64,000 nt of DNA, from assembly GCA_009837445.1 (NCBI GenBank), contig VXTM01000009.1:1-64000 (forward strand), given 5' to 3'. The notes under the pieces are model-generated. The model did not search any database. It had not been told where the DNA came from and worked only from the letters and a program-made list of their open reading frames with translations. Within the stretch, counting starts at the first letter, position 1, and each line of letters starts with the position of its first letter. This stretch comes from Acidimicrobiaceae bacterium. Its GTDB lineage: Bacteria; Actinomycetota; Acidimicrobiia; Acidimicrobiales; Aldehydirespiratoraceae. The position numbers were made by a program, and so were the translations under genes. Of the stretch, positions 1 through 64,000 are shown piece after piece.

Positions 1-21
1 GGCGAAGCCCGTGTCGGTCAT
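1..21 (-). CDS. Possible start of a gene running off the left edge
   Basis: An ATG on the minus strand at 19-21 opens a reading frame of seven codons (MTDTGFA) that leaves the window. It lies 42 bases beyond the stop of the J-domain gene, on the same strand, so it could be the next gene of that operon. Too little is visible to assign a function or to be sure it is coding. Confidence 0.3.
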
Positions 22-63
22 CTCGGCTCGGCGACAGGACCCGCCGGCCGGGAGGAGCCCCGC

Positions 64-789
64 CTAAAGCGTCAACAGGATGCGGCGCGCCTCGCTCAGG
101 TTCGCGATGCGGTCGGCAGCCTCTGTCTCCGCTGCGCCGAGATCGGGATGGGCGGCCCGCAGCGCCTGGCGGAATCCTCGCCGGACGGCGGCCTCCGGCG
201 GCATCTCAATCTCGCGATCAAACCCCAAGGTCTCCAGAGCCCAGCCGACCGGATCGGCTATCGCGCCGGCGGGCGTTGGCGACGACTGACCCGACAGGAG
301 GTATGCGAACAGCGCCGGGCCGACATCGCCCCGCCACGCCAGTCCTCGCCGCACCGCCCGCAGCACCTCGCCGCGGGCCGGTGGCGCCGCCATGCTGGCC
401 GCGTATGCCGTGCCGAGCACGAGCTGGCTGGGCGTGGCCCGGGAACTCTCGAGCTCGCAGGAGAGTTCATCGTCCGATCCGGTCCTACTCCCATAGAGCC
501 GCTGACGGCTGCGGGTGAGGCCGACCCGGTCCTGCTGCAACCGGTGACGCAAGCGGGGCTGGGCCACAGGCTGGCTCTGCTCGAGTTCGTGGACGAGCTG
601 CACGACCTCGCCCAGCAGATCGCCGGAGAGTTGCGGCCCGAAGCGGGCACACACCCCACCGAGAAGCAGGCCGCCGAAGCCGGGGCCGGTGCCGTCCTCC
701 GAGCCGGGAAGCCAGGCCCGACCGATAGCGATCCGGCGAGTGGGGGCTATCGGTCTGGAGTGGAAGATCTCCAGTTCGGCCAGCAGCAC
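64..789 (-). CDS. J-domain-like protein
   Basis: 241-residue protein starting at a GTG, four bases after the stop of the gene upstream, so the two are probably co-transcribed. The last 60 residues look like a DnaJ J-domain: a helix with ETLGF, a charged helix ending in RAAHPDLG (the HPD tripeptide that stimulates Hsp70 ATPase in known J-proteins), then a helix ending SEARRILL. The N-terminal 180 residues match no family I recognise. The HPD motif suggests a DnaK co-chaperone or a specialised J-like protein. The J-domain is at the C-terminus, the reverse of classical DnaJ. Confidence 0.65.
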   Translation of the reverse strand: MLLAELEIFHSRPIAPTRRIAIGRAWLPGSEDGTGPGFGGLLLGGVCARFGPQLSGDLLGEVVQLVHELEQSQPVAQPRLRHRLQQDRVGLTRSRQRLYGSRTGSDDELSCELESSRATPSQLVLGTAYAASMAAPPARGEVLRAVRRGLAWRGDVGPALFAYLLSGQSSPTPAGAIADPVGWALETLGFDREIEMPPEAAVRRGFRQALRAAHPDLGAAETEAADRIANLSEARRILLTL

Positions 790-793
790 CCGG

Positions 794-1936
794 TCAAGTT
801 ACCGGGTCAGGTGTGCCGAGGTAGTCGTTGAGGAAGTCCTCAAGTGGGAAGCCCTCAGGGAAGCCCTCAAGCCAGCGGCCGGGGCCGAACCGGCGGAACG
901 ACTCCATCCACTCTTCCAGTTGTCGCTGCTCCTCCTCCGAGAGCTCGTCGAACTCCTGGAGTCCCTGGCCGTCGCCGTTACCGAAGCAGTGCATCTCGCC
1001 GTCATCGCCAAAGCAGAACCTCTCGATACCGGGGCCGCGGTCACCTTCCTCGCCGTCAAACCAGAAGCCGCGGCCGCCGTCCGGGAAGCCCCCGTCGCCG
1101 TCGCCGCCGAAAGGCCACCCTTCGAAGCCTCGGAAGTTCTCAAGCATCTCGAACATCTCGAACAAGGGCGCCAGGTCTCGGGGGCCCCGCCTGAACTCGA
1201 ATCCGTCGCCTGGCCCAAACTCGTTCTCGAACTGCCACATTTCGGCTTGGGGAAGGTTGCAGACCAGCACCGTCAGGGCATCGTCGCCTTCGCCAAGACT
1301 GAGGATGGTCCGGCACTCCTCGGTCGAGAGCTTGCCCGGCCTGGCCGACCCATCTCGCGGAGCGTCATCCAGCCGCCTTTCCTGCCACTCGCGCTTCAGC
1401 TCCTCAAGCCGGCCCGAACGCTCTTCCCGCTCGCGCTTCAGCTCCTCGAGGCGCTCCAAGCGCTCGCCGCGCTCACGCTGCGCCCGCTCCCACCGCTCCT
1501 GCCGGTCGCGGTCGAATTGCTCGCGCCTGTCGTCATCACGGATGGCGGCATCGTCAGCATCGAAGCGCTGCTCATGCCGGGCGGAGCGATCGTCGTCATC
1601 GGCGATGGCCACGATGGCCCATGCCGCGCCCACGGCCACGGCCGCCATCGCCAGCGCCGCGCCGACGGCGATGGCGGCCGTCCTGCCCGGGCGTCCCAGG
1701 CGTCGCGGTGGCTCGCTCGCATCTGTCGCAGGAGCCGGCTCGGAGACCTCCAGGTCGTCCCCTTCCTCGGGATCCTCGATTGGGTCGAGCGTGTCGACGG
1801 GAGCGTCTACAGAGGCGTCTTCAGGGGCGTCCTCAGCCGTGTCCTCAGGGGCTTCTTCCGGGATGCCTTCCTCGGCATCTGTAGGCGTGTCGTCGGGGTT
1901 GTCCTCAGTATCCTTGGACGTGTCTTCCTCAGCCAT
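794..1936 (-). CDS. Acidic single-pass membrane protein, coiled coil, unknown function
   Basis: 380 residues. The first 70 are almost entirely Glu, Asp, Pro, Thr and Ala (predicted disordered). A single hydrophobic segment at about 86-110 (AAIAVGAALAMAAVAVG) is the only membrane span. It is followed by a long charged stretch rich in RE, EL and LKRE (about 115-190) that reads as a coiled coil. The C-terminal half is Gly/Phe/Asp/Glu-rich and contains several Cys (CRTILS, LVCNLP, RFCFG, MHCFG). No catalytic motif is seen. Topology is probably cytoplasmic acidic tail, membrane helix, extracellular coiled coil. It overlaps neither neighbour and precedes the J-domain gene by 4 bases. Confidence 0.6.
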   Translation of the reverse strand: MAEEDTSKDTEDNPDDTPTDAEEGIPEEAPEDTAEDAPEDASVDAPVDTLDPIEDPEEGDDLEVSEPAPATDASEPPRRLGRPGRTAAIAVGAALAMAAVAVGAAWAIVAIADDDDRSARHEQRFDADDAAIRDDDRREQFDRDRQERWERAQRERGERLERLEELKREREERSGRLEELKREWQERRLDDAPRDGSARPGKLSTEECRTILSLGEGDDALTVLVCNLPQAEMWQFENEFGPGDGFEFRRGPRDLAPLFEMFEMLENFRGFEGWPFGGDGDGGFPDGGRGFWFDGEEGDRGPGIERFCFGDDGEMHCFGNGDGQGLQEFDELSEEEQRQLEEWMESFRRFGPGRWLEGFPEGFPLEDFLNDYLGTPDPVT

Positions 1937-1981
1937 GGCGAATGACCCTAGAACTCGACTTTGAGAGTCGGGTGAGAGCTC

Positions 1982-2959
1982 TCAGATCAGCATTCTGAGG
2001 GTGTCACTCATGCGGTGGGCCAGCTCGCGGAGGTCCTCGGCGTCGGAGTCCTCGTCCTCCACCATGGCCAGCAGGTCGCCCGCCGCGTTGCGCAGGTTGC
2101 GCCAGCTAGGGGCGGAGAACCCGAACGGCGTACGCACCCTGGCCACCCGTGGGGCATGTGCCAGCACACCCCTCAAGCCGTCGAAGTCACGGGGATCGCG
2201 TCGTAGCCGGTCGCAGGCCATGAACAGGTCGCTCAGGAGCCGGTTGACTTCAAGGCCGTCCATCTCCTCGAAGTCGGCTTCCTCCTCCCGGGCCAGCAGG
2301 TCGTCTATCACGACCTCCACCCGTTCTTCGTCGGCCTCGCGTACCAGCAGATCGCAGACCGGTCCCGGCTCGGCGTCGGATTCCGGTGCGTCGACGCCAG
2401 CCACTTCCGCATCGTCTGCGCCGGGATCACCCGCGCCGGGATCACCCGTGTCGCCGCCGGTGTCGAGAATGTGGGGCACGCGGGCCTGCACCAGACGCTC
2501 CATCAGCTCGCTCCGCAGCGCTTCGGGCCATTCGGCGAGCTCGAAGGCAGTCAAGGGCTCATCGGGCCCGATCGGGCGGGCAATGGCCTCCTTGGCCTCC
2601 TCGGTCTCCTCCACCTCTTCAACCAGGCCGTCGACAGTCGTCTCCAGCGACTCGTGAACCATCAGGGTCGTGCCCTGCCATGAGTGCACGACCTGGTCGA
2701 CGGTGAGCAGCTGCTCCAGCATCACCCGGCTCTCCAGCGACCACTCGTGAAAGTCGTATGCCAGCCACTCGCCGGCGTCATCGGAAGCGCCATCCTCTGC
2801 CTCGTCGCCAACCCCGCCACCGCCGGGATGGTCGCCCCCAGCGTCCGAGAGATCGTCACCGGCTTCCCCGCTGTCAAGCTCGTCGCCGGCCTCACCGGTC
2901 TCATCGGCGGCCGCGCCGCGGCGGAACCTGGGGCGGAACGCAGGGGGCATCACCACCAT
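1982..2959 (-). CDS. Conserved acidic protein with a duplicated alpha/beta module
   Basis: 325 residues, strongly acidic, no signal peptide or membrane span. After a disordered N-terminus (1-65), a module of about 50 residues (AYDFHEWSLESRVMLEQLL followed by a strand and VHESLETTVDGLVEEVE) seems to recur at about 128-230 (TAFELAEWPEALRSELMERL, then DLLVREADEERVEVVIDDLL). In the second copy an acidic Gly/Asp/Pro insert lies between the halves. The pattern resembles small signal-transducing-type domains repeated in actinobacterial proteins; I cannot name the family. The C-terminal 100 residues are helical. It is divergent from glpX, with about 100 bases between start codons. Confidence 0.6.
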   Translation of the reverse strand: MVVMPPAFRPRFRRGAAADETGEAGDELDSGEAGDDLSDAGGDHPGGGGVGDEAEDGASDDAGEWLAYDFHEWSLESRVMLEQLLTVDQVVHSWQGTTLMVHESLETTVDGLVEEVEETEEAKEAIARPIGPDEPLTAFELAEWPEALRSELMERLVQARVPHILDTGGDTGDPGAGDPGADDAEVAGVDAPESDAEPGPVCDLLVREADEERVEVVIDDLLAREEEADFEEMDGLEVNRLLSDLFMACDRLRRDPRDFDGLRGVLAHAPRVARVRTPFGFSAPSWRNLRNAAGDLLAMVEDEDSDAEDLRELAHRMSDTLRMLI

Positions 2960-3062
2960 CTTGCCAGCCCGCGAATCCGTTGCGGCATCGCGCCCCGGCG
3001 GCAGGGCCGCGCGCCGCCGCGGGTAGCAGTCAGCGACCCATAGCTTCGGCTACGTTCGCGGC

Positions 3063-4043
3063 ATGGCCATCCCCGCCCATCCCAAACCCGACCGGAACAT
3101 CGCCCTCGAACTGGTGAGAATCACAGAGGGAGCGGCCATCGCTGCATCCCGGTGGATGGGCCGGGGAGACAAGGACGGCGCCGACGGGGCCGCCGTGGAC
3201 GCGATGCGAAGGGTGCTCAGCGACATCTCCATGGACGGCATCGTCGTGATCGGGGAGGGAGAGAAGGACGAGGCGCCCATGCTGTACAACGGCGAGCGGG
3301 TCGGCAACGGGCAACTCCCGCAGACCGACGTGGCCGTCGACCCGATCGACGGCACCACGCTGACGTCGCTGGGCCGGGCCAACGCGCTGTCGGTGATCGC
3401 GGTGGCCGACCGGGGCACGATGTTCGATCCCGGGCCGTGCGTGTACATGGAGAAGATCGCCACTGGCCCCGCGGCCGCCGACCTGATCGACATCACCAAG
3501 TCTCCCACCGAGAACCTCAGGGCCGTAGCCGAGGCCAAGGGCGAGTCGGTGAGGGAGCTGACGGCCGTCATCCTGGACCGCGACCGGCATGATGACTTGA
3601 TCGCCGAGGTCCGCGAGGCCGGGGCCCGCATCCGGCTCATCCCTGACGGCGACGTGGCCGGGGCCATCTCCACGGCCTGGCCAAACACCGGCGCCGACAT
3701 CCTGTTCGGCATCGGCGGCACCCCCGAGGGCGTGATCACCGCGGCCGCCATCAAGTGCATGGGAGGCGCCCTGCAGGGCCGGCTTTGGCCCCGCAACGAC
3801 TACGAGCGCAGAGCGCTTCAGAAGCTGGGCTACGAGGTCGACAACGTTCTGACCCAGGATGATCTCGTCAACACCGATAACTGCTTCTTCGCGGCTACCG
3901 GTGTGACCGACGGGGACCTCCTCCAAGGCGTCCACTTCGACGCCAGCTTCTGCCACACCCAGTCGCTGGTGATGCGCAGCCGGTCCGGCACGGTGCGCCT
4001 GATCGAGGGCCGGCACCACCTCCCCAAGGCCCGCGACCTCTAG
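3063..4043 (+). CDS. glpX: Class II fructose-1,6-bisphosphatase GlpX
   Basis: 326 residues, the normal length for GlpX. It hydrolyses fructose-1,6-bisphosphate to fructose-6-phosphate in gluconeogenesis, in the cytoplasm, with a divalent metal. Family signatures are clear: [20 protein letters not shown] near the N-terminus, [17 protein letters not shown], the metal-binding VDPIDGTT at about 92-98, and [15 protein letters not shown] in the C-terminal half. In many actinobacteria GlpX is the only FBPase. The start at the ATG of [12 protein letters not shown] is supported by the family N-terminus. It is a single gene on the plus strand between minus-strand genes and faces the hydrolase gene convergently. 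Confidence 0.96.
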
Positions 4044-4104
4044 CCGCCGTTCGTGCCTATTCCCAGCCCGAACACATAGACGGCGAGCGGCGCTAGCGGT
4101 GGGT

Positions 4105-4740
4105 TCAGAGGACTCCAGCGAGCCATTCACGAGCGTCGATCATCATTTCGATGGTCTGGCTGTGAGCCATGTCGTAGGCGTGATGCCGCAGATCCCAACC
4201 GCCATCGGCAAGGGCTGAGATCACCTCTTTGGGCTGATCCGGGCCGATGACGATGTCGCGGGTGCCCCACTGGAAGAGCGCTGGCCGGCCGTCACCGCCG
4301 GACAGGTCGAGGTTGAGTCCTAGTGCGCTCGGGAGGCCGCAGCAGATTGCCCACACGCCGGCGTATCGGGGGCCGCCGGGCCGTCCGGCCAGCGCCAGCG
4401 ACAGGTAGCCGCCTTGGCTGAACCCGCCCACGACGCACCGCTCGAGTGGCACGCCTGCCTTGTCGGCCTCGTCCGCGATGAACGACTCGAGCCTCTCGAA
4501 CGACGGCCCCAACTGTGAGACATCGGATTCGAAGGTGTCGAGATCGATGGTCCACCAGCCCGCTCCGTCGCCGTCGGGCATGTCGATCGGTCCCCGCGGC
4601 GCGATCGCGGTGAAGCGCTCGTCTGGGTCGATCAACGGTACGTACGCCGCGAGGTGATGCTGCTCAGCGGTGTAGCCGTGCATGAGGAAGAGGAGACGGT
4701 CGGCGCCGTCGCGGTCAATCCGGTATTGGGTCAGCGGCAT
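4105..4740 (-). CDS. Alpha/beta hydrolase, phospholipase/carboxylesterase family
   Basis: 211 residues, typical of the small cytosolic carboxylesterase (Abhydrolase_2) family. The nucleophile elbow is GGFSQGG with Ser108. The acid and base of the triad are probably Asp162 (WGTRDIVI) and His193 (YDMAHSQ). The oxyanion region is LMHGYTAE near residue 20. It probably hydrolyses short-chain esters; the substrate cannot be read from sequence. It follows the iron alcohol dehydrogenase gene on the same strand after 36 bases, so the two may be co-transcribed. Confidence 0.85.
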   Translation of the reverse strand: MPLTQYRIDRDGADRLLFLMHGYTAEQHHLAAYVPLIDPDERFTAIAPRGPIDMPDGDGAGWWTIDLDTFESDVSQLGPSFERLESFIADEADKAGVPLERCVVGGFSQGGYLSLALAGRPGGPRYAGVWAICCGLPSALGLNLDLSGGDGRPALFQWGTRDIVIGPDQPKEVISALADGGWDLRHHAYDMAHSQTIEMMIDAREWLAGVL

Positions 4741-4776
4741 GGCGCGGCACCCTCCTGTGCAGTCGAGTCGATGACG

Positions 4777-5964
4777 CTACATCGCCAGTTCGTAAAGCGC
4801 ATGGACCTCTTCACGGCTCGGGAAGCGCGGCGTGTTCAAGATCATGAGGTCGCGCAGCGCGTCGGTGGTGAGTGCGTCGATGTCCTTCGTCGTTGCGCCG
4901 AGGTCGCTCAGGCGGCGGTTCGTTCCGACGGTTGCGGACAGCGTCTCGACCGCCTCGATTGCGGACAGCGGGTCATGGGCGACGCCAAGCGCCGCCCCGA
5001 CGTCCGCGTATCGGTCTGAGACAGCCTCGATGTTGAACCGCATGACGTGCGGGAGCATGGTGGCGAGCGTCTGTCCGTGGGCCGCGCCGAAGACGCCTGA
5101 GACGGGGTGACCGGTTGCGTGGACGAGTCCCAGGAGTGGACCCGACGAGAACGCACGGCCCGCCAGGTGGGACGCGATCTGCATCGACGCCCGAGCCTCG
5201 ACGTCGCTGCCGACGGCGACTGCTTGAGGGAGCCACCGCCCTGTGAGCCGGATCGCCTGCAGCGCGAGGCCGTCGGCGTACGGGTTCGCTGCGGTGGATG
5301 TATAGGCCTCGATGGCGTGGGTCAAGACATCCATGCCACACACCGCGGTTGCGCCCGGCGGAAGTCCCACGGTCAGGAGCGGGTCGAGTACGACGGCGCG
5401 CGGCTGCACGTCTGGGTGGCTGAAGGTCAGCTTGCGGTGGTCCTCGCTTCGGGTGATGAGGCCTCCGCCGTTGGTCTCAGATGCCGTGCCGGAGGTCGTG
5501 GGCACGGCGATCGTGGGCACGCACGGCGCGCTGACCTGAGCCGGGGGTGCCAAGGTGGCAAAGTCGATTCGGTTGGCGTCGTCGAGTTCGGGCGAGAAGG
5601 CGAGCGACGTGTCTTCGATGCCCGACGGCGCGGCCATGGCGATGTACTTGCCGCAGTCCATCACGGACCCGCCGCCGACGAGCACGATCACAACGTCGTC
5701 GGTGCCGAAACCTCGCAGCGATTCGACTCCGGCAGCGACGTTGACGTCGGTCGGATTCGGGTCGACGTCGTCAAATGCTGTCCACTCGATGCCGTCGTCG
5801 GTGAGCGCGTCGGTGACTGTGTCGAGGATGCCAGCGGCGCGCACGCCCGGGTCGCTCACTACGAAGGCGCGGCTTCCGTGGGCCCTTGCGTGCTGGGCGA
5901 GCCCGGCGACGCTGCCTTCGCCCACGGTGGTTGTCGGCATGGGATCAAGCGTGAAGGTGGTCAT
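4777..5964 (-). CDS. Iron-containing alcohol dehydrogenase family protein
   Basis: 395 residues, normal length for group III (Fe) alcohol dehydrogenases. The dinucleotide-binding GGGSVMDCGK is at 97-106. The four metal ligands of the family are present with normal spacing: Asp212 and His216 (CGMDVLTHAIEAY), His282 (GLVHATGHPVSG) and His296 (GAAHGQT). It should be a cytoplasmic NAD(P)-dependent alcohol/aldehyde oxidoreductase; the substrate is unknown. It starts 18 bases downstream of the atpC stop on the same strand, so it may be read as a distal gene of the ATP synthase transcript. Confidence 0.9.
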   Translation of the reverse strand: MTTFTLDPMPTTTVGEGSVAGLAQHARAHGSRAFVVSDPGVRAAGILDTVTDALTDDGIEWTAFDDVDPNPTDVNVAAGVESLRGFGTDDVVIVLVGGGSVMDCGKYIAMAAPSGIEDTSLAFSPELDDANRIDFATLAPPAQVSAPCVPTIAVPTTSGTASETNGGGLITRSEDHRKLTFSHPDVQPRAVVLDPLLTVGLPPGATAVCGMDVLTHAIEAYTSTAANPYADGLALQAIRLTGRWLPQAVAVGSDVEARASMQIASHLAGRAFSSGPLLGLVHATGHPVSGVFGAAHGQTLATMLPHVMRFNIEAVSDRYADVGAALGVAHDPLSAIEAVETLSATVGTNRRLSDLGATTKDIDALTTDALRDLMILNTPRFPSREEVHALYELAM

Positions 5965-5981
5965 CTCTTCGCCGGGCGGGG

Positions 5982-6383
5982 TTAGGCGGAGGTTGCGACT
6001 CGCAGGCGGAGGTTGGCCCGCTCAAGCGCGGCGCCGGCCTGTGCGTCGTCGGAGTCGGATGCCAGGGCCTCGCTGGCCCGCTGCCGGGCGCTCTCGGCTC
6101 GGGCCACGTCGATCTCAGCGGCGGGCTCGGACACATCCGAGAGGATGGTCACCTTGTTGTGGCTGACCTCCACGAAGCCGCGGTGCACCGCGAAGGTGTC
6201 GCGCTCACCGCCGGGGCGCAGGACGTCCACCGACCAGGGGGCCAGCACCCCCAGGAACGGCACGTGCCCGGCCTGGAAGGCGATGTCGCCCTCCTCCACG
6301 GTGCGCACGATCACCATCTCGGCCGAGCCCGAGTAGGTCACCTCCTCGGGTGACACCAGTGCGACGTCGAGCTCTACCGCCAT
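5982..6383 (-). CDS. atpC: ATP synthase F1 epsilon subunit
   Basis: 133 residues. It has the N-terminal beta-sandwich of epsilon subunits (ELDVALVSPEEVTYSG, then EGDIAFQAGHVPFLGVL and FAVHRGFVEVSHNKVTILSD) and a C-terminal helical hairpin rich in Ala, Arg and Glu. It is part of the F1 central stalk and can inhibit ATP hydrolysis through its C-terminal helices. Last gene of the atp operon, starting 18 bases after the atpD stop. Confidence 0.95.
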   Translation of the reverse strand: MAVELDVALVSPEEVTYSGSAEMVIVRTVEEGDIAFQAGHVPFLGVLAPWSVDVLRPGGERDTFAVHRGFVEVSHNKVTILSDVSEPAAEIDVARAESARQRASEALASDSDDAQAGAALERANLRLRVATSA

Positions 6384-6401
6384 GCCGCGCCCTCACGCAT
6401 G

Positions 6402-7892
<1,491 letters not shown>

Positions 7893-7918
7893 CTATCTGT
7901 CGTTCTATCCGTGGCGTG

Positions 7919-8905
7919 CTAGGCGGGGCGTCCGCTGGCGCCGGCCGGCGCCAGCCCGGACGCGTCCGTGCCGGTAAGCATCGACGCCAGAGCGGCCTCG
8001 ACGTCGCTGGCGTCGCCGCCGCTGAGAGCCTCCGCCCCGCCGACGATCTCCATGATCTCGGTGGTGATGGCGTCCTGGCGGGCCTGGTTCATGGCCCGCG
8101 ACAGCTTGGTGATCAGTTCCTCGGCGTTGTCGGTGGCCGCCTTCATGGCCCGCTGCCGGTTGGCGTGCTCCGATGCGGCCGCGTCGAGCAACGCGCCGTA
8201 CAGCCGGGCCTCGGTGTAGCGGGGCAGCAGCGCCTCCAGCACCGCCTCCGGGGACGGCTCGAACTCGAAGCTCCCCTCCCGGCCGGTGCCCGAACCCTCC
8301 GCGGCCATCATCTCGGTGTCAACCAGCGGCAGGAAGCGCCGCACCACCACCCGCTGGGTACCCATCGACACGAACTCGGTGTAGATCAGCTCCACCTGAT
8401 CGACGGCCTCCGACAGGAACGACTCGCTGACCGTCTCGGCGATGCGGCGGGCGTCGTCGTAGGACGGGTTGTCGCTGAACCCCGACATGGCGTGATCGAT
8501 GCGGTAGTTGCGGAACCGGAAGTAGCTGGCCGACTTGCGGCCGACGCAGCACAGCGAATAGCCCTTGCCCTCCGACACGTGGGCCATTACCTGGCGCTCG
8601 GCGGTGCGGATGACCGAAGTGTTGTAGGCCCCGGCCAGGCCGCGGTCGCCGGTGATGATGATGAACCCGACGTTGCGGATCTCATCGGCCTGGCGCAGCA
8701 ACGGATGGTCGACCTCGGCGCCGCCCGCGGCCAGGTCCTCGATCACGCTGGTGATGAGCCGGGCGTAGGGCCGGGCCGCGTTGGCCCGCTGCATGGCCTT
8801 CACCACCCGGGTGGCCGCGATCAGCTCCATGGCGCGCGTGATCTTCTTGGTGGACTGGATGCTGCCGATCCGCCGGCGCAGCTCCCGTTCCTTGCCTCCA
8901 GGCAC
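7919..8905 (-). CDS. atpG: ATP synthase F1 gamma subunit
   Basis: 328 residues, slightly longer than the 290-310 usual for the family. The N-terminal helix of the rotor shaft is typical (RIGSIQSTKKITRAMELIAA), and the C-terminal helix shows NAEELITKLSRAMNQARQDA and ITTEIMEIVGGAEAL. A 30-residue Gly/Ala/Ser tail follows the conserved end. It forms the central shaft coupling c-ring rotation to the beta sites. It sits between atpA and atpD in the usual order. Confidence 0.97.
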   Translation of the reverse strand: MPGGKERELRRRIGSIQSTKKITRAMELIAATRVVKAMQRANAARPYARLITSVIEDLAAGGAEVDHPLLRQADEIRNVGFIIITGDRGLAGAYNTSVIRTAERQVMAHVSEGKGYSLCCVGRKSASYFRFRNYRIDHAMSGFSDNPSYDDARRIAETVSESFLSEAVDQVELIYTEFVSMGTQRVVVRRFLPLVDTEMMAAEGSGTGREGSFEFEPSPEAVLEALLPRYTEARLYGALLDAAASEHANRQRAMKAATDNAEELITKLSRAMNQARQDAITTEIMEIVGGAEALSGGDASDVEAALASMLTGTDASGLAPAGASGRPA

Positions 8906-8945
8906 AGCTCGCGTCTATCCCTTACTGCCCTAAGCCCTCAGCGCC

Positions 8946-10577
8946 TCAGTCCCCGTCCCGGCTCAGGTCCTCTTCGGGCAGGGTGGTGTCGGCGTCGACC
9001 ATGGTGGCCTGCTCGGTGCCCTGCTCGGTCGCCTCGGGTTCCTGGCCCGCAGCGTCCGAGGTCTCGAACTGCTCGGCGAAGGACTTGACTCGGGCATCGA
9101 AGTCGTCGGTGTCGGAAATGGCCCCGCTGTCGCGGATCTCGGCCAGCGTGACGGCCTCGCGGGCGCGGAACCAGTCGAGCAGCTCGGTCTCGAAGCGCCG
9201 CACATCGCCGATGGGCACGCCGTCGAGGTAGCCGTGGGTGCCGGCGTAGATCGACACGACCTGCTCCTCCACCGGGAGCGGGCTGTTGACACCCTGCTTG
9301 AGCAGCTCGGTGAGCCGGTAACCCCGCTCGAGCTGAGCCTTGGACACCGCGTCGAGGTCGGACCCGAAGGCGGCGAAGGCCTCGAGCTCCCGGAACTGCT
9401 GAAGGTCGCCCTTGAGGGTGCCCACCGCGGTCTTCATGGCCTTCACCTGGGCCGCGCCGCCGACCCGGCTGACCGAGATGCCCACGTCCACCGCGGGGCG
9501 GATACCCGACTTGAACAGGTCGTCCTGCAGGAAGATCTGGCCGTCGGTGATGGAGATCACGTTGGTGGGGATGTAGGCCGACACGTCGCCGGCCTTGGTC
9601 TCGATTATCGGCAGCGCGGTGAGCGACCCCGCGCCGCGGTCCTCGCTGAGCTTGGCGGCGCGCTCGAGCAGCCGGCTGTGGAGGTAGAACACATCGCCGG
9701 GATAGGCCTCGCGGCCCGGTGGCCGCCGCAAGAGCAGCGACACCTGGCGGTAGGACTCGGCCTGCTTGGAGAGGTCGTCGTAGATGACCAGGGCGTGCTC
9801 GCCGTGCTCCATCCAGTGCTGGCCCATGGCACAGCCCGCGTAGGGCGCCAGGTACTTGTAGGGCGCCGGATCCGAGGCGGGCGCCACCACGACCACGGTG
9901 AAGTCCATCGCTCCGAGCTCCTCGAGGGTGGCCACCGCCTGGGCCACGGTCGAGGCCTTCTGGCCGATGGCCACGTAGATGCACTTCACGTCGAGGCCGC
10001 GCTGGTTCAGGATCGTGTCGAGGGCGATGGTGGTCTTGCCCGTCTTGCGGTCGCCGATGATCAGCTCGCGCTGGCCCCGGCCGATGGGGATGAGCGAGTC
10101 GATGGACTTGATGCCGGTCTGCATCGGCTCGTGCACCGGCTTGCGGCCCGTGATGCCCGGCGCCTGGATTTCCATGCGCCTCGGGATGGGGTTGGACAGT
10201 GGCCCCTTGCCGTCCACCGGCTCGCCCAGCGGGTTGACCACCCGGCCGAGCAGGCCGTCGCCCACCGGGATCGACAGGATGTCGCCGGTGGCCTGGACGG
10301 GTTGGCCCTCCTCGATGCCCTCCACGTCGCCGAGGACCACCGCGCCGATGGAGGTCTCGTCGAGGTTCAGCGCGAGGCCGACGGCGCCGTTGGCGAAGCG
10401 CAGCATCTCGTTCACGGCCGCGTCCGGCAGCCCGGAGACCCGCGCGATGCCGTCGCCGACCTCAAGCACCCGGCCCACCGTGGACTGCTCCAGGGCGGGC
10501 GTGAACCCCTCAAGGTTCTGGCGGATGGCGGCTGCGATGTCGGCCGTGTCGATCGTGAGTGTTGGAGTGTCGCTCAT
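8946..10577 (-). CDS. atpA: ATP synthase F1 alpha subunit
   Basis: 543 residues. The nucleotide-binding motif [15 protein letters not shown] (about 175-189) and the [13 protein letters not shown] and [10 protein letters not shown] segments are intact. The N-terminus ([28 protein letters not shown]) supports the ATG start at 10577. After the conserved helical end there is an acidic tail of about 40 residues rich in Glu, Thr and Asp, a common actinobacterial extension. It forms the non-catalytic nucleotide sites in the alpha3-beta3 hexamer. Confidence 0.97.
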
Positions 10578-10632
10578 ATCTGGTCGCTCATATCTGGTCG
10601 CTAAATCTCCTGTGGGGTGGTGGCCGGCGCGC

Positions 10633-11175
10633 TCAGCTCAGGCCGGATCGCATCTGCTGCAAGCGGCTGCGCACGCTGCCGTCGATCACGTCGTCGCCGA
10701 TCTCGGTGACCACCCCGCCGACCACGCTGGGGTCGACGATGGCCTGGATCTCCACATCGAGACCCGACGACGCCCTAATGGCCTCGGCCAGCCGGGCCCG
10801 CTGGTCAGCGGTGAGCTCCACCGCGCTGCGCACCCGGGCCACCCGCCGGTTGCGGCCCGCCGCGGCCCGGTCGATGGTGGCGTCGATGATGTCGACGAGC
10901 TCGCCGCCCCGGCCCGCGCCGACCACCAGCGACACCAGCGCCGCGGTGGCCGGAAGGGCCCGGCCTCCGAGCAGGTCCTCGGTGATCCCCAGCCGCCGTT
11001 CGACGTCAATGGCCGAGTCGGCAAGGGTCGACTGCAGCTCTTCGCTGGCGCGCAGAGCATCGGCGAATCGGGCCAGCTCGTCCTCGACTTCGGCCTGGGC
11101 GCCCTCGGCTCGGGCCACCGCCAGCACGGCGTCGGCGTAGCCACCGATGCGGTCTTTGCCAGCCTCGTCAGCCAT
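10633..11175 (-). CDS. atpH: ATP synthase F1 delta subunit
   Basis: 180 residues, normal for delta (OSCP-like). The N-terminal helical bundle begins [18 protein letters not shown], and the conserved C-terminal segment has [19 protein letters not shown] and [20 protein letters not shown]. It links the F1 head to the peripheral stalk formed by subunit b. It lies between atpF and atpA, as expected. Confidence 0.95.
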
Positions 11176-11234
11176 CGCTCAACGGACGCCGCGGGTCAGG
11201 AAGTCAGCCGTCGGATCGGCAGCCGGCATCACGC

Positions 11235-11972
11235 TCAACCCCCGTTCCCGTTCGTCCCGTTCGTGCCGGCCCCGGCCACGTCGTCGATGTAGCCGTCGAT
11301 CAGGGAGCGGTGCACGTCAGCGTCGAGGCTGGCGCCCACCACCCGCTCGGCCGCGCCCACCGCGATGGCGGCCACCTCACCTCGAAGGTCGTCGATGGCC
11401 TGGCGACGGCTCGACTCGATGTCGGCCGCGGCCCGGGACCGCTGCTCTGCGATGTCGGTCTCGGCCCGGGCCTGCAGGTCCTGGCGGAGCTGATCAGCCT
11501 GGACTCGGGCTTCGTCGATGATGGCGGCCGCAGCCGTCTTGGCGTCGGCCAGTTGGGCCTCGTACTCCGACTTGGTGCGCATCGCGTCGGCCTTGGCCGT
11601 ATCGGCGGCGTCGAGGTCGGCCCGGATCTTCTCGGAGCGGGCGTCCATGGCCCGCTTCACCGCCGGGAAGCCCTTCCACCACATGAAGGCGAACAGGATC
11701 ACGAAGGCCAGGCCGCCCCAGATGATCTCGTCGAGTTCGGGCAGGATCGGGCTCGGAGCCTCCACGCAGCCCTCGAGGTCGTCCTCGAACTTCTCGAGCG
11801 CCTTCTTGTCGAGCGCATCGAGGCTGCCGTACTCCGCCTCGACGTAGTGCACCTGCTCGATGACGCAGCCGCCGATGGTCTCGCCCGCGGCCCAGGCCGG
11901 CCCGGCCGCCACCGCTAGCGCGGCAGCGGCGACGCCGAGGGCGGCGAGCAGCCTCAGGGTTGTTCTTGCCAT
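11235..11972 (-). CDS. atpF: ATP synthase Fo subunit b with extracytoplasmic N-terminal extension
   Basis: I start the gene at the ATG at 11970-11972 (MARTTLRLL...), giving 245 residues. The open frame continues upstream through atpE but without b-like sequence. Residues 1-28 look like a signal peptide (hydrophobic ALGVAAAALAVAAG, then AWAAG). They are followed by about 50 acidic residues with two cysteines (GGCVIEQ, LEGCVEAP), before the single membrane helix (IIWGGLAFVILFAFMWW, about 83-99). The rest is the usual long amphipathic helix of the peripheral stalk (AMDARSEKIRADLDAADTAK). The exported cysteine-containing extension is not standard for subunit b. Confidence 0.93.
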   Translation of the reverse strand: MARTTLRLLAALGVAAAALAVAAGPAWAAGETIGGCVIEQVHYVEAEYGSLDALDKKALEKFEDDLEGCVEAPSPILPELDEIIWGGLAFVILFAFMWWKGFPAVKRAMDARSEKIRADLDAADTAKADAMRTKSEYEAQLADAKTAAAAIIDEARVQADQLRQDLQARAETDIAEQRSRAAADIESSRRQAIDDLRGEVAAIAVGAAERVVGASLDADVHRSLIDGYIDDVAGAGTNGTNGNGG

Positions 11973-11997
11973 GATCGCGTTCCTATCCGCTCGGCCT

Positions 11998-12288
<291 letters not shown>

Positions 12289-12330
12289 TCAGGTAGATCG
12301 GGCGGGCGGGAGGAGCGGAACCGTCGGTGC

Positions 12331-13098
12331 CTAGTGCTCGGGATGCATCGAGCCGCCGATGTACACCGCGGTGAGGATGGTGAAGATGAACGCCTGGAGC
12401 ACCGAAACGAGAATCTCGAAGGCGGTCATCGCGATCAGCATCAGGAAGGGCAGCGCGGCCGGGACGTAGAAGAAGTCCCAGAGGGTGGCCGTCAGGATGG
12501 CGAAGGTGACCAGCAGCAGATGCCCGGCCACCATGTTGGCCCAGAGCCGGATGGCCAGCGAGAAGGGCCGCACCACGAAGGTGGACACCAGCTCGATGGG
12601 CGTCACGATCACGTAGAGGACCTTGGGCACACCCGGCGGGAACAGCGAGTTCTTCAGGTAGCCGAACACGCCCTGGCTCTTGACGCCGACGACGTTGTAG
12701 ATCACCCACACCAGCAGGGCCAGGGTGATGGGGATGGCCATCCGGCTGTTGGCCGGGAACTGTATGAACGGGATGACCTCGGTGATGTTGGAGAACAGGA
12801 TGAAGAAGAACATCGAGGTCAGGAAGGGCATGAACCTCTTGCCGTCGGGGCCGATGGTCTGCATCACCACCGAGTTCTCGATGAAGTTCACCCCCGACTC
12901 GGCCACGTGCTGCACACCGACCGGCACCAGCGACTCGCGGGTCCGCCCGGCCAGCCCGAACAGCACCATGGTGGCCGCGGTGGCGGCCAGGTAGATGAGA
13001 ACGGTCTTGTTGACGGCCAGCGGCGTGCCGTCGAACCAGATGGTGGGCCAGTCGAACAGGTGGCTGACGGGCGGGAACTCAAGAGCCAGGATTCTCAT
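12331..13098 (-). CDS. atpB: ATP synthase Fo subunit a
   Basis: 255 residues with five or six membrane spans. The essential arginine of the proton path is in PFSLAIRLWANMVAGHLLL, and the last helix has FEILVSVLQAFIFTILTAVYI. The N-terminus (PPVSHLFDWPTIWFDGTP) is typical. It conducts protons to and from the c-ring. The start overlaps the stop of the upstream AtpI-like gene by four bases, showing translational coupling. Confidence 0.96.
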   Translation of the reverse strand: MRILALEFPPVSHLFDWPTIWFDGTPLAVNKTVLIYLAATAATMVLFGLAGRTRESLVPVGVQHVAESGVNFIENSVVMQTIGPDGKRFMPFLTSMFFFILFSNITEVIPFIQFPANSRMAIPITLALLVWVIYNVVGVKSQGVFGYLKNSLFPPGVPKVLYVIVTPIELVSTFVVRPFSLAIRLWANMVAGHLLLVTFAILTATLWDFFYVPAALPFLMLIAMTAFEILVSVLQAFIFTILTAVYIGGSMHPEH

Positions 13099-13562
13099 GC
13101 CGATCTCTCCGGTTTGAGGCCAGGGAAGGCCAGCGACGCCGACACGTGGCGGGCCTCAACGATCAGCAGGCCCAAGTGCGTCGCGATCAGGCTCACCGCG
13201 AAGGGCAGCAACTCGAACCAGTCGTGGTGGCGGATCGGCAACACAGCGGCGGTGACGATACCGAGACGGACCACATAACCGCCCAGCGCGGCGGCCATCA
13301 ACGGCCCCGCGCCCAGGCGAGCGCCCCAGCCGATGGCGGCCGCGCCCAGCCCGAAGTTGACCAGCACCAGCGCGAGAGCCAGCCCGACCGACAGAACGCC
13401 GGGCCAACGCCACCCCAGGGCTCCGCCCACCAGCAGCGGAACCGCGAAGAGAACCGATCGCCGGGCCATGTCTGCGGCCACAGCCCTCTCGGGTGCCTCG
13501 GGCACCTCCGGCGAGGCGCCCGGTGCCCCGGACACGTCGACGGCTTCCTGGACGGTGCTCAT
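13095..13562 (-). CDS. AtpI-like membrane protein upstream of atpB
   Basis: I start at the ATG at 13560-13562 (MSTVQEAVDVSG), which overlaps the stop of the preceding gene by four bases; the longer frame runs into that gene. 155 residues with four predicted membrane helices (about 43-62, 66-86, 92-110, 120-140). Position and topology match the ATP synthase protein I / UncI family, thought to help c-ring assembly. Sequence similarity to AtpI is weak by eye, so the assignment rests largely on context. Confidence 0.65.
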   Translation of the reverse strand: MSTVQEAVDVSGAPGASPEVPEAPERAVAADMARRSVLFAVPLLVGGALGWRWPGVLSVGLALALVLVNFGLGAAAIGWGARLGAGPLMAAALGGYVVRLGIVTAAVLPIRHHDWFELLPFAVSLIATHLGLLIVEARHVSASLAFPGLKPERSA

Positions 13563-13837
13563 GGCCGGCCGGGGGCCTCGGGACCGGGGCCGCCGTAGCC
13601 AGCCCTCCGGCTGTCGAGGGCCTCGTCCATGCTGGCGCCGTAGTGGCGGGCGAAGCTCCACACCTGGTAGCCGAAGACAACCACCACCAGGATCAGGGTC
13701 ACCAGCGGGAACGTCCCGAGCCGTCCGTCGACGAGCCAGCCGCCCACGCCGAAGATGGCCGGGGTGGCGATCATCTCGAAGGCCTTGGCCAGCGCGTCGC
13801 CCGCGCCGGCGCGGATCTGCCGCTCAGTGTGGTCCAT
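13559..13837 (-). CDS. AtpZ-like small membrane protein at the head of the atp operon
   Basis: 92 residues with two membrane helices: KAFEMIATPAIFGVGGWLVD and TFPLVTLILVVVVFGYQVWS. The first helix with its GVGGWLVD glycine pattern resembles AtpZ/AtpI-family proteins encoded at the start of atp operons. A cytoplasmic tail (ARHYGASMDEALDSRRAGYG) follows. The stop overlaps the start of the next gene by four bases. This is probably the first gene of the ATP synthase operon, beginning 30 bases after the rpmE2 stop. Confidence 0.65.
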   Translation of the reverse strand: MDHTERQIRAGAGDALAKAFEMIATPAIFGVGGWLVDGRLGTFPLVTLILVVVVFGYQVWSFARHYGASMDEALDSRRAGYGGPGPEAPGRP

Positions 13838-13867
13838 CGCCGACGGTGCCCGCGCTCGGTGCCGTCG

Positions 13868-14125
13868 CTACTCGCGGCCCTTGCGGCGGCCGTAGCGGCG
13901 CTCGAAGCGCTCAACGCGGCCCGCGGTGTCGACGATCTTCATGGTCCCGGTGAAGAACGGGTGGCTGGCGCTGGAGATCTCGACCTTGGCCAGCGGGTAG
14001 GTGTTGCCGTCGGACCACTCGATGGTGTCGTCGGTGGCAATGGTGGACCTGGTCAGGAACGAGGTGCCTGCGGACTGGTCGGAGAAGACGACCAGCCGGT
14101 ACTCGGGGTGTATGTCGGCCTTCAT
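13868..14125 (-). CDS. rpmE2: 50S ribosomal protein L31, type B
   Basis: 85 residues. The start at 14125 gives [20 protein letters not shown], the exact N-terminal pattern of type B L31. Further family features are [18 protein letters not shown] and [15 protein letters not shown]. It lacks the CxxC zinc motif of type A L31, so it is the zinc-independent form often associated with zinc-limited growth. It lies between rho and the atp operon, as in many actinobacteria. The longer open frame upstream overlaps rho and is not supported. Confidence 0.95.
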
Positions 14126-14208
14126 CGGGGCACCAGTCTGTAAGTCGGACGGGCCGGTCACAACCCCTGAGCGGGCGAACTTTCTCCCGCCTCGTGCCGC
14201 GTCTGGGC

Positions 14209-15774
14209 TCAGCGCAGCAATTCGGCGTTCGAGGAGGTGTCCCGCAGCCTCGACAGCGCCGCTTCGAGGGCCTTGACGGAAGCGGCCGGACTGTCGCCTG
14301 CACCGTCGCTGAAGCTGCGCCGGAGCTGCTGCAGGGACTGGACCTCGTCGGCGTCGAGGAAGCGGTCCTCGTCCTGCGACACCGAGGCGCCAAGGTCGAC
14401 CGCGGGGTGCACACCGAGTTGCGCTGCCCACCGGTCCAGGTGAATCTCGGTGTTGGCCGCGCCCACGAACTCGTCGCACAGGATCCCGGGCAGAGAGCTC
14501 GACCCCTCCGAGACGATCGACGCGATCATCGTGAGCGAGCCCCCCTCGGAGACGTTGCGGCCCGCTCCGAAGAGCTTCTTGGGCATGTGCACGGCGCCGC
14601 TCTCGACATTGCCGCTGTACGCCCGGCCCGCGTTCGACAGCGCCGCGTTGTACGCCTGGGCCAAGGCGGTGAGGCTGTCCAGCACCAGAGCCACGCTGCG
14701 ACCGGACTCCACCAGGCGCTTGGCCCGCTCGACGGTCATCTCGGCGGTCTGCACATGCTCCTCGGGGGTCTGGTCGAAGGAGGTGGCGGCCATCTCGCCG
14801 TTCCGGATGCAGCGCCGCACCTCGGTGATGTCCTCGGGCCGCTGGTCGAGGAACAGCCCCATCACGTAGATGTCGGGCTCGTTCATCTCGATCGCGGCGA
14901 TGATGGACACCAGCAACTCGGTGGCGCCGGATCCTCGGGGCCCCTTGACCAGCACTCGCTGGCCGACCCCGATGGGTGCGACCAGGTCAACGAGGCGAGC
15001 GGTGATGGCATCGGCGTCCTCGGGCTGCTCTAGGGCCAGGCGGCGCACCGCGTGGATCGGTGTGAGCTTCTCGAAGAGCGGGCGGTCGGTCAGCTCGGCA
15101 GGACCGCCGTTTATGGACTCCAGGGTCAGCAAGGCCGGGTTCTTCTCGGCCCGGTTCGCCGGGCGGGAGGTGCCCGACAACTGGTCGCCGCGGCGCAGGC
15201 CGAACTGGCGGATCGTCTTGACGGGGACGTAGGCGTCGTTGCGGTTCGGAAGGCAGCCCTCGACTCTCAGGAAGCCGTATCCCTCGTCCCGCAGGTCGAG
15301 ACGGCCCGTCACCGCGACAGGGTCGCCGTCCCAGCTGTCCTCACGGTCGCGGTCCCGGTCGCGGCTGCGGCGACGGCGGCGCCGGTTGCCCGCCTCGACG
15401 TCATCCTCGCCGCGCTCGGCGACGCGGTTGCCGTTGCGCGGTTCGGCGGCCACAGGATCGCCGTTGCCGCCGTTCTGGCCATCGCCGTTCTGGCCGTTGC
15501 CGCCGTTCTGGTCACCGTCGTTTCCCTTGGCGGCTGAGCTGTAGGACGTGCGGCCGTCGGACTCGGCAGTGGCGTCCGGTGCGCTGTCGGGCGATCCGGT
15601 CTCGCCCGGCGACGCGATCCGGGCGCCGTCGGCGGTGAGGTCGATGATCAACTGGATGATCTCGTCCTTGCGGGCCCGGCTGGACGGCTTGGCCCCCAGC
15701 GCGGCGGCGATCTGGTTGAGTTCGCCACGGTCTTTGCGTTGCAGCGTTGAGCGCCGCATCTCGGTCGCTTCCAC
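14209..15774 (-). CDS. rho: Rho termination factor homologue with degenerate ATPase site
   Basis: 521 residues at the usual actinobacterial rho locus (thrC-rho-rpmE). Domains in order: Rho_N helices ([20 protein letters not shown], about 19-45), an Asn/Gly/Gln- and Arg/Asp-rich insert (about 65-150), the cold-shock RNA-binding domain with [11 protein letters not shown] (the Phe/Tyr surface kept), then the RecA-like domain. Key ATPase residues are altered. The P-loop reads [12 protein letters not shown], with Ala284 where Rho has Lys. [12 protein letters not shown] has Gln311 in place of the catalytic Glu. [11 protein letters not shown] has lost an Arg. The arginine-finger region ([15 protein letters not shown]) lacks the usual KR residues. 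The protein may be a non-hydrolysing Rho. A perfect 6-bp hairpin (15846-15862) lies in the leader. Confidence 0.9.
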
Positions 15775-15922
15775 GGATGAATTCCCCGGTTGTCGGACTC
15801 AGGTGTCCCGGCTCGGCGAAGCGACGCATCACGAGCCGGCGGTCAGCCTTCACGCCGAAGGCGCAAGGCGACGCGACGAAGGCTAGGCACCAAATGGGCG
15901 GGACTGCAACCCCCGGGGGCGG

Positions 15923-17335
15923 TCAGCCCCGACGTACGGAGCGGACAAAATCCTCGATCGCAGCGACGTCGTTCGGCAGCGAGGCGCAGCGCTCGGGCCG
16001 GTCGGCCACCGCCGCCAGCGCCGGGGGCGCGTCGGGCAGGCGTCCGGTGGCCCGCTCCACCGCGTCACCGAATTTGGCCGGATGGGCGGTGGCCAGGGTC
16101 ACGACCAGCTCACCGGGCCGGCGGCAGCGCTCGGCCACACCGATCCCGACCGCGGTGTGCGGGTCGACGAACATCCTCGCGTCGGCGTGGACCCGGCCCA
16201 TCACCTCGAGCGTCTCTCGATCGTCGAGCCGGTCACCGGAGAACTCGGCCCTGAGCCGCTCGTGCTGCTCGGCGCTCAGCCGGGCTCGCCCCTCGGACCG
16301 GAACTGTGCGAGCAGGCCCGTCGTCGCCTCGCCGTCACCGTCGAACAACTCGAACAGGAGGCGCTCGAGATTGGACGAGATCTGGATGTCCATGCTGGGC
16401 GAGAGGGTGGGCACCACGTCATGGGCGGCCAGCTCGCCGGTGTGGATGAGCCGGCTGAGGATGTCGTTGGTGTTGGAGGCGATCACGAGCCGCTCGATCG
16501 GCATTCCCATGCGGCGGGCGTAGTGGCCGGCGAGAACGTTGCCGAAGTTGCCGGTGGGGACGCAGAACGTGACCGGCCGCTCGTCGGCCAGTCGACCGGC
16601 CGCCCAGACGTAGTAGACGATCTGGGCCGCGACCCGGGCCCAGTTGATCGAGTTCACCGCGGCCAGCTTCGTCTCAGCGCGGAACGCCTGGTCGTTGAAC
16701 ATCGCCTTGACCAGGTCCTGGCAGTCGTCGAAGGTGCCGTCCACCGCCACCGCGTGGACATTGGACGCGTCCAGCGTCGTCATCTGGCGGCGCTGTATCT
16801 CGCTGGTGCGCCCGGCGGGGTGAAGCACCACAATGTCGATGCGCTCCCGGCCGGCCACGGCCTCCATGGCGGCCGAGCCGGTGTCACCGGAGGTGGCCGC
16901 GACGATCATGGCCCGGTCGTCGCGCCGCTCGAGCTCGTGGTCGAAGAGCCGAGCCACCACCTGAAGGGCGATGTCCTTGAAGGCGAAGGTGGGTCCGTGG
17001 AACAGCTCGAGCAGCCAGTGATCGTCGTCGAGGGCCACCAGCGGGCACACGTCGGGATGGGCGAAGGTGGCATAGGCGTCGGCGACCATCGCCTCAAGCG
17101 CGTCTCGGTCCACGGCGTCGTCCACGTACGGACCCATCAACCGGGCGGCAAGCTCGGAATAGCTGAACTCGGAATAGCGGCGACTGCCGGCCGCGGAAGC
17201 CAGCTCGCTGGACAGCTTCGGCACGTGCTCGGGGACGTACAGGCCTCCGTCGGGAGCCAGGCCGGCCAGCAGCACATCATCGAACGCGAGGCCCGGCCCG
17301 TGCCCGGGCTCGGACCGGGTGCTGATGTAGCGCAT
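15923..17335 (-). CDS. thrC: Threonine synthase
   Basis: 470 residues. This PLP enzyme converts O-phosphohomoserine to threonine. The N-terminus RYISTRSE and GLAPDGGLYVPEHVP are typical of the long-form class. The PLP-binding lysine is Lys120 in FHGPTFAFKDIALQ. ATSGDTGSAAMEA, CVPTGNFGNVLAGHYARRMG and SNTNDILSRL are further family signatures. It follows hom by 148 bases on the same strand; no thrB is present in the cluster, so homoserine kinase must lie elsewhere. Confidence 0.96.
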   Translation of the reverse strand: MRYISTRSEPGHGPGLAFDDVLLAGLAPDGGLYVPEHVPKLSSELASAAGSRRYSEFSYSELAARLMGPYVDDAVDRDALEAMVADAYATFAHPDVCPLVALDDDHWLLELFHGPTFAFKDIALQVVARLFDHELERRDDRAMIVAATSGDTGSAAMEAVAGRERIDIVVLHPAGRTSEIQRRQMTTLDASNVHAVAVDGTFDDCQDLVKAMFNDQAFRAETKLAAVNSINWARVAAQIVYYVWAAGRLADERPVTFCVPTGNFGNVLAGHYARRMGMPIERLVIASNTNDILSRLIHTGELAAHDVVPTLSPSMDIQISSNLERLLFELFDGDGEATTGLLAQFRSEGRARLSAEQHERLRAEFSGDRLDDRETLEVMGRVHADARMFVDPHTAVGIGVAERCRRPGELVVTLATAHPAKFGDAVERATGRLPDAPPALAAVADRPERCASLPNDVAAIEDFVRSVRRG

Positions 17336-17380
17336 TGTCAGTAGAGGGCGCGAGCGCGCAGAGGTGGTGAGCGCCTCGCG

Positions 17381-17485
17381 GTGCGGCGTCGTGCTTCCCG
17401 CTCTTGTTCGCTGCGCTCACGGGCCGCTCGGGCCACGGCCTCGCTCCTTCCAGTCCACTCGCGCACGCCCATTTGCTCGGCCTCT
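17381..17485 (+). repeat. Intergenic repeat family, copy 1
   Basis: About 105 bases between thrC and hom. A 31-base core (17397-17427) is identical to 47188-47218. Both copies are preceded by a cGGCGTgGT-like segment and end in CTCGGCCTCT. The copy ends at the hom stop codon. A more diverged copy lies at 45526. A minus-strand reading frame of 83 codons crosses it but looks non-genic. Confidence 0.7.
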
Positions 17486-18788
17486 AGTGGTTCTCGTCGC
17501 CGATGACTCGGATGACGGTCCCCAACTCGTGGACCGGCTCGAGGTCTCGGAGCTCTCGGAGGGTCGACTGCAGGTCGCGCTCGCGGCACTCGTGGGTTAT
17601 GAACACGAGGCTGGCGTCGTCGCCCAGGCCGTGCTGCTCCATGGACCGGATGGACACGTCGTGGCGGCCGAACACGTCGGCCACCGAGGCCAGGACGCCG
17701 GGCCGGTCGGCGACTTCGAGGCCGATGTAGTAGGCGGACCGCAGGTCGTCGATCGACCGGATCCGGGCCCGGACCAGGTGCCCGATGCGGCCGCGCCCGC
17801 CCGAGGTGAGGTTCACCGCGGCATCCACCAGATCACCGAGGACGGCGCTGGCGGTAGGCCGCCCGCCTGCGCCCCTGCCGTAGAACATGAGCTCGCCAAC
17901 GGCGTCGCCCTGGATGAACACCGCGTTGAAGCTGTCCCGAACGCTGGCCAGCGGATGCTGGAACGGGACCATGGCCGGGTGGACCCGGACGGCCAGTTCC
18001 GGCTGTTCGGCCTCGCCGTTGCCGGTGCGCTCGGCCACGGCAACGGCCTTGACCGCGTAGCCGAGCCGGCGAGCCATCTCGATGTCCCCGACGGTGAGAC
18101 GGGAGATTCCCTCGTGGTAGACGTCGCCGGCCACCACCACCGCTCCGAATGCGACGGTTGCGATGATGGCGGCCTTGGCCCCGGCGTCGAAGCCCTCGAC
18201 GTCGGCGGTCGGGTCGCGCTCAGCGTAGCCGAGGCTCTGGGCCTCGCTGAGAGCCTCCGCGTAGCTGGCGCCCCGCTCGGCCATCTGGGTGAGGATGTAG
18301 TTGGTGGTGCCGTTGACGATCCCCATGATCCGCTCCACCGGCTCGGCCGCCAGCGACTCCCGCAGAGGCCGGATGAGCGGGATGGCTCCGGCGACAGCCG
18401 CTTCGAACAGGAGGTCCACGCCCGCGTCGTCGGCCGCGGCGAACAACTGGGCCCCGTAGTTGGCCAGCAGTTCCTTGTTGGCGGTGACGACGGGCTTGCC
18501 GGCCGCGATGGCGCTGCTCACCAGCGTGCGGGCCGGCTCGATCCCGCCGATGACCTCGACCACCAGGTCGACGTCATCGTCGGACACGACGGCAGCGGCG
18601 TCGGTGCCGAACACCGACGGGTCTATGCGCAGGCCGCGGTCCTTGGCGGTGGAGCGCACCGCGATACGGATGATTTCGAGCTTGATGCCGGTGCGGGCCG
18701 CCACCGTGTCGCGCTGCTCATCGAGCAGGGTTACCAGGGCGGCACCGACGTTGCCGCAGCCGAGGAGTCCGATACGGAGGCGGTTCAC
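17484..18788 (-). CDS. hom: Homoserine dehydrogenase
   Basis: 434 residues. It reduces aspartate semialdehyde to homoserine with NAD(P)H, the branch point to threonine and methionine. The Rossmann start is RIGLLGCGNVGAALVTLL. Substrate-site signatures are NKELLANYG, GIVNGTTNYILTQM and SLGYAERDPTADVEGFDAGAK. A C-terminal ACT domain (about 350-434; PGVLASVADVFGRHDVSI) indicates feedback control, usually by threonine. Lysine and threonine genes (lysA, hom, thrC) form one minus-strand block. Confidence 0.97.
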   Translation of the reverse strand: MNRLRIGLLGCGNVGAALVTLLDEQRDTVAARTGIKLEIIRIAVRSTAKDRGLRIDPSVFGTDAAAVVSDDDVDLVVEVIGGIEPARTLVSSAIAAGKPVVTANKELLANYGAQLFAAADDAGVDLLFEAAVAGAIPLIRPLRESLAAEPVERIMGIVNGTTNYILTQMAERGASYAEALSEAQSLGYAERDPTADVEGFDAGAKAAIIATVAFGAVVVAGDVYHEGISRLTVGDIEMARRLGYAVKAVAVAERTGNGEAEQPELAVRVHPAMVPFQHPLASVRDSFNAVFIQGDAVGELMFYGRGAGGRPTASAVLGDLVDAAVNLTSGGRGRIGHLVRARIRSIDDLRSAYYIGLEVADRPGVLASVADVFGRHDVSIRSMEQHGLGDDASLVFITHECRERDLQSTLRELRDLEPVHELGTVIRVIGDENH

Positions 18789-18854
18789 CCCTCCAAGCTA
18801 CCGGCCACCAGAGGCGGGACTCAGCCCGCGCGAAACCAAATATGATCCAGAATC

Positions 18855-19709
18855 ATGGAAGATGATGACATTGCGTTCTTGAAGCGGTCGTCCTCGCCTG
18901 AGGCTGCGGCCCGGGAGGCTCGGCATCTCGGTGACCTGCAAGGCCCCGGGATCGTGGCACTGCAGGGTGTGGGTGCCGACGGGCTCGAACTGGAGAAGGC
19001 GGCATGCTCGCTCGCGGATGTGCTGCACGAGCGGGGACCGCTTCCCGACTCGGAGGTCAGGGCAGTCGGCGCAGCCGCAGCCGCCGCGCTCGCCCGGGTT
19101 CACGATGCTGGGCTCGTACACGGTGACGTCAAGCCGGCCAACCTGCTGCTGAGCCCCAACGGTGAGCTGTGGCTGACCGACTTCGACGCAGCCTCGATGG
19201 CTGACGATCGACCGCTTGAGCGCTTCAGCCCGGGCAGGCTGCCGCCGGGTGCAGCGGCACGGCCCACCACGGACATGGCCGCGCTGGCATTGACACTGGT
19301 CGAGTTGGCCACCGGCACGCTGCTGGACCCGGAGACGTCGTGGCGTACGGTTGATCTGCGCCGCCTCGGATGCTCCCCGGCCTTGAGCGCCGAGATCTCC
19401 TTCATGCTCGGCTGTGACGGCTCAACGCTCAACGCCGGAGGCGCGGCCAGCATGTTCGAGCGGGCCGGCGGGAGCCTCCCCGAACCGGCCTCGAAGATCA
19501 GCGGCGCCGACTCCACGCCGACCGTCGAGTTCATGCCGGCCCGATCCGCGCCATCGGCAACCTCGGCAAGGCCACAAGGCGCCGCGGCCATAAGGCGGGC
19601 AAGGTGGTGGCAGCGCCTCGCGGCGTCGTGGCGACCTGCACCGGCCGCGAACCCGTCGCGGAGCAGGTCTCAGGCGTCGGGCAGTTCGCAGGCCAGGAGG
19701 TCGTCGTAG
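18855..19709 (+). CDS. Short serine/threonine protein kinase-like protein without glycine loop
   Basis: 284 residues. The catalytic loop is VHGDVKPANLLL (Asp91, Lys93, Asn96), and DFD replaces DFG at 109-111. Lys10 followed by a Glu-containing helix may be the VAIK lysine and alpha-C glutamate, but an in-frame stop just upstream rules out a glycine-rich loop. The C-terminal 80 residues are Ala/Ser/Arg-rich. A TATGAT box at 18841-18846 lies eight bases before the ATG, suggesting a leaderless transcript. The 3' end overlaps the lysA 3' end by 40 bases on the opposite strand. It may be a pseudokinase or an atypical kinase. Confidence 0.7.
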   Translation: MEDDDIAFLKRSSSPEAAAREARHLGDLQGPGIVALQGVGADGLELEKAACSLADVLHERGPLPDSEVRAVGAAAAAALARVHDAGLVHGDVKPANLLLSPNGELWLTDFDAASMADDRPLERFSPGRLPPGAAARPTTDMAALALTLVELATGTLLDPETSWRTVDLRRLGCSPALSAEISFMLGCDGSTLNAGGAASMFERAGGSLPEPASKISGADSTPTVEFMPARSAPSATSARPQGAAAIRRARWWQRLAASWRPAPAANPSRSRSQASGSSQARRSS

Positions 19710-20968
19710 GTCTCACGCCTGACCACGAGGCGGGCGTCGCCGCCGGCGACGAACACCACCGCGGGTCGCGGGACCTTGTTGTAGTTGGAGCCCATCGAGT
19801 GGCCGTAGGCACCGGTCACCGGGGTGGCCAGGATGTCGCCCACGGCGATGTCGGCGGGCAGGGCCGCGTCTCGAACCAGCAGGTCGCCCGACTCGCAGTG
19901 CTTGCCCACCACGCTGGCGCCCAGCTCTCGTGGAGCGTCGGTCGCCCTGGGCAGGAAGGCCTCGTAGCCGCTGCCGTAGAGCATCGTCCTCGGGTTATCA
20001 CTCATGCCGCCGTCGACCGCGACGTAGGTTCGCACGCCGGGGATTCTCTTGATGGTGCCGACCGTGTAGAGGGTGACCGCCGCGGCCGCGACGATCGAAC
20101 GGCCGGGCTCCGCCGTCACCCGCGCGGTCACTCCCGCCGCCCGGCAGGCGTCGCGCACCGCCGCGCCCCATTCGGTGATCGTGGGCGCCGACTCACCGGC
20201 CACGTAGGGCACACCGAGACCCCCGCCCACCGATATCTCCTGCACGCCGAACGGCGCAGCCGCCTCCGCGATGACGGCCGCCGCCTTGGCGAACGACGAC
20301 GCCTCGAACACCTGGCTGCCGATATGGGAGTGGACACCGACCACATCGACCGACGACGACTCCATGGCCCGCTCCATGGCCGCCGCGGCTGCGCCGGTGG
20401 ACACGGTGAAGCCGAACTTGGAGTCGTCGGCGCCGGTCACCAGATAGGTGTGGGTGTGCGCCTCCACACCGGGGGTGAAGCGCAGCAGCACCCTGGGCCG
20501 GGCGCCGGTCTCGGCATGCAGGGCATCGAGGCGGTCAAGCTCGTCGAAGCTGTCCACCACGATGCGTCCCACTCCGGCGTCGATCGCCTGGCGCAGCTCG
20601 CCCATGGACTTGTTGTTCCCGTGCAGGACGAGGCGGTCCGCGGGCACGCCCGCGGCCAGAGCCACGTGCAGCTCGCCTCCGGTGGCCACGTCCATGCCCA
20701 GGCCCTCGGAATGCACCAGCCGGGCCATGGCGACACACAGGAACGCCTTGGCCGCGTACGACACGTCCGGCCCGAACGCGTCCACCGCCTCCCGGCAGCG
20801 GCTGCGCAGGTGCTCCTCGTCGTAGACGAACAGCGGCGTGCCGTGGGCTTCGGCCAGCTCGATCAGATCGCATCCCCCGATTCTGAGCCGGCCCTGTGAC
20901 ACGTCGTGGTTGTCGGGCAGCAGACGGCGCGGCAGCGGCGACGGTGGCAGCGCGGTCTCCGCAGGCAT
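19670..20968 (-). CDS. lysA: Diaminopimelate decarboxylase
   Basis: 432 residues from the ATG at 20966-20968, four bases after the argS stop; the open frame extends upstream into argS but without LysA sequence. It decarboxylates meso-diaminopimelate to lysine using PLP. The PLP lysine is Lys74 in VSYAAKAFLC. Other signatures are HGNNKSMGELRQA, GVHSHIGSQVFE, ISVGGGLGVPY, EPGRSIVAAA and KHCESGDLL (substrate cysteine). Translational coupling with argS is likely. Confidence 0.97.
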   Translation of the reverse strand: MPAETALPPSPLPRRLLPDNHDVSQGRLRIGGCDLIELAEAHGTPLFVYDEEHLRSRCREAVDAFGPDVSYAAKAFLCVAMARLVHSEGLGMDVATGGELHVALAAGVPADRLVLHGNNKSMGELRQAIDAGVGRIVVDSFDELDRLDALHAETGARPRVLLRFTPGVEAHTHTYLVTGADDSKFGFTVSTGAAAAAMERAMESSSVDVVGVHSHIGSQVFEASSFAKAAAVIAEAAAPFGVQEISVGGGLGVPYVAGESAPTITEWGAAVRDACRAAGVTARVTAEPGRSIVAAAAVTLYTVGTIKRIPGVRTYVAVDGGMSDNPRTMLYGSGYEAFLPRATDAPRELGASVVGKHCESGDLLVRDAALPADIAVGDILATPVTGAYGHSMGSNYNKVPRPAVVFVAGGDARLVVRRETYDDLLACELPDA

Positions 20969-20972
20969 GGCG

Positions 20973-22583
20973 CTAGAGCCTCTCCGGCGCTGACACGCCG
21001 AGGATGGCGAGCGCGACGGCCAAGCCGATCCGGGTCGCCTCCACCAGCCACAGGCGGGCCTGGCGGAGGTCCTCACCCACGTCGTCGCGCAGGATGGGAC
21101 AGTCGTGCCAGAACCGGTGGAAGGCGGAGGCCAGTTCACGGGCCCAGGTGGTCACTTGATGCGGGGCCCGGGCTCGCATCGCAGCCGCAACCGTGTCGGG
21201 CAGCCCGGCCAGGGCCCGTAGCACGTCCAGCTCGCGCTCGTGAACGAGCACCGTCAGGTCCACTTCGTCGAGCGGGGCCCGTTGCACGCCGCGGGCCTCG
21301 GCCTGCCGGCCCAGCGAGTGGATCCGGGCGTGCGCGTACTGCAGGTAGTAGACGGGGTTCTCGGACGACTGGGCCGACACCACGTCGATGTCGATGGTCT
21401 GGGTGGTGTCGATGGACTGCAGCAGGTACACGAGCCGGGTCACGTCGGGACCGACCTCGTCTAGCAGTTCGGAGACGATCACCATGTCGCCCGCTCGCTT
21501 CGACAGCCGTACCTCGACCCCGCCCCGGCGCAGGGTGACGTTCTGGCCGATGAGGGCCTCGTAGGTCTCGCTGCCGTGGCCAAGCGCGGCCAGCGCGGCC
21601 CGCATCCGCGGCACGTAGCCGTGATGGTCGGCGCCAAGAATGTCGATGACCAGGTCACCCCGGGCGAACTTCTCGTGGTGGTAGGCGATGTCGGGCAGGA
21701 AGTAGGTGGGCTCGCCGTCGCTCTTGACCAGCACCCGGTCGGCGCTGTCGCCGAACTCGCCGGTGCGGAGCCATACCGCGCCGTCCCGGGTGTAGACCAT
21801 GGCCCGGCTGCGCAGCTCGTCGAGGACACTGTCCATCGCGCCTCGGGCGACCAGCGCCGACTCGCTGGTGTACAGGTCGAAGTCAACGTTCATCGCGGCC
21901 AGGGTCTCGGCCTGGTCCCGGTGGGCGCGCTCCAGCCCCCACTGGCGCACCTCCGCGGCGTCGGGCATCTCGGCGGCCCACTCGGCCACGTAGGTGCCGT
22001 GGTAACCGTCGTCGGCCGGCTCGGCGCCGCGGCTCCGAGCCTCGAGAGAGGCGGTGAACAGGTCGATCTGGCGGCCCCGGTCGTTCACGTAGAACTCCCG
22101 GCACACCGCATAGCCGCAGCGTTCCAGCAGCCGGCACAGCGAGTCGCCGTAGGCGGCCCAGCGTCCGTGGCCGGCATGCAGCGGTCCGGTGGGGTTGGCC
22201 GACACGAACTCCACGCTCACCGAGCGTCCCGCACCCTCGGTGCTGCGGGCGTAGCCGTCGACGCCGGCGTCGATCACCGCGCCGAGCACTTCGTGCAGCC
22301 AGCTCGGGGCCAGCCTGAAGTTCACGAAGCCGGGGCCGGCGGCCTCCACCGTCACCACGTGCGGGGGTGGCTCAGCGCTCAGGTGGGCGACGATCTGCTC
22401 GGCCAGCTCGCGGGGTGGACGTCCCGCGGCCTTGGCCGCGGCCAGAGCGACGTTGGACGACCACTCACCGTGGGAACGGTCCCGGGGACGCTCGATGGCG
22501 ATCTCAGCGGGCGCGCCGTCGACGCCGGCCCCTTCGAGAGCCGACCGCAACCCGTCCCGCAAGCCGTCGCGCACATCCGGCAT
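20973..22583 (-). CDS. argS: Arginyl-tRNA synthetase
   Basis: 536 residues, class I synthetase. The HIGH-type motif is in ANPTGPLHAGHGRWAAYGD (about 128-146), the KMSK equivalent is VRLSKRAGDMV (about 360), and the C-terminal anticodon-binding domain has QYAHARIHSLGRQ and ASAFHRFWHDCPIL. The N-terminal Add-1 domain begins at residue 1. It charges tRNA-Arg; a tRNA-Arg(CCG) gene is encoded divergently 67 bases away. Confidence 0.97.
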   Translation of the reverse strand: MPDVRDGLRDGLRSALEGAGVDGAPAEIAIERPRDRSHGEWSSNVALAAAKAAGRPPRELAEQIVAHLSAEPPPHVVTVEAAGPGFVNFRLAPSWLHEVLGAVIDAGVDGYARSTEGAGRSVSVEFVSANPTGPLHAGHGRWAAYGDSLCRLLERCGYAVCREFYVNDRGRQIDLFTASLEARSRGAEPADDGYHGTYVAEWAAEMPDAAEVRQWGLERAHRDQAETLAAMNVDFDLYTSESALVARGAMDSVLDELRSRAMVYTRDGAVWLRTGEFGDSADRVLVKSDGEPTYFLPDIAYHHEKFARGDLVIDILGADHHGYVPRMRAALAALGHGSETYEALIGQNVTLRRGGVEVRLSKRAGDMVIVSELLDEVGPDVTRLVYLLQSIDTTQTIDIDVVSAQSSENPVYYLQYAHARIHSLGRQAEARGVQRAPLDEVDLTVLVHERELDVLRALAGLPDTVAAAMRARAPHQVTTWARELASAFHRFWHDCPILRDDVGEDLRQARLWLVEATRIGLAVALAILGVSAPERL

Positions 22584-22650
22584 CGACCGATCCTACCGTT
22601 GGGCCCTTATCTCCTCGGCGAGCCGCTCGCCGATAGCATGACCCGGCCCA

Positions 22651-22722
22651 GCCCCCGTAGCTCAGGGGATAGAGCAACGGCCTCCGGAGCCGTGTGCGCA
22701 GGTTCGAATCCTGCCGGGGGCG
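22651..22722 (+). tRNA. tRNA-Arg (anticodon CCG)
   Basis: Cloverleaf folds cleanly: a 7-bp acceptor stem (GCCCCCG with CGGGGGC), a D-arm GCTC...GAGC, an anticodon stem ACGGC/GCCGT with loop CTCCGGA, a 4-base variable loop, and a T-arm GCAGG-TTCGAAT-CCTGC. The discriminator base is G at 22722 and CCA is not encoded. The anticodon CCG reads CGG codons. Confidence 0.97.
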
Positions 22723-22723
22723 C

Positions 22724-23902
22724 ATGACCGTGACGGACCCGGCGCCCGCGCCAGCCAAGAAACCCCGCTGGACCTACCAGTGGAAGGAACTCCACGACGA
22801 GGTCATCACCTCGGGCCTGTGCACCGGCTGCGCCGGGTGCGTGATCGCATGCCCCCACCACGTGATCGGCTACACCCACGAGCCCGGGGCCTACAAGCCG
22901 TTCCACCTCGAGGAGGAGCTAGGGGCCGACGACTGCGTACACGGGGTCAAGGGCTGCACGTCATGCACCCGGGCCTGCCCCCGGTTCCGTATGTGGGAGC
23001 CCGAAGCCGACATGCACCTGTTCGGCCGGGAGCGACACCCCGACGAGATGTCGGGCATCTACTCCGACATCCTGCTGACCCGGGCCAGCGACGACTTCGT
23101 CTACGAGGTAGGCCAGGACGGCGGGCTGGTGTCGGCCATCCTGATCTGGTGCATGGAGAACGACATCATCGACGGGGCCCTAACCAGCGGCGTGGAGTCG
23201 CTGCCCAACGGAGAGCCGGGCTGGAAGGCGTTCCCGATGGTGGCCACCAACCGCGACGAGGTCCTGCGGGGCGCGGGCAGCCGCTACACCTACTCGGCCA
23301 ACCCCATCGCCTTCGAGGAGGCCCGCGACAAGGGGCTGGACCGCCTGGCGCTGGTGGGCATGAGCTGCCAGACGTCGGTGGGGCCGGTGATGTGGCACCG
23401 CAAGGTGGGCAAGGTGAGCAAGCCGATCAAGCTCAACATCGGCCTGCTGTGCTCGAAGTCGTTCGACGACTCGCTGTTCGACGAGCTCTTCGAGGTGAAG
23501 TACGGCCTGCCCAAGGAGCAGATCTCGAAGATGAACATCAAGGGCGTCTTCCAGATCTGGACCAAGGACGGCCGCTACCACGAGATCAACCTCAAGGAGT
23601 GCCACGCCTGGACCCGGGAGGGCTGCAACCTGTGCCCGGACTTCGCGGCCGAGCACGCCGACATCTCGACCGGAGGCATCGGCGACCTGACCGACTGGAC
23701 CCTCACCATCGTGCGCACCGAGTTGGGCCGGGCCGTGATCGACGCCATGGTGCGCGACGGCGCGATCGAGACCCGGCCCGGCGACGACGACCCCGGCGCC
23801 ATCGCATTGATGCATCGCCTGTCGGCCAAGAGCCGGGAGCGCTGGCCCCAATGGGCCGACGGCGCGGCCCGCCTAGGGCTGCCCGAACGCAAACCGGCCT
23901 GA
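22724..23902 (+). CDS. FrhB/FdhB-family iron-sulfur flavoprotein (coenzyme F420 hydrogenase/dehydrogenase beta subunit-like)
   Basis: 392 residues. Two [4Fe-4S] motifs are near the N-terminus: CTGCAGCVIACP and CTSCTRACP. The FrhB_FdhB N and C domains follow, with VGQDGGLVSAILIW, GAGSRYTYSANP, LVGMSCQTSV, NIGLLCSKSFDD and CNLCPDFAAEHADIS. Members of this family transfer electrons between F420 (or pyridine nucleotides), flavin and Fe-S centres; F420 use is plausible in this lineage but not proven. The ATG begins two bases after the tRNA discriminator base, with no room for a ribosome site, so translation after tRNA processing would be leaderless. The selenoprotein gene follows after 50 bases. 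Confidence 0.85.
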   Translation: MTVTDPAPAPAKKPRWTYQWKELHDEVITSGLCTGCAGCVIACPHHVIGYTHEPGAYKPFHLEEELGADDCVHGVKGCTSCTRACPRFRMWEPEADMHLFGRERHPDEMSGIYSDILLTRASDDFVYEVGQDGGLVSAILIWCMENDIIDGALTSGVESLPNGEPGWKAFPMVATNRDEVLRGAGSRYTYSANPIAFEEARDKGLDRLALVGMSCQTSVGPVMWHRKVGKVSKPIKLNIGLLCSKSFDDSLFDELFEVKYGLPKEQISKMNIKGVFQIWTKDGRYHEINLKECHAWTREGCNLCPDFAAEHADISTGGIGDLTDWTLTIVRTELGRAVIDAMVRDGAIETRPGDDDPGAIALMHRLSAKSRERWPQWADGAARLGLPERKPA

Positions 23903-23952
23903 GGCACGACCCCACGACGACCCCTTCTCCCTCCAATTCCAAGGAGCCTGAC

Positions 23953-24567
23953 ATGGACATCGAGTTCTGGATCGACCCGCTTTGACCGTGGTGCTGGGTG
24001 ACGGCCCGTTGGGTCGTCGACGAGGTGCAGCCGGCCAAGAACCTGAACATCACCTGGCAGCCGATCAGCCTGTTCTTCAAGAACGATCCCGATCCCGAGG
24101 GCGACTACTACACGCACTCCTACTTCAGCCTGCGGCTGATGAGGGTGCTGGAGTCGGTTCGGGAAGCCGAGGGCGACGACGCGGTGGGGCCGCTGTACTG
24201 GGAGTACGGCCGGCGCCTGCACCACGACGGTGTGCGGGAGTTCCCGGTGGCCGACGCGCTTGAGGCCGTCGGCTACGACACCTCGCATGCGGCTGCCTTC
24301 GATGACGACTCCTGGGATCCCGAGATCCGCAAGCGCATGGACGAGGGTCTGGCCCTGTGCGGCGACCAGGTGGGCACCCCGATGATCGCCCTCAAGGACC
24401 GCAACGGCGACAAGCAGGGCTACTTCGGCCCGGTCATCACCCGGGTGCCGCCCCCCGAGGACTCCCTGGCCATGTGGGACGCCCTAGTCGCCATGATGAA
24501 CGTGTCCGGATTCTGGGAGCTAAAGCGCACCAGAACCGAGCGCCCCGAGTTCGGCCCCCGCCCCTAA
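23953..24567 (+). CDS. Probable selenoprotein, DsbA-like mycothiol-dependent oxidoreductase (Rv2466c family)
   Basis: 204 residues if the TGA at 23983-23985 is read as selenocysteine: M-D-I-E-F-W-I-D-P-L-U-P-W-C-W-V. U11 and C14 then replace the CPWC of Mycobacterium Rv2466c, a mycothiol-dependent nitroreductase with a thioredoxin/DsbA fold. The start has a strong AAGGAG site six bases upstream (23941-23946), which would make no sense for a 10-codon ORF. Family matches continue after the TGA: SYFSLRLMRVLES, LYWEYGRRLHHDG, GTPMIAL, YFGPVITRVP, and FWELKRTRTERPEF at the C-terminus. A SECIS-like hairpin follows the TGA. A GTG-started, truncated product from 23998 would lack the active site. Confidence 0.85.
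23999..24019 (+). promoter_or_regulatory. Putative bacterial SECIS hairpin
   Basis: Stem TGACGGCCC (23999-24007) pairs with GGGTCGTCG (24011-24019), nine pairs including two G-U, with apical loop GTT. The loop begins 22 bases after the TGA, and its first base is G. This fits the bacterial SECIS rule of thumb: a loop about 16-37 bases from the UGA, with a G among the first two loop bases. It lies within the coding frame, as bacterial SECIS elements do. Confidence 0.7.
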
Positions 24568-24586
24568 CTCCGGGGCTTCTCTGGCC

Positions 24587-25681
24587 CTACGGGGCGCAGA
24601 AATGTGACCAGACGGCTTCGGATCTGGCCGGACCGATTCCTCGGACCGCTTCGAGGTCCGCCCGGCTGGTGAACGGCTGAGCCTCGACCAGCCTGGCCGA
24701 GAGCACCTCGCCGATGCCGGACACCGCGTCGTACTGGGCCGCCGTCCGGCCAGCGATGACGCACTCGTCCGGTGGAGCAACGGTGGTGGTCGGCGTTGTG
24801 GTCGCCGGGGCCTGGGGCTGGGCCGAGAACCCGGGTGCCTGGTCGCCGCAACCCGCGAGTGTCCGCCCGAGCGCTTCTGCTTCGGACTGGTCGACGCTGA
24901 GGTCCCAGGCCAACTTAATGGCCAGCGTGGTGCGAGCCAGGAAGCACCGCCCCGCCGGGGTCACCGAGTACCCGCCACCACACGCCGAGGACGAGGCGAT
25001 GTCGGCGTCCGACCACTCGGAGATGTCGTCAGCGCCCTTGGACTGGTTCACACAGGCACGCGACGCCACGTGGTTGTCCGGGTCCTGGCTGAACCGCTGC
25101 TTCTGGGCCGCGGGCCAAGCCCAGCCGCCCGACTCGTGCGCCTCGTGCAGAGCCACCACATGGTCGACGTTGCAGGTGTCTATGGGCGAACCGGTGTAGG
25201 GGTCAGGAGAGCCGACCGCTCCACGGCACAGGTCGCTGTTGTGAGGCCCCCAGTGATCACGGTCATAACCCGAGTCGTACTCGGCCGCCACCGGCAGTGA
25301 GACCGACGGGACCGACACCAACGGAACCGACCCCTCAGGAACCGATCTCTCCGGCACAGAGACCTCGGGTGCAGAGACCTCGGGCACAGAGACCTCGGGT
25401 GCAGAAACCTCGGGTGCAGAAACCTCGGGTGCAGAAACCTCAGGAGCCGACGCCTCGGGCAACGAAACCTCAGGAACCGACGCTTCCGGCAACGAAGCCT
25501 CGGGCACGACTGTGGTGCTCGCAGACGTGGACTCGCGCTCAGGTGCGGCGGGCAACGTTGGATCCGCGGCCGGTCCGGAGCCGTCAGCCGACCCGCAGGC
25601 GACCGTGACGGCCAGCGCCAGTGCGGCGGTGATTCGCTTAGACCGGGCGAGGCGGGACATGCGTCGACCTAGGCCGTTCAT
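24587..25681 (-). CDS. Secreted lipoprotein nuclease: PEVS repeats, DUF1524-like HNH domain, helix-hairpin-helix
   Basis: 364 residues from the ATG at 25679-25681. A lipoprotein signal ends at Cys29 (LALAVTVACGS). Residues about 60-130 are a pentapeptide repeat (PEASL, PEVSA, PEVSV). The HNH/DUF1524-type nuclease domain carries CNVDHVVALHEAHESGG, then QDPDNHVASRACVNQSKGAD, the pattern of GmrSD-like His-metal nucleases. A Thr/Pro linker leads to a ComEA-like helix-hairpin-helix (GIGEVLSARLVEA, AVRGIGPARSEAV), which binds DNA non-specifically in other proteins. It probably cleaves extracellular DNA at the cell surface. It faces the selenoprotein gene convergently. Confidence 0.85.
   Translation of the reverse strand: MNGLGRRMSRLARSKRITAALALAVTVACGSADGSGPAADPTLPAAPERESTSASTTVVPEASLPEASVPEVSLPEASAPEVSAPEVSAPEVSAPEVSVPEVSAPEVSVPERSVPEGSVPLVSVPSVSLPVAAEYDSGYDRDHWGPHNSDLCRGAVGSPDPYTGSPIDTCNVDHVVALHEAHESGGWAWPAAQKQRFSQDPDNHVASRACVNQSKGADDISEWSDADIASSSACGGGYSVTPAGRCFLARTTLAIKLAWDLSVDQSEAEALGRTLAGCGDQAPGFSAQPQAPATTTPTTTVAPPDECVIAGRTAAQYDAVSGIGEVLSARLVEAQPFTSRADLEAVRGIGPARSEAVWSHFCAP
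25311..25510 (-). repeat. 15-bp tandem repeats coding PEVSx pentapeptides
   Basis: Units such as GCAGAAACCTCGGGT and GCAGAGACCTCGGGT repeat with near identity between 25361 and 25440 and more loosely on both sides. Each unit encodes one pentapeptide of the Pro/Glu/Val/Ser stalk in the secreted nuclease. Copy number is likely to vary between strains. Confidence 0.8.
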
Positions 25682-25703
25682 CGCTCGACCTCGACTCGTC
25701 CTG

Positions 25704-26663
25704 CTACAACGGCAGGGGAACCGTCTCCACCGGTTCACCTCTCAGCGCGGCCAGGACCTTGGCGACCACCTGGACGGAGACGTCGCGCTGGGCTGCGCCG
25801 GTGCTGGCGCCCAGGTGGGGGGTGTGGACGACCCGGGGGTGGCCAATGAGGGGATGATCGGGCGGCGGAGGCTCCTGGTCGTAGACGTCGAGGCCCAGTC
25901 CGGCCAGGCGGCCGTCATCGAGGGCGTCCCGGGCCGCCGCAGGGTCGATGAGGCTGCCCCGGGCCGCGTTCACCACGATCGCCCCGGGCTTGATGGCGGC
26001 CAGCGCCACCTCGTCCAGCAGCGCAGCGCCGTCCTCCTGCGCCACCGCGTGCAGGCTCACGAAGTCCGACTCAGCCAGCAGCTCGGGAAGCTCGACCATC
26101 CTCGCCCCGTGCTCGGTAGCGACCTCGGCCGGGATGTACGGGTCGGTGGTCAGCACGGCCATCTCGAAGGCCAGTGCCCGGTGGCCCACAGCCCGACCTA
26201 TGCGGCCGAAGCCGACCAGGCCGAGCGTGGCGCCCGCCAACTGCACGCCGACGTACTGCTTGCGGTCCCATTTCCCGGCCGCCAGCGAGTTGTGGGCGTC
26301 GGTCACCCGGCGGGCCGTGGCCAGCATCAGCGCGAAGGCGTGCTCGGCCGCGGCCAGCATGTTGGCCTCCGGTGTGTTGACCACCGCGACACCCCGCTCG
26401 GCCGCGGCCGCGAGGTCGATGTTGTCCACGCCCACTCCGGCGCGGCCGATCACCCTCAGTCCCGATCCGGCCGCGATCAGCTCGGCATCCACCCGGGTGC
26501 CGCTGCGCACGATCAGCGCGGCCGCGTCCCGGACCGACTCGAGCAGCTCGGCCCGGCTCTGACCCTCCGCGAATACGGCATCGACATCGGGATCGGAACG
26601 CAGGCGGTCCGCGCCGGCCGCGCCCAGCGGCTCGGCCACCAGCACCCTGTGTCGCTCAGGCAT
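25704..26663 (-). CDS. D-isomer-specific 2-hydroxyacid dehydrogenase, short SerA type
   Basis: 319 residues. NAD-binding motif LGLVGFGRIGRAVGHRA (about 145-160). The catalytic residues of the family are seen: Arg in VNAARGSLID, Glu in LDVYDQEPPP, and His in HTPHLGAST. AGVGVDNIDLAAAAERGVAVVNTP is typical of 3-phosphoglycerate dehydrogenases. It lacks the C-terminal regulatory domains of full-length mycobacterial SerA. It probably starts serine synthesis from 3-phosphoglycerate, but a different 2-hydroxyacid cannot be excluded. Confidence 0.88.
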   Translation of the reverse strand: MPERHRVLVAEPLGAAGADRLRSDPDVDAVFAEGQSRAELLESVRDAAALIVRSGTRVDAELIAAGSGLRVIGRAGVGVDNIDLAAAAERGVAVVNTPEANMLAAAEHAFALMLATARRVTDAHNSLAAGKWDRKQYVGVQLAGATLGLVGFGRIGRAVGHRALAFEMAVLTTDPYIPAEVATEHGARMVELPELLAESDFVSLHAVAQEDGAALLDEVALAAIKPGAIVVNAARGSLIDPAAARDALDDGRLAGLGLDVYDQEPPPPDHPLIGHPRVVHTPHLGASTGAAQRDVSVQVVAKVLAALRGEPVETVPLPL

Positions 26664-26748
26664 AGATCATCCCCTCAGTCATGCCGCGCTCGACCGCCTC
26701 TCCCGCTCGAGCGCCGGGCTCCCTCGCAGTCTGGCGGCGGCGAGTCCG

Positions 26749-27972
26749 TCAGTCGTGGATGCCGAAACGGTCCAGGCCGTAGGCGTTGATGGCGTTGCCC
26801 CGAAGCACCTTGTAGCACTCGCCGGCGTCCATGCCGACGGCCGCGAACATCGAGTGGGCGACCTTGCGTGAGTGCGGGAACGTGCCGTCGGAGTGGGGGT
26901 AGTCGGTCTCGAACAGGATCTGGTCGATGCCCACGTCGTGGCGCTGCTTGAGGCCGACCAGGTCGTCGAAGATGCAGCCGAAGACCCGGCCCTGCACGAT
27001 CTCGCTCGGCAGCGGGCCGTCGCCGCCCACGCCGCCCCGACCCTCCTTGAACACCGAGTCCATGCGCTCCACCTGGAACGGCATCCAGCCCACCTGGCTC
27101 TCGGCATAGGTGATCTTGATCCGCTTGAAGCGCTGCAGCGTTCCCGAGAACACCCAGTCCACCATCGAGCCCTCGGCGTTCTGGGCGTACAGCGACATCG
27201 ACGTGGCCAGAGGGGCGTCGGCCGAAGTGGACGGCATCGACGACGACGAGCCGATGTGCATTGACACGGTGGTGTCGGACTCCTCGCAGGCCTGCCAGAC
27301 GGGGTCCCACTCGCCGGTGTACATCGACGGCAGGCCCAGCTTGGACGGGTTCTCGGAGAAGGCAACCGCGAAGCAGCCCTTGGCCGCGCACCGCCGCACC
27401 TCGGCGGCGGCCATGTCGCGGTCCCATAGCGGCAGCAGCGCCAGCGGGATCAGCCGGCCCCGCCCGGCGCCGCCGCCCCAGTCGTCAATGATCCAGTCGT
27501 TGTAGATGCGCAGGCACTCGGCGGCGAGTTCCTTGTCGTCTCGCTCCAGGAACCCCTGCCCGCAGAAGCGGGGGAAGATGTTGGGGAAGTTGATGGCCGC
27601 CTCCACATGGTTGAGGTCCATGTCGGCGAGCCGGGCGGTCTGCTCGTAGGTGCCGGGCCGGAGGTCCTCGTAGCGGGCGGCCACGTTGCGCTGCTCCTCC
27701 CGGGGCATGCCCGCGGGGCCGTGCAACAAGCCGGTGGGGGTGACGCTGTCCTCGAACAGCCACACGTCGCACCAGTGGCCGTCGGGGTCGTCGCGCTCGA
27801 AGCCGTAGTGGCCGCCGGTGAAGTGCAGCCTGATCTTCTCCTGCACTACCCGGGGGCCGCGGTCGCGCATGGACGGCGGCAGTTGCTGCTGCCACAGATC
27901 CTTGGGCTCCATCACGTGGTCGTCGACCGAGATGATGAGCGGAAGCTCCTCAACGGCGGGCGTCGCTGTCAT
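26749..27972 (-). CDS. Amidohydrolase family 2 protein
   Basis: 407 residues, TIM-barrel metal-dependent hydrolase/decarboxylase (amidohydrolase 2, ACMSD-like). The N-terminal strand has IISVDDHVMEP in place of the classical HxH. Later motifs are NFPNIFPRF, SMHIGSSSS (metal His), KRIKITYAESQVGWMPF and LFETDYPHSDGTFPHS (Asp/His at the end of the barrel). Such proteins are common in multiple copies in Acidimicrobiia and mycobacteria with unknown substrates. Its context gives no substrate clue; serA follows on the same strand after 85 bases. Confidence 0.85.
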   Translation of the reverse strand: MTATPAVEELPLIISVDDHVMEPKDLWQQQLPPSMRDRGPRVVQEKIRLHFTGGHYGFERDDPDGHWCDVWLFEDSVTPTGLLHGPAGMPREEQRNVAARYEDLRPGTYEQTARLADMDLNHVEAAINFPNIFPRFCGQGFLERDDKELAAECLRIYNDWIIDDWGGGAGRGRLIPLALLPLWDRDMAAAEVRRCAAKGCFAVAFSENPSKLGLPSMYTGEWDPVWQACEESDTTVSMHIGSSSSMPSTSADAPLATSMSLYAQNAEGSMVDWVFSGTLQRFKRIKITYAESQVGWMPFQVERMDSVFKEGRGGVGGDGPLPSEIVQGRVFGCIFDDLVGLKQRHDVGIDQILFETDYPHSDGTFPHSRKVAHSMFAAVGMDAGECYKVLRGNAINAYGLDRFGIHD

Positions 27973-28021
27973 TGACCCGGCTCCCGGCGAGACCGCCGAT
28001 CGGGCGCAGGGGGCTGCGGCC

Positions 28022-28417
28022 TCAGGAATCGACCCTCGCGGCGCACGTCCTCAAGATATCTTCCGCGGTGTCGTCCCATAGAACCTCAGGACTGTCCTCG
28101 AGATCGCTGGGATTGGGGTTCTCGCGCAGTGCCTTGTCCAGCGACTTGAACTGGTCCAGCGTCAGCGAGTCGCGCAGCCCGTCGAAGGAGCACCGGCACA
28201 GCACGCGCGCCTCGGCATCGGTGAGGTTCCTGGTGTTGGCCAGCTCGCACGAGTCGATGAAGTTCTTCTCCACCGCGGAGTCGAACCCCTCCGAGACGAA
28301 GCGCCTGTCCTGCTCGGCCTCGTCCCAGGTGTCGGGGTCGGCGCTGGTACCACAACCCGCCACCACCAGCACCACCGCCGCGGCGAGAACCCAGACAGGA
28401 CGGAGACGGGGTGCCAT
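28022..28417 (-). CDS. Small cysteine-containing lipoprotein, unknown function
   Basis: 131 residues from the ATG at 28415-28417. A lipoprotein signal peptide ends at Cys22 (VLVVAGCGT). The mature part has further cysteines (DSCELANTR, VLCRCSFDGLR, LRTCAARVDS) in a helical arrangement with conserved-looking NLTDAEARVLC and SLTLDQFKSLDKAL. No family recognised. It lies between the amidohydrolase and the uracil-DNA glycosylase, on the same strand, 26 bases after the glycosylase stop. Confidence 0.7.
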   Translation of the reverse strand: MAPRLRPVWVLAAAVVLVVAGCGTSADPDTWDEAEQDRRFVSEGFDSAVEKNFIDSCELANTRNLTDAEARVLCRCSFDGLRDSLTLDQFKSLDKALRENPNPSDLEDSPEVLWDDTAEDILRTCAARVDS

Positions 28418-28443
28418 AGCGCGTCCGAGGCTAGCGCCTGCAA

Positions 28444-29154
28444 CTAGCTGCTCAGTTCTGAGGCCCGGGCGAACACCGCGTCGAGCATGGGCTCGGTGAG
28501 GCGGCCGGTGAAGGTGTTCTGCTGGCTGGGGTGGTAGCTGCACAGAAGCGTCAGGCCGCCGTCCAGCGTGGCCTCGGCGAGATGGCCGAAACGGGGGCGC
28601 GGACCCGACCCCAGCTCGCGCCACACCACCTGCTGGGCGAAGCCGCCCAGCACGACCACCACCTTCAGGGCCTCGAGCGCGGCCAGCTCACGCCGCATGA
28701 ACGGCATGCACGCGTCCCGCTCGGCGGGCATGGGCTTGTTGTCCGGCGGCGCGCACTTGACCGGAGAGGTGATCCAGGCCCCGGTGAGCACGAGCCCGTC
28801 ATCCCGCCCGGTCGAGTCGGGCTGATTGGCGTAGCCGGCCCGGTACAGGGCCCGGTAGAGCCAGTCCCCGGAGCGGTCACCGGTGAACATCCGGCCGGTG
28901 CGGTTGGCGCCGTGGGCCGCGGGCGCGAGACCGACCACGACCAGGTGGGCGTCGGGATCACCGAAGCCGGGCACTCCCCGCGCCCAGTACTCGTCGTCAC
29001 GGTAGGCGGCCCGCTTTTCCCTCCCGATCCGCTCGCGCCACTCCACCAGGCGGGGACAGGTCCGGCAGGCGGCCACCTCGACGGCGACCTCGTCGAGGAC
29101 ACGGCGCCGGCCGGGGGACTCCACGAGTGAGCAGGCTACGTTGGCGTTCACCAT
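28444..29154 (-). CDS. udgB: Uracil-DNA glycosylase, family 5 (UdgB)
   Basis: 236 residues from the ATG at 29152-29154; a GTG at 29124 is an alternative that removes the overlap with the divergent phosphatase start. Family 5 signatures are GLAPAAHGANRTGRMFTGDR and CSYHPSQQNTFTGRLTE. Cysteines placed for a [4Fe-4S] cluster are CRTCPRL near the N-terminus and VKCAPPDNKPMPAERDAC in the middle. It excises uracil and related deaminated bases from DNA, and is valuable in GC-rich genomes where cytosine deamination is frequent. Confidence 0.92.
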   Translation of the reverse strand: MVNANVACSLVESPGRRRVLDEVAVEVAACRTCPRLVEWRERIGREKRAAYRDDEYWARGVPGFGDPDAHLVVVGLAPAAHGANRTGRMFTGDRSGDWLYRALYRAGYANQPDSTGRDDGLVLTGAWITSPVKCAPPDNKPMPAERDACMPFMRRELAALEALKVVVVLGGFAQQVVWRELGSGPRPRFGHLAEATLDGGLTLLCSYHPSQQNTFTGRLTEPMLDAVFARASELSS

Positions 29155-29818
29155 GCCCACTAACCCCGCCCGCGGCGCGGCCAAGGCCGCACCAGTCGGC
29201 TGCCTGGTGCTGCTCGTGCGCCACGGGCAGACCCCCACGACGGGCGATGTGCTTCCGGGCCGGGCCCCCGGGCTGCATCTGGCGCCCGAGGGGGTCGATC
29301 AGGCCCGGGCGGTGGCTGAGCGCGTGGCCGGCCTGGGCCGGGTCAAGGCCGTGTACGCCTCGCCGATGGAGCGTGCCGTCGAGACCGCTGCTCCAATCGC
29401 CCGCGCCTGCGGCCTCAGGGTCCGCAAGAACCCCGGCCTGATCGAATGCGACTTCGGCCGGTGGACGGGACGCAAGCTCAAGACCCTGAGCAAGCGCAAG
29501 GAGTGGACCACCGTGCAGCGCCACCCGAGCGGGTTCCGCTTCCCGGGCGGGGAATCGTTCGCCGAGATGCAGGCCCGCGCCCTCGACGCGGTCGCGGCCA
29601 TAACGGCCCGCCACCCGGGCCAGACAGTGGTGGCCGTGTCCCACGCCGACGTGATCAAGGCGGTGGCCGCGGCCGCGGCCGGCACGCCGCTGGACATGTT
29701 CCAGCGAATCGTGGTCTCACCCTGCTCGATCACCGCCATCGCCTACCACCCGGCCGGTCCGATCCTTCTCACCGTGAACAACACCGGCGACGACCTGGCC
29801 GCGCTGGCGCCCTCATGA
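29153..29818 (+). CDS. Histidine phosphatase family protein (MSMEG_4193-type)
   Basis: 221 residues from the ATG at 29153; an upstream ATG at 29141 is also in frame. The phosphohistidine motif is LLVRHGQTPTTGDVLPGRAPG, with Arg in ASPMERAVETAAPIA, Glu in ECDFGRWTGRKL and the second His in VAVSHADVIKAV. First gene of the actinobacterial trio phosphatase-DUF3090-SCO1664, which in other genomes often sits with mshC of mycothiol synthesis; mshC itself is not in this window. The stop overlaps the next start by four bases. Confidence 0.92.
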   Translation: MPTNPARGAAKAAPVGCLVLLVRHGQTPTTGDVLPGRAPGLHLAPEGVDQARAVAERVAGLGRVKAVYASPMERAVETAAPIARACGLRVRKNPGLIECDFGRWTGRKLKTLSKRKEWTTVQRHPSGFRFPGGESFAEMQARALDAVAAITARHPGQTVVAVSHADVIKAVAAAAAGTPLDMFQRIVVSPCSITAIAYHPAGPILLTVNNTGDDLAALAPS

Positions 29819-30303
29819 GCGAGTCGTTCCACTTCGAGGCGGTCGAGATTCTCACCGTGGGAACGCTCGGACCCAAGGGCCAGCGGGTCTTCTACCTGCA
29901 GTGCCTCGCCGAGGGCGAGCTCGTGTCGCTCAAGTTCGAGAAGCAACAGGCCGCCGCTCTGGCCGAGTATCTGGACCGGATCCTGGGCCAGCTTCCCGAG
30001 GCCGGCGAGGGCGAGCCGCCCGCCGACCTCGACATGCGCGAGCCGGTGGTGGAGGCCTGGACCATCGGCTCGTTGGGGATCGCCTACGACGAGCACGCTG
30101 ACCGGGTGATTCTCGTGGCCGAGGAGTTGGTCGAGGATGAGGACACGGCGGGCGCCTCAGCCCGTTTCACGCTCTCGCGTGCGCAGGTCAGCGCACTGGT
30201 GGCCCGGGCCCGGGCGGTGGTGGCCTCCGGGCGGCCCCCGTGCCCCTATTGCCTGCGCCCCCTGGAGCCGTCGAACGGGGACTGGTGCCCGTGCCACAAC
30301 TGA
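29815..30303 (+). CDS. DUF3090 family protein
   Basis: 162 residues. N-terminal FEAVEILTVGTLGPKGQRVFYLQ and the C-terminal zinc-ribbon-like CPYCLRPLEPSNGDWCPCHN (CxxC...CxC) mark the DUF3090 family. Function unknown; the gene is translationally coupled to the histidine phosphatase (ATGA overlap) and followed by the SCO1664-type gene. The Cys pairs could bind zinc. Confidence 0.93.
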   Translation: MSESFHFEAVEILTVGTLGPKGQRVFYLQCLAEGELVSLKFEKQQAAALAEYLDRILGQLPEAGEGEPPADLDMREPVVEAWTIGSLGIAYDEHADRVILVAEELVEDEDTAGASARFTLSRAQVSALVARARAVVASGRPPCPYCLRPLEPSNGDWCPCHN

Positions 30304-30331
30304 CAGCCGCGCTGCTCGCTCCGCCGCGACG

Positions 30332-31108
30332 ATGACCACGGGCGCCGCTGGGACCGGCACCTCCGACGCCGGGCAGCAATCGCCCATCAGGGACCGTCCG
30401 CCGATCGCGACCGACCGGGCCCTGAGGCTGCTGAGCGAGGGCGACGTGGAGCTGAGGGGGAGGATGCCCTACAGCTCCAACGTCACGTTCCTGGTGGATG
30501 TGGCTCACGACGGGCTGGACGCCCAGGCCATATACAAGCCCGTGCGGGGCGAGCGACCGCTGTGGGACTTCCCGTCCGGTCTGGCCCACCGCGAGGAGGG
30601 CGCCTTCCTCGTGGACAAGGCGCTGGGATGGGACCTGGTGCCGCCCACGGTCGTGCGCGACGACCTGCCCTTCGACCACGGCTCGCTCCAGCTGTTCATG
30701 CCCTCGAACTTCGAGGAGCACTACTTCACGCTGGTGTCCGAGGATCGGTTCGGGCTGGAACTGCAGCGGGTCTGCGCGCTCGACATCGTCATCAACAACA
30801 CCGACCGCAAGTCGGGGCACTGCCTGCTGGGAACCGACGGCACGATCTGGGCCATCGACAACGGCCTGTCGTTCCACTGCCAGTTCAAGCTCCGCACCGT
30901 GATCTGGGACTTCGCCGGCGAAGGGCTGCCCGATGACGTGCGCCGCGACCTGCGAGGCCTGCTGGAGACCGGCCTGCCCGAGCCTCTGGCGGCCGCTCTC
31001 ACCCAGCAGGAGGCGGACGCAACCCTGGACCGGACCGAGAGCCTGGTGGCCGCGGGCCGGTTCCCGTCCGACGGCCACGGCCACCGATGGCCCTGGCCCC
31101 TGGTCTAG
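30332..31108 (+). CDS. SCO1664 family protein (PI3/4-kinase-like fold)
   Basis: 258 residues from the ATG at 30332. Signatures are LLSEGDVELRGRMPYSSNVTF, AIYKPVRGERPLWDFPSGL (nucleotide lysine), LDIVINNTDRKSGHCLL and IWAIDNGLSFH, which correspond to the catalytic and metal motifs of PI3K/PI4K-like kinases. The actual substrate is unknown. Third member of the phosphatase-DUF3090 trio; start lies 28 bases after the DUF3090 stop. Confidence 0.9.
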   Translation: MTTGAAGTGTSDAGQQSPIRDRPPIATDRALRLLSEGDVELRGRMPYSSNVTFLVDVAHDGLDAQAIYKPVRGERPLWDFPSGLAHREEGAFLVDKALGWDLVPPTVVRDDLPFDHGSLQLFMPSNFEEHYFTLVSEDRFGLELQRVCALDIVINNTDRKSGHCLLGTDGTIWAIDNGLSFHCQFKLRTVIWDFAGEGLPDDVRRDLRGLLETGLPEPLAAALTQQEADATLDRTESLVAAGRFPSDGHGHRWPWPLV

Positions 31109-31177
31109 GTAGCCTGCTGCCCTCCAGCGCCGGGACGCCCGGCCAAACGCTTCCCAGGCCCGAACGGAGAGGCTGAC

Positions 31178-32146
31178 TTGAAGGGCTTCGACCCCCGCTA
31201 CGAGGACCTGCCCGACTACATCCTCGGCATCACCTACCGGATCTGGGAGGGCCGCGAGGTGGACGCACTCCGCGAGCTCTACGCCCCGGACATCACGGTG
31301 CGGTCGCCAGACGGAGTCGTCAAGGGCAACGAAGCGGTGATCGCGGCCACCCTCACCACCCTCGCCCAGTTCGGCGATCGCCAGCTACTGGGAGAGGACG
31401 TGATCTGGAGCGGCGACGACGAGACCGGCTTCCTTTCGTCACACCGCATCATGTCGCTGGCCACGCACAGCGGGGACGGAACCTACGGACGCGCTACCGG
31501 AACGAAGGTTCGATACCGGATCATCGCCGATTGCGCGGCTCGAGAGAATCAGATCTACGACGAGTGGCTCGTACGCGACCAGGGTGCGATCGTGCGCCAG
31601 CTAGGCCTCGATCCGAAACGGTACGCCGCGGAGCAGATCGACTCCGAAGGAGGGCCCGAGACCTGCCAACGCCCCTTCCGCCCGTCACCCGATGCCGCAG
31701 CCGCTTACACCGGTGCCGGCAACGACCACGAGACGGGCCGACGGTACGCAGACCTGCTGGAGCGAGTGATGGACGGCGGCCTGGACGCGGTGGCCGAGCA
31801 TTACGACAGGGCCGTACAGGTCGAGCTGCCCGGTGGTTGTACTGCCCACGGGCAGGCCGAGGCCGATCGCTTCTGGCTCGGGCTGCGCAGCTCCTTCTCC
31901 GGGGCCCGCTTCGAGGTCCATCACCGCATCGGGCGCGACGACCCCGGTATGCCGCCCCGAGCCGCGCTGCGCTGGTCGCTCACCGGCACCCACGACGGCT
32001 GGGGGGCATTCGGGCGACCGAGCGGAGCCCCGGTTCACGTCATGGGAATCAGCCACGCCGAGTTCGGCTCCCGAGGGCTGCGGCGCGAGTGGGCGCTGAT
32101 CGACGAGACGGCGATCTGGAAGCAGATCCTGCTGCACACCGGCTGA
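31178..32146 (+). CDS. Tandem SnoaL/NTF2-like protein 1
   Basis: 322 residues, starting at a TTG preceded by GGAGAGG six bases upstream. Two NTF2-fold modules are evident: residues about 5-145 (YRIWEGREVDALRELYAPDI, then IYDEWLVRDQGAIVRQLGLD) and about 180-320 (LLERVMDGGLDAVAEHYDRA, then REWALIDETAIWKQIL). SnoaL-like domains bind small polar molecules and can act as cyclases, isomerases or esterases; no catalytic set can be assigned. It stands just before the LacI regulator and is the first of three such double-domain proteins in the cluster (with 38146 and 41549). Confidence 0.75.
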   Translation: MKGFDPRYEDLPDYILGITYRIWEGREVDALRELYAPDITVRSPDGVVKGNEAVIAATLTTLAQFGDRQLLGEDVIWSGDDETGFLSSHRIMSLATHSGDGTYGRATGTKVRYRIIADCAARENQIYDEWLVRDQGAIVRQLGLDPKRYAAEQIDSEGGPETCQRPFRPSPDAAAAYTGAGNDHETGRRYADLLERVMDGGLDAVAEHYDRAVQVELPGGCTAHGQAEADRFWLGLRSSFSGARFEVHHRIGRDDPGMPPRAALRWSLTGTHDGWGAFGRPSGAPVHVMGISHAEFGSRGLRREWALIDETAIWKQILLHTG

Positions 32147-32187
32147 AGTTCCCCTTGTGGGTGACCGCTCCAGCATTCGCAGAGTCC

Positions 32188-32216
32188 TTGATTTGCAAGG
32201 ATGAATACGTATACAT
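32188..32216 (+). promoter_or_regulatory. Putative promoter and operator of the LacI-type regulator
   Basis: A -35-like TTGATT (32188-32193) and a -10-like TATACA (32210-32215) lie 16 bases apart, with transcription expected close to the ATG at 32229. Over the -10 sits a near-perfect palindrome TGAATACGTATACA (32202-32215), with one mismatched pair. LacI-family proteins bind such symmetric sites, so autoregulation is plausible. The region is AT-rich compared with its surroundings. Confidence 0.5.
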
Positions 32217-32228
32217 AGAATCGCCTGG

Positions 32229-33314
32229 ATGCCGAGGTCAGGTCGGAGGCGCCCAATCACGTCGGTAGACGTCGCGGTAGCCGCGGGCGTGTCGCAAGCG
32301 ACCGTCGCCCGCTGCTTCAACACACCCGATGTGGTGGCGCCCGGCACTCGCCAGAGGATCGAGGCCGCCGCGGAGCGGCTCGGCTACGTGCCCAACGCCA
32401 TCGCCCGGAGCCTCAAGTCACAGAGCACCAACATCGTCGGCGCGGTCGTTCCGGCTGTCGGAGAGTACTGGCAGAACGTAGTGACCTGCTTCTCACGCTG
32501 CCTCACCGCCAGCGGACGGCAGTTGCTGCTGTTCAGCTTCCTCGACCAGGCCGACGTGGACGACACCCTGGAGGCGGTGGCGCAGTATCGCCTCGACGGT
32601 CTGATTCTGGCTTCGGCGACCATCGCCGAGGCGCAACTGGCCCGGATGAGGCAGACGGGCCTGTCGCTGGTGGCCTTCAACCATCCCGACGCGGCCGGCA
32701 TCGTCCCCTCGGTGACCGTGGACAACGAGGCAGGCTCGGCCGAGTTGGCCCGCCACCTTGCCGATCTCGGATGCGCCCGGGTCCTATACGTCGGCGGGGT
32801 GGCCGCAGCCTCCACGGACCGGGCCCGCTTCCGCGGCGCGGCCCGCACCCTCGCCTCGGCCGGCGCCACCTGCAACTACATGGAGGCCGGCGCCTTCACC
32901 TACGAGGCGGGCTACAAGGCCGCCGATCGGGTCGGCCAGATGGACAGCCTGCCCGACGCCATCATGGTCGGCGGCGACGAAGTGGCCTTCGGGATGCTCG
33001 ACGGTCTGCGCCAATACGGGATCACGGCGCCCAACGACCTGCTGATGACCGGGTTCGACGGACTTCCCCAGGCAAGCTGGGCGGGCTACGACCTGACCAC
33101 CCTGGTGCAGCCGGCTGAGCAGCTCGCCGAGCACGCGGCTGAACTCGCGGCCAGAGGGTTGGACGCCCCCTCCAATGTCGTGCCGCCGTCGGTGGTGGTG
33201 GCCGGAACCCTTCGCCGGGGCCGGACCACCCGCCGCGGCGAGGAGCCTCCAGCCCGACCGCAGGCACGGGCCGGGCGAGGCTGCGGGCCCCAGTCGAGGG
33301 CTGGTCGCGGATGA
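32229..33314 (+). CDS. LacI family transcriptional regulator
   Basis: 361 residues. The N-terminal helix-turn-helix with hinge is TSVDVAVAAGVSQATVARCF (about 11-30) and LGYVPNAIARSL. A periplasmic-binding-protein-like effector domain follows (NIVGAVVPAVGEYWQNVV; LDGLILASATI; PSVTVDNEAGSAELARHL; AIMVGGDEVAFGMLDGLRQ; LLMTGFDGLP). The last 30 residues are Arg/Gly/Pro-rich and not part of the fold. It probably senses the compound taken up by the ABC importer downstream. Its stop overlaps the start of the bicupin gene by four bases. Confidence 0.93.
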   Translation: MPRSGRRRPITSVDVAVAAGVSQATVARCFNTPDVVAPGTRQRIEAAAERLGYVPNAIARSLKSQSTNIVGAVVPAVGEYWQNVVTCFSRCLTASGRQLLLFSFLDQADVDDTLEAVAQYRLDGLILASATIAEAQLARMRQTGLSLVAFNHPDAAGIVPSVTVDNEAGSAELARHLADLGCARVLYVGGVAAASTDRARFRGAARTLASAGATCNYMEAGAFTYEAGYKAADRVGQMDSLPDAIMVGGDEVAFGMLDGLRQYGITAPNDLLMTGFDGLPQASWAGYDLTTLVQPAEQLAEHAAELAARGLDAPSNVVPPSVVVAGTLRRGRTTRRGEEPPARPQARAGRGCGPQSRAGRG

Positions 33315-34462
33315 ACTCGTCGGGCGACGCCGTGCTGGGGCCGTCTGAGTTCGCCCGCCGCGTGATCGAACCCGGCGACTTCGTGGCGGACCGATCCGCC
33401 TTCGTGGACGTGCGGCTCCCCCGCTCGGCCGGCAAGGCGAGCTACTCGCTGATCGGTCCGGGGGTCTCCCAGAACCCCGAGCAGGTTGTGAACCTCACCG
33501 AAGCGCACGGGTTCCACCTGGGCGCGGCCTCCATGGATCACGGCGTCGTCAACAACCAGCACATGCATTTCACCGCCGAGGTGTTCATCTGCACCAGAGG
33601 CCTGTGGCGCATGAAGATCGGCGACCACGGACAGCAGACCCTGGACATCTCCCCCGGCACCGTGTTCTCGGTGCCGACATGGGTGTTCCGAGGCTTCGAG
33701 AACATCGGCGCGGACGACGGCTGGCTCTTCGCAGTGCTCGGCGGCAACGAGACCGGAGGGATCGTGTGGGCCCCGGACGTGCTGCGGGCGGCGGCGGAGA
33801 CCGGGCTGTTCCTCGGAGCGGACGGCACGGTCATCGACGCCTCCGCCGGCGGCAGCGTCAACGGCTGCATCGAGCCGCTGGAGGAATCCGAGCTCTCGTC
33901 GCTGGACAGCTACAGCGACGACGAGCTCGTCGCCCGTACCGTGAGGTTCGAGGACTTGGCCTGGTCGGACCGCTCGCTGCTGTCGAGCGTCGGCCAGGGT
34001 CGCGCCGGCGGCAGCATCGAACTGGCGCCGGTGATCGGCTACGGGATGACCGAGGACCGCCGCCACCAGCCGCCCATCACTATCCCCCACGGCTTCAGCA
34101 TCGAGTGGCTGCGGGCTGCTCCGGGGGCGAGCTTCGGCCTGCACCGGCTGGCCCGTCACCAAGCAGCCATCCTGACCGAGGGCAGCTGGGAGGTGGCCGT
34201 CAACCGTGGCTCGTTCCGGCTCACGGCCCGCCCCCAGGAGGGCTCGGTGGTGTCGATGCCTCCCGGCGTGTGGCGCGACTTCCTCAACGTCGGCGAGTCC
34301 GAGGCCTGCGCTCTGTTGGTGTGCAACTCCCAGGAGCGGCCCCGAGTGGAGTGGGACGAGTCCCTCGAGCAGTCGGCTGCCACCAACGGCTGGAGCCGCG
34401 ACGCGTCCGGTTACCTGGCCCCCGCGACGCTGGTGGCCGGAGCATCGGGGGCAGTGCCATGA
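33311..34462 (+). CDS. Bicupin-domain protein
   Basis: 383 residues with two cupin barrels. The first (about 50-160) has NNQHMHFTAEVFICTRGLWRMKIG and SPGTVFSVPTWVFRGFEN; the His-rich segment could bind a metal. The second (about 245-350) has GASFGLHRLARHQAAILTEG and SMPPGVWRDFLNVGE. The layout resembles bicupin dioxygenases, isomerases and seed-storage-like cupins acting on aromatic or sugar-acid substrates, but the exact reaction is unknown. Coupled to the regulator by an ATGA overlap; followed by the solute-binding protein after 79 bases. Confidence 0.82.
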   Translation: MNSSGDAVLGPSEFARRVIEPGDFVADRSAFVDVRLPRSAGKASYSLIGPGVSQNPEQVVNLTEAHGFHLGAASMDHGVVNNQHMHFTAEVFICTRGLWRMKIGDHGQQTLDISPGTVFSVPTWVFRGFENIGADDGWLFAVLGGNETGGIVWAPDVLRAAAETGLFLGADGTVIDASAGGSVNGCIEPLEESELSSLDSYSDDELVARTVRFEDLAWSDRSLLSSVGQGRAGGSIELAPVIGYGMTEDRRHQPPITIPHGFSIEWLRAAPGASFGLHRLARHQAAILTEGSWEVAVNRGSFRLTARPQEGSVVSMPPGVWRDFLNVGESEACALLVCNSQERPRVEWDESLEQSAATNGWSRDASGYLAPATLVAGASGAVP

Positions 34463-34541
34463 GCCGCCCCCTCTACACGATCTGTGGCGCCCGAGAGGCG
34501 CTGACGGTGTCCCTATGACAATCCCAACAGGAGGGAAGACA

Positions 34542-36059
34542 ATGAAAGCAACATCGCGCCGTTGGTGGCGGATCCTCGCCGCCTTCTGTGCCCTGTCCCT
34601 AGTGGCCGCAGCCTGCGGCGACGACGATGACGAGGCGCCAGCCCCAGCGGTCACGGATGACTCGTCCACGCTCAGCACGGACGACTACGACGACATGGCC
34701 GAAGACGACGCCGACATGGCCGACGACGACGCCGACATGGCCGAGGAAGCAATGGCCGACGACGACGCCGACCATGACCACGACGAAGAAGAGGCCGACC
34801 ATGACCACGACGAGGACATGGCCGAGGAAGAGATGGCCATGGAGTTGATCTCCGACGAGTGCCCGATCCCCAACCCGGACTCGGAGGTTGAGATCGATCT
34901 GATGGGGTGGGAGTTCCCGATCGTTTCGCAGTACGCCGAGGAGATCGCCGACTGCGAGGCCGGGAACTACTCGTTCAACTACCAGTTCCTCGACTCGGTC
35001 GAGGCCCGCAACGCCATGACGCTGGACGCCTCCACGGGCGCTCCGACCTTCGAGGTCTACCAGGGCTCGAACGCGTTCATCGGCGAGCTGGCCAACCAGG
35101 GCTTCGTGCTGCCGCTCAACGACCTGGTCGACAAGTACCGCGACGAGTTCAATCTCGACCAGATCGACTCGGCCTTCTGGGACATGGCTTCGATCGACGG
35201 GAACATCTACTCGATCCCGATGATCTCCAACACCATGCACCTCTTCTACAACGAGCCCGCCCTCGCGGAGCTGGGCGTGTCGGTGCCGACGACATTCGAT
35301 GAGGCCTTCGCGGCCTGCGAGCAGGTCATGGCGGGCGGCTACGACATCGGCTTCCTGTACATGCTCTCCGCCGGCTGGGCCTGGCAGATCGAGTTCGACA
35401 GCGTGCTCGGCTCGTTGGGCGTCACGCCGATCGATCCCGTCACCGGACAGCCCAACTTCAGCAGCCCGGAGGGCGTCCAGGCCGCCACGCTGCTGCGGGA
35501 CATGTGGCAGCGCTGCGCGCCCGACGCGGCGGGCTCATACAGCACCGACGATGTCCAGGCCGCCTTCCAGACCGGCGAGGCGATCCTCGGCCACACCTGG
35601 GCCTCCCGGGCCGGAGCGATGGACGACCCCGAGGCGTCGACGGTGGTGGGCGAGATCCAGTTCGCGCCCGCACTGAGCACGGGAGGCGACACGGTCGCCG
35701 CACCGGCCTACATCGACGGCTGGATGATCCCGGTGGGCACGCCCGAGGACATGGTCGAGAAGATCTTCCTGGTGATGCTGGCCGCGACCGACCAGGAGAG
35801 CCAGGAGGCCGCCGCCGAGTTCGGCCTGGTGACCCGCACCGGCGTGTCCCACCCCAACGGCCCGCGCGACGCGGCCGCGGCCGAGGCGAGCCTGGTGAGG
35901 GGTCGGGGCGCCGACCTGACCCACCCGGCCGCCGGCCTGGCCCGGGCCAAGCTCGGTGAGGCGCTCGTAACGATCCTCGACGGCACGCCGGTCGAGGAGG
36001 CCCTGGCCGCCGCTGAGGCGGCCTATCTGGCCGAGGCGTCCGAGCAGGGACTGCTCTAA
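34542..36059 (+). CDS. ABC transporter substrate-binding lipoprotein with acidic His-rich linker
   Basis: 505 residues. The start at 34542 has AGGAGGG upstream and gives a lipoprotein signal ending at Cys25 (LVAAACGD). Residues about 26-105 are a low-complexity linker of Asp, Glu, Ala and Met (ADMADDDADMAEE) with two DHDHDEE segments, longer than usual. The mature domain is a family 1 (sugar-type) extracellular binding protein: FEVYQGSNAFIGELANQGF, SIPMISNTMHLFYNEPALA, GYDIGFLYMLSAGWAW, AAFQTGEAILGHTW, IDGWMIPVGTPEDM. It captures the substrate outside the membrane for the two permeases that follow. Confidence 0.92.
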   Translation: MKATSRRWWRILAAFCALSLVAAACGDDDDEAPAPAVTDDSSTLSTDDYDDMAEDDADMADDDADMAEEAMADDDADHDHDEEEADHDHDEDMAEEEMAMELISDECPIPNPDSEVEIDLMGWEFPIVSQYAEEIADCEAGNYSFNYQFLDSVEARNAMTLDASTGAPTFEVYQGSNAFIGELANQGFVLPLNDLVDKYRDEFNLDQIDSAFWDMASIDGNIYSIPMISNTMHLFYNEPALAELGVSVPTTFDEAFAACEQVMAGGYDIGFLYMLSAGWAWQIEFDSVLGSLGVTPIDPVTGQPNFSSPEGVQAATLLRDMWQRCAPDAAGSYSTDDVQAAFQTGEAILGHTWASRAGAMDDPEASTVVGEIQFAPALSTGGDTVAAPAYIDGWMIPVGTPEDMVEKIFLVMLAATDQESQEAAAEFGLVTRTGVSHPNGPRDAAAAEASLVRGRGADLTHPAAGLARAKLGEALVTILDGTPVEEALAAAEAAYLAEASEQGLL

Positions 36060-36069
36060 GCGCTTGAAT

Positions 36070-36112
36070 GGCTGGGGGTGGGCGGCGGTCGCCGGCGCCG
36101 TCCACCCCAGCC
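36070..36112 (+). terminator. Strong hairpin between binding-protein and permease genes
   Basis: An inverted repeat of about 17 bases per arm (GGCTGGGGG...CGGCG against CGCCG...CCCCAGCC) encloses a short GC loop ten bases after the stop codon. No T-run follows, so it is not a classic terminator. Such hairpins after binding-protein genes commonly protect the upstream mRNA and limit permease expression. Confidence 0.6.
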
Positions 36113-36186
36113 GCCTCACGGCGTAGGGTTCCCGGATACGCCCGAGGTGAGACCGCATTAGCTGACCGCAGCGGGAAGACACGACG

Positions 36187-37053
36187 ATGAATCGACGAAC
36201 GTTCTGGTGGTTCACGATCCCGAGCGTGATCGTGATGCTGGCCCTCATGGTGTTCCCGCTGATCACCACTGTCTGGCTGGGCTTCCAGAAACTGCTGCTT
36301 CGCGACCTCAACAATCCCGAGTGGGTGGGTTGGGACAACTATCGCGACGTGCTGTCAGACCCGGAGTTCTGGGCCGCGCTGCGGTTCACGCTCGTGTTCG
36401 TCGTGGTGACCGTGCCGGTGTCGATGGTGTTCGGCCTGGCCGTCGCGCTGCTGCTCGACCGGGTCGGGCGCGGGCGGGCCATCTACATGGCGGCGCTGCT
36501 GCTCCCGTTCATCGTCACCCCCGTGGTGGGGACGCTCATCTACGAGGACCTGTTCGAGCGGGGCGGCCTCATCTCCTGGCTGTGGGAGGTGTTCACCGAC
36601 GACGCCTTCGCGGTCAGCGCCTCCAACGTCAAGGTGCTGATCGTGGTCCAGTACATCTGGTACGTCATGCCCTTCGCCATGATCACCTTCTTCGCGGGGC
36701 TGCAGACGCTTCCCGAGGAGCGGGTCGAGGCAGCGGCCCTCGACGGGGCCGGCTTCTGGCGCAACCTCTGGCACGTCACCCTGCCGCACCTGCGGCTGCT
36801 GGTGGTGTTCGTGGGCCTGATCTCGGTCATGGACGCCTACCGCGTCTACGACAGCGTGTTCGTGTGGACCGGCAACCGGTTCACCGAGGCCCACACCCTG
36901 GCGGTCTACAACGTCAGGATCGCCACCGCCTTCGACATCGGCCGGCTGGGCAAGGGCAACGCCATCGCGGTGATCACCGTCATCGGCATATTCGTGGTGC
37001 TCATACCGTTCCTGTGGCGAAGTTACCGCGACCAGATCGCGGAGAGGACCTGA
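36187..37053 (+). CDS. ABC transporter permease, MalF/UgpA type
   Basis: 288 residues with six membrane helices. The EAA loop that docks the ATPase is EAAALDGAGFWRNLWHVTLP (about 181-200). Start ATG at 36187 (MNRRTFWWFTIPSVIVML). One of two inner-membrane subunits of a CUT1-class importer with the neighbouring permease and the ATPase at 39213. Confidence 0.94.
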   Translation: MNRRTFWWFTIPSVIVMLALMVFPLITTVWLGFQKLLLRDLNNPEWVGWDNYRDVLSDPEFWAALRFTLVFVVVTVPVSMVFGLAVALLLDRVGRGRAIYMAALLLPFIVTPVVGTLIYEDLFERGGLISWLWEVFTDDAFAVSASNVKVLIVVQYIWYVMPFAMITFFAGLQTLPEERVEAAALDGAGFWRNLWHVTLPHLRLLVVFVGLISVMDAYRVYDSVFVWTGNRFTEAHTLAVYNVRIATAFDIGRLGKGNAIAVITVIGIFVVLIPFLWRSYRDQIAERT

Positions 37054-37056
37054 CCC

Positions 37057-38142
37057 GTGCAGCTCTCGCGGCCCCCCATCCGGCCCTCCCGTATCGCCCT
37101 CCACGCGGTCATGATCCTGCTGGTGGTGTGGAGTGTCACGCCGTTCATATGGACCGCTCAGACCTCGATCAAGTTCACCCGGGACGTGGCCTCGAAGACC
37201 CCCGTGCTGTGGGGATACGAGACCACGGCCAACGCCTACCGCAACTTCTGGCTGGACTCCGACGACTTGAACATGTGGGGCGTGCTGGCCTTCATACTGG
37301 TGGTCGCGGCAGTAGCCACCGCGCTGGGCCTGATCGGGCGCCGGGCCCGCCATGGCTGGCCCTGGTTCCTGGGGGCCACCGCGGTGATCTGTGTGGCCCT
37401 GTGGCGCTTCCCCCGGATCTGGGAGGCCAACGACGAGTACGACTTCCTGGTGAACAGCGTCGTCGTCACCATCCTGACGATGGTCATCTCGCTGTCCATC
37501 GGGCTGCTGGCCGGATACGGCCTCGCCCGCTACACCGGCATCTCCGGCGCGGTCATCCTGATAGTCGCGCTGGGGTTCCGGGCGCTGCCGCGGACGGCGT
37601 TCGTGCTTCCGTACTTCTTCGGCGCCAAGGAGATCGACGACTGGCTCACCAGCACCGGCGTCGGCTCCTGGAACTTCCCGCTGATCGACTTCCCCGGAAT
37701 CGACACCCTGCAGATCCTCGACACGCGGCTGGCCATCGTGCTCGCCCTGGTGGCCGTGAACCAGCCGTTCACCATCTGGATGCTCCGCAGCTTCTTCATC
37801 GAGGTGCCCAAGGAGATGGAGGAGGCCGCCATGATGGACGGCGCCACCCGGCTGCAGGCATTCCGCAAGGTGATCATCCCCATCATGTGGCCCGCGATCA
37901 TCGCGACGGGCCTGTTCACAATGCTGCTCGCCTACAACGAGTACCTGTTCGTCCGGGTGCTGGCACCGACCGAGTGGACGCTGCCGGTGGCGATCGTGTC
38001 GCTGACCGGCGGCGAAAGCTCGCGCACCATCACCGAGGCCGCGGCCGCGTCGGTGTCGATCACCCTGCCGATCGTGATCGTGATCATCCTGTTCCAGAAA
38101 CACCTCGTCAGGGGCCTCGGCGCCGGCGCGGTCAAGGGCTGA
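37057..38142 (+). CDS. ABC transporter permease, MalG type, with extra membrane insert
   Basis: 361 residues from a GTG three bases after the stop of the first permease. The EAA motif is EEAAMMDGATRLQAFRKVII (about 254-273). Usual MalG-type permeases are about 275-300 residues; here an extra 60-residue hydrophobic segment (WGVLAFILVVAAVATALGL and WPWFLGATAVICVALW) is inserted after the first periplasmic loop, adding two probable helices. Confidence 0.93.
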   Translation: MQLSRPPIRPSRIALHAVMILLVVWSVTPFIWTAQTSIKFTRDVASKTPVLWGYETTANAYRNFWLDSDDLNMWGVLAFILVVAAVATALGLIGRRARHGWPWFLGATAVICVALWRFPRIWEANDEYDFLVNSVVVTILTMVISLSIGLLAGYGLARYTGISGAVILIVALGFRALPRTAFVLPYFFGAKEIDDWLTSTGVGSWNFPLIDFPGIDTLQILDTRLAIVLALVAVNQPFTIWMLRSFFIEVPKEMEEAAMMDGATRLQAFRKVIIPIMWPAIIATGLFTMLLAYNEYLFVRVLAPTEWTLPVAIVSLTGGESSRTITEAAAASVSITLPIVIVIILFQKHLVRGLGAGAVKG

Positions 38143-38145
38143 GGC

Positions 38146-39198
38146 ATGCCACCGCACCTGCAGGAGGCGAAGCGGGCGGTGCTGGACTATCACGACGCGC
38201 TCGGCCCCGTCTGCGCCGCGAACGACGCCACGGCCGACGACATCGCCAAGGCGCTGGGGGGCTGCGTGTCCGACGACTACTTCTGGCGCGGCATGCACCC
38301 CTTCTACGAGCAGCGTGGCGCACCCGATGTGGCCGACGTCTTCTGGCAGCCGCTAGTTCGGGCCATGGCCCCGTTGCAGCGCCGCTGCGACGTGTTCTTC
38401 GCCGGCGACAACGACGTCGACGGCGGGGCCACAACCTGGGTGTGCTCGATGGGCCACCTGATCGGCCGGTTCGACGGGCCGTGGCTGGACATACCTCCCA
38501 CACGGCGGGTGGCGCAACTGCGCTACGCCGAGTTCAGCCGGGTCGCTGACGGCCGGATTGCCGAGACGGCGATGTTCCTGGACCTGCTGAGCGTGATGCG
38601 CCAGGCCGGCCATTTCCCGTTGCCGCCTCCCACGGGCCAGCCCGGCTTCTACGTCGGTCCCCGCACCGGCGACGGTCTGCTCCACGGCGAGCACAACCCG
38701 GCCGAGGGCCGGGCCACCCTCTCGGTCGCGCGGCGAATGGCGGAGGACCTCAGCGAGGCCAACCGCATCGCCAGAGAGTCGGGCACCGAGCGGCTGCCCC
38801 ACGACGTCCTGGCCCGCTGCTGGCATGAGGACATGCTCTGGATCGGTCCGGACGGGATCGGCTCGTCCTACACGATCGAGCGGTACCGGCAGCAGCACTC
38901 GCTCCCGTTCCGCTTCGGCCTTACCGACAAGGAGTTCCACGGCCATGTGGCCCGGCTGGCCGAAGGGCGCTACGCGGCATGGTTCGGATGGGCCAACGTG
39001 TCCCACCGGCCCCGCGGCGGCTTTCTCGGCCTGCCGGCCAGCGGTCCGACAGAGATGCGGGTAGTGGACGTGTACCGGCGCGACGGCGACAAGCTCGCCG
39101 ACAACTGGGTGTTCATCGACCTGCTCCACTGGCTGTCGCTACAGGGCCTGGAGCCGTTGGAGCGCATGCGCCACCAACTAGGAATCAAGGAGTTCTGA
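38146..39198 (+). CDS. Tandem SnoaL/NTF2-like protein 2
   Basis: 350 residues, start ATG three bases after the permease stop. Two NTF2-like modules: about 10-155 (DDYFWRGMHPFYEQRG, LRYAEFSRVADGRIAETAMF) and about 200-345 (LARCWHEDMLWIGPDGIGSS, DNWVFIDLLHWLSLQGLEPL). It is clearly paralogous to the protein at 41549 in both modules (IGPDGIGSSYTIERYRQQH against YGPAGIGTARGVDGFRRWH). Role inferred only from context: processing of the imported compound. Confidence 0.78.
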   Translation: MPPHLQEAKRAVLDYHDALGPVCAANDATADDIAKALGGCVSDDYFWRGMHPFYEQRGAPDVADVFWQPLVRAMAPLQRRCDVFFAGDNDVDGGATTWVCSMGHLIGRFDGPWLDIPPTRRVAQLRYAEFSRVADGRIAETAMFLDLLSVMRQAGHFPLPPPTGQPGFYVGPRTGDGLLHGEHNPAEGRATLSVARRMAEDLSEANRIARESGTERLPHDVLARCWHEDMLWIGPDGIGSSYTIERYRQQHSLPFRFGLTDKEFHGHVARLAEGRYAAWFGWANVSHRPRGGFLGLPASGPTEMRVVDVYRRDGDKLADNWVFIDLLHWLSLQGLEPLERMRHQLGIKEF

Positions 39199-39212
39199 GC
39201 AAGGAGTTCTGA

Positions 39213-40388
<1,176 letters not shown>

Positions 40389-40392
40389 CGCG

Positions 40393-41535
40393 GTGACCGA
40401 GGGGGCGGGGCGCGTCCTCACCACCCACGTGGGCAGCCTGCCGCGCTCGGAGGCCGTGACAGAGGGGGTCTTCGGGATCGAGAACGGCGCCGACGTCGAC
40501 ATGGAGGAGCACAACCGCACGGTGGCCTCGGCCGTGGATGAGGTCGTCGGCCGGCAGGTGGCCGCGGGCGTCGACGTGGTCAGCGACGGCGAGATGAGCA
40601 AGCTCAGCTACGCGACCTACATCAAGTACCGGATAAGCGGCTTCGCGGGCGACAGCCCGAGACGGGCTCCGGCCGATCTCGAGGAATACCCGACGTTCCT
40701 CCAGCGCCAGGCCGCCACCGGCGGCACCCCCACCTACACGCGGCCCCGCTGCGTCGGGCCGGTGGCGCCCACCGACAGCGAGCCATGCCGGCGCGACATC
40801 GCCAACCTCACGGCCGCCCTCAAGCGCCATTCGCCCACGGGCGGCTTCATGAACGCGGCCTCGCCCGGAGTGATCGCGCTGTTCCAGCCCGACGACTACT
40901 ACGGCGACCACGAGGCCTACCTCTACGCGCTGGCCGAGGCGATGCGCCCGGAATACGAGGCCATCGTCGCCGCAGGCCTGATGCTGCAACTCGACTCCCC
41001 GGATCTGGGACTCGGCCGGCACATGATGTTCAAGGGCGAGCCCGACGAAGCCTACGAGCGAGCCGCTCGCATGGCGGTGGAAGCCCTCAACTGGTCACTG
41101 CGCAACATCGACGGCACCCGCGTCCGCCTGCATGTGTGCTGGGGCAACTACGAGGGGCCCCACACCCGCGACGCCCCGATGGCGCAGGTCCTGCCGATCG
41201 CGCTGGCGGCGAAGCCCCGGACGCTGCTGTTCGAGACGGCCAACCCCCGTCACGCCCACGAGTGGACCGTGTTCGCTGAGGCGGACCTCGACGACGACCT
41301 CGTGCTGGCGCCTGGCCTGATCGACACGACCACCCATTTCGTGGAGCATCCCGAGTTGATCGCGCAGCGCATCGAGCGCTTCGCGGCGATTGTCGGGCGG
41401 GAGCGGGTGATAGCCGGCACCGACTGCGGGTTCTCCACCTTCGCCGGATACGCGGGCATAGACCCCGAGATCGCCTACGCCAAGCTAGCCGCCCTGTCCG
41501 AGGGCGCCGAACTGGCCAGCCGGCGTCTGGGGTGA
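40393..41535 (+). CDS. MetE-like zinc enzyme (cobalamin-independent methionine synthase II family)
   Basis: 380 residues from a GTG four bases after the ATPase stop. It matches the C-terminal barrel of MetE only (THVGSLPRSE; VSDGEMSKLSYATYIKYRI). Zinc ligands appear intact: His247 and Cys249 (LHVCWGNYEGPH), probably Glu281 (LLFETANPR) and Cys345 (AGTDCGFSTF). Single-barrel members include thiol alkyltransferases such as epoxyalkane:coenzyme M transferase, so it may move an alkyl group to or from a thiol rather than make methionine. Embedded in the uptake operon. Confidence 0.85.
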   Translation: MTEGAGRVLTTHVGSLPRSEAVTEGVFGIENGADVDMEEHNRTVASAVDEVVGRQVAAGVDVVSDGEMSKLSYATYIKYRISGFAGDSPRRAPADLEEYPTFLQRQAATGGTPTYTRPRCVGPVAPTDSEPCRRDIANLTAALKRHSPTGGFMNAASPGVIALFQPDDYYGDHEAYLYALAEAMRPEYEAIVAAGLMLQLDSPDLGLGRHMMFKGEPDEAYERAARMAVEALNWSLRNIDGTRVRLHVCWGNYEGPHTRDAPMAQVLPIALAAKPRTLLFETANPRHAHEWTVFAEADLDDDLVLAPGLIDTTTHFVEHPELIAQRIERFAAIVGRERVIAGTDCGFSTFAGYAGIDPEIAYAKLAALSEGAELASRRLG

Positions 41536-41548
41536 GGCCGGACAGACC

Positions 41549-42598
41549 GTGAGCGACCCCCACAGCAGCAACAAGGATCTGCTGGCCCCTCTGCGCGCCG
41601 CTCTGTACGACTACGACGGCGACCGGGTCAGGTCCGCCCTCGAAGCGACGTTCTCCCCCGACGCGGAGGTTCATCTGGCCCACCCCTTCGAGGATCTCGA
41701 CGGCTTCGAGGGACTGCTGGGCCAAGCACTGGCGCCCCTGCATCAGGCCATGCCCGACCTGGAGCGGCGCGACACGATCGTGATGGCGGGCCCCGACCCT
41801 CACGGCAGCGCCTGGGTGGGCTGCTGCGGCCACTACACCGGCACCTTCCTCAGGCCGTTCTGTGACATTCCTCCCTCGGGACAGCAGGCCGCCATGAGGT
41901 TCCACGAGTTCTACCGCTTCGCCGATGGGCGGGTCGTCGAGATGCAGGCCCTCTGGGACCTGCCCGAGCTGATGATGCAGTCGGGGACGTGGCCGATGGG
42001 ACCGTCGCTAGGACGCGAGTGGCACGTCCCGGGCCCGGCCCCCAGCGACGGGTTCGTGGCCGACCCGCGCGACGACGCCCGTTCGGAGGCGAGCCTGCGA
42101 CACGTCGTCGGGATGCTCGGCGACATGGTGAAGCACCCGACCGAACCGGTCGAGGCCATGAACCTCGAGCACTGGTGGCATCCCAGGTTCAGCTGGTACG
42201 GGCCGGCCGGCATCGGGACCGCTCGCGGTGTCGACGGATTCCGCCGGTGGCACCAGATCCCGTTCCTGGCCGCCATGCCCGACCGCGGCGGGGGCTACCA
42301 CGGCGAGCACAGTTTCTTCGCGGACGGCGACTACGTCGCGGTCACGGCGTGGCCGGGCATGCACATGACCCTCACCGGTGACGGCTGGCTCGGCATCGCT
42401 CCGGCCGGCCGGCGGCTGGACATGCGCAGCCTCGATTTCTGGCGGGTCGAACGCTGCCGCGACGCATCCACCGGTGCGGAGACGTTGCTGATCCGTGAGA
42501 ACTGGGTTCTGGTAGACCTGCTGCACGTCTGGCACCAACTGGGCGTGGACGTGCTGGCCCGCATGAGGGAAGTGAGCGCCTCCCGGCTGCGGACCTGA
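41549..42598 (+). CDS. Tandem SnoaL/NTF2-like protein 3
   Basis: 349 residues from a GTG 13 bases after the MetE-like stop. Two NTF2-like modules: about 10-145 (LEATFSPDAEVHLAHPFEDL; MRFHEFYRFADGRVVEMQAL) and about 180-345 (LEHWWHPRFSWYGPAGIGTA; MRSLDFWRVERC; ENWVLVDLLHVWHQLG). Close paralogue of the protein at 38146. Last gene of the co-directional cluster; convergent with etfA. Confidence 0.78.
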   Translation: MSDPHSSNKDLLAPLRAALYDYDGDRVRSALEATFSPDAEVHLAHPFEDLDGFEGLLGQALAPLHQAMPDLERRDTIVMAGPDPHGSAWVGCCGHYTGTFLRPFCDIPPSGQQAAMRFHEFYRFADGRVVEMQALWDLPELMMQSGTWPMGPSLGREWHVPGPAPSDGFVADPRDDARSEASLRHVVGMLGDMVKHPTEPVEAMNLEHWWHPRFSWYGPAGIGTARGVDGFRRWHQIPFLAAMPDRGGGYHGEHSFFADGDYVAVTAWPGMHMTLTGDGWLGIAPAGRRLDMRSLDFWRVERCRDASTGAETLLIRENWVLVDLLHVWHQLGVDVLARMREVSASRLRT

Positions 42599-42618
42599 GC
42601 CCGCAGCGGCGTGCCGGT

Positions 42619-43590
42619 CTAGCGGCCTTCCAGGGCTTCGGTGAGCTTGGGGACCACCTTGTGCACGTCGCCGACGATGCCGAGGTCGGCCACCGCGAAG
42701 ATGGGCGCCTCGGAATCCTTGTTGATGGCGATGATGTTCTTCGATCCCTTCATGCCCACCAGGTGCTGGGTGGCGCCCGAGATGCCGCAGGCGATGTAGA
42801 CGGTGGGCTTGACCACCTTGCCGGTCTGGCCGACCTGGTAGCTGTAAGGGACCCAGCCCGCGTCGACGATGGCCCGGCTGGCTCCCGGAGCGGCTCCGAG
42901 TTCCTTCGCCAGACCCTCGATCATGGAGTACGCCTCCGCGGAGCCGAGCCCCCGCCCGCCGGAGACCACGATGGCGGCCTCGTCGAGCTTGGGACCCTCG
43001 GACTCCTCGGTGAAGCGGTCCAGCACCACCGCGCCTCCGGCTGCGCCCAGCTCGGGGACCGGCAGGTCCATTGCCTCCGCCGGTGGTCCGCCCACTGCCG
43101 AGGGCTCGAACGACTTCGGGCGCACCAGCCAGATGTCGGGTCCGCCGTTGGTGAACCGGGAGGTCACGTTGATCGTTCCGCCGAACACCGGCTCGACACC
43201 GACCAGGCGGTCGCCGTCGAGGCGCAGGTCGACCACGTTCGACAGCACGCTGGCGTCGAGCTTCACCGAGAGCCGGGCGGCCACGTCGCGGCCGTCGTAG
43301 GTGGTGCCCAGCAGGAAGGCATCGGGCGCGGCCACGCTGCCGGAAGAGAGGGCCGCGGCCACCGCCGAGGCGACCGAGACGCCCTGCATGCGCCCTTCGA
43401 GGTCGCCGGTGGAGTACACCGCGGTCGCGCCGTGGTCGCCGAGTTCTGCGGCGCAGACCGCTCCGTCCCCGCCGCAGAACGCCTCGACCGTGCCGGCCAC
43501 CTCACGGGCCTTGGCCAGCATCTCGAGCGAGATGGTGGCCACACCGTCGTCGCCAGCCTCGCAGTACACCCAGATCTTGTCTAGCGCCAT
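42619..43590 (-). CDS. etfA: Electron transfer flavoprotein alpha subunit
   Basis: 323 residues. The C-terminal FAD-binding region is intact: [60 protein letters not shown] and [20 protein letters not shown]. With EtfB it takes electrons from acyl-CoA and other dehydrogenases to the quinone pool. It follows etfB by 12-13 bases. Confidence 0.97.
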
Positions 43591-43602
43591 CTCCTCGCCT
43601 CC

Positions 43603-44382
43603 CTAGATCACCTTGAGCTCGTCGAGGAAGGCGACGATGCGCTCGTGGGCGTCGCCCTCGTCCACCACGACCTCGCCCGCGGCCCGCTCGGGCGCCTCGG
43701 CGATGTCGGCGATCTCCTGGCCGGCCCCGGCCCAGCCCACCTGCTCGGCCGCAATCTGTAGGTCGGCGATCTTCAGATTGTCCACCGGCTTGTTCTTGGC
43801 CTGCATGATCCCCCGGAACGACGGGTACCGGGGCTCGACCACGCCGGCGGTGACCGACACCACCGCGGGCAGCGGGCACTCGACCAGGTCGGCGCCGGCC
43901 TCGGTCTGGCGACGGACGGTGGCAGTGCCTCCTTCAATGGCGATCTCCTTGGCGAAGGTCACCGACGGCAGGCCCAGCAGTTCCGCCACCTGGGCGGGGA
44001 CGACACCGGTGTAGCCGTCGCTGGACTCGGTGGCGGCCAGCACCAGGTCGGGCTCGGACCGGGCGATGGCCGCGGCGAGCACCCGGGCGGTTCCCAGCGC
44101 GTCGGAGCCGGCCAGAGCCTCGTCGCTGACGAGGGTGGCCGAGTCGGCGCCCATGGCCAGTGCGGTGCGCAGGCCGCTTACCTCATCGTTGGGCACCATC
44201 GACACCAGGTGCACGGAGCCCTCGCCGGCGGTGTCCACCAGCTGCAGAGCCATCTCCACCCCGTAGGAGTCGGACTCGTCGAGGATGAGCTTCACATCGC
44301 GGCGCAGCGTCTTGGTGTCGGGGTCCAGCGCGCCGGGATCGGCGGGATCGGGGATCTGCTTCACGCAGACGACAACCTTCAT
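43603..44382 (-). CDS. etfB: Electron transfer flavoprotein beta subunit
   Basis: 259 residues from the ATG at 44380-44382 (MKVVVCVKQIPDP); a TTG nine bases upstream is also in frame but less likely. Family signatures are ESDSYGVEMALQLVD, VLAATESSDGYTGVVPAQVAELLG, and PRYPSFRGIMQAKNKPVD (AMP/FAD region). Upstream partner of etfA in one transcript. Confidence 0.97.
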   Translation of the reverse strand: MKVVVCVKQIPDPADPGALDPDTKTLRRDVKLILDESDSYGVEMALQLVDTAGEGSVHLVSMVPNDEVSGLRTALAMGADSATLVSDEALAGSDALGTARVLAAAIARSEPDLVLAATESSDGYTGVVPAQVAELLGLPSVTFAKEIAIEGGTATVRRQTEAGADLVECPLPAVVSVTAGVVEPRYPSFRGIMQAKNKPVDNLKIADLQIAAEQVGWAGAGQEIADIAEAPERAAGEVVVDEGDAHERIVAFLDELKVI

Positions 44383-44439
44383 GGGCGCCAAGTGTGCCAG
44401 CGCTCCGCCAGAAACGAACCCCGTCGGACGACAGAATCG

Positions 44440-44559
44440 CTAGAGATCTAGGGCGCGGACCAGGAAGGTCGCCATTTCGGCGCGCGTCACCGCCTCATTG
44501 GGACAGAACCGCAACGGCTCCACCGAACACCCCGCAGTCACACCCGCCGCGCGCAACCG
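44440..44559 (-). pseudogene. Remnant of an SLH (S-layer homology) domain gene
   Basis: Between two in-frame stops, 39 codons on the minus strand read as the end of an SLH-domain protein: AAGVTAGCSVEPLRFCPNEA followed by VTRAEMATFLVRALDL. This is the pattern of the surface-anchoring SLH repeats common in Acidimicrobiia, with the paired cysteines included. No start codon or upstream part of the gene remains. It is a decayed 3' fragment of a surface protein gene, lying between etfB and the lipid kinase gene. Confidence 0.75.
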
Positions 44560-44593
44560 TCATGTCGGGACCGCGAGCGGCCAGACTGGGTGG

Positions 44594-45505
44594 GTGCGGG
44601 TGCTGCTGCTGGTGAACTCGGCCGCTTCGTCGGTGACCGGACGGCGGCGGGTAGTTATCCAGAAGGCGCTGTCAGCCGATCACGAGGTGACGCTGGCCGA
44701 GACGGCCCGGCGAGGTCACGCCACCCGGCTGGCCCGCTCGGCCGCCTCCGAGGGAATCGATGTCGTAGTGGTACTGGGCGGCGACGGAACGCTTAACGAG
44801 GCCGCCAACGGCCTGGCCGGCACAGACACCGCCCTGGCCGCCCTGCCGGGGGGAAGCACCAACGTGTTCGCCCAGATCATCGGCCTACCCGACGATCCGA
44901 TCGAAGCCGCCGGCCAGCTCCTCGACGCCCTGGACCGGGGCGCCATCGCCCGCATCGGTCTGGGGGCCGTCGACGGGCGGTACTTCCTGTTCCACTGCGG
45001 AATCGGCTTCGACGCGGCCGTGGTGGAGCAGGTGGAGAGCCGCGGCTCGTGGAAGCGCTGGGCCGGGCACCCCTTGTTCATCTACGCGACCGTCACCACC
45101 TGGCTGCGCCGGGCCAACCGGCGACGGCCGCCGATGCGGGTCCTCGACGCGAGCGGCTCGACCTTGGCCGAGGGCCTGTTCACGATCGTGCTCAACGCCA
45201 ACCCCTACACCTACCTGGGGAGTCGCAGCTTCGATCTCACACCCGGCATCGGGCTGGATGAGCCGCTGGTGGCAGTGACCTTTCCCAGCCTGGCGCTGCA
45301 CCGGATGGTCCCAGTCGCTCTCCGGGCGCTGGGCGAAGGCGACGTGCGAGACATGCCGCAGACCGCAGTCCACGCGGGACTGAGGGATCTGACAATAACT
45401 GCCGAGCCGCCCGTGGAGTACCAGGTCGACGGCGACCATCTCGGCGCCGCCCCCCGGCTCAGGATCCGCTGGGCGTCCGAGGCTCTGCGCCTGGTCCTGC
45501 CGTAA
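44594..45505 (+). CDS. Diacylglycerol/lipid kinase family protein (YegS/DgkB-like)
   Basis: 303 residues from the GTG at 44594 (VRVLLLVNSAASS); the frame is open further upstream but crosses the SLH remnant. The ATP-binding glycine motif is VVLGGDGTLNEAANGL, followed by ALPGGSTNVFAQIIG, both hallmarks of the DAGK catalytic domain. The C-terminal half has FHCGIGFDAAVVE and PVEYQVDGDHLG. It probably phosphorylates a diacylglycerol or another membrane lipid. Confidence 0.92.
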   Translation: MRVLLLVNSAASSVTGRRRVVIQKALSADHEVTLAETARRGHATRLARSAASEGIDVVVVLGGDGTLNEAANGLAGTDTALAALPGGSTNVFAQIIGLPDDPIEAAGQLLDALDRGAIARIGLGAVDGRYFLFHCGIGFDAAVVEQVESRGSWKRWAGHPLFIYATVTTWLRRANRRRPPMRVLDASGSTLAEGLFTIVLNANPYTYLGSRSFDLTPGIGLDEPLVAVTFPSLALHRMVPVALRALGEGDVRDMPQTAVHAGLRDLTITAEPPVEYQVDGDHLGAAPRLRIRWASEALRLVLP

Positions 45506-45525
45506 TGGAGCGCGAAATGGGGGCC

Positions 45526-45617
45526 AGCGTCTCCCGCTCCCGTTCGCTGAGGCCCCAGTGCCGCTCGGGCCAGGCCTCGCCCGCATGAGACGGAATCGCT
45601 CATCTATCCGCCCGGCG
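45526..45617 (+). repeat. Intergenic repeat family, copy 2 (diverged)
   Basis: About 90 bases after the lipid kinase gene. It shares GTCTCCCGCTC..GTTCGCTG with the other copies near its start and GAATC.CTCA.CTAT.CGC.CGG with the copy at 47174 near its end. Same orientation as copies 1 and 3. It lies just upstream of the DUF222-HNH gene. Confidence 0.55.
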
Positions 45618-45704
45618 GCTTGAACCGTCGCGGGCGTCTTCTTCGAGCCGAGCGGATCGCACTCGCCATCTCCATAGAAACACCATCATTTATCATGTAA
45701 ATGC

Positions 45705-45734
45705 TTGACAGATGTCATAGGGGTGTGCGATGAT
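45705..45734 (+). promoter_or_regulatory. Promoter of the DUF222-HNH gene with overlapping palindrome
   Basis: A consensus -35 TTGACA (45705-45710) and a GATGAT -10-like box (45729-45734) are 18 bases apart. The ATG at 45741 lies six bases after the -10 box, so the mRNA is probably leaderless. The perfect palindrome TGACA-GA-TGTCA (45706-45717) covers the -35 and could be an operator. Surroundings are AT-rich relative to the window. Confidence 0.6.
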
Positions 45735-45740
45735 GGGTTC

Positions 45741-47141
45741 ATGGTGATCGAACTGGTTGAGCGGCTTGATGCGGCGGCCTCGGAGTTGCTCGCATGCCTC
45801 AAGGGTGGCGAGGCCTCCTCGGAGGAGCTGCTCGGGGTGCTGTCGGGGACCAGGGCGGTGAGCGGCAAGCTCGACACCGTGCAGGCTCTGGCTGCCGCGG
45901 GAGTGGCGGGCAGCCGTAACCACGGAGACGGCGGGGCTCATGTGCTTGCCGAGAGCACGGGAGTGTCCCGGCGCGACGCCCGCAATCAGGTCCGGACCAT
46001 CACGGCCATTGGCGAGATGCCCGCAGTGCGCGACGCGGTGGAGGATGGCCGGATGTCGGTCGCGAACGCCACGAAGCTGGCTGACGCGCTGGACAGGACC
46101 AGCGCCGCAGAGGTCGAGTCCGATGGCGAGTTGTTGGCCAAGGCGGAGTCGTTGCCGCCGGAGCAGTTCGCCAAGGAGGCCAAGCGGTGGACCGCTGAGC
46201 GCCAGGCCGATGATGGTGAGGCGGAGTACCGGCGGTTGCGGGCCCGGCGGGCGGTGCGGATGTGGAACGGCGATGACGGCATGGTGCATCTGTACGGGCA
46301 GTTCGATCCGGTGACCGGGCGCCGCATCCGCAACCGGCTCAACCGCGACGCCCACCGCCTGCTCGACGCCGACAAGAAGCACGCCCAAGCTGGAGGCGAG
46401 AAGCGTTCTCTGCAGCAGTGCATGGCCGACGCGTTCGAGAACATGACCAGCCACACCGCCGGCGGTGGTAAGCCCTTCGCCGACATTGCGCTGGTGGCCC
46501 GACTCGACGCCGACAGCGAGAAGTTGATGGTCTCTACCGCTGACGGTGACCCGCTTCCCGCTTCGGTGATCGAGAGGCTGGCGGGCGAGTCGTCGTGGTT
46601 CGGGTTGGTGCTCAGCGCCAAGGGCGTGCCCATGTGGAAGGGCCGCAACACCAGGAAGGCCACTGAGTCGCAGTTCCAGGCGCTGATGGCGCTCTATGGC
46701 GGTTGCTCAGGTTGCGGCGAGCCCGACGAGAACAAGGTGCACGCGCACCACATGGACCCCTTCGCATGCGGCGGCGGCACCGACCTCGACAACCTCATGC
46801 CGCTGTGCTGGGGCTGTCACGCCAAGATCCACGACCACAACTGGCAAGTCGTCGACGCCGGCGACGGCAAACACACCATCCGACCCCCCGACCGCATCCA
46901 CCACGGACCGGCGCGCCTACCCGACACCGCTCCCCTATTCGCCCCGGCCGATCCGGCTCACAGAACCGAGCCCCACCCGCCAGCCGCGCCCAGTCGCAAC
47001 GGCACCGGCGACGGAGAGTCCAGCGCCAGCGGTGCCGGCGACGGCAACAGGACCGGCCACAGCAGCAGGGCCGGCCCGACCGGGCCCCAAGCCGCCCGGG
47101 CCGCGTTACGCAAGGCGCGAGCCGCGCTTCTCCAAGCCTGA
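45741..47141 (+). CDS. DUF222/HNH endonuclease family protein (REP13E12-like)
   Basis: 466 residues from the ATG at 45741; an in-frame TTG at 45705 is part of the -35 box instead. The N-terminal DUF222 domain covers about 1-290. The HNH domain follows (about 320-375): CSGCGEPDENKVHAHHMDPF and LMPLCWGCHAKIHDHNW, with two CxxC pairs for structural zinc and the HH/H residues for metal and catalysis. A Pro/Gly/Ser/Arg tail ends the protein. The same architecture is encoded by the REP13E12 repeats of Mycobacterium tuberculosis. Here the gene is bracketed by two direct copies of an intergenic repeat, suggesting a small mobile or formerly mobile unit. Confidence 0.9.
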   Translation: MVIELVERLDAAASELLACLKGGEASSEELLGVLSGTRAVSGKLDTVQALAAAGVAGSRNHGDGGAHVLAESTGVSRRDARNQVRTITAIGEMPAVRDAVEDGRMSVANATKLADALDRTSAAEVESDGELLAKAESLPPEQFAKEAKRWTAERQADDGEAEYRRLRARRAVRMWNGDDGMVHLYGQFDPVTGRRIRNRLNRDAHRLLDADKKHAQAGGEKRSLQQCMADAFENMTSHTAGGGKPFADIALVARLDADSEKLMVSTADGDPLPASVIERLAGESSWFGLVLSAKGVPMWKGRNTRKATESQFQALMALYGGCSGCGEPDENKVHAHHMDPFACGGGTDLDNLMPLCWGCHAKIHDHNWQVVDAGDGKHTIRPPDRIHHGPARLPDTAPLFAPADPAHRTEPHPPAAPSRNGTGDGESSASGAGDGNRTGHSSRAGPTGPQAARAALRKARAALLQA

Positions 47142-47173
47142 GAAACATGCGGGTGGGCGCAATCGGTCGCCTT

Positions 47174-47287
47174 ACGGCGTGGTCTCTCCCGCTCTTGTTC
47201 GCTGCGCTCACGGGCCGCCCGAACCAGGAGACACCGTCCACGGCCTCGCCGGTGAGCCTGAATCACTCACCTATTCGCTCGGCCTCT
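47174..47287 (+). repeat. Intergenic repeat family, copy 3
   Basis: About 114 bases downstream of the DUF222-HNH gene. The core at 47188-47218 is identical over 31 bases to 17397-17427, and the copy ends in the shared GCTCGGCCTCT. Its 3' part also matches the diverged copy at 45526. No tRNA-like or tnp sequence is seen within it. Confidence 0.7.
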
Positions 47288-47299
47288 GAGCGATCCCGT

Positions 47300-47361
47300 C
47301 ATTTGAGGTTTGCGACGGCTGATTTAGGTTTGCTCGGAGCGATTTGAGGGTTGCTCGGAGC
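47300..47361 (+). repeat. Three degenerate 20-21 bp tandem repeats
   Basis: Units CATTTGAGGTTTGCGACGGCT, GATTTAGGTTTGCTCGGAGC and GATTTGAGGGTTGCTCGGAGC follow each other directly between repeat copy 3 and the end of the glycerophosphodiesterase gene. AT content is above the local level. Role unknown. Confidence 0.65.
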
Positions 47362-47372
47362 CGTCTGCGGGG

Positions 47373-48077
47373 TCAGGCGGAGTCGATGACGGCTCGGGCG
47401 ATGTCGGGGACGTCTGTGATGAGGCCATCGACGCCCATGGCCACAAGCTCCGCCATGCGGTCGGCATGGTTGATGGTCCACACGTTGACGGCCAGGCCGG
47501 CGTCGTGGGCCCGGCGCACGAAACTTGCGTCGCACATGGCGTCGAAGGCGTGCACAGCAACCATGTTGTGGGCGGTGGCCCGGGCCACCGCCTGGGCGGG
47601 CTGGACGATCCCGCAGATGAGCGCGGCGGGGATGGTCGGGTCGACGGCCCGCACTGCGTCGGCGGCGTCGACATTGAACGACGACACGATGGCACGCTCA
47701 GGACCGAGGTAGGCAGCGATGAGGCCGGCCACCGCGTCGGCCACGAGGTTCTCGCGGTCGTAGTCGGGATCGTCGGGGAGGTTCTTGATCTCGAGATGCA
47801 CACCCATTCCCTCGCACGCCTCGAGAGCCTCGGCCAGGCTGGGCACATAGCCGGGCAGCTCGTCGGCGTGGAGATGACCGATCCGCCTCCCGTCGGCCAG
47901 GTGGGCGTCGTGGTGGACGACCGCCACGCCGTCGGTGGTGCGGCGCACGTCGAGCTCCACCCAGTCGGCGCCGAGGTCGCGGGCCAGCCGGAACGCTTCC
48001 ACCGTGTTCTCGGGCGCAGCCTGGCTGGCCCCCCGATGCGCGATCACCGCTGCCACGAGGGTCAGTCTCGCAGACAT
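47373..48077 (-). CDS. Glycerophosphodiester phosphodiesterase family protein
   Basis: 234 residues from the ATG at 48075-48077 ([18 protein letters not shown]). GDPD barrel motifs: [18 protein letters not shown] (catalytic His and Arg), [19 protein letters not shown] (metal Glu/Asp and second His), HLEIKNL and VNVWTINH. No export signal is evident, so it probably acts in the cytoplasm on deacylated phospholipids, releasing glycerol-3-phosphate. Confidence 0.93.
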
Positions 48078-48163
48078 CGACCGGCGCCGCGAACCGGACG
48101 GCGGGGCCAGGTTGGACCTACGATCCCTGTGACGACGGACCACTACCTACCGAGGTCGCCCCC

Positions 48164-49801
48164 ATGCAGCTCTCAGCCGCATCAGGACCGGTAAGCGTGC
48201 CCCTCCTGGACGAGACGATCCCGCAGAACCTGGCCCGCACCGTCGCCGCGCATGGAGACCGCGATGCGCTGGTGTCCGTCGAGCAGGGGCTGCGCTACAC
48301 CTACACCGAGTTCGCGGCCGAGGTCGACCTCCTGGCGCGGGGTCTGATGGCCATCGGGGTGGCCCAGGGCGACCGGGTCGGCATCTGGAGTCCCAACTAT
48401 GCCGAATGGGTGCTGATCCAGTACGCCACCGCCCGCATCGGGGCGATCCTGGTGACGATCAACCCGGCCTACCGGTCGTCGGAACTCGAGTATGTGCTCA
48501 ACCAGTCACAGATCTCGGTGCTGGCGGCGGTGGAGTCCTTCCTGACCAGCGACTACCGGTCGATGATCGAAGACGTTTGGGACCGGGTGCCGGCCGAGCG
48601 GGTGATCTACCTCCACACTGAAGGCTGGCGCGAGCTGCGGGAGGCCGCCGGCGCCGTGCCGGTCGAGCAGCTGGAGGATCGGACCGCACGACTCCAGCCC
48701 GACGATCCCATCAACATCCAGTACACCAGCGGCACTACCGGCTTTCCGAAGGGCGCGACGCTGAGCCATCGCAACATCCTCAACAACGGATTGTTCATCG
48801 GCGAGGCCTGCAAGTACACCGAACTGGACCGGGTGTGCATCCCGGTGCCCTTCTATCACTGCTTTGGGATGGTGCTGGGCAACCTGGCCTGCACCACCCA
48901 CGGCTCAGCCATGGTGATCCCCGCCGCCGGATTCGACCCGGCGGCCACGCTGAGGACCGTGTCCGGGGAGCGCTGCACCAGCCTCTACGGGGTCCCGACG
49001 ATGTTCATCGCGGAGTTGAGCGACCCCGACCTCGACAGCTATGACCTGTCGTCGCTGAGAACCGGGATCATGGCCGGCTCACCGTGCCCGATCGAGGTGA
49101 TGCGCCAGGTGGTGGACCAGATGAACATGAGCGAGGTGACCATCGCCTACGGCATGACCGAGACCTCCCCGGTGTCGACCCAGACCTCGGCCGACGACCC
49201 CCTGGAGAAGAGGGTGACCACCGTCGGACGGGTCCATCCCCACGTGGAGATCCGGATCGTCGACCCCGAGAGCGGCCGGACCGTGCCCCGCGGCACCAGC
49301 GGGGAGTTCCTGACCCGGGGCTACTCGGTGATGCTGGGCTACTGGAACGACCCGGAGCGCACCGCCGAGGCCATCGACGACGACGGCTGGATGCACACCG
49401 GGGATCTGGCGGTGATGGACGACGAGGGCTACGTGAACATCGTCGGGCGCATCAAGGACATGATCATCCGCGGCGGCGAGAACGTGTACCCCCGCGAGAT
49501 CGAGGAGTTCCTCTACAGCCATCCCGACATCCTGGAGGTCCAGATCATCGGGGTGCCCGACGCCCGCTACGGCGAGCAGATCATGGCCTGGGTCCAGCTC
49601 CGGGACGGCGCCACCACCAGCACCGACGACATCAAGGCCTTCTGCCGGGGCACCATCGCCCACTACAAGGTCCCCCACTACATCAAGTTCACCGACGCCT
49701 TCCCGATGACCATCACCGGCAAGATCCAGAAGTTCAAGATGCGCGAGCAGTCGATCGAAGAGCTCGGCCTCACCGAAGCGGCCGCGGCCCGCAGCGCCTA
49801 G
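48164..49801 (+). CDS. AMP-binding acyl-CoA synthetase
   Basis: 545 residues. Adenylate-forming enzyme motifs: [20 protein letters not shown] (P-loop, about 185-204), [13 protein letters not shown] (A5), [19 protein letters not shown] and [20 protein letters not shown] (A7/A8), and the C-terminal catalytic lysine region [14 protein letters not shown]. It activates a carboxylic acid, probably a medium- or long-chain fatty acid, to its CoA thioester. Electrons from beta-oxidation would pass to the Etf pair encoded nearby, though the genes are not in one operon. Confidence 0.94.
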
Positions 49802-49824
49802 AACGCTTCCTAGCCGGTCGACGG

Positions 49825-51426
49825 CTAGCCGATCGGGGCGGCGGCGGGGCGGCGCGGGACGGAGACGTCTATCACGGTGCCGCGGGGCGGCTCGTCCGAT
49901 GCGGCCTTGATGGTGATCGAGCCGCCGAGGTCGTGCACCACGAAGCTGCGCACGATGGTGAGGCCGAGCCCGGCGTCGCGATCCAGCGAGAAGCGGTCGG
50001 GCACACCAGGTCCGTCGTCCTTAATCCGCATGGTCAGCGTCGTGGCCGTGCCGGCGAAACGCACCTCGACGAGCTTGGCCGGCCCGGCCGGCGGGCCGGC
50101 GTGCTGGAAGGCGTTCTGCACCAGTTCCACCAGCACCACGGCCAGCGGCATCGCCGTCTCGCCGTCGATCTCGCCGACGGCGCCGTCCACCCGGATCTTC
50201 AGGGGACGCCCAGCCGGCGCCAGCCCCTCCTCGACCAGGCGCAACAGCGGGCCCACGATCTCGTCGAAGTCGAGGTCCGAAGTGGTGTCGAGGGACAGGT
50301 GCTCGTGCACCATGGCGATGGACGAGATGCGCCGCACCGAGCTCTCCACCGCCACTTTGGCCTCCGGGCTGGCGAGGCGGCGGGCCTGGAGTTGCAGGAG
50401 TGAGCTGACCGTCTGGAGGTTGTTCTTGACCCGGTGGTGGATCTCGCGGATGGTGGCGTCCTTCGACAGGAGCAGCTGGTCGTGGTGTCGGAGCTCCGAC
50501 ACGTCCCGCAACAGCGCGACCGCTCCGCTGACCCGGTCATCGGCCACCAGCGGGTAGGCCCGCATCACCACCACGATCCCCTGCCCGGCAGTGAACTCGG
50601 CCACCGTGGAACGCCGCCTCCAGAACGAGCGCCGGACGACGGTGTCGTCCAGCCCGAGGTCCCCGAGGCGGCATCCCGGCACCGGACGCATCACGCCCAG
50701 ACGGTGCAGGGCGCTGCGGGCATTGGGCGAGGCGTAGGTGATGCGGCCCTCGCGGTCGAGCACCATCACGCCGTCGCCGACGCGGGGCTCGCGGAACTCG
50801 CCCACCCGCTCGACCCAGTCGTACGGGAAGGCACCGTCGGCGATCATCTGGGCGAAGCGGGCGTACAGCCCGCGGTAGATGGTCTCCAGCGGGTTCTCGT
50901 GGCGGATCGGGGCCGGCGCGGCCTCGCGGGCCAGCACCGCCACCGGCAGGTCCCCGCAGCGAACCGGCACGTAGTCCACCACACGGCGCCGGTCGCGCAG
51001 CGCCAGGCTGCCTTCCTCCTCCACGACCGTGTCGTCGCCGATGACGGAATGGGAGCCGACCTCGGCTATCTCCGCCTCGCCGGCCTGGCCGTTGTCGATG
51101 GCGGCCCGGAGCCACGCCGACGCCGGGCCCGGGACGAGGGCGCCGACCGGGTCGACGAGATGGACCGTGGGACCGGTATTGGCCCGAGCGTGGGCCAACA
51201 CCACAAAGTCGCCGTCGGAACTGGTGGCGGACCGGCCCGGCTCTCCGTCGTCGCCAACGGCGACAGTGGCCGGATCGAACCCCCCGGTGCAGGGTGCGTA
51301 CAGCAGCAGGTCGCCGAAGGACAGGTCGGCGAGCGGCGCCCACGAGGCGACGAGCCGGTGCAGGTGGTCGATGGAGCGCTCGTCGAGCGCGGTTCCGGCC
51401 CGGGCCAACTCCGCGAGACCGACCAC
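49825..51426 (-). CDS. pdtaS: Sensor histidine kinase, PdtaS-like
   Basis: 533 residues, soluble. N-terminal GAF-like domain (about 1-290, beginning MVGLAELARAGTALDE), a PAS-like region (about 215-315, including GVMVLDREGRITYASPNARS), then a HisKA_2 dimerisation domain with the phosphoacceptor in EIHHRVKNNLQTVSSLLQLQ (about 326-345) and an HATPase domain (VLVELVQNAFQHAG; IKDDGPGVPDRF; GLGLTIVRSFV). In mycobacteria PdtaS signals to the RNA-binding antiterminator PdtaR; no pdtaR is seen in this window. Confidence 0.92.
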   Translation of the reverse strand: MVGLAELARAGTALDERSIDHLHRLVASWAPLADLSFGDLLLYAPCTGGFDPATVAVGDDGEPGRSATSSDGDFVVLAHARANTGPTVHLVDPVGALVPGPASAWLRAAIDNGQAGEAEIAEVGSHSVIGDDTVVEEEGSLALRDRRRVVDYVPVRCGDLPVAVLAREAAPAPIRHENPLETIYRGLYARFAQMIADGAFPYDWVERVGEFREPRVGDGVMVLDREGRITYASPNARSALHRLGVMRPVPGCRLGDLGLDDTVVRRSFWRRRSTVAEFTAGQGIVVVMRAYPLVADDRVSGAVALLRDVSELRHHDQLLLSKDATIREIHHRVKNNLQTVSSLLQLQARRLASPEAKVAVESSVRRISSIAMVHEHLSLDTTSDLDFDEIVGPLLRLVEEGLAPAGRPLKIRVDGAVGEIDGETAMPLAVVLVELVQNAFQHAGPPAGPAKLVEVRFAGTATTLTMRIKDDGPGVPDRFSLDRDAGLGLTIVRSFVVHDLGGSITIKAASDEPPRGTVIDVSVPRRPAAAPIG

Positions 51427-51447
51427 CGGCGCCCCTCTTTAGGCCTC

Positions 51448-51675
51448 TCAGCCGAACCCGATGGGGTTGGATCCCGGCGGACCCATCTCCACGTGGGTGA
51501 GGCGCGACGACGCCACCGCGATCTCCCGGCCCTTGTCGTCGGTCAGCCAGAGCACCGCAGCCTCACCTCCGAGGGCGGCTTCCACCGAAGCCTTGACGGC
51601 CTCGCGGTCGCTGCCGTCGGGAAGGGTCACCGTGATCGGCTGGGCATTGTCGGCGATTCCGATACGAAGCTCCAC
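51448..51675 (-). CDS. DUF3107 family protein
   Basis: 75 residues, complete. MELRIGIADNAQPITVTLPD at the start and ASSRLTHVEMGPPGSNPIGFG at the end are the signature ends of the actinobacterial DUF3107 family. Function unknown. It is encoded on the same strand between mrp and the PdtaS-like kinase gene. Confidence 0.93.
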   Translation of the reverse strand: MELRIGIADNAQPITVTLPDGSDREAVKASVEAALGGEAAVLWLTDDKGREIAVASSRLTHVEMGPPGSNPIGFG

Positions 51676-51736
51676 GCTCTTCTCCTTGGCTGCTGGGTTC
51701 TTGGCTGTGCCGTCGCGGGCTGCCGGTCCTGTTGGC

Positions 51737-52876
51737 TCAGACGATCTTCAGCTCGGGATGGGTCCTCTTAGTGGGGCCGTGGGCCTCGATCCAGTCCGCC
51801 ATCGCCACGAACACCCTCGAAGCCTCAGAGCCGGGATCCACCGCCATTATGGGCCGGCCCTGGTCGCTGCCCTCGCGCAGCGGGATCGTCATCGGCACCT
51901 GGCCGATCAGCTCGACATCGAGCCGGCGGGCCAGCTCCGCGCCCCCACCCGAGCCGAACAGCGGGTAGCGCTTTCCGTCGTCACCGGTGAACCACGACAT
52001 GTTCTCGATCACGCCTCGCACACCGATGTTCACCTTGGTGAACATGAACGCCGAGCGTTGGGCCACCTTCTGGGCCGCGGGGTTAGGGGTGGTGACCACA
52101 TAAGCCTCGGCCCGGGGCAGGAACTGGGCCAGCGACAGGGAGATGTCGCCGGTGCCCGGCGGAAGGTCCACCAGCAGGAAGTCGGGATCGTCCCAGAAGA
52201 CGTCGGTCAGGAACTGCTCGAGAGCCTTGTGCAGCATCGGCCCCCGCCAGATCACCGGCTGGTCCTCCTGGGCGAAGAAGCCCATGGAGATGCACCGGAC
52301 GCCGTGCACCTCAGGCGGCACGATCATGTCGTCGATCACTACCGGGGCCCGGTCCACGCCCAGCATCCGGGGGATGGAGAACCCCCACACATCGGCGTCC
52401 ACCACTGCGGTCGAGCGTCCCCGGGCGGCCAGGGCGATGGCCAGGTTGGCGGTCACCGACGACTTCCCCACCCCGCCCTTGCCCGAGGCGATCAGCAGGG
52501 TGCGGGTGGCGTTGCCCGGTTCGGCGAAGGGGATGGCCCGGCCCTCGGCGTGCCCGTGAGCGGGCCCGCTGCCCGCGGTGGCCGCCGGGTTCCCGTGCAG
52601 CTTGGTCCGCAGCTCCGCCCGCTCGGCGTCGGTCATGACCGTGAAGTCCAGCGTGACCGCGGCGACGCCGTCGAGAGCCAGCAGGGCGTCGGTCACCCTG
52701 CTCTGGATCTCGCTGCGCAGCGGGCAGCCGGCCACCGTTAGGGCGATGCTCACATCGGCATGGCCTCCGTCGAGGGTGACGCCGCGGTACATGCCGAGGT
52801 CGACGATGCTGCGATGCAGCTCGGGGTCCTCCACCGGTCGGAGGGCCTCGATCACCTCCGCTTCCGTGACGGCCAC
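51737..52876 (-). CDS. mrp: Mrp/NBP35-family iron-sulfur cluster carrier ATPase
   Basis: 379 residues. An N-terminal MIP18/DUF59 domain (about 1-90; ALRPVEDPELHRSIVDLGM, VAGCPLRSEIQ) is fused to a ParA/MinD-type ATPase with deviant Walker A ASGKGGVGKSSVTANLAIAL, DADVWGFSIPRMLG, and DFLLVDLPPGTGDI. The usual CxxC of Mrp near ENMSWF is replaced by ENMSWFTGDDGKRYPLFGSG, as in some actinobacterial relatives, so cluster ligation would differ. It delivers Fe-S clusters to apo-proteins in the cytoplasm. Confidence 0.94.
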   Translation of the reverse strand: MAVTEAEVIEALRPVEDPELHRSIVDLGMYRGVTLDGGHADVSIALTVAGCPLRSEIQSRVTDALLALDGVAAVTLDFTVMTDAERAELRTKLHGNPAATAGSGPAHGHAEGRAIPFAEPGNATRTLLIASGKGGVGKSSVTANLAIALAARGRSTAVVDADVWGFSIPRMLGVDRAPVVIDDMIVPPEVHGVRCISMGFFAQEDQPVIWRGPMLHKALEQFLTDVFWDDPDFLLVDLPPGTGDISLSLAQFLPRAEAYVVTTPNPAAQKVAQRSAFMFTKVNIGVRGVIENMSWFTGDDGKRYPLFGSGGGAELARRLDVELIGQVPMTIPLREGSDQGRPIMAVDPGSEASRVFVAMADWIEAHGPTKRTHPELKIV

Positions 52877-52966
52877 GGGCGTAGGCTAACGGCGTGTCCA
52901 TAGTGCCCCTCAAGGCGGCGGCCAGCGACGTCGGGCGGGCCGCCCAGGACGGCTCGTAGCAGATTG

Positions 52967-53443
52967 ATGCTGCACCTGGTCCGTCACGCCGATGCGGGCA
53001 ACCGGGGGGCTTGGGTCGGCAACGACTTCGAGCGCCCGCTGGACGACCACGGACAGATGCAGGCCGAGGCCATCGGCGCCGCGCTGGCCGAGCGGCCGGT
53101 GCGCCGGATCCTGTCGAGCCCTTACGTGCGCTGCGTGGACACCGTGGTGCCGCTGGGGCGGGTTCTGGGGCTGCCGGTCGAAGCCTCGGACGAGCTGGCC
53201 GAGGGATCCTACGTTGCCGAGGCTCTCGAACTGATGGGTTCGCTGGCCGCGGCCGAGGGCGACTCGGTGCTCTGCAGCCACGGCGACGTGATTCCAGGAG
53301 TGCTGTGGGTGCTGGCCCAGTACGGGCTGGAGATTCCCGATCGGGGCCGGTGCAAGAAGGGCTCCATCTGGGAGCTCGAGGTGGTCGACGGCCGGATCGT
53401 CGCGGCCACCTACCGCCACCCCCGAACCTTCGGAGCAGCCTGA
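52967..53443 (+). CDS. SixA-like histidine phosphatase
   Basis: 158 residues from the ATG at 52967 (a TTG codon precedes it in frame). Motifs: LHLVRHADAGNRGAW (phosphohistidine), LSSPYVRCVDTVVPL (Arg), and VLCSHGDVIPGVLW (second His). Short phosphatases of this type act on phosphohistidine proteins or small phosphoesters. No strong ribosome site is visible. Confidence 0.88.
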   Translation: MLHLVRHADAGNRGAWVGNDFERPLDDHGQMQAEAIGAALAERPVRRILSSPYVRCVDTVVPLGRVLGLPVEASDELAEGSYVAEALELMGSLAAAEGDSVLCSHGDVIPGVLWVLAQYGLEIPDRGRCKKGSIWELEVVDGRIVAATYRHPRTFGAA

Positions 53444-53449
53444 CGCCGA

Positions 53450-54031
53450 TCAGGCGGTGTACTGGGGAGGTCGGGAGAAGACGTCCTCCAGCAGCGGGAC
53501 GAAATCCCCCATCGGAAGGTCGTCGTAGGTGGGGTCGAAGCAGTTCTGGTCGTAGGAGGCGCAGAAGTCGACGCAGCGGTCGTAGTGGGGAGACTCCGCG
53601 TAGCGCTCACGGGCGTGGCGGTCGCCACCCAGGTGGTGGAAGTAGTAGTAGCCCTGGAACAGCCCGTGATGGCGCACGACCCATTCCGTCTCCTCGCTCA
53701 CGTAGGGGGCGACTATGGCGGCCGCAACGCCGCTGTGGTTGTCGGGGGCCAGCACGTCGCCGATGTCGTGCAGCAGGGCGGCCACGACGAATTCGTCGGA
53801 CTCCCCGTTGCGCAGCGCCCGGGTGGCGGACTGGCGGCAGTGGCGCTCCCGATCGATCTGGTATCCGAGGGTGGGGCCCTCCAGCAGCCTCATCACCGAG
53901 AGCAGGTGACCGACGAGCGTCTCGCGGCCGTGGCTCTCGAAGATCTTGCTGAGCTGGGCGTAGTCCTCGACGGTCCCGTCGGCCATAGCGGTCCAACTGA
54001 CGGTGAAGGTGTCTGTCGGCGTGTCAGCCAT
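53450..54031 (-). CDS. HD-domain protein, PhnZ/TmpB-like oxygenase candidate
   Basis: 193 residues from the ATG at 54029-54031, with GGAGGGG upstream. Metal residues: His in RERHCRQSATRA, HD in AALLHDIGDVLAPDNHSG, and later His pairs in WVVRHHGLFQGYYYFHHLGG. The C-terminal FDPTYDDLPMGDFVPLLEDV and the spacing resemble diiron HD oxygenases of the PhnZ/TmpB type that cleave aminophosphonates, but ordinary phosphohydrolases share part of the pattern. It is divergent from a LysR gene with a perfect inverted repeat between them. Confidence 0.75.
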   Translation of the reverse strand: MADTPTDTFTVSWTAMADGTVEDYAQLSKIFESHGRETLVGHLLSVMRLLEGPTLGYQIDRERHCRQSATRALRNGESDEFVVAALLHDIGDVLAPDNHSGVAAAIVAPYVSEETEWVVRHHGLFQGYYYFHHLGGDRHARERYAESPHYDRCVDFCASYDQNCFDPTYDDLPMGDFVPLLEDVFSRPPQYTA

Positions 54032-54139
54032 CTCGTGGCGTTCCCCTCCAATGCGAGCACGGCGGTTGGCCTGTCCCCCATTCAAGCCGACGCGAGAGCC
54101 GCGAGCGAGACCATGACGGCTGCGAATCCTCAGCCTGTG

Positions 54140-54158
54140 CATAAGAATCGCTTATGAT
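54140..54158 (+). promoter_or_regulatory. LysR-type operator and promoter
   Basis: Perfect inverted repeat CATAAG-AATCG-CTTATG (54140-54156), containing the T-N11-A pattern bound by LysR-family proteins. The right arm overlaps a TATGAT -10 box (54153-54158) six bases before the lysR-type ATG at 54165, so this gene is probably leaderless and autoregulated. The site also lies upstream of the divergent HD gene. Confidence 0.7.
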
Positions 54159-54164
54159 TAGACG

Positions 54165-55037
54165 ATGATCTTCTCCGGTCCCGAACCGCCGCTTCACCTG
54201 CTGAGGACCTTCGAGGCGGCCGCCAGGCACTCGAACTTCACCCGGGCCGCTCACGAGCTCGCTGTCAGCCAGCCCGCGGTTAGTCAGCAGATCCGCATGC
54301 TGGAGCGGATGCTCGGCCGGGTCTTGTTCGAGAGGAGCGGGCCCTCGGTGCGGCCCACCGAGGACGGTCGCCAGCTGGCCACCGCCGTGGCCGACGGTCT
54401 GGCTCGCATCGAGCACGGCCTGGGACAGATCCGGGCGCGAGCGCATGACAACTGCCTGGAGGTGAGAGCCAACAGCACCTTCGTGACCCGGTGGCTGCTT
54501 CCCCGGCTGCCCGCCTTCCTGGATGAGCATCCGGAGGTCGAACTCGACCTGACGACGAGCTACTGGGCCGAGCCGCCTCTCGCGACCGGCGCGCCGGTGC
54601 ACATCGACTTCGGTCCGGTCGGGGAAGAAGCGGAGCTTGTGGTGGGGCCCCAGAACCTGCTGGCCGTTGCCCGGCCCGAAATCGCGTCGGAGATCACCGC
54701 CCCGGCGGACCTTGCCAACGCGACGCTCCTGGAGGTCGTCGGCGGGGACGGCTGGCAGCACTTCCTCTCAGGCTTCGACATGACACTGGAGCCCTGGCCC
54801 CACACCCACCGGTCGATGACCTTCCTGCACATGATCGATCTGGCCTGGATGGGCAGAGGCGTCGCCCTCGTCCACGAAATGGTTGTCGAGGATCTCCTCA
54901 AGCGCGGCGAGCTGGCGGTGGTGGCGGAAATGGTGCGCCCATCGCGCGAGCACTACTACCTGGTGACCCCGGCGGCCCGGCGGCTGAATCCGGCCGCGGC
55001 CGCCTTCTTGAGCTGGCTCCGCTCGTTCCGCCGCTGA
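54165..55037 (+). CDS. LysR family transcriptional regulator, GcvA-like
   Basis: 290 residues. N-terminal winged helix: PPLHLLRTFEAAARHSNFTR and AAHELAVSQPAVSQQIRMLE (about 9-48). The effector domain begins about residue 95 (LEVRANSTFVTRWLLPRL) and includes LEVVGGDGWQHF, MIDLAWMGRGVALVHEMV. GcvA-type LysR proteins usually control the gene divergent from them, here the HD-domain gene. Confidence 0.93.
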   Translation: MIFSGPEPPLHLLRTFEAAARHSNFTRAAHELAVSQPAVSQQIRMLERMLGRVLFERSGPSVRPTEDGRQLATAVADGLARIEHGLGQIRARAHDNCLEVRANSTFVTRWLLPRLPAFLDEHPEVELDLTTSYWAEPPLATGAPVHIDFGPVGEEAELVVGPQNLLAVARPEIASEITAPADLANATLLEVVGGDGWQHFLSGFDMTLEPWPHTHRSMTFLHMIDLAWMGRGVALVHEMVVEDLLKRGELAVVAEMVRPSREHYYLVTPAARRLNPAAAAFLSWLRSFRR

Positions 55038-55061
55038 ACCCCGACCGCACTGGCCGGGCGG

Positions 55062-56444
55062 CTAGCGCCCGATGATCTCGGCGTCGGGATAGAACGCCGC
55101 CGCCGCGAACCAGAAGGTGTCGAGATGCTCGACCGGCTCCAGCGCCGGCCCGGAGCCGCCGGTTGGCCGGCCCAGGATGTCGAAGACAGCACCGGTGCCG
55201 GCGTCGACGAAGCCACCCTCCGGACTCGCCGACAGCTCCAGCGGGTGCCCGTCGAGGGAGCCGACGAATACGCCGGTGGCACCAACGTCGCGGCCCTCCT
55301 CGATCAGCGGGCTGTCGAGGGCGCTGGCCGTTCCGGGCTCGAACAGGGCCACTAGTTCCCGCCCCGCGAAGGCGAACGGCACGACACGGTGCTCGGCGAG
55401 TACGTCGTAGGGGACGACGGCACCCTCGCCGCCGTCACGCAGGGCGAGAACCCGGGTTATCGGTTCGAGCCGATCATCGAAGGGGCCGCTGAAGAGGAAC
55501 GGCCGGTTGCTGGAGTCGTAGAACTCGTAAGGGTTCTGCCCGTACCGGCGGAAGTAGCCGGTGTCAAGGCTGAGCACCTGACCGCCCGGGTGCGATGCCA
55601 GGAACCTCTCGAACGACACCGTCTGCACCGGGATCAGGTCGAGCTGGATCCCGGTGAGATAGCCGATGATGGCCTCGCCGGTGTAGTGCGACCACAGGCT
55701 CTCGGTCTGGCGGTCGTACATCACCAGCGACGAGTTGAACAGCGCGCCCGAGGTGCCGAAGTCCAGGATGCGCTCCCCCACCCGGCGGTCGTAGGCCACT
55801 GCCGAGTTGCACAGCGGGCAGTAGGAAACCGTCACCGGCACGCCTCCGACAGTGCCGTTGACGAGTTCGTGCCAGGTCATGATCCGCAGCGGGTAGGCCC
55901 GGGCGTCGCCGTTGATCTCCAGCGCCAGCACCGGCTCCACCGGTGCCAGCCAGCCGACCTCGGCGGCCGGCTCGAAGGCCGGGTCCTCCAGGGCGGGAAT
56001 GGCGTCGGGCGGGACGACGCCCCGGATCTCGTCAAGGTCCACCAGCGGCTCGGGATGGTCGGAGCCGAACGGATCTTGCAGAGCGCTGGGTACGTCCTCT
56101 CGGGGCGTCGACCGGATAGGACCGGTCGGGTCCGCGGCCAGTGAGTTGTCCTCAACCGCGGTGTCGGGCGTGGCCGCGGACTCGGCTTCTGCAGTGGTCT
56201 CGGGACCGGCATCCTCGTCGCCGCCTGGTCCCGAGTCAGCACCCGAGTCGGAGGCATTGTCAGGCGCTGAGGCGGCGTCCCCCTGGCTGCCGGCCGGGGA
56301 GGCCTCGGTTCCTGCCCCCGAAACGGTGATGGCCGCCTCGGGTTCGCCGGTCGATCCCGAGCATCCCAGGACCGCCACAGCCAGGGCCACCGCCGTTGCG
56401 GCGGCAGCGATCCGAGGAGAAACAACCTGCATCTTGCGGGACAT
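55062..56444 (-). CDS. DUF3179 domain lipoprotein
   Basis: 460 residues from the ATG at 56442-56444. Lipoprotein signal ending at Cys28 (LAVAVLGCSG), then an Ala/Ser/Asp/Glu-rich linker to about residue 120. DUF3179 follows: RIMTWHELVNGTVGGVPVTV, SYCPLCNSAVAYDRRVG (paired Cys), FGTSGALFNSSLVMYDRQTE, LWSHYTGEAIIG. Function unknown; surface-exposed. Divergent from the hypothetical gene at 56494. Confidence 0.88.
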   Translation of the reverse strand: MSRKMQVVSPRIAAAATAVALAVAVLGCSGSTGEPEAAITVSGAGTEASPAGSQGDAASAPDNASDSGADSGPGGDEDAGPETTAEAESAATPDTAVEDNSLAADPTGPIRSTPREDVPSALQDPFGSDHPEPLVDLDEIRGVVPPDAIPALEDPAFEPAAEVGWLAPVEPVLALEINGDARAYPLRIMTWHELVNGTVGGVPVTVSYCPLCNSAVAYDRRVGERILDFGTSGALFNSSLVMYDRQTESLWSHYTGEAIIGYLTGIQLDLIPVQTVSFERFLASHPGGQVLSLDTGYFRRYGQNPYEFYDSSNRPFLFSGPFDDRLEPITRVLALRDGGEGAVVPYDVLAEHRVVPFAFAGRELVALFEPGTASALDSPLIEEGRDVGATGVFVGSLDGHPLELSASPEGGFVDAGTGAVFDILGRPTGGSGPALEPVEHLDTFWFAAAAFYPDAEIIGR

Positions 56445-56493
56445 ATCGGAGCAACCTAACGTCGCCCACCCTCCACCCAGCAGAGGCGTTCCC

Positions 56494-57465
56494 ATGAACG
56501 ATCATGCCCTCGCCCACGATCCCGCCGCCGAGGCCGCGGCCGCGACCGGCGATGGTTACGACGTGAGGGTGCTGGAGCCCAGCCCGCCGGCGGTGGCCGA
56601 TCCGCCGTTCTGGGCCGACGACCCCGCCGATCCCACGCCCTCGGGCGCCGGCCCGGTGGTGGCGGCCCACTCGGGAGGAGACCTCACTTGGGACGAGCTG
56701 ATCGAGGCCCGGCCGGAGCTGGCCGGATTCGCCGCGGATCGCTGGCTCGGGGCCCGCCCGCAGCTCCCCGAGCTGCCTGCGAACTACCCGGCCGCCCTGT
56801 TCGACTTTCACCGGCTGGCCTACTCGGTGGTGGCGGAGGCCCGCTACCAGTGCAACGGCAAGTTCGGTCTGCGCTACACGCGAGGCGGCTTCGGCACGCC
56901 CTTCTTCGGCGACGACATGCAGGTGCGGGTGGCCAAGGATCAACTGGTGGTCCAGACGGCGGCGCAGGCCCGATCCACCACCATCACGACTCTGCGGGAG
57001 GCCGGCGAGTTTGCCGGCGTGGCCCCCGGCACCTCCGCAGCCGAGCACGACAGCCCCGATCTGGGCGACATCGACCGTCCGCTCGAGACCCTGGCTGAGG
57101 TCGGTGAGTTCCTGGGGGCATGGTTCGGCCTGGCCACCGCCGCGCTGGAGGAGCTTCGCTTCTCACCCGGGGTGGTCGAACCCGAGCGGGTGCAGCTGTG
57201 GCCCGGGCACTTCGACCCGGCCATCGCGGCCGGCGACGCCGGGTCGGGGCGGCGGGCCACCTACGGCTTCTCGCCCGGGGACCACTCCCACGACGAGCCC
57301 TACATCTACGTGGCCGCCTGGGGTGATGTCGACCGCTCCGACCCGTTCTGGAACGAGGCCAGCTTCAACGGCGCTTCCCTCGCGTTCAGCGACCTGGCCC
57401 CGGCCGGCAACCACTACAGCGCCGCGGTGGCCTTCCTCGAGGCGGGCTACGACCGCCTCAGTTGA
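56494..57465 (+). CDS. Conserved hypothetical protein
   Basis: 323 residues, soluble, acidic (no signal peptide or membrane span). The central part has ELPANYPAALFDFHRLAYSV, FGLRYTRGGFGTPFFGDDMQ and VQLWPGHFDPAIAAG, followed by a His/Asp-rich YGFSPGDHSHDEPYIYVA. Tryptophan- and histidine-containing motifs look conserved, but I recognise no family. The 3' end overlaps the ccmH 3' end by eight bases on the opposite strand. Confidence 0.7.
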   Translation: MNDHALAHDPAAEAAAATGDGYDVRVLEPSPPAVADPPFWADDPADPTPSGAGPVVAAHSGGDLTWDELIEARPELAGFAADRWLGARPQLPELPANYPAALFDFHRLAYSVVAEARYQCNGKFGLRYTRGGFGTPFFGDDMQVRVAKDQLVVQTAAQARSTTITTLREAGEFAGVAPGTSAAEHDSPDLGDIDRPLETLAEVGEFLGAWFGLATAALEELRFSPGVVEPERVQLWPGHFDPAIAAGDAGSGRRATYGFSPGDHSHDEPYIYVAAWGDVDRSDPFWNEASFNGASLAFSDLAPAGNHYSAAVAFLEAGYDRLS

Positions 57466-58831
57466 GCGCGGTCCGCAGGGCCTGATCCTCGATGAGGCGC
57501 ACCAGATCCGGCGGCCGGTGCGGCAAGGCGTCGAAGGCCGCCAGATCGGCCCGGGCTCCCCCGATGTCGCCATGCTGCCAGCGCGCGAAGGCCCGGTACA
57601 CCAGTGCCGTGGCGTTGGACGGGTCATTGCCGAGAGCGGCGTCCAGGTAGTGGACGCCCAGCGCAAACAGCTCGGCGTCGCCGCTGCGGACCAGCAGCCA
57701 ACCCCGACCCGCCAGCACGTCCGGATCGGCGGGGCGGGACTCCAGAACCCAGTCGAGCAGCTGCACCGCCTCCAGCAGGTCTCCCCGGCTGGCTAGCGCC
57801 TCCGACGCCGCCAGAGCGTCACCGACCGTGAGCGCGGTCTCGCCGAAGGCGGGGCGCTCCCCGAGAGCGGCCAGTGCGTCGACTGCCTGCAGCGCGGCGG
57901 CGTCGCGGGCCTCGGCCACGCGCTCCCGAACCCGGGACTGGGCCAGCAACTGCTCCGCGTAGGGGGGCGGGTCCAGCGAGTCGAAGACGGCCAAGTCCTG
58001 GGCTGCGCTCGCGCCGTCGCCCTCCTCGAGAGCCACGATGGCCCTGAACAGCCGGGCGTCGGGATAGGCGGGATCCACCGCCACCGCGTCATCGAGGTAC
58101 GGCGCGGCGCCCGCCAGGTCACCCTGGCGAGAGGTGAGCCAGCCCCTGTAGGTGAGCGCCTCCACATTGGACGGCTGGATCTCCAGGGCTTCGTCGTAGG
58201 CGGCGATGGCGCCTGCCATGTCGCCGTCGGAGAGCCGTTGCTGGGCCTCGAAGATCTTCTCGCGGGCCGTCGACCGGATCTCGCCCGTGATGGAGCCCTC
58301 GGCGGTGCGGCTGCCGGAGGACCGGGCCACCAGCAGGCCCGCCGCACCGGCCACCACCACGATGGCGACAGTCCAGGTGGCCGCGTTGCGCCAGCGCCGC
58401 CGGCGTCCCGCCACCGGAAGCGCTCCAGAGTCCCGGGCCGGGGCGCGACCGGGTCTCAGCATCACGACCACGACGGCCGCGATGCCGCCTCCGGCGAACA
58501 GCGGAAGGATCCATACCAGGCTGGTGACTCCCGAGCCCGAGGGGTTGTAGTCGATGTCGGCGTCGTAGGCCGCCACCAGCTGGTCCCGGATGTAGGCGTC
58601 GCTGCGACCCTCGTCGACCCAGACCGCGATCTGCCTTCGGATCTCGCGGGCCACCGGCACGTCGCTCTCGGCCACCGACTGGCCCGCGCACACCGGGCAG
58701 GCGAAGTCCTCGGCCAGGGCCCGGACCCGGTCGGCGTTGGTGCTCGGAGGCCTCTCGGCCACCGCGCCGTACATGAAGGCCGCGGCAGCCACCAGGATGG
58801 CCGCCGTCCAGCTGGCAGCGCGGCGGCTCAT
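57458..58831 (-). CDS. ccmH: CcmH/CcmI fusion: cytochrome c maturation protein with TPR domain
   Basis: 457 residues from the ATG at 58829-58831, overlapping the ccmG stop by four bases. Signal/anchor helix about 8-24. The CcmH redox motif is ALAEDFACPVCAGQSVAESD (Cys45, Cys48), which reduces apocytochrome heme-binding cysteines. Two membrane helices follow (about 103-121 and 148-165), then a long TPR-type tail (MAGAIAAYDEALEIQPSNVE and similar units), equivalent to CcmI, which holds the apocytochrome. Last gene of the ccm operon. Confidence 0.92.
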   Translation of the reverse strand: MSRRAASWTAAILVAAAAFMYGAVAERPPSTNADRVRALAEDFACPVCAGQSVAESDVPVAREIRRQIAVWVDEGRSDAYIRDQLVAAYDADIDYNPSGSGVTSLVWILPLFAGGGIAAVVVVMLRPGRAPARDSGALPVAGRRRRWRNAATWTVAIVVVAGAAGLLVARSSGSRTAEGSITGEIRSTAREKIFEAQQRLSDGDMAGAIAAYDEALEIQPSNVEALTYRGWLTSRQGDLAGAAPYLDDAVAVDPAYPDARLFRAIVALEEGDGASAAQDLAVFDSLDPPPYAEQLLAQSRVRERVAEARDAAALQAVDALAALGERPAFGETALTVGDALAASEALASRGDLLEAVQLLDWVLESRPADPDVLAGRGWLLVRSGDAELFALGVHYLDAALGNDPSNATALVYRAFARWQHGDIGGARADLAAFDALPHRPPDLVRLIEDQALRTALN

Positions 58832-59435
58832 GGGGTTGCAGAGGACGCCGTGAGCTGGGCGATCACATCGTCGATGCCGTCGGCCTTGACCCCGCCGAGC
58901 TGCTTCCACACCACCACGCCCGAGGGCGCCACCAGGTACGACTCGGGAACCCCGGTCACGCCGTAGGCGACGGCCGCCTCGCTGGCGCCCTCCACCAGCA
59001 CCGGCCAGTCCCCTCCGTTGACTTCGAAGAACCGCCGCACGTTCTCGGTGGTGTCGTCGAAGGTCACCGACACGACCCGGGCGTCACCGGTCGCCGCGTG
59101 GCGCTCGCTGAAGGCGATCAGTTCGGGATGCTCGATGATGCAGGGGACGCAGGTGCTCTGGAAGAAGTTGACGATCACCCACCGGCCCCGCCACTGGTCC
59201 AGATCGAAGGACTCGCCTGTGGTGGTGACGCCCACCACCGGTGGTGCGAGCCCGCCCAGGATGGGACTGGAGGCGTTGCGCTCGAAGGCGGAGTCGCGGG
59301 TGGCCAGCACCACCACCAGCAGGGCGACCGCCACCGCCAGCGGCACCGCTATCCAGGCTGTTCGCCACTTGCCGGAACTCGATCCGGCCGGGTGCGGCGT
59401 CCCCGAAGCGGGATCCAGATCACGGTCGGTAGCGC

Positions 59436-59439
<4 letters not shown>
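58828..59439 (-). CDS. ccmG: CcmG/DsbE-type thiol-disulfide oxidoreductase
   Basis: 203 residues from the ATG at 59437-59439; the frame is open far upstream through ccmF but without thioredoxin sequence. Membrane anchor at about 27-47. Thioredoxin fold with active site FFQSTCVPCIIEHPEL (Cys97, Cys100) and cis-Pro segment GVTGVPESYLV. It reduces CcmH or apocytochrome on the outer face of the membrane. Overlaps ccmF and ccmH by four bases each. Confidence 0.94.
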
Positions 59440-61412
<1,973 letters not shown>

Positions 61413-61446
61413 CGACGCCGCGGGGCCGGTCTGCCAAGAAGCGCTG

Positions 61447-62010
61447 TCACGGGATCGTGCCGCCTTCCTCGGCTTCGCTGATGCGCTCGGTGTAGTTGTC
61501 GCGCTCGCGGTAGTCGTTGTCGTGCTTGACCAGCATCCGGTCTGACGCGAAGTGCCAGCCGTCGTCGGCGATCACCGGCCCGGGGCCGGGACCTAGCCGC
61601 CAAGCCCCTTCGAGGACCACCGGAACGCCGGGCTGGAACAGCTCGGGCGGGTCGCCGGTGTGGACGACGTCCACGACCACGTCGTTGAAGCCGACACCGA
61701 AGGCCAGCACCGGCCGGTCGTCCCAAAAGGTGTTCACCGGCGCCGCGATGGGGGTTCCCTGGAGGGTGAAGCGCTTGCCGGCCAGCTCGTCGCGGCGCTC
61801 GACCGCCTCGTCGGCGTTGTAGAAGAACAGCGAGGCATCGCCAAGCAGGTTCGTGACGAGCAGGGACACGGCTGCGGCCACCGCCACGACGACCAGGGCC
61901 GCGACCGATCGTCTGGCTCGCGCCGGCCGGGGACCGGGCCGCGGCGTCAGCGGCGACAGGTCCGTCTCCTGGGTGGCCTCCTGTGCCTTGCCCGCCGGCG
62001 CGTCATCCAT
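61447..62010 (-). CDS. ccmE: CcmE heme chaperone
   Basis: 187 residues. Cytoplasmic N-terminus, membrane helix about 34-54, then an OB-fold. The heme-binding histidine is His163 in MLVKHDNDYRE, close to the canonical KHDExY (histidine type, not the cysteine variant). It carries heme covalently from CcmC to CcmF. Six bases separate it from ccmD. Confidence 0.94.
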   Translation of the reverse strand: MDDAPAGKAQEATQETDLSPLTPRPGPRPARARRSVAALVVVAVAAAVSLLVTNLLGDASLFFYNADEAVERRDELAGKRFTLQGTPIAAPVNTFWDDRPVLAFGVGFNDVVVDVVHTGDPPELFQPGVPVVLEGAWRLGPGPGPVIADDGWHFASDRMLVKHDNDYRERDNYTERISEAEEGGTIP

Positions 62011-62016
62011 GGTCTG

Positions 62017-62166
62017 TCACTCTTCGTCGGTGCCGGCGCTGTCGATCGTGCCGGCCCGGGCCCGGCGCATTAGCCGCTGACCTCGAAGCCGGAGGGTCAC
62101 GGTGTAGACCGCGATCGCGGCCACCGTCACGCCCCAGGCGCTCAACACGAAGGCGGCGTGGCTCAT
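62017..62166 (-). CDS. ccmD: CcmD-like small membrane protein
   Basis: 49 residues from the ATG at 62164-62166, overlapping the ccmC stop by four bases. One membrane helix (AAFVLSAWGVTVAAIAVYTV) followed by a basic cytoplasmic tail (LRLRGQRLMRRAR), the standard CcmD layout. CcmD links the CcmAB ATPase complex to CcmC and CcmE. Assignment relies on position plus topology. Confidence 0.85.
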   Translation of the reverse strand: MSHAAFVLSAWGVTVAAIAVYTVTLRLRGQRLMRRARAGTIDSAGTDEE

Positions 62167-62933
62167 CGGCCGGCCTCCGCCCGCCGGGCCCGGACCGCCT
62201 GATGGATGTCGCGGTCGGCCAGTTGACGTTCCAGCCAGCCGATGCGGAAGCGATGCATCACCATCCACCAGATGGCCATCGCGGCCACGACGAACGCCAG
62301 GACCAGCGTGAGCAGGGTCAGATCCTCGAGCCTGCCTTCGGTGAGCGAGGACTGCTGGTGCAGGGTGCGGTTGGCCCACCAGTTGACCGAGCGGTTGACG
62401 ATTCCGATGTTGACCGCGCCGACCAGCCCGACCACCGCGGCCCGGGTGGCGACCGAGCCGGCGGTCCCGCCGAGGGCCCGCACCGACAGGTACCCGACCA
62501 TCACCAGGAACAGGATGAGGGTGGTCACGAGGCGCACATCGCCCCACTCCCAGTAGGTGCCCCAGGTGGGCCGGCCCCAGAGCATTCCCGTCACCAGCGT
62601 GAGGCCGCACAGCAGCACCGCGACCTCCGCTCCGGCGTGGGCGGTGATGTCCCACCACTCCGAGCGCCGCCACAGCCACATGACCGAGCCCAGCGCGGTG
62701 AGCCCGAAGGCGGCGTAGGCCCCCAGCGCCGACGGCACGTGCACGAAGATGATGCGCACCGTGTCGCCCTGCACATCATCGGCCGGCACGACCAGCAAAC
62801 CCAGTGCCGCCACGCCGGCAAAACCGGCCAGGGTCGCCGCTCCGAGCCAGAAGGTGAAGCGGGATCCGGTGCGAGCGGGGCCGTCCAGATACCCGGCCAG
62901 GCGCTTGGGATCGCCGGTTCCGGCGCGGCTCAT
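62163..62933 (-). CDS. ccmC: CcmC heme transporter/handling protein
   Basis: 256 residues from the ATG at 62931-62933. Six membrane helices. WWD motif MLWGRPTWGTYWEWGDVRLV, with heme-ligand histidines in IIFVHVPSALGAYAAF and NWWANRTLHQQSS. It attaches heme to CcmE. The upstream frame extension runs into ccmB and is not used; a four-base overlap with ccmB is kept. Confidence 0.95.
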   Translation of the reverse strand: MSRAGTGDPKRLAGYLDGPARTGSRFTFWLGAATLAGFAGVAALGLLVVPADDVQGDTVRIIFVHVPSALGAYAAFGLTALGSVMWLWRRSEWWDITAHAGAEVAVLLCGLTLVTGMLWGRPTWGTYWEWGDVRLVTTLILFLVMVGYLSVRALGGTAGSVATRAAVVGLVGAVNIGIVNRSVNWWANRTLHQQSSLTEGRLEDLTLLTLVLAFVVAAMAIWWMVMHRFRIGWLERQLADRDIHQAVRARRAEAGR

Positions 62934-63658
62934 GCTTCCTCCATCAGGGGACCGTATGCGACCGCCCCCAACGCCACGTTGACGACGGTGAATCCGGCCA
63001 GCAGGCCGACCCACGACCAGCCGTTGACCGCGGCCTTGCCCAGCGCATCCTCGAATGCCCGCGTCGCGGCGATCAGCACCGGCGCCACCACCGGCAACAG
63101 CAGGATCGGCAGGACCGTCTGATGGGCTCGCACTCCTGCTACCACAGCACCGAGCAGGCTACCGGCGGCTGCCAGCCCGGCCGTCGCGGCCAGCGAGGCC
63201 ACCACGGCCAGCGGCAGCGACTCGATCTCGGCCCCGTACAGGAGCACCACGCCGGGCAGCAGCACCGCGACCACCGCCAACAGTTGCACGGCTACAGCCA
63301 AGGCCTTTCCGCCGAAGGCGGCCGCAGGGGCCATACCGCTCAGCAAGAGCATCCGGCCGGCGCCGTCGATCGACTCGACCGCCACCGAGCGCTGCACCGC
63401 CACCACGGTGGCGAACAGCACCGTCATCCACAGCAGACCCGGGGTGGCCAGCTCAAGGGTCGGCCGGTTGGCGTTGAGCGCGAACCCGAAGAGCACCAGC
63501 ACCAGCAGCGCGAACGGCAGGACCTGTCCCAGCGTGGTCCGGGCCCGCCATTCGATCCGCAGATCCTTGGCTGCGATCAGCCCGATGTCGCCCGCGAGCA
63601 GGCGCAGGTCACGCCACATGAGACCCATAGGGCGCAGCCGCGGTGCGCGCTCGCTCAC
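62930..63658 (-). CDS. ccmB: CcmB heme exporter permease subunit
   Basis: 242 residues from a GTG at 63656-63658 that overlaps the ccmA stop by four bases. Signature KDLRIEWRARTTLGQVLPFA at the start and six membrane helices. It forms the ABC complex CcmAB, which uses ATP to release holo-CcmE from CcmC. Confidence 0.93.
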   Translation of the reverse strand: MSERAPRLRPMGLMWRDLRLLAGDIGLIAAKDLRIEWRARTTLGQVLPFALLVLVLFGFALNANRPTLELATPGLLWMTVLFATVVAVQRSVAVESIDGAGRMLLLSGMAPAAAFGGKALAVAVQLLAVVAVLLPGVVLLYGAEIESLPLAVVASLAATAGLAAAGSLLGAVVAGVRAHQTVLPILLLPVVAPVLIAATRAFEDALGKAAVNGWSWVGLLAGFTVVNVALGAVAYGPLMEEA

Positions 63659-64000
63659 ACCGCATCGGCGCCCACCGTTCCTCCCGCCATGGTCACGGTG
63701 CGGGTGGCCAGATCGTCGGCCGGGCCGGTCTCGTGAGAGGCCAGCACCACCGCGGCCCCCGCGGAGGCCGCCTCCGACATCAGATCGCTCACCAGCTCGC
63801 GGCCATCGCCGTCCAGCCCGGCGTGGGGCTCGTCCAGCAGCCACAGCTCGGGACGCCGCACCACGATCGCGGCCAGCGCCACCCGGCGCCGCTGGCCGGC
63901 CGACAGCCGCGTCGACGGAACGGCCCACAGCCTCTCTGGCACTCCCAGACGCCCGAGGGCGCCCGGAACGACGGCCGCATCCACCCGGGAGGCCCGGGCC
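63655..64000 (-). CDS. ccmA: CcmA ATP-binding protein (partial, cut by window end)
   Basis: C-terminal 114 residues of an ABC ATPase. Visible motifs: LSAGQRRRVALAAIV (signature), LWLLDEPHAGLDGDG (Walker B and D-loop) and VVLASHET (switch His). The Walker A half lies beyond the right edge. First visible gene of the ccm operon, which runs leftward to ccmH. Confidence 0.9.
   Translation of the reverse strand, partial: ARASRVDAAVVPGALGRLGVPERLWAVPSTRLSAGQRRRVALAAIVVRRPELWLLDEPHAGLDGDGRELVSDLMSEAASAGAAVVLASHETGPADDLATRTVTMAGGTVGADAV

Follow-up and report, generated by a model that had tools for sequence, protein, structure and literature searches.

A probable selenocysteine-containing member of the Rv2466c family in Acidimicrobiia

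The locus and its protein

The window (the whole 64,000-nucleotide stretch of DNA analyzed here) belongs to a metagenome-assembled genome (MAG) of the Acidimicrobiia, 3.9 Mb in 52 contigs, 93.8% complete and 1.1% contaminated; among named genomes, those closest to it are MAGs of Acidimicrobiaceae and Acidimicrobiia. On its forward strand, at 23953–24567, lies a frame of 204 residues that opens with ATG and ends in TAA (24565–24567). A Shine–Dalgarno-like AAGGAG, read directly on the same strand at 23941–23946, leaves a gap of 6 nucleotides to the ATG; a purine run of this kind (AAGGAG or like it) precedes the start in most same-genus copies of the gene and is absent from many others. Codon 11 of the frame is TGA (23983–23985), and 193 codons follow it. 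With the TGA read as selenocysteine (Sec, U), the translation begins MDIEFWIDPLUPWCWVTARWVV, and the active site, UPWC, is the C-P-W/F-C signature with U for the first C. A SECIS-like hairpin follows at 23998–24021, also on the forward strand. Upstream on that strand, at 22694–23902, is a gene for an FrhB/FdhB-like F420 and Fe-S oxidoreductase subunit (PF04432, 106 bits; PF04422, 61 bits), the start of which is uncertain.

By profile and by fold, the window protein is clearly a member of the Rv2466c family. In Pfam, it matches PF22234 (Rv2466c-like) at 122.4 bits against a cut-off of 27, and it marginally misses PF01323 (DSBA; 25.5 bits, E = 1.3e-5, cut-off 25.6); no NCBIfam model matches it at E ≤ 0.001. 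A sequence search of the PDB returned Rv2466c (4zil, 4nxi, 5xur) and its Mycobacterium leprae homologue (4wkw) with E values of 1e-31 to 1e-34 (1e-33 to 1e-34 for Rv2466c itself); in the alignment with 4zil, the TGA falls on the leading Cys of the CPWC in DPLCPWCW. An AlphaFold model, made from 20 rows of the U-containing clade with Sec written as Cys, has a pLDDT of 91.2 and a pTM of 0.88. The ten PDB chains closest to this model in Foldseek are all Rv2466c or the M. leprae homologue, with TM scores by query of 0.76–0.83, and FrnE of Deinococcus ranks next, at about 0.5. The part of the frame downstream of the TGA evolves under constraint, with dN/dS values of 0.04–0.22 in 11 same-genus comparisons and 0.37 in a comparison with one more distant genome. 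The preliminary description of this DNA, made from its letters alone, had pointed to an ATG preceded by a Shine–Dalgarno element, to a TGA in precisely the position of the leading CPWC cysteine and to a frame that continues for 193 codons, and all of these features are present as described. Its assignment to the Rv2466c family is upheld by Pfam, by the PDB sequence search and by the fold.

Distribution of the TGA codon and of the selenocysteine machinery

A search of 198 relatives with the window protein gave a match in 156. We fetched 79 of the matches: all 70 listed with one in-frame TGA, the site-covering matches with no stop down to E = 2.5e-63 and a small number of lower-scoring ones. Unlisted matches and the majority of weaker paralogues lie outside this set. 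Among the matches listed, codon 11 is TGA in 68 genes from 66 genomes. Loci from named genomes agree, with TGA in all 22 of the 24 that cover the site (L072 and L074 do not), but they come mostly from organisms already represented and do not enter our totals (L020 and L052–L075 were dropped as the same gene or largely the same organisms). A class-wide draw of 395 genomes gave 64 matches to a profile of the U clade at E ≤ 1e-60, of which 44 were listed with one TGA and 20 without; inspection of the site in all 64 found TGA in 44 and TGC or TGT in 20, adding 25 TGA genes to the 68 among relatives. The total for the class is thus at least 93 TGA genes, spread over 91 genomes and reaching down to about 51% identity, 24 of them in other orders. 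Most of the genomes compared are MAGs, with completeness of 63–100%. The TGA copies contain no further in-frame stop.

The TGA is therefore not unique to this assembly, a possibility that the preliminary description had raised, and the exchange of U and C among homologues for which it proposed to look is evident: against the 93 TGA genes stand 44 other homologues with TGC or TGT at the site, and no third type of codon occurs among the fetched loci that cover the site. Outside the class, a phylum-wide draw (396 genomes, 99 of them matching at 1e-20) contained no TGA at the site among the rows checked. Nine rows of that draw listed with one TGA, outside the pattern of the site, were fetched; each proved to have TGC there, so their TGA falls elsewhere in the match; five rows with TAA or TAG (G289, G389, G399, G372, G214) were left out of the site check. 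Among the relatives, the site is likewise TGC or TGT in four matches listed with one stop: G139 and G059 (TGA), G069 (TAG) and G071 (TAA). In two genomes, G154 and G185, a second copy of UPFC type (L111 and L114) accompanies the UPWC copy, giving two putative Sec paralogues.

The preliminary description had asked whether the genome holds any sel genes. tRNA-Sec, selA, selB and selD all score over their curated cut-offs: tRNA-Sec at 68.3 bits (cut-off 47; called by ARAGORN as tRNA-SeC with anticodon tca), selA at 370.9 (267.9), selB at 277.9 (242.25) and selD at 359.6 (125), with selA and selB spaced 1.6 kb apart on contig C21. Control genomes exceeded the same cut-offs in 1 of 14 cases for selA, 2 of 14 for selB, 2 of 14 for selD and 5 of 14 for tRNA-Sec. 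The tRNA-Sec cut-off alone is therefore unspecific, and a tRNA-Ser of the genome itself passes it at 48.5 bits. The selD gene (L018; C6:36209-37123) has one in-frame TGA of its own, in the context HGAG-TGA-GCK, and the genome thus likely codes for at least two selenoproteins.

Across the 198 relatives, selA is matched in 136 genomes (132 over cut-off). Each of the 66 TGA genomes contributes a match, over cut-off in 65 and a fragment in G046, versus 70 of the 132 others (Fisher 2e-14, from a cross-tabulation made by hand, with kinship ignored and with two genomes that hold gene ends only, G006 and G007, counted among the 132). Among the matches listed, the sole Cys orthologue in the family of the window genome that covers the site, in G019, comes from a genome with no selA match. 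The best tRNA-Sec hits of G019 (50.0 and 48.5 bits, 73 and 88 nucleotides) resemble ordinary tRNAs, the clear ones scoring 58.7–68.5; with the genome 91% complete, absence of the Sec genes is unproven. The converse fails: three genomes (G181, G135, G067) have a Cys codon despite selA and tRNA-Sec, and one (G120) has a Cys codon and selA with no clear tRNA-Sec. Several tRNA-Sec-like hits occur in G139 (two above 66 bits) and in G069 (at least three over cut-off, at 58.7, 50.9 and 47.5).

In a tree of 78 proteins, which leaves out rows from other orders and two sequences cut by contig ends (L120, L121), all 66 U rows fall inside one clade of 70 with support of 99/98. The other four members of this clade (L077, L102, L103, L115) have Cys, as does every row outside it. 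The Sec/Cys label changes five times on the tree, and at least four of these changes are forced by well supported branches. The simplest reading would be one gain of Sec followed by four reversions to Cys.

The hairpin and the decoding of the TGA

Counting the T of the TGA as 0, positions 15–24 pair with 28–35, 37 and 38 around a GUU loop at 25–27, so that the hairpin begins 12 nucleotides, and its loop 22 nucleotides, after the TGA. In window coordinates, the 5′ arm is 23998–24007, the loop 24008–24010 and the 3′ arm, with one bulged G, 24011–24021. The stem has eight uninterrupted pairs (GACGGCCC/GGGUCGUC), nine if U-G is allowed and ten with the bulged G. The nine-pair hairpin of the preliminary description, with its G-starting loop 22 bases after the TGA, was found as described, its ninth pair being the U-G. 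Its three-nucleotide loop and 3′-side bulge differ from the fdhF element of Escherichia coli, and binding of SelB to a loop of GUU (or AGGUG type) with such a bulge is putative. The general arrangement is that of bacterial SECIS elements, in which a hairpin whose small apical loop contains a G lies shortly past the UGA inside the coding sequence, as described in the available portion of PMC1088965.

The preliminary description took the presence of the hairpin to argue for Sec, and for the single sequence that argument does not hold: the folding energy of the window hairpin alone is ordinary (z = −0.88; 40 of 200 shuffles fold equally well), and among 1000 synonymous recodings 5.7% equal it in stability. 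No Rfam family matches the hairpin, and a scan of viral contigs with its pattern found nothing. What does support the argument is the comparison of species, and the hairpin counts as evidence only because covariation and codon constraint could be followed between them. Ten pairs can form in 53 of the 68 TGA genes among relatives, nine in 11 and eight in 4; the corresponding numbers for the further 25 are 12, 7 and 6, and the hairpins of L105 and L108 fold poorly. The pair 20–32 joins the wobble bases of Thr17 and Val21, where all changes are synonymous. In the 93 TGA genes, this pair is GC in 83, GU in 3, UA in 3, AU in 2 and CG in 1, the one remaining copy (L042) having an unpaired AC that breaks the covarying pair; it forms in 4 of 12 Cys genes.

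In a covariation test on 45 distinct rows, 95.8% of cells are paired, a level reached in 0 of 500 shuffles. Cells changed on both sides number 5, versus 0.8 in shuffles, and the covariation score is 0.116, versus 0.087; again 0 of 500 shuffles reach either value, although kinship among the rows inflates this test. Only 1 of the 10 pairs has changes on both sides, a measure reached by 307 of 500 shuffles, and the covariation term of RNAalifold is small (−0.36). Sliding the 3′ arm by one to three columns lowers the pairing to 13–57%. Codon entropy is 0.50 bits over the seven hairpin codons, versus 1.17 bits over 63 other conserved codons (Mann–Whitney p = 4e-4). Comparison of these sequences shows that the hairpin codons are under synonymous constraint between species. 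Among Cys copies, L102 (G181:C1:127249-127872; CPFC) retains 9 of the 10 hairpin pairs and looks like a recent reversion from Sec to Cys with a leftover SECIS. The other Cys copies keep 2 to 8 pairs, L134 (G314) retaining 8.

These observations bear on three other accounts of the TGA. A recent nonsense mutation in a gene on its way out, or an error in base calling, needs a single substitution from TGC, and the window sequence is after all a metagenome assembly; but the same TGA is common to 93 genes in 91 genomes, the TGA copies lack other in-frame stops, and purifying selection acts after the TGA in all 12 comparisons (dN/dS 0.04–0.37). Because the codon is conserved across several orders of the class, we regard this account as refuted and give it next to no probability. 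It could also be that the TGA is a true stop, with translation resuming at a downstream start such as GTG 23998, or with regulated read-through. That GTG opens an open reading frame of 189 residues, without the active site, which is likely what a gene finder would report. Yet the FW.DP. motif before the TGA and PWC after it are both conserved in the alignments, the TGA swaps with Cys codons only, its presence follows selA, and GTG 23998 is itself the first codon of the hairpin; a true stop therefore seems very improbable. Hardly more probable than a base-call error is that UGA is decoded as Cys or Trp, through another tRNA or by misreading. Every Cys-codon homologue seen has Cys at the site, and Cys is placed at UGA under low selenium in other systems. 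However, a tRNA-Sec with UCA anticodon, selA, selB and selD are all in the genome, the conserved hairpin would be superfluous for such decoding, and TGA also terminates genes here, for instance the upstream gene at 23900–23902. The window gene is thus very probably a selenoprotein gene, a judgment drawn from sequence comparison, and Sec would be inserted at codon 11.

Relation to known families, possible function and genomic context

It is almost as probable that the gene product is a Sec-containing thioredoxin-fold reductase of the Rv2466c (DsbA-Mrx1) branch. With Rv2466c (PF22234; 4nxi, 4zil, 5xur), the window protein shares full-length homology, the fold (TM 0.78–0.83 for the closest chains), the place of the C-P-W-C motif and a C-terminal ELKRTRTE.P.F block; it differs in the predicted Sec in place of the nucleophilic Cys19 and in the SECIS-like mRNA hairpin. 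The C-P-W/F-C signature is also shared with NCgl2339 and NCgl2478 of Corynebacterium glutamicum, which form a CPFC DsbA-Mrx1 cluster and, according to the available portion of PMC8280269, are Cys enzymes reduced via MSH/Mtr; the U clade includes the UPFC type as well (L111, L114).

Known selenoproteins raise the question of whether this family already lies within the “DsbA-like UxxC” group (COG2761/PF01323) reported by the surveys of the Sargasso Sea and GOS. That group also consists of thioredoxin-fold UxxC proteins predicted from metagenomes (available portions of PMC1088965, PMC2398784 and PMC13188914), its members are filed in the survey tables, as far as these are available, under COG2761 or pfam01323, and the window protein does hit PF01323 at E = 1.3e-5. 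The 25.5 bits of this hit nevertheless fall below the cut-off of 25.6, against 122 bits for PF22234, and the group is filed in a different domain family. Structures of FrnE, which we take to typify COG2761, resemble the model at a TM of only about 0.5. Hosts reported for DsbA-like UxxC proteins, in the portions of text available, include Desulfovibrio and Anaeromyxobacter. Neither genus is known to contain mycothiol. Membership in the known group thus seems unlikely, if by no means negligible.

The available portions of PMC1088965, PMC2398784 and PMC13188914 contain no Rv2466c, mycothiol or Acidimicrobiia wording where they treat DsbA-like UxxC, and Table 1 of PMC13188914 (2026), as available, gives 119 selenoprotein (sub)families, DsbA-like UxxC (PF01323) among them, with no Rv2466c, mycothiol or actinobacterial wording. 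No open-access paper pairs “selenoprotein” with “Rv2466c,” and no Rv2466c-type selenoprotein appears in the available portions of open-access texts, including PMC5029168, PMC9312934, PMC12013277 and PMC1794560, most supplements being outside this scope. The only open-access paper found with both “Acidimicrobiia” and “selenocysteine” is PMC5649159, according to the available portion of which most bins of sponge symbionts contain SelA and SelB.

We lean, with some reserve, toward a new selenoprotein family. It would be the first Sec version of the Rv2466c reductases linked to mycothiol, arising a single time at an early point in one class of actinobacteria, with at least four later losses. Selenium and mycothiol redox chemistry would then meet in one active site, and paired synonymous changes would preserve a SECIS hairpin that overlaps an invariant motif of the protein. 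The family name itself deserves the same modest confidence, since some of these sequences may already be included in the broad class of DsbA-like selenoproteins, of which NIP15863.1 and AACY01178397 are deposited representatives. If the proposal is right, the list of selenoprotein families grows, and it does so in a class with hardly any described in the open-access literature. For the 93 genes, a standard gene finder would drop the first codons along with the active site, or call the gene broken. Sec/Cys pairs at about 60–70% identity within one class would constitute a natural experiment on the gain and loss of selenium in a thiol reductase, one that includes a genome without detected Sec genes and a Cys copy still with its hairpin, and the paired wobble changes offer a clear test of SECIS upkeep inside an active-site coding region.

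In the mechanism that we propose, ribosomes would start at ATG 23953 and meet UGA at codon 11, where SelB with Sec-tRNA-Sec, bound to the hairpin 12 nucleotides past the UGA, would allow Sec to be inserted and no stop to occur. Sec11 would then stand in place of the nucleophilic Cys19 of Rv2466c, with Cys14 as the resolving Cys (Cys22). Rv2466c itself uses Cys19 as nucleophile and Cys22 for resolution; it acts as a reductase on mycothiolated disulfides and on a mycothiol-arsenate adduct, and is without DsbA oxidase activity (available portion of PMC8280269, citing Rosado 2017). By analogy, the window enzyme most likely reduces mixed disulfides that link proteins to mycothiol or a related thiol of low molecular weight, or else related oxidized or arsenical adducts, and the Sec-thiol intermediate might be resolved by Cys14 or by a small thiol. 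Dependence on mycothiol itself we consider evenly balanced. Two MshC-like genes score 412.6 and 405.8 bits, against a cut-off of 485.1, and also pass the cysS model (346.1 and 355 versus 340); the best MshB-like gene, at 220.7 bits, is just below its cut-off of 224.35. The two MshC/CysS-like genes (L125, C46:55365-56450, 374 residues; L126, C26:149731-150867, 403 residues) both score higher with MshC than with cysS.

A further candidate for the redox chemistry is the upstream neighbor. In 37 of the 68 TGA loci, an FrhB-like gene of the same orientation lies no more than 200 nucleotides upstream, and every one of these loci belongs to the GTDB family of the window genome; such a gene is also near the Cys copy of G019. 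This lineage-specific neighbor might be a redox partner of the enzyme; no conserved operon partner was common to eight more distant loci, as judged by eye from lists of open reading frames. On the other side of the gene, at 24587–25738 on the reverse strand, an open reading frame of 383 residues carries, by eye, VPEVS/APEVS repeats between nuclease-like and helix-hairpin-helix parts.
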